Assembly: GCA_938018055.1 (NCBI GenBank)
Contig: CALIKL010000004.1
Coordinates: 1-36,064, forward strand
Length of the DNA: 36,064 nucleotides
Direction: 5' to 3'
Origin: an uncultured bacterium
GTDB taxonomy: Bacteria; Bacteroidota; Rhodothermia; Rhodothermales; UBA10348
The notes beneath the pieces are model-generated. The model was not told the origin of the DNA and searched no databases. It saw nothing but the letters and a program-made list of their open reading frames with translations. Numbering within the stretch: position 1 is the stretch's first letter; the number at the start of each line of letters is the position of its first letter. Below, one piece after another: positions 1 to 36,064 of this stretch. Made by a program: the position numbers and the translations under genes.

Positions 1-14
1 AATGAGTAACCAAG

Positions 15-48
15 AAAAAGGGCGGCTGCGCATACGCGCAGCCGCCCT
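15..48 (-). terminator. Intrinsic terminator of the ECF sigma gene
   Basis: A perfect 12-bp stem (20-31 with 36-47, GC-rich, core GGGCGGCTGCG) closes a 4-base ATAC loop. On the minus strand it is followed by a run of five T (complement of A15-A19). It starts 26 bases after the sigma-factor stop codon, so it should end that transcript. Confidence 0.9.
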
Positions 49-73
49 CAATACAATGCCCAACGACGTGCGA

Positions 74-769
74 TCAATCCGTCTTCGGTGTATAGACTTC
101 CTTGAGCAGCGCCTGGAGTTTGGTTCGACCCCGGTTGATACGGCTCTTGACCGTTCCCATCGGAAGACCCGTAATCTCTGCGATCTCCTCGTAGGCCAAC
201 TGCTGGACATCACGCAGCACGACAACCTCCCGGAACTCCTCTGGAATCTGCCGGAGCGCCTCCTGAATAAAGAAGTCCTGGATCGTGGATTCTGTGTGTT
301 TATCCGGGCTGAACGTCTCGTCAGGAATTTCCACTTCATACTCCTCATCGTCACGGTTGACGGACTGCAAGGAATAGAGGCGGCGGCGTTTACGCTTGCG
401 GTACTCGGAGCGGGCCAGGTTGCCGGCAATCGTGTAGAGCCAGGTCGAAAACTTGGCAATCCGACGATAGGAGTGCCGGTTGCGATATACACGCAGAAAC
501 GTTTCCTGAAGGAGGTCTTCACACTCCTTCATGTCGCCAAGGAACCGATAGATGTAGTTGGTCAGCGGATCTTTATATCGGCCGACCAGAATATCGAACG
601 CCTCGACCGTTCCCATCTGGAATTGGGACATCAGGTCTTCGTCGCTCATCTGGCTCAAGGCATCAAAATGCCTATTGTTCGGATTGAGGTTTCCCATCAT
701 TCCGAACTCGGACGCCTTCACGGTCAACGTCCGCTTCTTGAGCTTTCCTGCGTTTTCAGTTTCTGTCAT
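74..769 (-). CDS. ECF-type RNA polymerase sigma factor (sigma-70 family)
   Basis: The 231-residue product has sigma region 2 at about 55-125 (core-binding segment around DLLQETFLRVYRN, then the FSTWLYTIAGNLAR helix) and region 4 at about 165-220 (LREVVVLRD-like helix, then LAYEEIAEITGLPMGTVKSR, the -35-binding helix-turn-helix). Sigma region 3 is absent, as in the ECF class. About 50 residues precede region 2, longer than usual, so a later start is possible; no Shine-Dalgarno sequence settles it. No anti-sigma gene lies next to it: upstream is holA and downstream the window ends. It would redirect RNA polymerase to a stress or envelope regulon. The specific regulon cannot be read from the sequence. 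Palindromes at 818-880 upstream may control it. Confidence 0.93.
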   Translation of the reverse strand: MTETENAGKLKKRTLTVKASEFGMMGNLNPNNRHFDALSQMSDEDLMSQFQMGTVEAFDILVGRYKDPLTNYIYRFLGDMKECEDLLQETFLRVYRNRHSYRRIAKFSTWLYTIAGNLARSEYRKRKRRRLYSLQSVNRDDEEYEVEIPDETFSPDKHTESTIQDFFIQEALRQIPEEFREVVVLRDVQQLAYEEIAEITGLPMGTVKSRINRGRTKLQALLKEVYTPKTD

Positions 770-817
770 TGATTCAGGTAATCAACGGGTGAATCCCCGC
801 ATATCGTATGTAGCACT

Positions 818-880
818 GACAAAATGTCTGTTACAGATTAGACGCGCCCAGTGCCTCCTTCATGTCACCCGGGGGTAACA
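818..880. promoter_or_regulatory. Cluster of three palindromes upstream of the ECF sigma gene
   Basis: Three dyad-symmetric sites lie in the 188-base gap before the sigma start: GACAAAATGTC (818-828), TCTGTTACAGA (827-837, overlapping the first by two bases) and TGTCACCCGGGGGTAACA (863-880, one mismatch). None is followed by a T-run, so they read better as protein-binding sites than as a terminator for holA. The binding factor is unknown; autoregulation is a guess. Confidence 0.3.
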
Positions 881-957
881 CATCCGGAAGCCGGAACAAC
901 CCCGTCCATGACGGGTGCCAATCCCTGAGCTCATCCCAGCCGTATCAGGCTGCCAGC

Positions 958-1974
958 CTAAGCGGTCAATATGTTCCTGAACAAGAGATTCAGGACGAGC
1001 CGATCGCTGCGCTGACTTCCACCCTTAAGCTCGAAATCAGCCGCCAGAAGCGCGAAAAGCGCCCTGTCGATGGCTCTGACGTCATATCGACGTAAGCAAG
1101 CAAGATACTCCTTGAGGAAGAAGGGCGAAACCCCGATGGCTCGCGCCATCTCTTTTTCGGGAATTCTTCCAGCTTGCAAAGAGGTCAGTTGCCACAGTTT
1201 TATAAAGAACGCCGTCAGAACAGCAACGATCATATTGCTCTCCCCGGTCGGGTTCGAAGATTGCTGCAACAACCGTTCCGTTATGTGTAAGGCCCTGTCA
1301 ATCTGTCGTTCACCGATGGCACGCTGCAATTCGAAGACATTGAAGTCGCGCGTCTGACCACTGGCCTGGACAATATCCTCTGCGGTAATCACTTCCCGAT
1401 CGCCTACATACGTAGCCAACTTATCGAGCTCTGCGCCCACGGAAGCGAGTGATGAGCCCACGTATTCCGCAAGCATCTGCACAGCCTTGGCCTCTAGCGC
1501 AAAGCCGCGTTCCTTGGCCAAGGTCTCTATCCAGCGCGGTACCTGGTTTGGATACAGGGCCTTGAACTCCACCACGGTTCCTGACGCCTTGATGGCCCTG
1601 TACGGATGACGGCTCATGTTCGGTTTGCCGGCGCACACGAGAAACACGACACAGGAGGGGTTGGGTTGCTCGGCCAATCCTTTGAACAATGTGTTGTCCT
1701 TCATGCGATCGAAGTCGCGAATGACGACAACCCGCCGCTCAGCCATCATGGGAAAGGCCTGGCATGCATTGAGGGCCGAACGGACATCCGTTTCGTGACC
1801 GTAGAGAATATCCAGATTGAAATCCCGCTCGTGAGGCTGTAACGCATGCTTCAGCAGAACGTCCTGCAATTGGTCGACAAACCAGCGCTCCTCGCCATGA
1901 AGCAGGTACAAAGGCAGGAAATTCCGGCTTTCAAAAGCCGTTTTAAGCTGGATATATGGATTCTCTCGGGCCAT
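958..1974 (-). CDS. holA: DNA polymerase III delta subunit
   Basis: HolA is the clamp-loader subunit that opens the beta sliding clamp during replication. The 338-residue length fits the family. The N-terminal domain starts with YLLHGEERWFVDQL (about 22-36), the usual HolA opening with a degenerate P-loop region, and continues through RRVVVIRDFDRM (about 80-91). The middle shows the characteristic TAEDI followed by VFELQRAIGERQIDRAL (about 196-225). The C-terminal collar domain follows with a helix-rich DRALFALLAADFELKGG segment. The gene sits 27 bases downstream of der on the same strand and could share its transcript. The ATG start has no evident Shine-Dalgarno sequence. Confidence 0.92.
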   Translation of the reverse strand: MARENPYIQLKTAFESRNFLPLYLLHGEERWFVDQLQDVLLKHALQPHERDFNLDILYGHETDVRSALNACQAFPMMAERRVVVIRDFDRMKDNTLFKGLAEQPNPSCVVFLVCAGKPNMSRHPYRAIKASGTVVEFKALYPNQVPRWIETLAKERGFALEAKAVQMLAEYVGSSLASVGAELDKLATYVGDREVITAEDIVQASGQTRDFNVFELQRAIGERQIDRALHITERLLQQSSNPTGESNMIVAVLTAFFIKLWQLTSLQAGRIPEKEMARAIGVSPFFLKEYLACLRRYDVRAIDRALFALLAADFELKGGSQRSDRLVLNLLFRNILTA

Positions 1975-2001
1975 GGTAAAAGGCCAATCAAAGCCCTCGC
2001 C

Positions 2002-3303
2002 TTACTTTTGCTTGAATACCAGCTTGATAGGGACGCCTTCGAATCCGAACGACTCCCGTAAGCGGTTCTCGAGATAGCGGCGATATCCTTCCCGCACGCC
2101 CTTTGGCTGATTGGTAAAGAATTGAAACACGGGTGGGGCTGAGCGCACCTGGGTCACGTAATTGATCTTGATGCGCTGATTCCGATACATCGGTGGATCG
2201 TGGCGCGCCAACACAATTTTGAGCCATTCGTTCAGCTTGGACGTGGTGATCCGTTCGTGCCGTTCGGCATCTACCTCCTGTACCCTGTCCAACAGCTTTC
2301 GAACGCGCTGCTTGGTCATGGCAGACAAGGTGACAATGGGAACGTAGTCGAGGGTCTGCAGCCGCTTCCGGATAGCTGCTTCATAGTCGCGAGCGGTGTT
2401 GGTTTCCTTCTCCAGCAAATCCCATTTGTTGATGCCAAGCACGAGTCCTTTCATCATCTGCTCAGCACGCTTGAGCACCTTGATGTCCTGCGACTCAAGA
2501 CCTTCCACGGCGTCGATTAGCAGAATCGCCGTCGTGCATGTTTCTATCGCCCGTTCGGTTCGCAAGGTCGAGTAGAATTCCACGTTCTCCCGGACCTTGG
2601 CGCGACGACGCAGTCCGGCCGTGTCCACCAAAACGATTTCCCGACCATCCACTTTCATGACGGCATCAATCGAATCGCGCGTCGTTCCCGAAATCTCCGT
2701 TACAATCGAACGTTCTTCTCCGAGCAACACGTTCGTCAGCGAGGACTTTCCTACGTTCGGACGACCGATTATGGCGAAACGGGGTCGATCGTCTTCCTCC
2801 TCCTCTACCCCTTCCGGGAGGCGCTCTATGACTGCATCGAGCAGATCACCCGTACCCATCCCGTTGATGGAACTGAGGGCATACACATCATCGAAACCCA
2901 GTTCGTACAGAGAATTGGCTTCCCAACGGCGCTCCTCATTGTCCGCCTTGTTCGCTACAACCAATACGGGTCGATCGCTCTTGCGCAGGATGTTGGCCAT
3001 CTCCAGATCCAGATCCGTAACTCCGACCGTTACGTCGTTCACGAACAAGATGAGATCGGCTTCCTGGATCGCGAGACGGACCTGCTCACGGATGGCCGCT
3101 TCGAAGCGGTCTTCTGAGTTGGTCACGAATCCACCCGTATCGACGATGGAAAAAGACGTACCACCCCAGATAACCTCGCCGTATACGCGGTCACGCGTCA
3201 CACCAGGCTCGTCGTGAACGATGGAGCGACGTTCTTCAGTCAGGCGATTGAAAAATGTGGACTTACCCACGTTCGGGCGTCCAACAATGGCAACAAGCGG
3301 CAT
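2002..3303 (-). CDS. der: Ribosome biogenesis GTPase Der (EngA), double G domain
   Basis: Der is an essential GTPase acting in 50S subunit assembly. The 433-residue product shows two complete G domains in tandem. The first has GRPNVGKS at 8-15, DTGG, and NKAD; the second starts near residue 180 with GRPNVGKS, then DTAG and NKWD. An acidic linker ([10 protein letters not shown]) joins them, and a C-terminal KH-like domain of about 85 residues ends in a short basic tail. Length and order match the family exactly. The ATG start agrees with the conserved N terminus ([13 protein letters not shown]). It lies 42 bases after the EcsC-family gene and 27 bases before holA, so the three may be co-transcribed. 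Confidence 0.97.
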
Positions 3304-3345
3304 GCAGGGAATACCGGTACAAGGACCGGCAGAAAGGGAGAGGCG

Positions 3346-4161
3346 TCAGAATCGTTCCTTGCGCTCAATATACAGCGCCCGGAACAGCATGAACGCTGAC
3401 TCCGCCGTCTCGGTTGTGAACCAATAGTTGATTCCGGCTCCGATGGCTGCTCCTGCGATGGGAATCATCTGGGCAATCTTGCGCCCACCAATATTTTTCG
3501 CAATCTCTCGCGGAAGGTGTCTGTTCTGATCCCGAAACGTTCCGGCAACCCGGCCACGGTATTCCGAAGAATGAGCCAAGGCAGCGGCAGCCACAGTAAT
3601 CTCACGCAATGCCTGGTTTTTGGACTCTCGGGATCCACTGGCTGCAACATTGAAAATCGAGAGCACGAGTGGCGAGTAGGCGGGCGTGCTTACATCGAAT
3701 CCGTACGCGGCACCGATCTGCTGAATCAACCGCAGGTTGATTCCGAACAGCAGCGGGATGTCTGCTGCGATAAGGACCGCACCACCGAGACCTGTCCCTC
3801 CCCCTTCGATTGCGGCAAGGATGGCATTTTCAGAAACGTAGCTGCGCGCAATGTCGTCGAGGATTTTGAGGTCCTCATCCCGCAACTCCGTGATATCAGA
3901 AACGTCGATACCTCGCTGCCCGGCCGCACGCAGAACCTCTTTAGGCTCGTACGTCCATGTAGACGCATCGTTGAGCAGTGAAAGAAACTGTGAGATAGCC
4001 TTGTCGGCCTGGTCGACAACTTCCTCAGGAACTACCCGGTTGACCACCCAATCCATGGGTGCCATGGCCCAATTGAAGGCCTGAGCAAACAGGGAGACAT
4101 CCCCGTGCTGCCACGTGTCGATTTCCTTCTGAACGGATCGTTCGTATTCGGTCAGTCGCAT
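3346..4161 (-). CDS. EcsC family protein
   Basis: The 271-residue product matches the EcsC family in length and layout: an N-terminal helical part (ERSVQKEIDTW, about 6-16), a glycine-rich hydrophobic centre (GGGTGLGGAVLIAADIPLLFGINLRLIQQI, split here at residues 120-150), and a second glycine-rich stretch (IGGRKIAQMIPIAGAAIGAGINYWFT, about 224-250). EcsC proteins are membrane-associated; in Bacillus the gene is linked to the EcsAB transporter, but the molecular role is unclear, and no transporter genes lie nearby here. The start codon at 4161 is preceded by GAGGAAGGAC, an acceptable ribosome-binding site. It sits between the response regulator and der, all on the minus strand. Confidence 0.85.
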   Translation of the reverse strand: MRLTEYERSVQKEIDTWQHGDVSLFAQAFNWAMAPMDWVVNRVVPEEVVDQADKAISQFLSLLNDASTWTYEPKEVLRAAGQRGIDVSDITELRDEDLKILDDIARSYVSENAILAAIEGGGTGLGGAVLIAADIPLLFGINLRLIQQIGAAYGFDVSTPAYSPLVLSIFNVAASGSRESKNQALREITVAAAALAHSSEYRGRVAGTFRDQNRHLPREIAKNIGGRKIAQMIPIAGAAIGAGINYWFTTETAESAFMLFRALYIERKERF

Positions 4162-4238
4162 GTCCTTCCTCGGTAATAGAAGAAGCGACGCCGATCAGGG
4201 CAGGTTGGGACCTGCCATCGTGGGTGACCCACAAAAGG

Positions 4239-5747
4239 TCAGTCCATGATTTCGAACCTTTTCAGCAACCGGTACATCGTTGTGCGTCCGATACCCAGCT
4301 CGACGGCCGCACGGTCCACGTTCCGGTCACACAACCGGTAGGCCCGTTCGACAGCGCGATGCTTGAGCTCTTCGAGCGAAACGATGCCGCCGTCACCATC
4401 TCCGAGGGGTACATCCGCCTCGTCGGAGTCGAATCCGTCTGCGTCGTTTCCGGATACCGGTGTACTGCCCTTAGTCGATTCAGGTTGCGCCAAGGCTTTC
4501 GGAACGGCAGCCACGAAGGACGTTTCGGCTGCTTCGGCCAGCGTAAGCCGTTCTGCCCACGGAGAAATCGTGTTCTGATCAGCAATCATGAGGTCCGGCG
4601 CGGATATTTCTGCTTCATCCGAAAGCAGGATCGCGCGCTCAATGGCACTTTTCAGTTCACGGACATTGCCTGGCCAGGTATAGTTCTCGATCGCTCTTCG
4701 GGCCTGTGTCGAGATTTTCTTGCCTTTGAAGTCGGGATGCTTCGTGACATAATCACGGAAGAAGAAATTAGACAGCAAAAGAACGTCTGATCCGCGTTCG
4801 CGCAGTGGTGGAAGTGGAATCGGGAATTGGAACAGTCGGTAGTACAGGTCCTCGCGGAACTGGGCGTCACGAATCATGGTCACGACATCCCGGTTCGTGG
4901 CGCAGATTACACGAGCATCAAAATCGATGAGCTCGCTGCCGCCGACGCGGGTGAGCTCACCTTCCTGCAGGGCACGCAAAAGCTTGGCCTGCAGGTCCAT
5001 ATCCAGCTCCCCGATCTCGTCGAGGAAAATGGTGCCACCATCTGCCTGCTCGAACTTTCCGATTTTGCGGGCATGAGCTCCGGTGAATGAGCCTTTTTCG
5101 TGTCCAAAGAACTCACTTTCCATGAGCTCGCGAGGGATGGCAGCGCAGTTCACGACCACAAACGGGCCGCGCTTTCGTGCCGATGCATAGTGGATGGCCT
5201 TGGCGACCAGCTCTTTCCCGGTACCGCTCTCTCCCTGGATGGCGACCATCAAATCGCCGCGCGTGGCCTTCTGAATCTTGCGGAAAACTTCCTGCATAGC
5301 CGGAGATTCACCGATCATTCCTTTGATCTGGTACTTCTCGGTCACCTCTGAACGGAGCGTTTCGACTTCTCGCTCCAGAGACACTTTCTCCAAGACATTT
5401 CGAACGATCGAATCCAATTTGACCAGATCGTCCTGCCCTTTGGTGATATAGTCATAAGCCCCCAGTTTCATCGCTTCGACAGCCGTATCGATCACACCTT
5501 GCGCAGAAACCATGATCACAGGTACGTCCAGCACGCGGGTGAGCATCTGACGCAACACCTCGACACCATCGATGCCGGGCATCATGATGTCCAGGAGAAC
5601 CAGGTCCGGCTTTTCATCCAGGGCAGCCAGTACTTCTTCCCCATTGTGAAAGACGTTGACCGTGTAGTTGTCATTCTTGTCGAGTCGGTAGCTCAACATG
5701 CGAGCGTAATGACGATCGTCGTCGACAACGAAAATGCGATAATTCAT
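4239..5747 (-). CDS. NtrC-family sigma-54-dependent response regulator
   Basis: This is a 502-residue, three-domain transcription activator. The receiver domain (1-120) has the acidic pocket DDD at 9-11, phosphoacceptor D53, S81 and K103. The AAA+ domain has Walker A GESGTGKE (172-179), the sigma-54 contact loop as GSFTGA (219-224) rather than the usual GAFTGA, and Walker B GTIFLDEIGEL (238-248). A FIS-type helix-turn-helix (VDRAAVELGIGRTTMYRLL) ends the protein. An upstream in-frame start would add 27 residues, but the ATG at 5747 has GGAGGG five bases ahead and begins exactly at the receiver fold. No sensor kinase gene is adjacent, so it is an orphan. It implies an RpoN regulon; a sigma-54-like promoter is found at 18966. 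Confidence 0.95.
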   Translation of the reverse strand: MNYRIFVVDDDRHYARMLSYRLDKNDNYTVNVFHNGEEVLAALDEKPDLVLLDIMMPGIDGVEVLRQMLTRVLDVPVIMVSAQGVIDTAVEAMKLGAYDYITKGQDDLVKLDSIVRNVLEKVSLEREVETLRSEVTEKYQIKGMIGESPAMQEVFRKIQKATRGDLMVAIQGESGTGKELVAKAIHYASARKRGPFVVVNCAAIPRELMESEFFGHEKGSFTGAHARKIGKFEQADGGTIFLDEIGELDMDLQAKLLRALQEGELTRVGGSELIDFDARVICATNRDVVTMIRDAQFREDLYYRLFQFPIPLPPLRERGSDVLLLSNFFFRDYVTKHPDFKGKKISTQARRAIENYTWPGNVRELKSAIERAILLSDEAEISAPDLMIADQNTISPWAERLTLAEAAETSFVAAVPKALAQPESTKGSTPVSGNDADGFDSDEADVPLGDGDGGIVSLEELKHRAVERAYRLCDRNVDRAAVELGIGRTTMYRLLKRFEIMD

Positions 5748-5752
5748 GCGTG

Positions 5753-5758
5753 CCCTCC
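5753..5758 (-). promoter_or_regulatory. Shine-Dalgarno site fixing the response-regulator start
   Basis: GGAGGG on the minus strand with a 5-base spacer to the ATG at 5747. It supports this start over the in-frame candidate 81 bases upstream. The rest of the 225-base gap up to uppP (5748-5972) shows no gene, terminator or convincing promoter. Confidence 0.8.
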
Positions 5759-5972
5759 GGGAAACGGGCAAGGTGGCGTGGATAATGAGATACGAATCCG
5801 CGATCCGGGACCTTTGGTGGGATCCCATACCGGAAACTTCGCTTCTCCGTTATCGGGTGTCACGCAAGAATCTTAAGGGCCTTTTTATCAAAATGAGACC
5901 GGATAATTGCCCCTTTTGAATGATTGGAAGCTCCTTTGGCCTCATACACGATGGATGCCGGGCACGGTGCCT

Positions 5973-6785
5973 CTAGATGAGGATGAGCCCCAAAATCCCG
6001 ATTGCAAAGCAGTAAACGGCAAACAGATGAAACTGCCCCCGCTTTACGAACGTGAGCACAATCCGGATTGCTACAATACCAGAGAGAAAAGCTGCCACAA
6101 CGCCTGGCAGCATGGTGCCCCAAGCGGCACCGTCCATAGCGGTGCCTATATCTCCAAGTTTCAGAAGGGTCGCTCCAATCACTACCGGCAGTAACATCAG
6201 GAAGGAAAAGTCCGCCGCTTCTTCAGGGTTGATCTTTTGATACATGGCCGTGCAAATGGTCGCCCCCGAACGCGAGATGCCAGGAATCATGGCAGCTGCT
6301 TGCGCCAGGCCTATCAGCAAACTGTTCAGTGGCCCCACAGATCGGGTACCCTTATTACTCCACATCGTGAGAAGGAGAAGCGTACCCGTTACCAACAGCA
6401 TACCGGCGGCAAGACGCGGAGACGTGAATGCCGCTTCGAGTCGGTCGCCAGCAAACATATATACGAGGCCCGTCGGGATCATGGTGAGGAGCACGTGCAT
6501 GCCCAAGCGGAAGTTTGCTTGATTACGATAGCCGTCTACCCACTGATTTGGCCTCACAATTCCCTTCACGACGTCGAGGATCAGCGTCCCAAGTCGGGCC
6601 CGATAGACGTACGCAATGCTCATTACGGTACCAAAATGAACCAGCACCTCGAAAAGGACCCCATTGCCGCCCGGCTCAAGGCCCAGGACATACTGTCCCA
6701 GGACGAGATGCCCGCTCGAAGAGATCGGCAGGAACTCTGTCAGTCCTTGAATAAGGCCCAGAATGACTGATTCCCACCACGTCAT
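5973..6785 (-). CDS. uppP: Undecaprenyl-diphosphatase (UppP/BacA)
   Basis: UppP dephosphorylates undecaprenyl pyrophosphate at the membrane, recycling the lipid carrier for peptidoglycan and other surface polymers; overproduction gives bacitracin resistance in known cases. The 270-residue protein is almost entirely hydrophobic with about eight membrane segments. Both family signatures are present: the acidic/serine motif EFLPISSSGHLVLG (17-30) and PGISRSGAT (168-176), which carry the catalytic Glu, Ser and Arg. The ATG at 6785 begins directly with the conserved first helix (WWESVILGLIQGLTEF). It is followed by the response-regulator gene on the same strand after 225 bases, and preceded by rqcH after 74 bases. 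Confidence 0.97.
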   Translation of the reverse strand: MTWWESVILGLIQGLTEFLPISSSGHLVLGQYVLGLEPGGNGVLFEVLVHFGTVMSIAYVYRARLGTLILDVVKGIVRPNQWVDGYRNQANFRLGMHVLLTMIPTGLVYMFAGDRLEAAFTSPRLAAGMLLVTGTLLLLTMWSNKGTRSVGPLNSLLIGLAQAAAMIPGISRSGATICTAMYQKINPEEAADFSFLMLLPVVIGATLLKLGDIGTAMDGAAWGTMLPGVVAAFLSGIVAIRIVLTFVKRGQFHLFAVYCFAIGILGLILI

Positions 6786-6859
6786 GGGGATCCAGAAAGA
6801 AGAATTGAAAGTGTGATTTGCGCCCTATAATACAATTCGATTCCCAACCGAACTGTTCT

Positions 6860-8452
6860 TCAGTCAGGTAAGCGGGGCTCAACAAGAAGAACTTCCTCTC
6901 GATCTACACGAACAGATCCAGCCACCGACTTCCTCGGCTTTCTAACGTACTTGCGTTGCGTTACGATCACAGGCGCCAGAGACGACGTTCGGGCTTTGGA
7001 AAACCAGGCTGCAATCGAGGCTGCCTGCTCAATGATCTGTTTCGGGGGAGAATCTGTCCGACCTTTTACGCGAAGCACCGTGTGCGATCCTGCGACTCCC
7101 CGTGCATGGAGCCACACGTCGAAAGGACGCGCGTCCCGAAGAGTCAATTCATCATTCTGGCGGGCATTACGACCTACCCATACCTCGTATCCGTTCGACA
7201 ATTCGAATCGCCGATACGGAATGGTGTCCTGATCTGATGCTGTTTGCTGCAGCGTGGCCAGCAACGCTGCATGTTTGTTCTTGAACGTCTTCACCTCGGC
7301 CACATGAGAGAGGCTTTTAACTTCCTCCAATACCTCGGTCAGCTTCTGGACTTGTCGAGTCAAGCCGCCAAGACGCTCCATGGCTACTTCCCGAGCTGCG
7401 CGCGAAGACTTCGCTTTTTCGTACATCCGTTGCGCATTTTCAACCGGAGTCAATTCCGGATTCAAGCGAATGGTCATCATGGACCCGTCTCCCAGCAAGT
7501 CGGGAAGCTGGGTCACTTCTGCTCCATCTTCAACCAAGTGAAGCTGCGCCATCATCAGATGACCCAAATGCTCATAGTGCTCACTGCGCTCGGGTCGGGA
7601 CAATTCTTTTTCGACTCGTGACAAGGATCGATCGGCAGCAAGATGACGTTTCCGAATGGCCTGCAGGAGAGGCTTGTAGGCTCCTTCAAATCGGTTTTGC
7701 GCCAGTCGGCGGCGTGCACAAATGCGCACGGCAGTGTCTACGGTGTCAAACAACTCAGCCTCCGATCCCAGATGATGGAGCGGCACTAGAGAAAGTGTGG
7801 GGCTCCCGTCTTCATCTTGGTAGATGCGAGCAGTTGGGCTTTCCAACTCTCCCATCAGGGCAGTGGCAGCTTCGACGAGAAGCTTCGGGTCTTCCAACCC
7901 ATCTACACGATGCAGCAGCTCATCACGAAGAGGTCCGGAAAAAAGAGGCCAAAGGCGTCCAACCTCACGCCCTCCCTTCAAAAGCGTACGCACGTCCTCT
8001 ACCGACTGGGGCATGGTGGCTGGCTGCGCTTCGGGAGCGGGCTGTGAACTGTCTCCCTTGAACGTATCCATCACGGACCCATTCTCATCTACGAGAAAAG
8101 CATTGGCCTTGCCGCCAAACGGTATCATCAGCAGACGCACGCCTTGATCAAATTCCCAGGTTATCAGTCGGTCTCCCTCAGCGATTTGGATGCCTACAAG
8201 ATGACGACTGCGCAGACGAGGAAAGTGGTCCACCACGTTTCGACGCGAGCGGTTGGATCCGTCATACCGAAACAGATGTCGATCCGGGGATTGGACTGAT
8301 AGATTGATGGAGTGGAGGTCTTCTGTTGCGGTTGCAAAAACCAATACCAGACTCCCTTTATGCTGGGAATAGGCATCCAAGAGCTGCGAGCCGGCAAGTA
8401 TCGGCTCCCATTCTCTGACCAGTGCACGCAGCGTGAAGTAGTTCGTCAGCAC
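6860..8452 (-). CDS. rqcH: RqcH/NFACT-family ribosome-associated quality-control protein
   Basis: RqcH-type proteins bind stalled 50S-peptidyl-tRNA complexes and recruit Ala-tRNA to add C-terminal alanine tails. The 530-residue product has NFACT-N (about 1-180), a helix-hairpin-helix and coiled-coil middle (about 250-400, with a long KSSRAAREVAMERLGG-type helical stretch), and NFACT-R (about 415-515; GYEVWVGRNARQNDELTLR, then DVWLHARGVAGSHTVLR). An Asp-Arg pair in EGDRLITWEF (D94-R95) lines up, from memory, with the Asp-Arg pair needed for tRNA recruitment in the Bacillus protein, so it is probably functional. The start appears to be GTG; an upstream ATG is out of frame and soon stops. It was formerly annotated as a fibronectin-binding protein, which is misleading. 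The 33-base gap to the next gene suggests an operon. Confidence 0.9.
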   Translation of the reverse strand: MLTNYFTLRALVREWEPILAGSQLLDAYSQHKGSLVLVFATATEDLHSINLSVQSPDRHLFRYDGSNRSRRNVVDHFPRLRSRHLVGIQIAEGDRLITWEFDQGVRLLMIPFGGKANAFLVDENGSVMDTFKGDSSQPAPEAQPATMPQSVEDVRTLLKGGREVGRLWPLFSGPLRDELLHRVDGLEDPKLLVEAATALMGELESPTARIYQDEDGSPTLSLVPLHHLGSEAELFDTVDTAVRICARRRLAQNRFEGAYKPLLQAIRKRHLAADRSLSRVEKELSRPERSEHYEHLGHLMMAQLHLVEDGAEVTQLPDLLGDGSMMTIRLNPELTPVENAQRMYEKAKSSRAAREVAMERLGGLTRQVQKLTEVLEEVKSLSHVAEVKTFKNKHAALLATLQQTASDQDTIPYRRFELSNGYEVWVGRNARQNDELTLRDARPFDVWLHARGVAGSHTVLRVKGRTDSPPKQIIEQAASIAAWFSKARTSSLAPVIVTQRKYVRKPRKSVAGSVRVDREEVLLVEPRLPD

Positions 8453-8485
8453 AGATTCATGGCTACACGGTTTCGCGACGTCTGG

Positions 8486-8818
8486 TTATGACGATTTCTT
8501 AGACGGGCGCCGTCTTGCCTCGGCAACGACAGAGAGGATCCAAATCGCCGCCCATCCCGCAGCAGGGCAATAGAAAAAAGCACGCAGCAGGAGAACCACG
8601 TTCGCAGCAAAAAGAAAATGGTAGAACCAGGTGGGCACGTCGCTCGCTTTTTGCTGCACGGCGGCAGCGGCGGAGGACAAACCAAAAACCTTCAGAAGCA
8701 CCATCAGTGGCGTGTAGATGGCGATAATCCACCACGCCCACGTCGCACCTGTGAAAGCATACACAGCAATGACGGCGGTCACACCCAGGTCGATGATAGC
8801 GTTCTTGATCCAGGCCAT
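8486..8818 (-). CDS. Small multi-pass membrane protein of unknown function
   Basis: I do not recognise a characterised family. The 110-residue product has about four hydrophobic segments (about 8-24, 28-47, 66-84 and 87-100), a tryptophan-rich second helix (ATWAWWIIAIYTPL) and a basic tail (EARRRPSKKSS), which predicts a cytoplasmic C terminus. The frame stays open for 67 more codons upstream, but the ATG at 8818 has GAGAGG with a 6-base spacer, and hydrophobic sequence begins right after it, so the shorter form is preferred. It lies 33 bases upstream of rqcH on the same strand and may be co-transcribed with it. Confidence 0.75.
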   Translation of the reverse strand: MAWIKNAIIDLGVTAVIAVYAFTGATWAWWIIAIYTPLMVLLKVFGLSSAAAAVQQKASDVPTWFYHFLFAANVVLLLRAFFYCPAAGWAAIWILSVVAEARRRPSKKSS

Positions 8819-9146
8819 GGTATTCCTCTCGGTTCTGAGAACCTCCAAGATCCACAACCCCCGCTCAGGGATCAAGGAGTCGAATCCAAGCTGTCCAATT
8901 GACTTTTCTTCAGACCTCCTCGCGATGCATCGGATGTGGTTGAAGAGGCCGATCAAGGACGACATGATGGATGGTTCAGTAGCCTGAATCGTCTGGAAAC
9001 ACTCATTTTCGACGTACAAAAAGGGCGAAACACGATTTTGCGTTCAATGGACGATTGTTGCTTCACATGATCTTTACATCGTGCGCTGTAATGGCTACCA
9101 TAGGCTCCGTGGGGCTGCGTCACTACCCCACTCATCGGAAGAGGAC
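8819..9146. other. Divergent intergenic region, 328 bases
   Basis: This gap separates the starts of two divergent small membrane-protein genes and must hold both promoters. I see no convincing promoter boxes. A hairpin of 6 bp (GTGGGG 9109-9114 with CCCCAC 9126-9131) lies 15 bases before the plus-strand ATG at 9147 and could affect its translation. The minus frame of the 110-residue protein is open across 8819-9019, probably by chance. Confidence 0.5.
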
Positions 9147-9458
9147 ATGAAACGCACGCTGATCGTCGCGGCAGCTGCAGCATTCTTGTTGGTGCTGTTC
9201 GCCAAACCGCTCGACTTCATCTCCCATTACTCAGAGCATGCACGACATGCTACCCATGCTGTCAGTACCAATCCGGACGTCTCGCCTGATCGACATGTGC
9301 TGATTGAGCTGAACAAAGCCTCTGTCGATTCGGGACACGTGGGAATCGAGGCCTGGGTGGTGCTTCTCGTTTTCTTGGGGGTTGGGACAGTAGTCGGTCT
9401 GACCATGGCCCGACGCCGGAATGAGCAACGGAATAACCGGAAACGCGGGCTTTGCTGA
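9147..9458 (+). CDS. Small two-TM membrane protein of unknown function
   Basis: The 103-residue product has an N-terminal hydrophobic helix (about 4-19, TLIVAAAAAFLLVLFA), a 45-residue histidine-rich soluble part (HYSEHARHATHAV) and a second helix (about 68-87, EAWVVLLVFLGVGTVVGLTM) followed by a strongly basic tail. The pattern suggests a loop outside the cytoplasm and a cytoplasmic C terminus, or a cleaved signal peptide and a single anchor. The ATG at 9147 is chosen over one 66 bases upstream because the hydrophobic helix begins there and GGAAGAGG lies just ahead. It ends 18 bases from the convergent gene at 9477. It is the only plus-strand gene in the first 13 kb. No family is recognised. 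Confidence 0.6.
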   Translation: MKRTLIVAAAAAFLLVLFAKPLDFISHYSEHARHATHAVSTNPDVSPDRHVLIELNKASVDSGHVGIEAWVVLLVFLGVGTVVGLTMARRRNEQRNNRKRGLC

Positions 9459-9476
9459 TCCGCCTCGTTGATCAAT

Positions 9477-9914
9477 TCAGCCTTTGTCTGACAGCATGTT
9501 GAGCTGCCAAAGCTCCTTGTTGGACCATTGCTGGATAGGCTCGATCGCCATCATGCCAGCCCTACCGATAGAGTCCTCCAGGTAGTCCAGCTCGGCAAAC
9601 TTCGCCTTTATGCTCTCGTCTGGCGGTGGCACGAACCCGGCCTCCTGCATCATCAGCATCCCCTTGGCCAGGATGGAGAGTTCGACCCGGATCCGGATAA
9701 GACACAGCATATCAGCCACGATGGGGCCCTCGAAATGGGACCGCAGGGAGTGCAGATACTGTCCTATTCGAGACGAGCCGAAATCTCCTCCCATCAGCAG
9801 AGTCATCAATTCTTGATCGGTATCGAATTCGGCGAACGCTGTCTCTGACTGCGTAGCATCCAGGCGCCCTTTCAGTCGGACGGCCCGCGCCCCTTCTCGT
9901 ATGATCTCAAGCAT
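9477..9914 (-). CDS. Unknown protein with STAS-like N terminus, partner of the anti-sigma ATPase
   Basis: The 145-residue product starts like an anti-sigma-factor antagonist (LEIIREGARAVRLKGRLDA, residues 2-20), the usual first two strands of a STAS domain. The rest does not continue as STAS: there is no serine-containing phosphorylation segment of the D-x-S-x-x-G-L type, and residues 35-145 look mainly helical. Its start overlaps the end of the RsbW-like gene by 8 bases, which suggests translational coupling and a shared task. It could be a divergent antagonist or a protein that binds the ATPase. Function is unproven. A convergent gene ends 18 bases away, with no terminator visible between. 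Confidence 0.65.
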   Translation of the reverse strand: MLEIIREGARAVRLKGRLDATQSETAFAEFDTDQELMTLLMGGDFGSSRIGQYLHSLRSHFEGPIVADMLCLIRIRVELSILAKGMLMMQEAGFVPPPDESIKAKFAELDYLEDSIGRAGMMAIEPIQQWSNKELWQLNMLSDKG

Positions 9915-10317
9915 GGTTCGTCAATCGTTTGCCCAATCGAATGGTGGTTTTGCGCTCCTTGTACTCATACATCACCTCGTCCATAAAGCGCTTGACAAGG
10001 TGAATTCCGAGGCCTCCCGGTCTACGATCGTGCAGCGGAGCCGACGTATCGACCTCCCCTGCATCACTCAAGTCAAATGGCTCTGAATCGAAATCAACCA
10101 GCCAAATGGTCATCCAATCGGCTTCGCGATCAACTCCAATTAGAATGTCGTCTGCTCCGTTGCCATTGTACTTCACCATGTTGGTGAAGAGCTCCTCCAC
10201 GGCCATGTTCAATGTGAACGAGGTGCCAGTATCCAAGTCGAAATGATCAACAGCTTCTTGCAGAAACGGCACGATGACGGCCAACTCTTCAATGCTGCGC
10301 TTGAAATGTCGCTCCAT
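9907..10317 (-). CDS. RsbW/SpoIIAB-like anti-sigma ATP-binding protein
   Basis: The 136-residue single-domain GHKL ATPase fits the family that holds sigma factors inactive and phosphorylates STAS antagonists in partner switching. The N box is AVEELFTNMVKYN (39-51) with E41/E42 and N46; the G2 box is PGGLGIHLVKRFMDEV (100-115). The G1 region reads VDFDSEPFD (74-82), where the glycine usual after the first Asp is replaced, though the downstream P-F-D is kept. A histidine-kinase phosphoacceptor domain is absent. It lies just downstream of the primary sigma gene's terminator region and overlaps the 145-residue partner gene by 8 bases. The sigma factor it controls cannot be named; an ECF gene and the primary sigma gene are both nearby. 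Confidence 0.88.
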   Translation of the reverse strand: MERHFKRSIEELAVIVPFLQEAVDHFDLDTGTSFTLNMAVEELFTNMVKYNGNGADDILIGVDREADWMTIWLVDFDSEPFDLSDAGEVDTSAPLHDRRPGGLGIHLVKRFMDEVMYEYKERKTTIRLGKRLTNHA

Positions 10318-10417
10318 GTAACAGGGGAAAGGCGATGGAAATCCAGAGCCTCAAGCATATCGGTTTGATGTGGATAGGGCAAGGATCTCTTTCCCTTGTC
10401 GTTCGGAAAGCTGGCAT

Positions 10418-10452
10418 AAAAAAAGGGCGGCTCCCTCACGGGAGCCGCCCTT
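10418..10452 (-). terminator. Intrinsic terminator of the primary sigma gene
   Basis: A perfect 13-bp stem (10423-10435 with 10440-10452) around a TCAC loop, followed on the minus strand by a run of seven T (complement of A10418-A10424). It lies 22 bases after the sigma stop codon. Its stem shares the AAGGGCGGCT core with the terminator at 15-48. Confidence 0.93.
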
Positions 10453-10474
10453 CCGGAAACGCCGAGAATGGGCG

Positions 10475-11314
10475 TTACCCGATATGCATCTGAAGTTCCT
10501 CGCGGCGATGCTTCTGACGAAGCTTGCGGAGGGCTTTCTCCTTGATCTGACGAACACGCTCGCGCGTCAGGCCGAAACGCTGTCCGATCTCCTCGAGGGT
10601 CAGCGGGTGCTCGCGACCGATACCAAAGTAGAGGCGTGTGATTTCAGCCTCGCGTGGATGCAGGAGGCTCAGAGCGCGCTCAATATCGATCTTGAGCGAC
10701 TCATCCATGAGCGTGTCATCCGGCTTGACATCTTCATCATCCGGAAGGACATCAAGAAGGCTGTTGTCGTCGTCTTCGTTGAAGGGCGCATCCATGGACA
10801 GGTGGCGTCCGGTATGCTGCAGCGCTTCGCGAATCTTGTTGACGTCGACTTCCAATTCCGTGGCCAGCTCTTCAATGTTCGGCTGACGCTCGTGGATCTG
10901 GGCCAGCTTCGCGCTGGTCTTACGGATCTTGGAAATCGTACCAATCCGGTTGAGCGGGAGACGCACCACGCGGCTCTGCTCGGCCAGTGCCTGAAGGATG
11001 GCTTGACGGATCCACCAGACGGCGTACGAGATGAATTTGAAACCGCGCGTTTCGTCAAAGCGCTGAGCTGCCTTGATCAGGCCGTAGTTGCCTTCGTTGA
11101 TGAGGTCAGCCAGGGTCAGACCCTGACCCTGATACTTCTTGGCAACGGATACCACGAAACGAAGGTTCGCTCGGGTCAAACGGTGCAGTGCATCCTGGTC
11201 TCCCTGCTTGATCTTCTGCGCTAGATCGACTTCCTGGTCAGGGGTCAGCAATGGAATTTGGCCGATCTCCTGAAGGTATTGATCCAGCATGCGCTGCTGG
11301 CGTGGGACGTACAT
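10475..11314 (-). CDS. rpoD: Primary RNA polymerase sigma factor (RpoD/SigA, short Bacteroidota type)
   Basis: The 279-residue product has region 1.2 ([23 protein letters not shown]), region 2 with the -10-recognition helix ([29 protein letters not shown], split around residues 83-111), region 3 and region 4 with the helix-turn-helix ([29 protein letters not shown]). Region 1.1 and the non-conserved insert are absent, as expected for primary sigma factors of this phylum. An in-frame upstream ATG would add 44 residues of unrelated sequence; the start at 11314 is preferred because it opens with the conserved [15 protein letters not shown] and has AGAGGAAGGGG just ahead. A strong terminator follows, so the gene is probably transcribed alone or after the GH3 gene. 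Confidence 0.95.
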
Positions 11315-11416
11315 ATTCCCCTTCCTCTGTCCTGATTCTTGGTAGCTGTAGGAGCCGGCTTTCTCGATAGACACGAGTTGGTGGGCCGGCAGGTATGAGC
11401 ATGGTTTACTTTTAGG

Positions 11417-11438
11417 GGCCCGCGAAACCTGGCGGGCC
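11417..11438 (-). promoter_or_regulatory. Hairpin in the leader of rpoD
   Basis: A 7-bp GC stem (GGCCCGC 11432-11438 minus strand, pairing with 11417-11423) encloses an 8-base loop. It lies between the GH3 stop (11504) and the sigma start (11314), about 100 bases before the latter. No T-run follows on the minus strand, so it is either a weak terminator for the GH3 gene or a structured leader of rpoD. Nothing else is recognised in this 189-base gap. Confidence 0.35.
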
Positions 11439-11503
11439 TGATTCACGCTGTGCTGAAAGTGATGTTCCCCTTTCTCGCGGCGTAAGTCCTTATTACTTCG
11501 CTG

Positions 11504-13048
11504 TTACGGATTGTTTCCTGAAATTTTCAGTAGGGCATCAGCAATTTCTCTTCCTTCACTCATTCTGGGCACCTTGGTCTGAGCACTTACCCGCTTCTTG
11601 GTCTGCTGAAGCCACTCGAAAAACGTCCCGCGTCGCAAGGAGGAAATCTTGGGAGGTAAGAAGGCCTGCGCCTCTCGGCGAATTACGTAATGCCGATTAA
11701 TTTCCCGAAGGTGTCGATCGATGACACCAGAAAATGCCTCGATATCAGAAGGCTGCTCGTCAAACTCGATGAGCCACTCGTGCCCGGGTAATGAAGCATG
11801 CGATACCGGAATGGGTGTAATGTGATAGTTCGTGGTCTGGGCCCCTGTTTCGTTGCAAGCCTGCTCGAGCGCTTTTCGGGCCTCGTCGCCATAGACTGCC
11901 TCGCCGTAGGTATCCAGTACTTCGTTGGTTCGCCCGGCCACGACCAGCCTGTACGGATCGGTTGAGGTAAACTTGACAACATCACCAATTTCGTACGCCC
12001 AGAGTCCACTGCACGTGGAGACAAAGATGCGATATCGAACACCGGTCTCGACGCCCGCGATAGAGACGCGAGGACCACTGCCGTCCACAGGCTCGAATTC
12101 AAAAAACACGCCGGTGTCCAAGTGGACCAGCATATCCTCGGCATTCGGGTTGTCCTGAAACGATACGTACCCTTCACTCGCCCCGTAATTCTCAACGAAG
12201 TTGACAGAGCCGCCGATCTGCTCTTCGAGCAGTGTTCGGTATGACGACAAGGCTACACCGCCTGAGAAAAATACTTCCAGGTTAGGCCAGATTTCAGATA
12301 CGGTCGAAGCAGAATCCTCATTCACTTTGTTGTGATGAGCAATCAGTTTTCGAAACAACACAGGAGCCCAGGATGGCACCATAGCCATCGCCCGGATGTT
12401 CATGTTGTAGGTGTGTTCGACAATGGCATCCAGTTTCTCCTCCCAGTTAGGAAGGAACAGGATATCCCGAGGCACCGCCTGGTAGAATTTGCGAATCACA
12501 GCCGGCGTAACCAGAAATTGCAAGCCAGACACTTCGCCAATCCATGAGCCAGGATGCAGCGGATCATCCTCGATTCGTCCAGGAATCGACAGCAACCGGC
12601 CGAAGAGAAAAGATGGATCCGCAACCGACTTGAAATAGGACATGGCGACCGCCATCGTGAACCGGCGGTTGACGTCCAGCATGTCTTGGGAAAGTGGAAT
12701 GATCTTACCCGCAGAAGCCGTCCCCGAGGACACTGCAAAATGCTTGAACTGACCCGGCCAAATAATGTCTTTCTCACCCTGGCGAATACGCTCTACATCG
12801 CTGCGATAGGCATCGTAATGATGGAACGGTACGCGCTCCTGGTACAGCCGGACGGGGTCTTTGGCCTCGGCGATTTCCGCAAACCCGAAGCGTTTGCCCC
12901 ATTCAGTCCCTGAAGCTTTCCGCGTTAGATTTCGGAGCAAACGGGTCTGGGTACCCACCGGGTCTGCCTTGAAACTCCGAATGACCTGAAGCGGAGAAAT
13001 GGACGAGGGTCGTCGGACCTTGTCGATGGATGGGAAATTGAACGGCAT
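11504..13048 (-). CDS. GH3-family acyl-adenylating enzyme
   Basis: The 514-residue product matches the GH3 family (named from plant auxin- and jasmonate-conjugating enzymes), which adenylates a carboxylate and joins it to an amino acid. The ATP-binding P-loop-like motif SSGTASAGKIIPLS appears at about 107-120; the adenylate-forming region VENYGASEGYVSFQ is near 283-296; and GLWAYEIGDVVKF with VVAGRTNEVLDTYGE marks the C-terminal lid (about 345-385). Length fits the bacterial members. The substrate in bacteria is generally unknown, and no biosynthetic partner lies beside it. It is transcribed toward rpoD and divergently from folP, with 120 bases between the starts. Confidence 0.88.
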   Translation of the reverse strand: MPFNFPSIDKVRRPSSISPLQVIRSFKADPVGTQTRLLRNLTRKASGTEWGKRFGFAEIAEAKDPVRLYQERVPFHHYDAYRSDVERIRQGEKDIIWPGQFKHFAVSSGTASAGKIIPLSQDMLDVNRRFTMAVAMSYFKSVADPSFLFGRLLSIPGRIEDDPLHPGSWIGEVSGLQFLVTPAVIRKFYQAVPRDILFLPNWEEKLDAIVEHTYNMNIRAMAMVPSWAPVLFRKLIAHHNKVNEDSASTVSEIWPNLEVFFSGGVALSSYRTLLEEQIGGSVNFVENYGASEGYVSFQDNPNAEDMLVHLDTGVFFEFEPVDGSGPRVSIAGVETGVRYRIFVSTCSGLWAYEIGDVVKFTSTDPYRLVVAGRTNEVLDTYGEAVYGDEARKALEQACNETGAQTTNYHITPIPVSHASLPGHEWLIEFDEQPSDIEAFSGVIDRHLREINRHYVIRREAQAFLPPKISSLRRGTFFEWLQQTKKRVSAQTKVPRMSEGREIADALLKISGNNP

Positions 13049-13168
13049 GGCGTCGCGATACGTCTATCTGGCCTCTCGACTCCGACCTTCGGACCGTTCG
13101 AGAAAGCGTGTCTATCTTCACTCCTTCATGTACCCCATCCGCCCTAACCGGTTCTCCCAACTCTATTC

Positions 13169-14089
13169 GTGTCTGATTCACCCCACATCCTTCGCTCCGG
13201 GTCCCTGACACTGGATTGCTCACAGCCTGTCGCAGGAGGAGCCCACGTCATGGGGGTTTTGAATGTGACTCCTGACTCGTTTTCAGATGGAGGGTTGTAC
13301 CTGGACCCCGACCTGGCGCTGAAACGCGCTGCCGAAATGAGTGCTGAAGGTGCCGTGATCTTGGACATCGGAGGTGCCTCTTCCAGGCCCAAGGGGACAA
13401 CCTACGGAGAAGGGGCCCAGTTGATATCAGCGGACGAGGAGTGTCACAGGATCCTCCCAGTCATCGAACGCATCGCAGAAAGACTTCCTGATGTCTGGAT
13501 TTCCGTCGACACGTTCCGTTCCGATGTAGCCGAGGCCGCCCTCGAGGCAGGGGCACACATGATCAACGATATCACTTCGTTACGCTTCGACCCCGCCCTC
13601 GCCGAGATTGCCGCTCGGCACGGCGTGCCTCTGGCGCTGATGCATTCGGTGGGGATGCCCGGGGAGATGCCGCATGTGGTTGAGACACACGATATCGTAA
13701 GTGAGGTCACGATCCGGCTTGCCGAAGCGACCCGGACCGCACGGAATGCCGGATGCGACCAACTCGTTCTCGATCCAGGGTTCGGATTCGGCAAGACTAC
13801 CGTGGATAATCTGGCACTCATGAGTGGTATAAGCTCGCTGCTTTCATTGGGCCATCCGGTTCTGATCGGTGTATCCAGAAAGAGTAGTATCGCACAAGCC
13901 GCAGCTGGAGAAAACGCCCCGAAAGAGGCTCTCCCTCCTCCTTCGGACCGATTGGCCGGCTCCTTGGCTGCGACAGCTGTCGCGGTCCAGAACGGTGCCA
14001 CCCTCGTCCGGACACACGATGTAGCCGCCACACGACAATTCCTCAACGTCCTTGAAGCAACCATTCGTGCCGGTACCAGTCAGATTTAG
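13169..14089 (+). CDS. folP: Dihydropteroate synthase
   Basis: FolP condenses p-aminobenzoate with hydroxymethyl-dihydropterin pyrophosphate in folate synthesis and is the sulfonamide target. The 306-residue product shows MGVLNVTPDSFSDGG (28-42), DIGGASSRP (66-74; Ala and Ser where Glu-Ser-Thr is common), SVDTFRSDVAEAAL, INDITSL, DPGFGFGKT, GVSRKSSI and the final VRTHDV. The start is GTG with no clear Shine-Dalgarno sequence; the next ATG (13250) would cut into the first conserved motif, so it is rejected. It heads an operon with cdaA and pcm; the folP-cdaA adjacency is common in Bacteroidota. Confidence 0.95.
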   Translation: MSDSPHILRSGSLTLDCSQPVAGGAHVMGVLNVTPDSFSDGGLYLDPDLALKRAAEMSAEGAVILDIGGASSRPKGTTYGEGAQLISADEECHRILPVIERIAERLPDVWISVDTFRSDVAEAALEAGAHMINDITSLRFDPALAEIAARHGVPLALMHSVGMPGEMPHVVETHDIVSEVTIRLAEATRTARNAGCDQLVLDPGFGFGKTTVDNLALMSGISSLLSLGHPVLIGVSRKSSIAQAAAGENAPKEALPPPSDRLAGSLAATAVAVQNGATLVRTHDVAATRQFLNVLEATIRAGTSQI

Positions 14090-14090
14090 G

Positions 14091-14195
14091 ATGCCAAAGC
14101 CGTATACTGCGCATATTCCTTCTGACTCGTTGGGCAGGCGTGACCCCATTCGACCAGCGCCGCTGCCCGAAGCCCCGTACCACCCGGACGCATGA
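14091..14195 (+). CDS. Possible 34-codon linker ORF between folP and cdaA
   Basis: One base after the folP stop TAG an ATG opens a 34-codon frame whose TGA overlaps the cdaA start as ATGA (14192-14195). The predicted peptide is proline-rich (RRDPIRPAPLPEAPYHPDA) with no known motif. It exactly fills the 102-base gap between the two genes, so it could couple their translation by termination and reinitiation even if the peptide has no function. There is no Shine-Dalgarno sequence, and chance is a real alternative. Confidence 0.35.
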   Translation: MPKPYTAHIPSDSLGRRDPIRPAPLPEAPYHPDA

Positions 14196-14992
14196 CGCTC
14201 ATTCCGTGGGTCATACCGATTCGTGTCGTCGATCTCCTTGAGGTCGGCTTGGTGGCTTACATCCTGTACAAGCTGTACCAGCTGATGCGGGGAACGATCG
14301 CGGTCCAGATTTTCGTTGGCATCCTGGCGCTGTATCTGATCCAATTGATGGTGACGGCCGCCGACATGACCATCTTGCGGGCTCTTTTCGGATCCATATC
14401 GGAAGTATTCGTATTGGCCGTGATCATCCTGTTCCAGCCCGAAATCCGACGCCTACTTCTGCTACTCGGACAAAATCCTCTTGTGCGACGATTCATGCAA
14501 TCTCCCGCACAGCAGGAGCGCATCGAGGAAATCGTACATGCCATCGAAGATCTGAGTCAGCGACGCATCGGGGCTTTGCTCGTATTTGAACGGTCCACCG
14601 GTCTGCGCAGTTATATCGAAACAGGGGCTCAATTGCACGCACAGGTCAGTCGCGATCTCCTGGTAACGATTTTCTATTCCCAGAATCCACTTCATGACGG
14701 AGCTGTCATTGTGCGCGATGGCCGGATTGAAGCAGCACGCTGTATCCTGCCCATTTCCACCAATATGAAGCTGGACAGCAAGCTGGGACTGCGTCACCGG
14801 GCTGCTGTCGGACTGACCGAGGTTTCGGATGCATTTGTCGTTGTCGTATCGGAGGAAACAGGGTATATCAGCACCGCCAGCAATGGTGAACTCAAGCGAA
14901 ATGTGAGCCTCGACTTGTTGGACAACTATATCGTCGAGGCGCTTGCCCCCAGCTTTGAGCCAGAGGCAGAAACCGTTCCCGCAACAGCCTGA
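14192..14992 (+). CDS. cdaA: Diadenylate cyclase CdaA (c-di-AMP synthase)
   Basis: CdaA joins two ATP into cyclic di-AMP, which in studied bacteria controls potassium and osmolyte transport and wall homeostasis. The 266-residue product has three hydrophobic N-terminal segments (about 12-30, 35-55 and 66-83) and a DAC domain at about 105-225, with the catalytic DGA (169-171) and RHR (201-203) motifs intact. The coupling FQPEIRRLL motif (81-89) that precedes the cyclase domain is present. The ATG overlaps the stop of the small linker ORF, and pcm starts 4 bases after its stop. No CdaR or GlmM gene is adjacent, unlike in Firmicutes; the operon partner is folP. Confidence 0.95.
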   Translation: MTLIPWVIPIRVVDLLEVGLVAYILYKLYQLMRGTIAVQIFVGILALYLIQLMVTAADMTILRALFGSISEVFVLAVIILFQPEIRRLLLLLGQNPLVRRFMQSPAQQERIEEIVHAIEDLSQRRIGALLVFERSTGLRSYIETGAQLHAQVSRDLLVTIFYSQNPLHDGAVIVRDGRIEAARCILPISTNMKLDSKLGLRHRAAVGLTEVSDAFVVVVSEETGYISTASNGELKRNVSLDLLDNYIVEALAPSFEPEAETVPATA

Positions 14993-14996
14993 ACCC

Positions 14997-15656
14997 ATGA
15001 AGGAAGACTGGAAATTCCAGCGTCGTCGTGCTCGCTTGGTAGATGAGCTTCGGGAAAAGGGAATAAGCAGTGAACGCGTCCTCAAGGCCATCGGGACCGT
15101 CCAGCGACAGCACTTCGTAGACCCCGCTTTCCTTTCACGCGCCTACCATGACGAGGCGCTGCCCATTGGATTGAAGCAAACGATATCCCAACCGTTTACC
15201 GTAGCCTACCAGAGCCAGACGCTCAATCCGAAGTCCGGTGAACGTATCCTGGAAATCGGAACGGGTAGCGGTTACCAGGCAGCGGTTCTGTGCGAGATGG
15301 GTGCCCGGGTCTATTCAATAGAACGCGTGCGTGGCCTCTATGACCATACCGCTCCCTTACTTCGAAGCCTCGGATACCGGGCAAATTGCCGGTTCGGGGA
15401 CGGGATGGCCGGATGGGAATCCATGGCGCCATTCGATGGCATAATCGTCACGGCAGGTGCATTGGATGTTCCGGATTCTCTGCTGAAGCAGCTCAAGATG
15501 CCGGAAGGCATGAAATCGGGCGGCCGCATGGTCATTCCGGTTGGTGGACGTGACCAGCAGATGATGACGTATATCGTCCGAATGGGCGAAGATGAATTCG
15601 ACCGTATCGAAATGGAAGCCTTTCGATTCGTACCCCTCTTGGGAAATACCGACTGA
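14997..15656 (+). CDS. pcm: Protein-L-isoaspartate O-methyltransferase
   Basis: Pcm methylates isoaspartyl residues of aged proteins using SAM, starting their repair. The 219-residue product shows the family-specific segment TISQPFTVAYQSQTL (about 62-76), SAM-binding motif I ILEIGTGSGYQAAVL (about 84-98), YSIERV, and the GGRMVIPVGG loop (about 178-187). The reading frame is open 54 bases further upstream, inside cdaA, but the ATG at 14997, 4 bases after the cdaA stop, gives the normal length. The gene ends only 4 bases from the convergent EutN-family gene, so transcripts from both sides must overlap unless they end inside coding sequence. Confidence 0.94.
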   Translation: MKEDWKFQRRRARLVDELREKGISSERVLKAIGTVQRQHFVDPAFLSRAYHDEALPIGLKQTISQPFTVAYQSQTLNPKSGERILEIGTGSGYQAAVLCEMGARVYSIERVRGLYDHTAPLLRSLGYRANCRFGDGMAGWESMAPFDGIIVTAGALDVPDSLLKQLKMPEGMKSGGRMVIPVGGRDQQMMTYIVRMGEDEFDRIEMEAFRFVPLLGNTD

Positions 15657-15660
15657 GTCC

Positions 15661-15960
15661 TCAGTCACTTTCCGGACGGGGTGTCCAGCTTCCTGATACG
15701 TGATCTACCCGATCGATAACGCCTACGATGGTCGCATCGGTCGGGGTGGGTTGTGGCTTGAACGGGATCGTGGCTTCCGTGGAAGAGACGTACATCACCG
15801 TATCACCAACGCCGGCATCTACTGTATCCAGGGCCACAATACGCCCGCCCACCGTCGCACCACTGAACGCTTGAGGTTGTACAAACAGGAGTCGCTGCCC
15901 TTCCAAACTATCGTCTTTGCGCGTGGCCCAGACCTTACCGGTGACTTTGCCGAGATTCAT
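15661..15960 (-). CDS. EutN/CcmL family shell-vertex protein, divergent paralogue
   Basis: EutN/CcmL (BMC-P) proteins form pentamers that cap the vertices of bacterial microcompartments. The 99-residue product starts with the family signature (LGKVTGKVWATRKDDSLEGQRLLFV) and keeps the core VDAGVGDTVMYVSS (about 47-60). The normally conserved GSSAR turn is replaced by SSTEAT, and an insert rich in proline precedes the last strand (ATIVGVIDRVD). AGGTGA five bases before the ATG is a fair ribosome-binding site. It lies 12 bases after its better-conserved paralogue and is last in a deoB-headed group. No BMC-H shell gene is in the window, so a full compartment is not shown. Confidence 0.9.
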   Translation of the reverse strand: MNLGKVTGKVWATRKDDSLEGQRLLFVQPQAFSGATVGGRIVALDTVDAGVGDTVMYVSSTEATIPFKPQPTPTDATIVGVIDRVDHVSGSWTPRPESD

Positions 15961-15972
15961 CAGATCACCTGC

Positions 15973-16239
15973 TCAGACTGTGTCGAGCTTATCCACGATA
16001 GCCGTAATCACGGCATCAATGGGCTTGTTGCGAGTCAACTCGGTCTGACGCGCACTCGATCCTTGGGCAAACAAGACCGTCTCACCGACCCCGGCGCCAA
16101 CGCTGTCGACACAGACAACTACCCGGCTCTTGTCACTACCGTCCTCAGCGATTTCACGAACCAACTGCAGTTTCATACCCTTCAGTTGTTCGTCTTTTCG
16201 GGTTGCCCAGACCGTACCGATTACTTTTCCGAGAATCAT
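15973..16239 (-). CDS. EutN/CcmL family shell-vertex protein
   Basis: The 88-residue product is a canonical-length BMC-P protein: ILGKVIGTVWATRKDEQLKG at the start, VDSVGAGVGETVLFAQGSSARQT in the middle (about 44-66) and AVITAIVDKLD as the last strand. The pore-side VGAGVGE loop and the GSSAR turn are intact, in contrast to the downstream copy. It starts 11 bases after deoB and ends 12 bases before the second copy, so the three genes almost certainly share a transcript. The two paralogues share the opening K-V-x-x-V-W-A-T-R-K-D, which points to a duplication followed by divergence. Whether it forms a shell vertex or works alone as a pentamer is unknown. Confidence 0.93.
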   Translation of the reverse strand: MILGKVIGTVWATRKDEQLKGMKLQLVREIAEDGSDKSRVVVCVDSVGAGVGETVLFAQGSSARQTELTRNKPIDAVITAIVDKLDTV

Positions 16240-16250
16240 GGCGAGAGCTG

Positions 16251-17411
16251 TCAGGATGATTCGAAGGATAGGCCTCCGAAGGACTCGTCGAGTCCGAAAT
16301 AAGTGGCGACGGTTGCTGCGTGATCCACAAAGGAAACACGCGTTCCCACATCTGTGGGAGTCCGATCGGTATAATACAAAAGGGGCACGTATTCCCGGGT
16401 GTGGTCGGTCCCTGGGTACGCAGGATCGTTGCCGTGATCTGCTGTAATCAGTAGGCGCCCATGTTCAGGCAATGCCTCAAGGATCGCTGGCAGCGCTCGG
16501 TCAAACGCCTCAAGGGCATCCGAAAAACCCTGAGGATTGTTGCGATGCCCGTACTCCTGATCGAAGTCAATCAAATTGGTCCAAATGAAGGTATTGCCTT
16601 CTGCCTGCCGCATTTCTTGAAGGGTCACCTCCACGCCATGCGCATTCCCTGCCGTCTTGATCGTACGGTCAAATCCAACGCCCCCGAACAGATCAGCCAC
16701 TTTGCCAACCGAAATGGTCGTCACACCACGCCGTTGTAGTCGTTGCTGCAAAGGCTCCTTTTGAGGCAACCGCGAGAAATCCTTCCGTTTGCTGGAAATG
16801 CGGGACCACGCACCCTTGGACCCCTCAAAAGGCCGTGCTATCACGCGTCCAACCGCATGAGGGCCGACACACACCCTGTTACGGGCAATCTCACACCATC
16901 GGTACTGCTCCTCCAGCGGGATGACATCCACATGGGCAGCAATCTGAAAAACACTGTCCGCAGACGTGTAAACAATAGGTAGTCCTGTATCTGCGTGCTG
17001 CTGACCGAATTCTTCAATGATGACGGTACCTGATTCTGGTCGATTGCCAAGCACTGCAGTCACTCCCGCCTCCTTGCAGAACAGGTCTATCATGTCCTTA
17101 GGAAAGCCATCTGGATACGTTGGAAACGGCGCGTCGAGGGTCAATCCCGCCAGCTCCCAATGACCCGTCGTGGAATCTTTTCCTGCCGAACGTTCCTGCA
17201 TCTTTCCCCAGGAAGCAGCTGGTCGATCGGCACCGGGTACACCGGGTAAAGGACGAATCCGCCCCAGTCCTGCAGCGCCGAGATGGGGTAGTTTCGGTTC
17301 ACACGCAGCCAATACATGTCCCAGGGTATCCGCCCCTTCATCGCCATAGATGGCTGCGTCCGGCTGCCAGCCTATACCCACGCCGTCAAGCACGATGGTT
17401 ACAAAAACCAT
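16251..17411 (-). CDS. deoB: Phosphopentomutase
   Basis: DeoB interconverts (deoxy)ribose 1-phosphate and 5-phosphate in nucleoside salvage and breakdown. The 386-residue, alkaline-phosphatase-fold product shows the N-terminal metal site VLDGVGIG (8-15), ADTLGHV (27-33), the phosphorylatable Ser/Thr cluster in GKDSTTGHWELAG (77-89), TNLIDFDQEYGHRNN and the C-terminal metal site TADHGNDPAYPGTDHTREYVPLL, split near residues 325-347. The ATG is preceded by a strong AAAGGAGG with a 5-base spacer. It lies 21 bases after the gene at 17433 and 11 bases before the two EutN-family genes. No DeoC, DeoA or nucleoside phosphorylase is in the window. Confidence 0.96.
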   Translation of the reverse strand: MVFVTIVLDGVGIGWQPDAAIYGDEGADTLGHVLAACEPKLPHLGAAGLGRIRPLPGVPGADRPAASWGKMQERSAGKDSTTGHWELAGLTLDAPFPTYPDGFPKDMIDLFCKEAGVTAVLGNRPESGTVIIEEFGQQHADTGLPIVYTSADSVFQIAAHVDVIPLEEQYRWCEIARNRVCVGPHAVGRVIARPFEGSKGAWSRISSKRKDFSRLPQKEPLQQRLQRRGVTTISVGKVADLFGGVGFDRTIKTAGNAHGVEVTLQEMRQAEGNTFIWTNLIDFDQEYGHRNNPQGFSDALEAFDRALPAILEALPEHGRLLITADHGNDPAYPGTDHTREYVPLLYYTDRTPTDVGTRVSFVDHAATVATYFGLDESFGGLSFESS

Positions 17412-17416
17412 GTCGA

Positions 17417-17424
17417 CCTCCTTT
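17417..17424 (-). promoter_or_regulatory. Strong Shine-Dalgarno site of deoB
   Basis: AAAGGAGG, five bases before the deoB ATG, is one of the two best ribosome-binding sites in the window (with hutI). Most neighbours have none. It implies high or independent translation of deoB within its operon. Confidence 0.8.
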
Positions 17425-17432
17425 GACGCGGA

Positions 17433-18773
17433 TTATCCCACGATGACGCATTCACCGGACTGGAAAGACTCCTGAAGGGCGGCTGTCGCTTCCGATCGCA
17501 GGGAATCAGCTCCATCATGTCGGTCCAGCAGTGGCGCTACACCTACACTTACACCCCCTTCAAAATCCTGAGCATCTTCCGGGAAGGCCTCCTTGATTCC
17601 TGATGCCCATTCGGGCAACGAATCATGGTTTCCATGATAGAAGATCCCATAAGTCAACTCCCCGAAACGCTCAACCCGAGCATCCAGCGCGACCGAACGA
17701 AGGCGCGTCGAGAACCGCTCATCCAGATCTTCCAGATCAGCCGAACCATCGCCCGACAAGGCTTCTCCTCGATTCAAGTAAACCAACGCCAAGGAGAGCG
17801 GATGGGACAAGGAACGAGCCTGTTCCATCTCGTCGATAATGATTTCGCGTCGCGGTCGAAGTGCATCGGATGGCTCTTCGGAGTCCGACTCGATGTAAAT
17901 CGTATCCAAGATGGTGGTGACCAGGCGAGCGTATTGTTCCAACAGCACCCGTACAGAGGCGGCCTCGAGTCCATCCTCATTCACCGTATCTACAACGAGC
18001 ATGAAGAGCTCATCGTAGCGCTTCGGGACAACCGGGACAATGGCTACCTGACGCACATTGATTGGCTCGTGATAGTAGCCAAGCTTGGCTTTGGGAAAGC
18101 CATTGGGGCCAACGCGTGGATACACTACCGGAACGAGCGCTTTATGCCCGGAGAGCATGGGTTCTTTCGCCGAATACGACCCCCCATTTCGAGCATAGGA
18201 ATTCTGACTTACCATCACCTCCACCTGGTAGCGCAGAGGTGCGTCCTCCTGCCTGAGGAGACAGACCGTGTAGGCGTCCAACGAAGCACGTAACGATCGC
18301 AGGCACGGAATGAGCACATCGGCCTTGATCTCGGAGGCAGCCTCCGAGACCATGATGCGAGCTCGCGGGGGCCGTTGACGTGCCTTCGATACGCCAGCAA
18401 CATGAGACTGAGCTGGAGTGGGAGACACGGACCGGTCTGGAGCGGGAGCAGCTTCTGGCACCGACTCCCCGTCCTCTTCGGTCAGCGTCACCGTCTCTTC
18501 AGGAACATCGCCGTTGGAAGGATCGACTTCGCTGTCATCGCCTTTGGGCTTGATGTCCAGGATACCGAGAGAGGCGAGGTCTTCCGTGGGCTGTTCAGGA
18601 GCCTGCATGAACGTCTCGGGAACGTCCTTGTGGCGGCGCCTCATGTTCATCGTCACCAAGAGTCCTGCGCTGATGAGCAGGACCAATGCCAGGAGATAGA
18701 GCATCGGCTGACCCAACACGATCGCCAGTGCAATCGATACCACGGCAAGGATGATGAAAAGTACGCGCAGCAT
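17433..18773 (-). CDS. Membrane-anchored protein with GAF-like and degenerate GGDEF-like regions
   Basis: The 446-residue product has two N-terminal membrane helices (about 2-20 and 24-42), then a cytoplasmic acidic, proline-rich linker to about 145. Residues 150-290 look like a GAF-type sensory domain (EIKADVLIPCLRSLRASLDAYT opening; QVAIVPVVPKRYDELFMLVVDT strand pair). Residues 300-446 follow the order of a GGDEF domain (DEMEQARSLSHPLSLALVYLNRGE, then VSVGVAPL and ADSLRSEATAALQES), but the signature site reads RFGELTYGIF, so the catalytic GGDEF is missing and no cyclase activity is expected. It may sense or bind a ligand. It precedes deoB by 21 bases and heads the deoB-eutN group. The assignment is by pattern only. 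Confidence 0.7.
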   Translation of the reverse strand: MLRVLFIILAVVSIALAIVLGQPMLYLLALVLLISAGLLVTMNMRRRHKDVPETFMQAPEQPTEDLASLGILDIKPKGDDSEVDPSNGDVPEETVTLTEEDGESVPEAAPAPDRSVSPTPAQSHVAGVSKARQRPPRARIMVSEAASEIKADVLIPCLRSLRASLDAYTVCLLRQEDAPLRYQVEVMVSQNSYARNGGSYSAKEPMLSGHKALVPVVYPRVGPNGFPKAKLGYYHEPINVRQVAIVPVVPKRYDELFMLVVDTVNEDGLEAASVRVLLEQYARLVTTILDTIYIESDSEEPSDALRPRREIIIDEMEQARSLSHPLSLALVYLNRGEALSGDGSADLEDLDERFSTRLRSVALDARVERFGELTYGIFYHGNHDSLPEWASGIKEAFPEDAQDFEGGVSVGVAPLLDRHDGADSLRSEATAALQESFQSGECVIVG

Positions 18774-18965
18774 ACAGGCCGGAGCGGCTTAAAGTCTGTG
18801 CAGATGGACAATCGAGGCAAGCTATCTGCACCCACCCCAAAAGTCAATGATTGGGGATAACCCTGGATGAGGTCTGTGCCAAATACGGTTCGAGAATGAG
18901 ACTCACGACGACCTGAAAAATAGTCGATCGGCTTTTTTGGCCCGCATTGACGGTTTGACTACGGT

Positions 18966-18982
18966 TTGGCACGCACTTTGAA
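18966..18982 (+). promoter_or_regulatory. Sigma-54-like (-24/-12) promoter
   Basis: TTGGCACG-CACT-TTGAA matches the -24/-12 consensus (TTGGCACG, four bases, TTGCA/T) at every position except the C of the -12 GC, which is A. Spacing is exact. The predicted start is near 18992. The inverted repeat at 18798-18831, about 175 bases upstream, is placed where sigma-54 activators usually bind. The window also encodes an NtrC-type activator at 4239, though a link is inference. Confidence 0.4.
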
Positions 18983-18991
18983 AAGATAATG

Positions 18992-19163
18992 GGAGTGTCA
19001 CTTTTGTTGAATCGGATGCGCGCAATCACTGCCTCCTCGCGCGTTTCCGGACCCTTTTCAAGGCAACATCTGTGACCCGTCTAGTGGGACCATCCAACTG
19101 CCTCTCTGGATAGCCCCTGTGCGGCCCCCGCGAGATCCTTCTCGCGGGGGCCGCTTTTCGTTT
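18992..19163 (+). ncRNA. Candidate small RNA (about 170 nt)
   Basis: This interval runs from the predicted start of the -24/-12 promoter to a strong intrinsic terminator on the same strand. No convincing ORF fills it: the only one of note is 28 codons (18989-19075), begins at the predicted start and has no ribosome-binding site. I could not match it to tmRNA, RNase P RNA, SRP RNA or 6S RNA by their hallmark motifs. Confidence 0.35.
19121..19163 (+). terminator. Strong intrinsic terminator, plus strand
   Basis: A perfect 14-bp GC-rich stem (19121-19134 with 19141-19154) closes a 6-base ATCCTT loop and is followed by TTTTCGTTT. No T-run follows on the minus strand, so it acts on plus-strand transcripts. 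There is no plus-strand gene upstream of it for 3.4 kb (pcm ends at 15656), so it must end an unannotated transcript. Confidence 0.85.
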
Positions 19164-19276
19164 AGGGCCATCGCACCATGCCGGATACGAGCACACCACA
19201 CTGGCCATCTCCGATCATCTCGGATTATCCCAAAAGGCTGCTCTAATGCCCAAAAATATCCCATTTCCACCCGCGA

Positions 19277-19591
19277 TTGGCCCGTCTCGATTTGAATCAA
19301 AATGAGACTGACACGCCATTTGACAACAGTATTCGCGTGCGCCAGACGGCGCCTGCTCAAACCAACCAAGACCACAATGCGACGCGACCTGACCCCGTCG
19401 AAATGGAAAGGCTACACATACTCGGACCCGGAAGCGCTTACAGAACCAATCAGGACCTCATCGATTCCGTTCGGAAGCGGATGCAAGATCACGAGTCTTC
19501 GAGTGCTCTTGCACATGGAAATAACCAGCCTGCCTTGGACTCGACCCACGCAGAGCCCGTCAAAGGGCAGAACCGAAAAAAGGCAGCGTGA
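19277..19591 (+). CDS. Possible small hydrophilic protein, unrecognised
   Basis: A 104-codon frame opens with TTG at 19277 (first ATG at 19403 would give 62 residues). The product is very hydrophilic, rich in Asn, Gln, Asp and His with few hydrophobic clusters, and contains YRTNQDLIDSVRKRMQDHE, a plausible amphipathic helix. That balanced composition is unlike the Arg/Ser/Thr-rich shadow frames here. Against it: the TTG start, no Shine-Dalgarno sequence, and a 32-base overlap with the end of the convergent kamA-like gene. No family is recognised. A small regulatory or disordered protein is possible; so is chance. Confidence 0.3.
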   Translation: MARLDLNQNETDTPFDNSIRVRQTAPAQTNQDHNATRPDPVEMERLHILGPGSAYRTNQDLIDSVRKRMQDHESSSALAHGNNQPALDSTHAEPVKGQNRKKAA

Positions 19592-20759
19592 CCTCGGGGA
19601 GTGCTCCATCTTCAGGAGCGGGGTTTGCCTCTACCCAGATCTCACCGCGAGTAGTCTTCATGGCCACGCCCTCTGGTGTCCGCCCCAGGATGTAGTCCCG
19701 CGTCAGAGGCACTTTCCCGTAGGGCGTATCGAGAATGTAACGGGGGATGGCAAAACCGGTCAGAGTGCCCTGAAGCGCCGCCATGATCCGCATGCCGATT
19801 TCAATCGGCGTCCGCAAATGCTCGGTGCCCCCGATCAGCTGCGCTTGATAGAGATAGTAGGGGCGGATTCGCATACGCACCAGGCCCTCACACAGCGCAC
19901 GCATCGTTCCCACGTCGTCGTTGATCCCTTTCAGAAGCACGGTCTGATTGCCTACCGGTACACCCGCGCGCAGTAGACGATCAATCGCGGCCCCGGCTTC
20001 TGCTGTCAGCTCCTTGGGATGATTGAAGTGGGTATTGACCCACACGGGATGATGTTTTTCCAATACCGCACACAACTCTGGCGTAATGCGCTGAGGCAGC
20101 TTGACCGGCATGCGGGATCCGATTCGGATGATGTCCACGTGATCTATGGCTCGCAACTCCGTCAACAGCCAGTCAATGTTGGCCTCTCCCAGCGTGAGCG
20201 GATCGCCTCCGGTAAGCAGTACATCCCTGATTTCAGGATGCGCCGCGATATAGGCAATGGCCTCCCGAAGTTCATCCTTGCGCATCATGAACTCCGCCTC
20301 TCCGACCATTCGCTTCCGCAAACAATACCGGCAGTAGATAGCGCATTGACTCGTTACGCAAAAAGCGACACGGTCTCCGTAATTGTGGATGAGGTTTTTT
20401 ACCGGCGAGTTTGCGACTTCCTCGAGTGGATCTTCGAGTCCGATACCGTCGGGCAACAACTCGTCCGTGAGAGGCACGACCTGGCGACGAATGGCGCACG
20501 TCGGATCAACAGGGTCCATCAATGAGGCATAGTAGGGCGTGATGGACCATTGAAAAACACCTTTTGTGGCTTCAATGGCTGCGCTTTCGTCAGCGGTGGG
20601 CTCCAGCCAATCACGTAATGCTTCTTCCGAGCGGATCCGATGGCGCATGTGCCAACGCCAATCGGCCCATTGTTCGGACGAGGGACTGGAAGGGATGTTG
20701 GAGGGAATCACGGAGACCTGCGGAGGATCAGGGTGATATGCGGCGTAAGGACTCGTCAA
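19560..20759 (-). CDS. KamA-family radical-SAM aminomutase (lysine 2,3-aminomutase-like)
   Basis: KamA-type enzymes use SAM, a [4Fe-4S] cluster and PLP to move an alpha-amino group to the beta carbon. The 399-residue product has the cluster motif C139-x3-C143-x2-C146 (SQCAIYCRYCLRKR), the SAM-site LLTGGDPL (181-188) and the PLP lysine K349 in TPYGKVPL. Of the two aspartates that hold the lysine side chain in the clostridial enzyme, one appears kept (D344) while the other is replaced by Gln (Q307 in YLYQAQLIGG), so the substrate may not be lysine. Start is uncertain: TTG at 20759 overlaps the ATP-grasp gene by 32 bases, while GTG at 20711, with CAGG ahead, would follow it by 16. Either way the two are one transcription unit. 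Confidence 0.9.
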   Translation of the reverse strand: MTSPYAAYHPDPPQVSVIPSNIPSSPSSEQWADWRWHMRHRIRSEEALRDWLEPTADESAAIEATKGVFQWSITPYYASLMDPVDPTCAIRRQVVPLTDELLPDGIGLEDPLEEVANSPVKNLIHNYGDRVAFCVTSQCAIYCRYCLRKRMVGEAEFMMRKDELREAIAYIAAHPEIRDVLLTGGDPLTLGEANIDWLLTELRAIDHVDIIRIGSRMPVKLPQRITPELCAVLEKHHPVWVNTHFNHPKELTAEAGAAIDRLLRAGVPVGNQTVLLKGINDDVGTMRALCEGLVRMRIRPYYLYQAQLIGGTEHLRTPIEIGMRIMAALQGTLTGFAIPRYILDTPYGKVPLTRDYILGRTPEGVAMKTTRGEIWVEANPAPEDGALPEVTLPFFGSAL

Positions 20760-21705
20760 GTACCGAGGCCAGGAAATCAGGATATGATTGTCCCATCAAC
20801 TCCGCCATGATGGCAAAAGTGCCGTCAGGAGCGAAGGTGGGGAGCGGATTGATCTCGAGAAACCAGGGTGTACCATCGCGATCAACCCGGAAATCGAGTC
20901 GCGCAAAATCGTTGCACTCCAGCTTGTTGAAGACGGCGATCGCGTCTTGCTGCAGGCGATTTTCCAGTTCCGATGTCAGGTCCCCGGGCAAAGACCACGC
21001 ATACTGCTTCTCAGGGAGACCACTTCGCTCCAACACATGCAGTCCAATACCGGACTCCCTCTCAATAGCACGCTGAATTACCGGTAGCGTACGGACGGGA
21101 TTATGACCGATCACAGCCACGGTGAACTCTGACCCTTCTACGAAGGACTCAACGAGGACGTCTTGCCCGTAGTCAGAAAGGAGACGATTCGCCTGGTGCT
21201 CCAGGGTCTCTGCTTCGTGCACCTTGTTTGCCGCCGTCAGCCCTTTTGCAGATCCTTCGTATCGCGGTTTCAGGAACGCAGGCAGAGAAGGCAGTTCACC
21301 CACACGTCCTGCAGGCGTTATCAAACAATGGGGCGGCGTCGCAACACCGGCTGCAGCAACGAGATCCTTGGTCCATGCCTTGTCCAGACTCACAGACATG
21401 GTCAACGCATCGGATCCCAGAAACGGTACGCCCATCAGCTCGAACAGCGCAGGCGCTTCCCCTTCCCTGTTTCGGCTGCGGGCGCCTTCAGCAATGGACA
21501 TACCGACGTCGAAGCCCGGAGCATGTATATGCGGAAGAAGATTGCGCGCCGGGCCAATCCGGATGGGTTGATGACCCAAAGCCCGGAAGGCTGCTTCCAG
21601 CGCTTCCACGGTTTCTTCCGGCTCGTTCTCTGCATCCGCATCGAACGCTTCCCCCTCCATCCAGGGGTAGTCTTCAAAAAGGTCGTATACGAGTCCGATG
21701 CGCAT
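20728..21705 (-). CDS. ATP-grasp ligase, D-Ala-D-Ala ligase-like
   Basis: The 325-residue product has an N-terminal Rossmann-like domain (IGLVYDLFEDYPWMEGEAF, with acidic EPEETVEALEAAFRALGH) and an ATP-grasp domain: FLKPRYEGSAKGL (about 143-155) for the triphosphate, VLVESFVEGSEFTVAVIG (about 184-201), and the metal site LDFRVDRDGTPWFLEINPLP (about 270-289). Genuine Ddl enzymes usually read EVNTLPGMT at the last motif; here it is EINPLPTFAPDG, as in the broader family of amino-acid ligases. It therefore probably joins two amino-acid-like substrates, but not necessarily D-alanine. It comes directly before the aminomutase gene, suggesting a shared pathway. No murein gene is nearby. Confidence 0.85.
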   Translation of the reverse strand: MRIGLVYDLFEDYPWMEGEAFDADAENEPEETVEALEAAFRALGHQPIRIGPARNLLPHIHAPGFDVGMSIAEGARSRNREGEAPALFELMGVPFLGSDALTMSVSLDKAWTKDLVAAAGVATPPHCLITPAGRVGELPSLPAFLKPRYEGSAKGLTAANKVHEAETLEHQANRLLSDYGQDVLVESFVEGSEFTVAVIGHNPVRTLPVIQRAIERESGIGLHVLERSGLPEKQYAWSLPGDLTSELENRLQQDAIAVFNKLECNDFARLDFRVDRDGTPWFLEINPLPTFAPDGTFAIMAELMGQSYPDFLASVLDESLRRISP

Positions 21706-21790
21706 GGATCATTCAGATGTGGAAGCCGAACCTACAACGATTTACCCGGGACACGCTATACTGTACCAGCACAATTCATCCCTTCCTGTC

Positions 21791-22600
21791 ATGTACCGTT
21801 CCCTCTTCGTCTTTCTACTGATTGCTGTTTCCGCCTGTAGCATGGACAACCCTGCTGAAGACCAGGTGGTCGCCTTCCCACAGGGTGAGATCGTGGACAT
21901 GTCCTACGCCTACAATGATCAAACTGTGTACTGGCCGACAGCACCGGGATTTGACAAGAACACCGACTTTGAGGGATTTACGCCTGCTGGATTCTGGTAC
22001 ACGGCCTACACGGTAACAACGGCTGAGCACGGCGGCACCCATCTCGATGCTCCCATCCATTTCAGTGAGGGCAAACACGCGGCTGACGAAATCCCTCTTG
22101 AGCGACTGATGGGCCCCGCGGTTGTGGTCGATGTTGGTGAGCAGGCGGCCGCTGATCGCGACCATTTGATCTCTATCGACGATATCATGGCGCACGAGCA
22201 TGAGCATGGCGCCATTGCAGCCGGCTCTATCCTGCTCTTTCGCACCGGATTCGGTCAGTATTGGCCCGATCGGGAAGCTTACATGGGAACGGCTGAGCGA
22301 GGGCAAGATGCGGTTTCCCTTCTCCATTTCCCTGGTATTCATCCTGAGGCCGCGCAGTGGTTGGTCGACAACCGGGATATCAACGCGGTAGGAATTGATA
22401 CCCCGAGTATCGACTACGGACAATCGACCATGTTTGAAAGCCACCAGATCCTGTTTGGCGACAATATCCCTGCTTTCGAGAATGTGGCCAACTTGGATCG
22501 GCTGCCGGAAACGGGAGCTACGGTCATCGCCCTGCCCATGAAAATTGAGGGCGGATCAGGCGGACCGCTGCGGATGGTAGGCATCCTGCCGACGCAGTAA
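21791..22600 (+). CDS. Secreted cyclase-family (kynurenine formamidase-like) lipoprotein
   Basis: The 269-residue product begins with a lipoprotein signal (MYRSLFVFLLIAVSAC, lipobox VSAC at 13-16), so it is predicted to be lipid-anchored outside the cytoplasm. The mature part is a PF04199-type cyclase: IVDMSYAYNDQTVYWP opening, metal motif HGGTHLDAPIHF (about 79-90) with its His and Asp ligands, GSILLFRTGF, and a C-terminal LPMKIEGGSGGPLR. Relatives hydrolyse N-formylkynurenine, isatin or cyclic amides. An upstream in-frame start would add 31 residues without signal character, so the ATG at 21791 is chosen. It is divergent from the ATP-grasp gene and convergent with ftsX. The substrate is not evident. 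Confidence 0.88.
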   Translation: MYRSLFVFLLIAVSACSMDNPAEDQVVAFPQGEIVDMSYAYNDQTVYWPTAPGFDKNTDFEGFTPAGFWYTAYTVTTAEHGGTHLDAPIHFSEGKHAADEIPLERLMGPAVVVDVGEQAAADRDHLISIDDIMAHEHEHGAIAAGSILLFRTGFGQYWPDREAYMGTAERGQDAVSLLHFPGIHPEAAQWLVDNRDINAVGIDTPSIDYGQSTMFESHQILFGDNIPAFENVANLDRLPETGATVIALPMKIEGGSGGPLRMVGILPTQ

Positions 22601-22646
22601 ATGCTCTGCAGGCCAGGTCGAAGGCGCCCTTCTTCCACGGACGACG

Positions 22647-23522
22647 TCAGTGCAAAGAGACCTGTTTGAGGAAACGGCGCACAGCACTCTCTGACCCAAT
22701 CCATCCCAGCAGGAATCCAGCCCCGATCAAGATTCCAGAAAACATCAGCGCTTCAGACCAGGGAAGTCCCGGAAGCTGAGGAACGTAGGCCAACGCCACC
22801 TCCTGGATCACCCACAGAATGAACAGCGCGAGCAGGGATGAAATGAGCCCTTGCAGGATACCTTCCACGATGAAGGGTTTGCGGACGAATCCATCCGTTG
22901 CACCCACCAGTTTCATGGTACGAATCATCAAACGCCGAGCATAGATGGCCAGCCGAATGGTATTGGCTACCAGGAAAATGGACGCCAGCAACACCAACGC
23001 ACCGATCGAAATGCCGATCAACGACAGCAGGCGAAGGTTGTCCTGCACCTTGGCCAGCAGGGGGCGATTGTAAACCACCTCATCTACCCTATTCCAGGTC
23101 GAAAATTCGGCAACAAGGGCATTCAGGCTATCCGTGTTGATGTAATCCGGTTCCACCATCACCCGAATGGATGCGGGTAGGAATGCACCGTCGAAGAAAA
23201 TGTCCGCCTCTTCGCCGAACTCCTCCTGGAATATCTCTTGTGCACGGTCCTTGCTGATGTACTCGGCTTGCGCCACACCTGGAGTAGCCCGCGTCCGTTC
23301 AAAAAGGGATTCCGCAATTTCCGGCGTGGTATCGTCGAGGAACAGTTCTACTTCCCCTACGCGCTGTTTCAGCCATTCAGACACCCCCCGCGCCTGCCAC
23401 GTCACGATGGCAAACAGTCCCACCATGACCAGCGCAACCGTCATGGCACTTGTCGCAGCGACCGACGAGAATGATGCCCGCCTGAAACCGGCCAGACCTT
23501 CCTTGATGGCGTAAGGCAGCAT
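22647..23522 (-). CDS. ftsX: Cell division protein FtsX
   Basis: FtsX is the membrane subunit that, with the ATPase FtsE, activates septal peptidoglycan hydrolases. The 291-residue product has the expected topology: a cytoplasmic start, TM1 (about 22-44), a periplasmic domain of about 115 residues (EVELFLDD, then YISKDRAQEIFQEEFGEEADIF), and three C-terminal TMs (about 167-190, 215-240 and 255-280) with the coupling segment RLMIRTMKLVGATDGFVRKPF between TM2 and TM3. No ftsE gene is in the window, so the pair is split in this genome. It follows the M14 peptidase gene by 33 bases on the same strand. Confidence 0.93.
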   Translation of the reverse strand: MLPYAIKEGLAGFRRASFSSVAATSAMTVALVMVGLFAIVTWQARGVSEWLKQRVGEVELFLDDTTPEIAESLFERTRATPGVAQAEYISKDRAQEIFQEEFGEEADIFFDGAFLPASIRVMVEPDYINTDSLNALVAEFSTWNRVDEVVYNRPLLAKVQDNLRLLSLIGISIGALVLLASIFLVANTIRLAIYARRLMIRTMKLVGATDGFVRKPFIVEGILQGLISSLLALFILWVIQEVALAYVPQLPGLPWSEALMFSGILIGAGFLLGWIGSESAVRRFLKQVSLH

Positions 23523-23555
23523 GATGACGTAGGGGTTCTTGGAAGCGTGCCGCGG

Positions 23556-26195
23556 CTACATGCCGTGCATCAGCATAATACTGTTTACCAGCAAGCGGGT
23601 CGACCCAAGCCAGAACATGCGGTACTGTGTCTTGTCCAGCAAGAAAATCACTTTGCCGGATCCCATTTGCTGAACACCGGCGAACATATTACCGGCCAGC
23701 TTTTCCCGGTTCTCTTCCGAAGCGAATCCGGAAGCGAGGAGCTGGTCTGCATTCCGGTCGTAGTACCCCACCGTGTGGATGGAGCGGGAGGGCTTGAGCG
23801 CCTCCGTTCCAAACTTGAGCGTGTACATCTTGTCCGGCATACCTGCTGCCAACGGATGGGAATTGTCCAGGATGGCGCGAAAAGCCGAGCCTGAGACCCG
23901 GGAAACATTGGTCGAATCACGGCGATCCTCATAGCGGGTGTACACACGTTCATCGACGTCCGGTTCATCATCTTCCTCCCGCTCGACGCTGACGAGTTCG
24001 ACAGAGGTCAGTCCTGTGCGTGCTCCGGTCAGGTACGAGGCCGCGCTCTCTGATCCGATCAGTGTACCCCCCTGCCGGACCCACCGGCTGACACGGTCCG
24101 TCTGAACAGAATCCAGCATGGTGCTCACATTCCCGGGAGGGAGAATGAGAACGTCCACTTCATCCAGATCCAGGGAAGGAAAGTTGTTTCCACGTACGCG
24201 ATCGATGCCCCATTCGATGCGTTGATCGAACAGGTACCAAATCTGTCCCGCAGTCTCCGATCCAAATGGACTATCGAGCATGAGGACAACACGAGGTTTT
24301 TCAATCACACGGGCATCGGCAGATGCCAGATCCATGCCTCGATCAACGCGGCTGTCATCGTACCCATCGATCACGACGCCGGCCTCAGCCGCAATGCGCT
24401 GCATATCGTCTGCCACGCGATCCATTCGATCTCGATTGCGCCCTTTCAGGACAATGATGGAGCCGACAGGATAATCCTTGTCTCCAACGCCGAGTGTACG
24501 CCGGGCCGATCGCACATCGTAACCGGCTTCCCACATCATGCCCAGCGCTTTGGGTGCCTGACGCTGACGCCAGTCCATCACGTACCCGTACTCCGCATCA
24601 GGATTCGAAACGCCCGATTCGCGTGTCGGTGCTTCTGAAACGGGCCGCGTTGCGACCCGAAGGGCCTGCTCGGTCCACGCGGCTCCTTGCAGGTTGAACG
24701 CCAGTGGCACGGACCAGGTGGACATGTCGTACATGTCGTAGGATTCAATCTCCATTTGACGCTGCATCAGCGTATTGACCATGACGTGCCGGGCCTGATC
24801 GGTCCGGATGATCCAGGTGCCGGCATCAAACGCGTGCCGAGCGGTAGAGGCCGTCCAATAGTCCGAAGCGTCAATGGTGAAGGCTTCCTCCGCTTGCTCG
24901 ATTTCCACACCATGGCTGAGCAGAAGGTCAATCACATCTCCGGCGTACCCATGCCCCCCGTCATCCGGAATCAGGTAAGCGGTCGTTGCGCTTTCAGTAC
25001 GCTCTGGATTGAAGAACTCACGGAAATACGCCAATAGCTCCTGGCGATGCTGGACAGAAGCTTCGACAATCGCCATCGATGTCGCAAAGTGATCCCAGGT
25101 CCGTTGACGAAGCGTCAAAACATATCCGTCGTTCGTCTCCACGGCACGACCACCGCGGCTGTGTCCGCCCTGCTCAGTCAGCATCCCGATGGCACCCATG
25201 ATGCTTGGATAGGAGGAGCCGTAACCGGGGTAGAAAAATTCGAAAGATTCCCTGGTGAAGTAGTTCACCTGATTCTGCGCCAGGACTTTTCCGGTTGCAC
25301 GACCAAACATGTCGGCCCACGCATCATAATCGCGGGGAAGATTCAGATTGCGCGGGGGCTTACCGGGCATGGTGAAGTAATTGTTGTTGAAGCCCTGTTC
25401 GTGGTAATCCACATGGACCTGGGGCATCCACTCCTGAAAAACCGCAATGCGTCCCTGCGACTCTGGATGCACCAACCATACCCAGTCTCTGTTCAGGTCG
25501 AACCAGTAGTGATTCGTTCGTCCGCCGGGCCATGGTTCGGTGTGTTCCACGTCGTCGGCGCTCGTTCGGAGCTGTTTCGAGCGCATCGACTTGTACCAGT
25601 AGACGTATCGATCACGCCCATCAGGATTGAGGACCGGATCGATCAGCACAACCGACTGATCGAGCAGATCGGTCACTTCGCTGCCCTGACCCGAAGCTAG
25701 GAGGTACAGCACTTCCATCGCCGTCTCGGTGCTGGAAGGCTCATTCCCATGCACGTTGTAACTCAGCCAGGTGACAATCGGATGGCTGGCCACCAGTTCA
25801 GCAGCGCGTGCCGCATCGGTCTCTGGATCTGCCAATTCGTGGTTCGCCGCCCTGATTTCGTCAATCCGTGCGTGATTCGATGGAGAGGTCACGGTCAGGA
25901 CGTGTAGTGGCCGCCCTTCGTAGGTCCGCCCATACTCCTGGATGGTCACGCGATCTGAAGCATCAGCCACAGCGTGGATATAGCGGACTACATCCGAATG
26001 CATCGTGTAGTATTCACCCGTCTCACGACCAAGGAATGACTCGGGAGAAGGCACTGCAGGATCCCGGGGAATCTCCGGAGCATAGTCAAATGCCTCAGGG
26101 AGCAGCTGGTCCTGCGCTTGAACAGGCGACGAGACAATCACCGAGCTGGCCAACAGGCCCAGGATCAATACCAAGCGCAAAAAGAAGTGGGACAT
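23556..26195 (-). CDS. Secreted M14 zinc carboxypeptidase with C-terminal amidotransferase-like domain
   Basis: The roughly 879-residue product has a signal peptide (SHFFLRLVLILGLLASSVIV, cut after VQAQ). The M14 domain (about 55-380) carries the zinc motif HGNE (H149, E152), substrate-binding NPDGRDR (190-196), the third ligand in VDYHEQG (H265) and the general-base glutamate in GMLTEQGG. After a middle beta-rich part, residues about 640-740 (VVLMLDSPFG, VDVLILPPG, RWVRQGGTLIGSES) look like a class I glutamine-amidotransferase/ThuA-like fold without evident catalysis. It probably trims peptides outside the cytoplasm. Start is uncertain: in-frame ATGs at 26195, 26219 and 26225 and a TTG at 26237 all lack a Shine-Dalgarno sequence; 26195 gives a normal signal peptide. 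Confidence 0.92.
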   Translation of the reverse strand: MSHFFLRLVLILGLLASSVIVSSPVQAQDQLLPEAFDYAPEIPRDPAVPSPESFLGRETGEYYTMHSDVVRYIHAVADASDRVTIQEYGRTYEGRPLHVLTVTSPSNHARIDEIRAANHELADPETDAARAAELVASHPIVTWLSYNVHGNEPSSTETAMEVLYLLASGQGSEVTDLLDQSVVLIDPVLNPDGRDRYVYWYKSMRSKQLRTSADDVEHTEPWPGGRTNHYWFDLNRDWVWLVHPESQGRIAVFQEWMPQVHVDYHEQGFNNNYFTMPGKPPRNLNLPRDYDAWADMFGRATGKVLAQNQVNYFTRESFEFFYPGYGSSYPSIMGAIGMLTEQGGHSRGGRAVETNDGYVLTLRQRTWDHFATSMAIVEASVQHRQELLAYFREFFNPERTESATTAYLIPDDGGHGYAGDVIDLLLSHGVEIEQAEEAFTIDASDYWTASTARHAFDAGTWIIRTDQARHVMVNTLMQRQMEIESYDMYDMSTWSVPLAFNLQGAAWTEQALRVATRPVSEAPTRESGVSNPDAEYGYVMDWRQRQAPKALGMMWEAGYDVRSARRTLGVGDKDYPVGSIIVLKGRNRDRMDRVADDMQRIAAEAGVVIDGYDDSRVDRGMDLASADARVIEKPRVVLMLDSPFGSETAGQIWYLFDQRIEWGIDRVRGNNFPSLDLDEVDVLILPPGNVSTMLDSVQTDRVSRWVRQGGTLIGSESAASYLTGARTGLTSVELVSVEREEDDEPDVDERVYTRYEDRRDSTNVSRVSGSAFRAILDNSHPLAAGMPDKMYTLKFGTEALKPSRSIHTVGYYDRNADQLLASGFASEENREKLAGNMFAGVQQMGSGKVIFLLDKTQYRMFWLGSTRLLVNSIMLMHGM

Positions 26196-26255
26196 GGATT
26201 TCAGATAGGTAGGATGCATCTGCATGGAAGATGTCAATCTACCATCCTTATCGCA

Positions 26256-27770
26256 TCAGTGCATCTTGTGAAAAAGAACGGCGCGGGACGAAGGATGGAC
26301 GCCGACGCGCAGCAGATATAACCCTGACGCCAGCTGGTGGGTGCGAATGGACCAAGACCCTGTCGTGCCTGCTTGCCCTTCGAGCACGATACGACCCGTG
26401 ACGTCGTGTATAACCCAGCGAAGGTGGCGTACATCTCGCGTTTCACGGCTTTGAATGTTCAACACATCTCGAACGGGATTCGGCCATACCTCCAAACGAG
26501 GCGCATTGTTCGCTCCAGCGTCGCGATTCTCGTTCGCAACTCCGACAGCCAGCACGAAGCCACGCTGCTCAAATGCCAGCCTGACTTGATCCGCCACGTT
26601 GGAGCCGAACTCATCTATACCCACGGTCAGGATATGTTCAAACGCCGTTTCAAATTCGGTCGAGGCTGTATGCATTCGAACGGCTTCCAGCGCAATCGCA
26701 TCGGCGACTTCTGCTCCCACGGCAGTCCGCAAATCCCATAGCGAAGCGGCCCACATCATACCCCACACGTAGGGGTTGGTGAAGTTATTCCAGGAGGCTT
26801 TACACTTGAGGTCTCCTTCGTGGAAGCGGAGACAGAATCCGTACTTGAGGGTATCCGCCGGCTGCCCCTCGCGCCAATTCCACCCCTCGGGATTCAGATT
26901 CAGGGTGCGCAGATCCGTGTCATTCTTAGGTCCGGTACACTGTTGCCTTGGCGGGCACGTTACCACCCATTCCCCGACCCGCGGATCGTCGGTCCACGTA
27001 GCCATGAAGTAATCGGCATAGGCTTCGTGCAGGGCCCGCGTCTGTTCCGCTGCCCCGTTTCCGATTTCGAAACCAAGCGAGGCCATCATCAGATGATTGT
27101 ACTCGTGATAGATCAAATCATCCGACAGGGCGCTGTTTTTCATGAAGATGCTGCCTACGCCGAGCTTCAGGGACCGGGTTGGCCAGTGCGCGAATCCACC
27201 GTCTCCTACGACATGTACCCGCGCCTCGGCCACAAAAGTCGGTGCAACACCCAATTCTGCGACCCAGAAGTCCCGTACATAGGAGTCGACGTGGTGATAG
27301 ACATTGACTGCATCGAAGCGCGCACATCGTGACACATCGGTCATGCAGTCAATCACATTTGTCGTGTCCGCTTGAAAGCGAAAGTCTCCATTGGCCTCGA
27401 AAGTGAGCAAACCGGCCCCATCCAATCGGTCCGACCCTGCCCGAACATATTCGCCGTCCAGATGCAGTCCATCTCCGACCAAACCAGACAAGGTGACTTC
27501 GACAGGGTCTCCGCCAAAGGGGTCCGTCGAAAACGCGAGGGCTGGCGCCGATCGACGCATACCAGCTATCGGAGGGACAATGGAAGGCCAGCGTTCCGTA
27601 GTCGGCGCCATCCGGAATGCAGGTGCATCCAGCGCAGATAGGTGATCCATGACTTCCAGAGGACACCACCCGTCGACGGCAGGTGTATCCAGTGCTGGCG
27701 ACACCGCAGTCTGCGCTGCCACCGTTCCCGTCATCAAAAGCGTGACTATGATCAGGACGAAGCGGTTCAC
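26256..27770 (-). CDS. Secreted gluzincin metallopeptidase with T9SS sorting domain
   Basis: The 504-residue product has a signal peptide (NRFVLIIVTLLMTGTVAAQ), an N-terminal beta domain, and a fungalysin/thermolysin-like catalytic centre: HEYNH (222-226) and the third zinc ligand E249 in LHEAYADYF. Residues about 425-504 form a type A T9SS C-terminal domain (LEVWPNPVRDVLNIQ, VIHDVTGRIVLEG, LASGLYLLRV), so the enzyme should cross the outer membrane and be attached or released at the surface. The T9SS machinery is not in this window. The start is GTG. Six cysteines in the mature part could form disulfides. It lies upstream of the M14 peptidase and downstream of the asparaginase-like gene, all co-directional. 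Confidence 0.9.
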   Translation of the reverse strand: MNRFVLIIVTLLMTGTVAAQTAVSPALDTPAVDGWCPLEVMDHLSALDAPAFRMAPTTERWPSIVPPIAGMRRSAPALAFSTDPFGGDPVEVTLSGLVGDGLHLDGEYVRAGSDRLDGAGLLTFEANGDFRFQADTTNVIDCMTDVSRCARFDAVNVYHHVDSYVRDFWVAELGVAPTFVAEARVHVVGDGGFAHWPTRSLKLGVGSIFMKNSALSDDLIYHEYNHLMMASLGFEIGNGAAEQTRALHEAYADYFMATWTDDPRVGEWVVTCPPRQQCTGPKNDTDLRTLNLNPEGWNWREGQPADTLKYGFCLRFHEGDLKCKASWNNFTNPYVWGMMWAASLWDLRTAVGAEVADAIALEAVRMHTASTEFETAFEHILTVGIDEFGSNVADQVRLAFEQRGFVLAVGVANENRDAGANNAPRLEVWPNPVRDVLNIQSRETRDVRHLRWVIHDVTGRIVLEGQAGTTGSWSIRTHQLASGLYLLRVGVHPSSRAVLFHKMH

Positions 27771-27805
27771 GCTTTACCCAGTTTATGACCTTTGCGAAAA
27801 CCGGA

Positions 27806-28294
27806 TCAGATCGACTCGAATCGATTCTCTTCCCGGTTTTTTCGGACACTTTCAGGATCGAATATTCGACCGTTCATCGCAAGGTATACGCCCGGGCCCA
27901 AGGACTGTGCCGCTCCGACAGCTACACCGATGTTGAATTCAGCGTCTGTCTCCCGAAAACGGGCCGGAGTCAACGAGCCGACCAGCACGACGGTTTTCAC
28001 GTCGCCAATCCGCTCCTTCAAGGCTCTGGCCGTGTCTACCATCGTATCCGTTCCATGGGTCACGATCACCCGGTCTGCGTCGCAGTTGGCAACCGATTCT
28101 ACGATGTTCGCTCGATCCTCATCCGTGATTTCCAGGCTGTCCTTATAGAACAACTCGGTCACGTCAAATGGCAACGTCACGCCAACCCGTTCGAGGATTC
28201 CCTTGATCTGCGGTTCTCCCACCTTGTAATCGCTCTTGGCGTCGAAGTAGACCTTATCGATGGTCCCTCCGGTTGTCAAAATGGCGAGCTTCAT
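27806..28294 (-). CDS. Stand-alone asparaginase N-domain protein
   Basis: The 162-residue product matches only the N-terminal domain of type I/II L-asparaginases (normally about 330 residues). The nucleophile segment LTTGGTID (6-13, T11) and the second catalytic motif VTHGTDTM (78-85, T82-D83) are intact, followed by VVLVGSLTPAR. The C-terminal dimer-completing domain is absent and the frame ends cleanly, so this is a short family member rather than a truncation; comparable short asparaginase-domain proteins exist. Activity on asparagine is unproven. It lies 44 bases after hutI and 35 bases before the secreted peptidase, within the amino-acid catabolism run. Confidence 0.85.
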   Translation of the reverse strand: MKLAILTTGGTIDKVYFDAKSDYKVGEPQIKGILERVGVTLPFDVTELFYKDSLEITDEDRANIVESVANCDADRVIVTHGTDTMVDTARALKERIGDVKTVVLVGSLTPARFRETDAEFNIGVAVGAAQSLGPGVYLAMNGRIFDPESVRKNREENRFESI

Positions 28295-28338
28295 GGGTGG
28301 TGGTGACGTTGAGTGATGCCGGAAAAGACCAAAGCGGT

Positions 28339-29571
28339 CTAGTTGACTGGTTGACCATCAATCCAGGTCCGAACGCAGACGTTGGGCCGGAAATGATACA
28401 GCCACTCATCCACATTGTCCGCAGAAAGTTCAGCAAAGTCCGCACGCTTCCCCGGTTCAATGGAGCCAACCTGGTCTTCCATTCCGACGGCACGGGCTGC
28501 AATGCGCGTAGCTCCCTTCAAGGCCTCTGACGGCGTCAGACGACTCATGGTGCAGGCCAGCATCAAGGCCAGGGGCAGGTCGTACGACGGTGCAGAGCCT
28601 GGATTGAAATCGGTAGCCACCGCAATCGATACCCCATCTTCGACAAATGCACGACCATCCATGGGAGGCTGATTCAGGTACAATGACGCAAACGGAAGGC
28701 ACACCCCAACGGTCCCTGCCGCGGCCATGGCCTGCCTCCCTTCGGGCCTTGTGAATTCGAGGTGGTCGGCGCTGACCGCTCCCACCGCTGCGGCGAGCCG
28801 ACCTCCGTCCCCATCCTGGAGTTGGTCCACATGCAACTTGGGCTCCAGGCCGTGCCGCCGACCAGCATCGAGAATCTGATGGGCGTCTTCAATGGTGAAC
28901 GCACCTTCCTCGACAAAAATATCATTGAAGCGGGCCAATCCTTGTGCCGAAACCGCTGGAATAAGCTCGTTCACGATCATTTGAATGTAACTTTCTTTGT
29001 TACATTCTGGTGGTACCACATGCGCAGCCAGCAACGTGGATACCAGACGCGAACGGGTTTTTGGACGGATGGCCTCCACCACGTTCAACAGCTTCAATTC
29101 GTCATCGAACGAGAGTCCATAACCTGTTTTGGCCTCTACGGTCGTCACGCCAAGTGCTTGCATCTCGGTCAGGCAATCCAGTGCGTGAGACTGCAGATTC
29201 AACGCCTCTGCTTCTCGCGTCTGTCGCATCGTCTTGCGGATGCCTCCGCCCGAAGCAGCAATATCGAGGTAGGACTCTCCTGCCAGCCTGCGACGGAATT
29301 CGTCGGACCGCCATCCTCCAAATACCAGATGGGTGTGACAGTCCACCAGACCAGGAATAACCATGCGGCCCCCGGCCGAATGGGTGGGCCGTTCTCTCAT
29401 GGCTTTGGGAAGGTCCAGTTGCGGACCCGCCCATTCGATGACCCCATCCCGCCAGGCCACAGCCGCATGCTCAATGGCACCGATCCCGTCTTGACCACCC
29501 TCCGAGGGACAGGTGGCCAGCCACCCGATGTCAGTGAGCAGACCAGTTGATGTAGCCAGGGTATCAGTCAA
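28339..29571 (-). CDS. hutI: Imidazolonepropionase
   Basis: HutI hydrolyses imidazolone-5-propionate to N-formimino-L-glutamate, step three of histidine breakdown. The 410-residue amidohydrolase shows the metal motif VDCHTHLVFGG, LKLLNVVEAIRP, the HVDQLQDGDGGRLA region, SADHLEF, and the metal aspartate in VATDFNPGSAPS. The start needs care: the longest frame begins with TTG at 29592, but AAAGGAGG (29580-29587) points to the TTG at 29571 with an 8-base spacer. An ATG (29579) touching the Shine-Dalgarno sequence is out of frame and stops after three codons. The gene overlaps the hutH end by 8 bases, so coupling is likely. Confidence 0.95.
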   Translation of the reverse strand: MTDTLATSTGLLTDIGWLATCPSEGGQDGIGAIEHAAVAWRDGVIEWAGPQLDLPKAMRERPTHSAGGRMVIPGLVDCHTHLVFGGWRSDEFRRRLAGESYLDIAASGGGIRKTMRQTREAEALNLQSHALDCLTEMQALGVTTVEAKTGYGLSFDDELKLLNVVEAIRPKTRSRLVSTLLAAHVVPPECNKESYIQMIVNELIPAVSAQGLARFNDIFVEEGAFTIEDAHQILDAGRRHGLEPKLHVDQLQDGDGGRLAAAVGAVSADHLEFTRPEGRQAMAAAGTVGVCLPFASLYLNQPPMDGRAFVEDGVSIAVATDFNPGSAPSYDLPLALMLACTMSRLTPSEALKGATRIAARAVGMEDQVGSIEPGKRADFAELSADNVDEWLYHFRPNVCVRTWIDGQPVN

Positions 29572-31087
29572 GCGGGCATCCTCCTTTCTCAACGGCCACC
29601 TGAAGGGCAGACGAGCGAATCAATTCTCCACTCGGAGCCAGATCATCCTGAAAAAGATAGTCGCCCTCGCGGTGCGGGACGCGTTCGCGGATAAGACGAT
29701 GGGCCAACTCGACGCCACGACCCGGACGAAGAGGTAAGCGGTAGTCCAGGGCCTGAGCAGCCGTAAGCGCCTCAATCGCAAACACGTGCTGCACATTCTC
29801 CATGACCTGAAGCAATTTGACGGCACTGATGCTGCCCATCGACACGTGATCCTCCTGTCCCAGCGATGTAGGAATGGAATCGACCGAGGCGGGATGGCAA
29901 AGAACCTTGTTTTCACTGACCAAAGCCGCGGCCGTGTACTGGGGGATCATGAATCCGGAGTTCAGCCCAGTCTCCTGCATGAGGAGTCGCGGAAGTCCAT
30001 CATGTCCTTCCAGCAGCAGGTAGATGCGACGCTCTGAAATGGACGCCAGCTCGGCCAACGCAATGGCGGCGAAGTCGAGGGCCAAAGCCAGCGGTTGGCC
30101 ATGGAAGTTGCCTCCACTGATCACTTCTCCGTCCGGAAAAACAAGCGGATTGTCCGTGACGGCATTCATTTCCGTCTCCAAGACGCCTACCGCATAGGAT
30201 AGCGCATCCCGACTGGCACCGTGCACCTGAGGCACGCAGCGCAGGCAATACGGATCCTGAACTTTCCCGCAGTCGCGATGTGACTCCAGGATTTCACTCT
30301 TGTCCAGCAATCGTCGGACATTCAAGGCCACGTCTTGCTGCCCGGGATGCGGCCGGATCGCGTGAACCCGCTCATCGAATGGATGGGCACTGCCTTGCAG
30401 GGCCTCAAGGCTCATCGCGGCGAGAATATCGGCCGTGCGGACCAGTTTCGTCGCCCGGTGCAGGACCCAGGCGCCGTAGGCTGCCATGAACTGGGTGCCA
30501 TTGATCAGACTCAATCCGTCCTTCGCGGCCAGCTCGACAGGTGCCAGATCGTGTTCGGCGAGTACCTCTGCCGCGGGTCGGTGGGAGCCATCGGCCCCCC
30601 AGAAGTGCCCGAGTCCGATCAACGGCAACGCCATATGTGCGAGCGGGGCAAGATCGCCTGAGGCTCCCACCGACCCGCGCGAGGGAATAACCGGCAGCAA
30701 ATCCCTTTTGGAGAACTCCAACAACCGGGCAAAAGTGGCTTCAGAAACACCGGAATAGCCCAATCCCAACGAATGGACCTTGAGCGCCAGCATGATGCGC
30801 GTGATCTCCGGAATTACCGGATCTCCGACACCCACCGCGTGCGAAACCAGAAGATTCCGCTGCAAATCAGAAAGGCGATCGTCTTCAACGCGCTGATTGG
30901 CCAGCTTTCCGAACCCGGTATTCACTCCGTAGGTGGCCGAGCCGGTAGCAATACGCGCATCCAGCGTTGCGCGGGATGACGTCACACGGCTTCGGTCCTG
31001 ATCCAGCTCCTCGATGGCACTGGAGCAATCCGCTGTAAGATTCGATATCGTGATGCGATGACTCATGACAGGTACGACTCCATTCAT
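29564..31087 (-). CDS. hutH: Histidine ammonia-lyase
   Basis: HutH removes ammonia from histidine to give urocanate. The 507-residue product carries the self-forming MIO cofactor triad A142-S143-G144 in [16 protein letters not shown] and the catalytic tyrosine in YGVNTGFG (53-60). [13 protein letters not shown] and the [18 protein letters not shown] region (about 318-335) are also conserved. The ATG overlaps the hutU stop as ATGA, which favours it over the in-frame ATG seven codons later. The 3' end overlaps hutI by 8 bases. Order hutU-hutH-hutI with overlaps at both junctions marks one operon. Confidence 0.97.
29580..29587 (-). promoter_or_regulatory. Shine-Dalgarno site deciding the hutI TTG start
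   Basis: AAAGGAGG inside the 3' end of hutH, 8 bases before TTG at 29571. The ATG directly abutting it opens the out-of-frame mini-ORF ATG-CCC-GCT-TGA, whose TGA overlaps the TTG start. Confidence 0.75.
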
Positions 31088-32763
31088 CCGTTAATCATCG
31101 GCAGATCCACGCCGCGCTCGTTCGCAGCCTCTACAGCATCTGGGTAACCTGCGTCGGCGTGCCGCATCACTCCCGTTCCGGGATCGGCCGTGAGGACCCG
31201 TTCCAATCGACGATCCGCCATATCCGTCCCGTCAGCCACGCTTACCATTCCGGAATGGATGGAGTATCCGATACCCACGCCTCCACCGTGATGCAGCGAA
31301 ACCCAGCTTGCACCGCACGCGGTGTTCAGTAGCGCATTCAGCAGAGGCCAGTCGGCAATGGCATCCGAGCCATCCATCATGCCTTCGGTTTCCCTGTTGG
31401 GCGAGGCCACGGATCCAGAATCGAGGTGATCCCGGCCAATGACCAGCGGGGCAGAGACTTTACCGTTTTTGACCAGCCAATTGAACTTCAGGCCCATCTC
31501 GGCGCGCTCGCCGTATTCGAGCCAGCAAATTCGGGCAGGAAGGCCCTGGAAATGAACCTGTTCGCGGGCTTTCCGAATCCAACGAGCCAACGCATCCTTC
31601 TGGGGAAACGTCTCAAGGACGGCGTCATCCGTGACAGCAATATCACGGGGATCACCACTCAGTGCCGCCCAACGGAACGGACCCGAGCCACGACAGAAGA
31701 GGGGACGAATGAACTCAGGCACGAACCCGGGAATATCGAACGCCTGGGTCATCCCACGATGGTCAGCCACCTGGCCGCGCAAATTATTACCATAATCAAA
31801 CGTGATGGCGCCTGCTTCCTTGCAGTCCAGCATGGCCTGGATGTGAACCTGCATCGCATCAAGCACAGCCTCTTTATACCCTGCAGGGTCGGATTCGCGG
31901 AAAACTGCGGCTGATTCGACCGTGTGCCCAACAGGCAGGTAACCCAATTCCAGGTCGTGTGCCGACGTCTGATCAGTCAACACGTCCGGCGTGATGCCAC
32001 GACGAACCATCTCTGGAAGTACGTCGGCAATGTTGCCAAGCAAGCCGATGGACAGCGCTTCCTTGCGCTCTCGAGCCGCCATCAATTTGTCGAGTGCTTC
32101 ATCCAGACTGTCGCTGCGTTCGTCGCAGTACCCGGTCTCGACACGTCGATCGATTCGAGTCGGGTCAATTTCGACGCACAGACAAGCCGCCCCATTCATG
32201 GTAGCCGCCAGCGGTTGAGCACCTCCCATTCCTCCAAGGCCAGCCGTCACCACCAGGCGTCCTTCCATGGTTTCCCCAAAGTGCTGGTTGGCACACTCCG
32301 CGAACGTCTCATAGGTCCCCTGCAAGATGCCTTGCGTCCCAATGTAGATCCACGAGCCCGCCGTCATCTGGCCATACATCGTCAGCCCCATGGCATCGAG
32401 GCGACGAAACTCGTCCCACGTTCCCCATCGAGGTACCAGGTGGGCATTCGCGATCAGAACCCGCGGAGCCTCTTCGTGGGTACGGAAAACGCCTACCGGT
32501 TTGCCAGACTGGACCAGCAATGTTTCGTCATTTTCCAGGCGTTGCAATGTGGCAATGATGCGGTGATACGCCTCCCAATTACGCGCGGCTTTCCCACCGC
32601 CTCCGTAGACAATGAGCTCCTCCGGATGCTCAGCAACGGCCGGATCCAGGTTGTTCATCAGCATGCGCATGGCGGCTTCTTGGTGCCAGCCTTTGCAGTG
32701 CAATTTCGTTCCGTGGGGCGCGTGTATGGCGTTCTTCTGAGCCTGCATGGTGGGTCGGTTCAT
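31084..32763 (-). CDS. hutU: Urocanate hydratase
   Basis: HutU adds water to urocanate to form imidazolone propionate, using tightly bound NAD+ as an electrophile. The 559-residue length is normal. The NAD-binding glycine motif is [10 protein letters not shown] (about 175-184); the [15 protein letters not shown] and [22 protein letters not shown] segments are typical; the active-site cysteine region reads [18 protein letters not shown]. The C terminus keeps [17 protein letters not shown]. It is first in the hut operon. The 117-base gap upstream contains GGAACCGCTTCCGGAA, two overlapping partial palindromes that could be an operator, but no HutC-type regulator gene is present in the window. 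Confidence 0.97.
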
Positions 32764-32880
32764 TTCGTTCGGTGAGCGGAATATACCTTCTTCCCCGGTC
32801 TGGAACCGCTTCCGGAAACATGCCTCGTGGCTTATCGCACATGCTTCACACGATCCATTCGCAGGGTCGCAACCAAAACA

Positions 32881-33525
32881 CTAATCGAATTGACGACGGA
32901 AAGCGTCAAAGGCAGATTCCAGGGCCTCGAGGCGTGCCTGAAGATCCTCCATTTCCTGCCTCAGGTCACTCTTGGGGATCGACGAGGGAGCCTCCAATGA
33001 CTCCAAGGCTTCGAGGTCAACCTCACCACACAACAAATGAATCATACGGGCTTCCTTCTTTCCCGCCTGAACCGGCAACTGCAGCAGCAGGGACGGCTCG
33101 TTATCCCTCAGGGTCCTGAGCGTTTGTGCGGTGTCCTCGAGGTCGTCAAATTCAGCAAGCCGCGTCGTGCGCCCCTTGATCTCCCCGATCGTCTGTGGCC
33201 CGCGAAGCAACAGACAGGCCAGCGCCGCAAGCTGCTTCTGATTCAATCCCCAATGTTCAGAAACCGCATGCCGAAATTTTATTGATCGGCTTCCTGCCAC
33301 CGAGGCATGACCTGCCAGTCGCTGATGGTAGAGCTCATCCAGTGCATCCTGGACTTCCGAATCCTGCAGCGCCATGACCGGATCGCGATTGGACTTCTGA
33401 TTGCACCCGTTCGTCAACGCGTTGAGCGTCATGGGATAATACTCCGGTGTGCTGAGCTCCTTTTCAATCAAGACGCCCAGGACACGGGCAGCAGTGGCGG
33501 AGAGAGGTTTGATCAGAGGTTCCAT
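32881..33525 (-). CDS. YceH/DUF480 family tandem winged-helix protein
   Basis: The 214-residue product matches the DUF480/YceH family: LSATAARVLGVLIEKELSTPEYYPMTLNALTNGCNQKSNRDPV (split over residues 8-50) is the family hallmark, followed by a second winged-helix unit (LNQKQLAALACLLLRGPQTIGEIKGRT, about 93-119) and a C-terminal coiled coil (LRQEMEDLQARLEALESAFDAF). Two winged helices suggest DNA binding, but the role is not established; in E. coli YceH is uncharacterised. It lies between hutU and pepE on the same strand, 34 bases from the latter. A role as regulator of the neighbouring hut genes is conceivable only by position. Confidence 0.92.
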   Translation of the reverse strand: MEPLIKPLSATAARVLGVLIEKELSTPEYYPMTLNALTNGCNQKSNRDPVMALQDSEVQDALDELYHQRLAGHASVAGSRSIKFRHAVSEHWGLNQKQLAALACLLLRGPQTIGEIKGRTTRLAEFDDLEDTAQTLRTLRDNEPSLLLQLPVQAGKKEARMIHLLCGEVDLEALESLEAPSSIPKSDLRQEMEDLQARLEALESAFDAFRRQFD

Positions 33526-33559
33526 GGCACCAGAAAGGCTTGACCCGATTCAAGGCGGG

Positions 33560-34264
33560 TCACGAAAAGCGACTCAGGTCGGCACCCGCTTCAAGTTCAA
33601 TAACGGGCTCGCTGCCAAGGTACAGCCGGGCCCCGTTGCTTCCACACAGGACCATGGACGTTCCCTCAACCTGTAGCCAAGCTCCTTCCCGCATCGCGAC
33701 GACGGGCACCTCCGGGTTGATGACCACGAACTCTTGCAGCCGCTCATCGCGTGTCTCGCCCATATGTTTGTCTGGGTGAGCATCAAGGTAATGCGGGTTG
33801 ATCTGTGCTCGGATCAAACCAAATGCATTGAACGATGCCGGTTCGATGATGGGCATGTCATTGGTCGTACACAGTCGAGGAGAGGCAACATTCGCACCAG
33901 CGCTCCAACCCATGTAGGGGGTGCCAGAACGTGCTTTGTCTTGGACGAGACTGACCAGGTCAAAGACGTGCAGATCATGGACCAACTTGAACGTATTGCC
34001 ACCACCGACCAGGATGGCGTCAGCATCCTCGATGACTTTGGCAGGGTCGTTGGACCGATGTACGCTCTTCACCATGTGATTCGGCAGGCCAGCAGCGACC
34101 ATGGCCTCATACTCGTCGTACGAAAATCGAACCGCGGCAAAGGGGATGAAGGCGATCCTGTGTGATCGCGAGCCAAGCAACCAATCAACCCCTTTTTGTG
34201 CGTGTTCCAGATATCCCGTTCCGTGCGTTCGGGATGTCGACAGAAGGAGGTGCTTTCGGGTCAC
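33560..34264 (-). CDS. pepE: Peptidase E (alpha-aspartyl dipeptidase, S51)
   Basis: PepE is a cytoplasmic serine dipeptidase that cleaves Asp-X dipeptides. The 234-residue product has the amidotransferase-like fold, with the nucleophile elbow GWSAGAN (119-125, S121), the upstream AILVGGGNTFKL glycine motif (83-94) and the downstream INPHYLDAHPDKHMGETRDERLQEF segment carrying the catalytic His. The start appears to be GTG one base after the alanine dehydrogenase stop, so the two are surely co-transcribed. Released aspartate and other amino acids would feed the neighbouring catabolic enzymes. Confidence 0.93.
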   Translation of the reverse strand: MTRKHLLLSTSRTHGTGYLEHAQKGVDWLLGSRSHRIAFIPFAAVRFSYDEYEAMVAAGLPNHMVKSVHRSNDPAKVIEDADAILVGGGNTFKLVHDLHVFDLVSLVQDKARSGTPYMGWSAGANVASPRLCTTNDMPIIEPASFNAFGLIRAQINPHYLDAHPDKHMGETRDERLQEFVVINPEVPVVAMREGAWLQVEGTSMVLCGSNGARLYLGSEPVIELEAGADLSRFS

Positions 34265-34265
34265 G

Positions 34266-35486
34266 TCAGATGCCGGATGCGATCAGGAGTTCAATATCAC
34301 GATGAGGAATACCGAACATCGTGGCCAGGCTCTTCTTTGTCAGATGCTTGCGATACACGTAGGTCCCATTACGCAGGCCCACATCCATCCATAACGCCTC
34401 ATTGACAGAAGCCGCCTCGCCAATCCTGATGACATACGGGACAAGGACATTGGTCAAGGCATAGGTGGCTGTGCGGGCTGCATTAGACGGCATGTTGGGC
34501 ACGCCGTAATGAATCACGCCGTGACGACGGAAGACCGGATCGGAATGCGTGGTTGGCTGGCTGGTCTCGATGCAGCCACCTTGATCCATCATGGTATCCA
34601 CGATGACGGATCCGTCCCTCATGGAGGCAACCATTTCCTCTGTGACTACAATAGGCGACCGGGCCCCGGCAGCCATCATGGCACCAATCACCACATCGGC
34701 GCTCTCGAGCGCTCCTGCGAGATATTGCTGGGTCGCCATGGCCGTGGTAATGCCCCGCCCCAGATAGTGCTCAAGGGCACGAAGGGCACCAAGGTCATTG
34801 TCCAGAACGATCACGTGCGCACCAAACCCCAGTGCCGTGCGGGCAGCCCATTCACCTACGACTCCCGCTCCGAGAATGACCACGTTTGACGGAGGCACCC
34901 CCGAAATTCCGCCCAGCATGATGCCTCGGCCATCCTCGGCACTTTCCAGGTATCGAGCAGCGATTTGGATAGCCATCGATCCCATGATTTCGTGCATCAT
35001 CCGCACGATGGGCAAACTGCCATCGGAGTCTCGAATGAACTCGAATCCCAGACCAGTGACGCCTTTATCTATCGTCCGCTTCAGGAAAACAGGCGAGGTG
35101 TTGCCCAGATGGACTGCTGAAATCAGGACTTGTCGATCCTGCAGCAGCTCCGCCTCATCGTCGGTCGGTGGACCGACCTTTACAATCAAATTGCTGTTCG
35201 CATACACATCAGCAGCAGAAGCGGTGATTTCAGCACCTGCATCCGCGTATTCCGTATCTGCGAAGTTCGCGCCTTCTCCTGCACCCTGCCCGACCAGTAC
35301 GCGATGTCCATTCGCCACCAGCGACGCCACGCCTGAAGGGGCAAGCGAGACGCGGCGTTCGTCTTCAGAGGCCTCTTTCGGGACACCGATGATAAGCGAC
35401 TGTCCTTTCTGATCGACCGGCTTCTTCTTCTCCTTGGTCAGGACCCCGGCTTCTAGGCCAAGTCCCTGAAGTGAAGGTACTTCCAT
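34266..35486 (-). CDS. ald: Alanine dehydrogenase
   Basis: Ald converts L-alanine and NAD+ to pyruvate, ammonia and NADH. The 406-residue product shows the AlaDH/PNT N-terminal domain (IGVPKEASEDERRVSLAPSGV from about 33), substrate-site lysine in LIVKVGPP (about 99-106) and histidine in AVHLGN, then the NAD-binding Rossmann motif VVILGAGVVGEWAARTAL (about 202-219) and DNDLGALRALE. About 30 residues precede the canonical start (MEVPSLQGLGLEAGVLTKEKKKP), longer than the 370-residue Bacillus enzyme. Proton-pumping transhydrogenase is excluded because no membrane domain or PntB partner is present. It pairs with pepE at a 1-base gap. Confidence 0.92.
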   Translation of the reverse strand: MEVPSLQGLGLEAGVLTKEKKKPVDQKGQSLIIGVPKEASEDERRVSLAPSGVASLVANGHRVLVGQGAGEGANFADTEYADAGAEITASAADVYANSNLIVKVGPPTDDEAELLQDRQVLISAVHLGNTSPVFLKRTIDKGVTGLGFEFIRDSDGSLPIVRMMHEIMGSMAIQIAARYLESAEDGRGIMLGGISGVPPSNVVILGAGVVGEWAARTALGFGAHVIVLDNDLGALRALEHYLGRGITTAMATQQYLAGALESADVVIGAMMAAGARSPIVVTEEMVASMRDGSVIVDTMMDQGGCIETSQPTTHSDPVFRRHGVIHYGVPNMPSNAARTATYALTNVLVPYVIRIGEAASVNEALWMDVGLRNGTYVYRKHLTKKSLATMFGIPHRDIELLIASGI

Positions 35487-35551
35487 AGGGCGGGCGGAAT
35501 GGTTGGCAGGTCAATATACGTTCAGCTGCAGGCCTACACTATACGGGTCGC

Positions 35552-36064
35552 TCAGCGAGAAGCCCAATGACTCATGATGATTGCTCCGGCGACGGCAGCG
35601 TTGAGACTCTCCACCCCTTTGCGTCCTTGCGATCCCGGGATGGAAACGGCACCGGTAGCAAGTCGGCGCACGGCGTCGGAGACGCCGTGCGCCTCACTGC
35701 CAATAACCAAAACGGACGGGGTCTCGACTTGCCAGGAACCGACATCTTCCCCGTTCATGTCAGCCACCCAGACCGAAACGCCACCATCCAGCGCCTGACG
35801 AATCCAATCCACAGAATTCTCGGGCCGCTCAATACGCACATCCCAAATGCCTCCCATGGTCGAGCGCACGACCTTGGGTGAAAATGGATCCGCGCTTTCG
35901 CGTCCCAGGGCCACGCAATCGATCCCCAGCCAGGCGGCAGTCCGGATCAGGGTCCCCACGTTACCCGGATCTTGAACTCCGTCAAGAAACAGGGTCCGAT
36001 TGGGTGTGCCCTTTTCATGTCCAGAATCCGGAATCCGAACGACGGCTGAAATACCCGGAGCCGT
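35552..36064 (-). CDS. SpoU/TrmH-family RNA 2'-O-methyltransferase (5' end beyond window)
   Basis: The SPOUT-class enzyme methylates ribose 2'-OH in rRNA or tRNA using SAM held in a trefoil knot. 170 codons are visible before the right edge; the frame is open to the last base, so the N-terminal part is missing. Motif 1 is LFLDGVQDPGNVGTLIRTAAW (spanning 35937-35990), motif 2 is SVLVIGSEAHGVSD and motif 3 is VSIPGSQGRKGVESLNAAVAGAI. A GTG inside motif 1 (35957-35959) could be mistaken for the start but would delete the catalytic Asn/Arg region. The gene ends 65 bases upstream of ald on the same strand. RNA target cannot be told. Confidence 0.93.
   Translation of the reverse strand, partial: TAPGISAVVRIPDSGHEKGTPNRTLFLDGVQDPGNVGTLIRTAAWLGIDCVALGRESADPFSPKVVRSTMGGIWDVRIERPENSVDWIRQALDGGVSVWVADMNGEDVGSWQVETPSVLVIGSEAHGVSDAVRRLATGAVSIPGSQGRKGVESLNAAVAGAIIMSHWASR

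What the first reader, a model, noticed from the sequence alone, without database searches (positions are those of the whole stretch)
15661..17411. deoB followed by two EutN/CcmL paralogues: a pentamer-only microcompartment module?
Seen: phosphopentomutase, then two BMC-P genes with gaps of 11 and 12 bases, one canonical (VGAGVGE, GSSAR) and one divergent (GSSAR lost, proline-rich insert). Known: BMC-P proteins cap aldehyde-handling microcompartments, and the DeoB product deoxyribose 5-phosphate is split by DeoC to acetaldehyde and glyceraldehyde 3-phosphate. Inference: this could be part of a deoxyribose or nucleoside compartment whose shell hexamers and aldolase lie elsewhere, or a pentamer that works without a shell. 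The second copy may form mixed or specialised vertices.
Basis: partly seen in the sequence, partly recalled or inferred. Interest (0 to 1): 0.7.

Follow-up and report, generated by a model that had tools for sequence, protein, structure and literature searches.

The report
Scattered-gene organelle for DNA-sugar breakdown
Two shell-corner genes beside deoB are one piece of a bacterial protein organelle whose genes are scattered over at least five places in the genome, and it most likely traps the toxic acetaldehyde made when the cell breaks down the sugar of DNA.

Summary
"Pentamer-only" is wrong. The same genome has two BMC-H genes and a third BMC-P at two other sites. Across 114 Rhodothermales genomes, BMC-P occurs in 52 and BMC-H in 49, all among those 52. 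This fits the dispersed FRAG type of Sutter 2021, which has no assigned function. I looked for the cargo. A DeoC with a 60-90 residue, encapsulation-peptide-like N-terminal extension occurs in 49/52 BMC genomes against 2/62 others, both of a family losing the shell. An acetylating acetaldehyde dehydrogenase with a linker and conserved C-terminal helix occurs in 48/52 against 0/62. Its nearest relatives in other phyla lie beside BMC-H in 41/42 loci, and DeoC there is mostly extended too. The deoB adjacency is not the proof: some BMC-less genomes keep deoB at the same site without the shell genes, and two BMC genomes lack deoB. New variant of a known kind; no experiment shows the organelle or its flux.

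The parts
16251..17411 (-). deoB, phosphopentomutase (deoxyribose-1-P to deoxyribose-5-P); first of three tightly spaced genes; no targeting extension seen at either end
   Evidence: TIGR01696 389 bits, cut-off 341
15973..16239 (-). BMC-P1, canonical shell vertex pentamer protein (EutN/CcmL), GSSARQT motif kept
   Evidence: PF03319 106.9 bits; 27 homologues, 37 invariant columns
15661..15960 (-). BMC-P2, divergent shell vertex paralogue; SSTEAxIPFKP in place of GSSARQT; conserved throughout Rhodothermales
   Evidence: 94.2 bits; best solved relative 5v74, Haliangium shell; model pLDDT 77; Foldseek top hits all BMC-P pentamer proteins
17433..18773 (-). conserved gene of unknown family (N-terminal membrane segment) just upstream of deoB; chromosomal backbone, also beside deoB in BMC-less genomes
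   Evidence: no Pfam or NCBIfam hit
14943..15656 (+). protein-L-isoaspartate O-methyltransferase-like gene (PCMT, named from sequence, not scanned), convergent with BMC-P2 (4 bases apart); border of the site that holds the shell pair
   Evidence: next to deoB in BMC-less genomes L131 and L135 (empty site)

Best explanation
The two BMC-P genes encode two of three vertex proteins of a real metabolosome whose genes are scattered over at least five chromosomal places: P1-P2 after deoB (window); P3 on C20; BMC-H1 and BMC-H2 on C47; DeoC on C37; AldDH on C23. Shown by sequence and profile: the five shell proteins, an acetylating acetaldehyde dehydrogenase with a C-terminal tail, and a DeoC with an N-terminal tail occur as one set. 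Inferred: the tails are encapsulation peptides that take both enzymes into the shell. [quoted passage not shown] The acetaldehyde is held in the shell and turned by the AldDH into acetyl-CoA. The deoB-BMC-P adjacency is mostly inherited gene order that may also give co-expression; DeoB itself probably stays in the cytosol.
For: Own genome: 2 BMC-H and 3 BMC-P. 114 Rhodothermales genomes: BMC-H in 49/52 BMC-P+ and 0/62 BMC-P- genomes; AldDH orthologue (61% identity or more) in 48/52 and 0/62; DeoC extension in 49/52 and 2/62. The exceptions are mainly incomplete drafts, a contig-end fragment (G018), or a genome with decayed P1-P2 (G013). The shell genes sit at three unlinked fixed sites, two of them found empty in BMC-less genomes. 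AldDH best family is TIGR02518, acetylating acetaldehyde DH (547 bits), best solved relative 5j78, with a linker and a conserved LSxxxIDxLxxRFRK-like end. DeoC keeps the catalytic core (TIGR00126 270 bits) and adds an EP-like start, linker and AGAcR module. Nearest AldDH relatives in Acidobacteriota/Planctomycetota lie within 0.5 kb of BMC-H in 41/42 loci. The best-matching DeoC of most of those genomes has the same kind of extension; 15 other DeoC paralogues from such genomes lack it.
Against: The hydrophobic-moment test does not show the putative peptides to be more amphipathic than shuffles (p = 0.44 for DeoC, 0.15 for AldDH), so 'encapsulation peptide' rests on position, linker, conservation and co-occurrence. 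No PduL phosphotransacylase in 44 genomes; alcohol dehydrogenase, Pta and RpiB were not searched for. The TIGR02518 score is under its equivalog cut-off (547 against 620). G018 and G019 (BMC+) have no DeoB, so deoxyribose-5-P must come from elsewhere there. Profile counts come from related genomes, so the Fisher values are not independent evidence; within families, only f3 and f5 hold both states.
Confidence: 0.77

Rival explanations
1. A dispersed FRAG/ACI-like metabolosome, but for another aldehyde: the true aldehyde source is an unsearched enzyme (for example a class II PF00596 aldolase), and the DeoC extension serves something else such as oligomerisation.
For: The AldDH is closest (43-52%) to Acidobacteriota and Planctomycetota homologues, and the ACI type uses a PF00596 aldolase (PMC8217296). 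PF00596 was not searched. The hydrophobic moment of the DeoC extension is not significant.
Against: The DeoC extension tracks the shell in 49/52 against 2/62, occurs in three phyla with the same AldDH, and is missing from paralogues in the same genomes. The AldDH matches acetylating acetaldehyde dehydrogenases.
Confidence: 0.14
2. Chance neighbours, or a pentamer that works without a shell: deoB followed by two BMC-P genes with no compartment.
For: No BMC-H, AldDH or DeoC seen in the window; deoB occurs without BMC-P in 18 genomes.
Against: Two BMC-H genes in the same genome; BMC-H present in 49 of the 52 BMC-P genomes and in no other.
Confidence: 0.02
3. The deoB-P1-P2 order is a purpose-built operon in which DeoB is itself a compartment enzyme.
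For: Gaps of 11 and 12 bases; deoB upstream of P1 on the same strand in 40/40 genomes with both on one contig; DeoB commoner in BMC genomes (45/52 against 18/62).
Against: Empty sites with deoB beside PCMT in BMC-less genomes (L131, L135); G018 keeps P1-P2 between PCMT and the next backbone gene with deoB gone, and G019 keeps them beside that gene without deoB; DeoB has no terminal extension; the third BMC-P and the BMC-H pair also sit among backbone genes (AAA, FbaB, YbbR).
Confidence: 0.07

Closest known systems
FRAG-type BMC (Sutter et al. 2021, PMC8217296)
   Same: Shell genes split over several genomic places, BMC-P triplet, most shell genes remote from cargo enzymes, AldDh-type metabolosome
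   Different: FRAG types have no assigned function and the main text does not name Rhodothermota; here DeoC and a C-tailed acetylating AldDH are identified as unlinked cargo. Assignment to a FRAG subtype by their HMMs was not possible.
SPU (sugar phosphate utilization) BMC (Axen 2014 PMC4207490; Sutter 2021)
   Same: DeoC plus AldDh, deoxyribose-5-P to acetyl-CoA, proposed role in DNA degradation
   Different: SPU has DeoC, RpiB and shell genes in one locus, and often PduL; here everything is dispersed, PduL is absent and RpiB was not tested
HO BMC of Haliangium ochraceum
   Same: BMC-P triplet; some HO genomes have a remote DeoC-type aldolase with EP-like N-terminal extension (PMC8217296); P2's best solved relative is the HO pentamer
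   Different: HO has BMC-T proteins; here only two single-domain BMC-H genes are found
Type I BMC aldehyde dehydrogenases (EUT2-like, IPR013357, C-terminal encapsulation peptide)
   Same: Acetylating acetaldehyde DH family and C-terminal tail
   Different: No ethanolamine genes seen beside it; the aldehyde source here is proposed to be DeoC

Membership tests
Bacterial microcompartment (metabolosome) | BMC-H (PF00936) and BMC-P (PF03319) in the same genome | tested here: met
   2 BMC-H, 3 BMC-P, all over cut-off; order-wide co-occurrence
Bacterial microcompartment (metabolosome) | BMC-associated aldehyde dehydrogenase with encapsulation tail | tested here: met
   homologues beside BMC-H in 41/42 loci. 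That the tail works as an encapsulation peptide is inferred.
Bacterial microcompartment (metabolosome) | PduL-type phosphotransacylase (core enzyme of the full model, not present in all types) | tested here: not met
   PF06130 in 0 of 44 genomes; Axen 2014 lists metabolosomes with an incomplete core
FRAG BMC | Shell genes in several unlinked loci | tested here: met
   three sites, C4, C20 and C47, conserved across the order
FRAG BMC | BMC-P triplet | tested here: met
   three BMC-P in nearly every BMC-bearing genome
FRAG BMC | Shell-protein HMM 'colour' combination of a FRAG subtype | not testable with these tools
   HMMs and supplementary data not available here
SPU BMC | DeoC (pfam01791) and AldDh as cargo | tested here: met
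   as tailed, unlinked genes; encapsulation inferred
SPU BMC | DeoC and shell genes in one locus | tested here: not met
   DeoC on C37, AldDH on C23, shell on C4/C20/C47
SPU BMC | RpiB (pfam02502) | not tested
HO BMC | BMC-T trimer proteins | tested here: not met
   only two PF00936 domains per genome, in separate single-domain BMC-H genes
Pentamer-only module | BMC-P without any BMC-H in the genome | tested here: not met
Phosphopentomutase DeoB | TIGR01696 above cut-off | tested here: met
   389.4 against 341.2 bits

The most novel reading that the evidence does not exclude
The 'enigmatic' dispersed FRAG-like microcompartments of Rhodothermota, Acidobacteriota and Planctomycetota are one kind of organelle for deoxyribose-5-phosphate (DNA salvage or scavenging); in Rhodothermales it consists of two hexamers, three pentamers, tailed DeoC and tailed acetaldehyde dehydrogenase, with no operon holding it together. 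The second hexamer, with its Rho_N/SAP-like tail, may link the shell to nucleic acid or to cargo.
Probability: 0.4. Interest if true: 0.75.

Novelty: new variant of a known kind. Interest (0 to 1): 0.62.

Why it matters
Microcompartment functions are usually read from gene clusters; the FRAG type was left without function because its genes are scattered. Here unlinked presence and absence over 114 genomes supplies the cargo that gene neighbourhood could not, and gives a definite, testable substrate. It adds an order in which I found no paper describing microcompartments, and suggests that DNA-sugar catabolism is a reason why several phyla keep such an organelle.

Tried and rejected
AAA ATPase beside BMC-P3 as a shell partner: rejected, since every one of the 114 genomes gives a match whether or not it has a BMC. 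Class I fructose-bisphosphate aldolase (FbaB-like) beside it as cargo: rejected as backbone, present at the empty site too (L142, L146, L147). PduL: absent in 44 genomes. DeoC presence alone as a marker: uninformative, in nearly all genomes; only the extension discriminates. Hydrophobic-moment tests of the peptides: not significant. The neighbourhoods of DeoC and AldDH in Rhodothermales show no further nucleoside or BMC genes by inspection. Hetero-pentamer prediction is not possible with the single-chain tool.

Full report
What is there. The three genes are as described, at 15661-17411 on the minus strand: DeoB 16251-17411, BMC-P1 15973-16239 and BMC-P2 15661-15960, with gaps of 11 and 12 bases. 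Family scores are far over cut-off for both BMC-P genes and over cut-off for deoB. P2 is not decaying: 27 homologues share 18 invariant columns, its closest solved relative is the Haliangium shell pentamer, and its model (pLDDT 77, the loop at 64-69 being uncertain) matches known BMC-P pentamer subunits first.

Is it pentamer-only? No. The window is contig C4 of a 93-contig draft (2.42 Mb, 85% complete). The same genome has two BMC-H genes in tandem on C47 and a third BMC-P on C20. Named relatives are Rhodothermales MAGs, phylum Rhodothermota.

Order-wide survey. Of 114 genomes, 52 have BMC-P, nearly always three copies, and 49 have BMC-H, nearly always two. Every BMC-H genome is also a BMC-P genome. 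The three exceptions are G027 and G104, drafts of 72 and 89% completeness, and G013, in which P1-P2 are visibly broken (L375). The shell genes occupy three fixed, unlinked sites: [unknown gene-deoB-P1-P2 | PCMT-CdaA-FolP], [FbaB-AAA-P3-amidohydrolases] and [H1-H2-YbbR]. Three sites kept or lost together is the main evidence that the five proteins form one shell. Sutter et al. 2021 (PMC8217296) describe this layout, scattered genes with a BMC-P triplet, as FRAG BMCs of unknown function.

Does deoB matter? deoB lies upstream of P1 on the same strand in all 40 genomes where both are on one contig (25 within 150 bp). But in some BMC-less genomes deoB stands next to PCMT with no shell genes between (L131, 58 bases; L135, 41 bases), while G018 has P1-P2 between PCMT and the backbone gene without deoB, and G019 has P1-P2 beside that gene without deoB. 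DeoB is in 45/52 BMC genomes and 18/62 others. The adjacency is therefore mainly shared gene order; a share in expression is possible. The same holds for P3: its neighbours AAA, FbaB and the amidohydrolases persist where P3 is missing (L142, L146, L147), and an AAA match is in all 114 genomes.

Finding the cargo. DeoC is present nearly everywhere, but in BMC genomes it starts with an extension of roughly 55-90 residues: a short conserved stretch (consensus M-x-x-x-E-[KR]-x-x-[IL]-[VI]-x-R-L), a variable linker, and an AGAcR module, before the normal core. Searched over 114 genomes, the extension is matched in 49/52 BMC genomes and in 2/62 others. Those two, G012 and G014, belong to family f3, in which the shell is being lost; the G014 DeoC is frame-broken. 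With E. coli EutE as bait, 14/14 BMC genomes and 0/11 BMC-less genomes gave a strong match (1e-34 or better). With the own-genome protein as bait, an orthologue of 61% identity or more is in 48/52 and 0/62. It is an acetylating acetaldehyde dehydrogenase by closest family (TIGR02518 547 bits, below its cut-off of 620) and by closest solved structure (5j78), and ends in a Pro/Ser-rich linker and a conserved helix-like LSxxxIDxLxxRFRK. By its family and its C-terminal tail it resembles the type I AldDh of Sutter et al.

Beyond the order. The nearest relatives of this AldDH outside Rhodothermales are in Acidobacteriota and Planctomycetota (43-52% identity). In 41 of 42 such loci a BMC-H gene lies within 0.5 kb, and six also hold BMC-P in the fetched stretch. 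In most of those genomes the best DeoC again carries a long extension, in many with an encapsulation-peptide-like start such as TEAELEQLVAQIAEEILSR, while 15 other DeoC paralogues from such genomes lack it.

Mechanism (inferred). DeoB makes deoxyribose-5-P from deoxynucleoside-derived deoxyribose-1-P in the cytosol. DeoC and AldDH are drawn into a shell of H1/H2 facets and P1/P2/P3 vertices by their tails. DeoC releases acetaldehyde inside; AldDH converts it to acetyl-CoA. How CoA and NAD+ are recycled is open: PduL is absent, and Pta or alcohol dehydrogenase were not searched. Steps shown: gene content, co-occurrence, family, tails. Steps inferred: encapsulation, substrate, flux. Weak point: hydrophobic-moment tests of the tails did not beat shuffles.

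H2. The second hexamer has a C-terminal domain after a low-confidence linker, weakly matching Rho_N (11 of 16 members, best E 0.00034) and SAP, modelled as helices at pLDDT about 89, conserved in all 16 loci read. Its role is unknown.

Placement. It works like SPU and perhaps HO compartments (deoxyribose-5-P to acetyl-CoA); it is laid out like FRAG. SPU membership fails on locus structure and HO membership on lack of BMC-T. I found no paper on microcompartments in Rhodothermota in the held library.

Noticed in passing
L006 5072-5524 (contig C47): BMC-H2 carries a linker and a conserved Rho_N/SAP-like C-terminal domain in all 16 Rhodothermales loci read; unusual for a shell hexamer (the NCBIfam EutK model also matches H2).
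   Followed up: partly
L203 / L373 around 6367-8028 (contig C23): The AldDH has a second conserved helix-like segment (SWMDEIEARLRxRAGN) between two linkers, before the C-terminal tail; a possible second targeting or assembly motif.
   Followed up: no
L373 8150-12578; L263-L299: The AldDH gene lies directly upstream of genes that look like efp-accB-accC-gcvH-guaA in most Rhodothermales, so the acetyl-CoA maker stands beside two acetyl-CoA carboxylase subunits.
   Followed up: no
window 14192-14992 and L006 5540-6553: A diadenylate cyclase (CdaA-like) stands near the BMC-P pair and a YbbR protein (CdaR-like) follows BMC-H2 by 15 bases: two shell sites each border one half of a commonly joined c-di-AMP pair.
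   Followed up: no
L343-L363 (Acidobacteriota/Planctomycetota DeoC): Many of the extended DeoC proteins there have a cysteine-rich motif (such as CPDCxxxCxxxC) between the tail and the core, a possible metal or Fe-S site; absent in Rhodothermales.
   Followed up: no
L007 8724-8996 (contig C20): A Phd/YefM-like antitoxin gene is conserved on the opposite strand between P3 and the AAA gene in many genomes, also in some where P3 is missing, with no toxin noticed beside it.
   Followed up: no
L007 9114-11081 (contig C20): An AAA ATPase of about 655 aa with an unassigned N-terminal half is conserved across Rhodothermales with or without the shell, often beside a class I FBP aldolase; function unknown.
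   Followed up: partly
L378 2967-4262 (G020): A BMC-less genome of family f5 has a 38% identical AldDH homologue; possibly a different acylating enzyme or a remnant.
   Followed up: no
L375 2307-2688 (G013); L376 (G014): Broken P1-P2 remnants and a frame-broken DeoC suggest the organelle being lost in family f3.
   Followed up: partly
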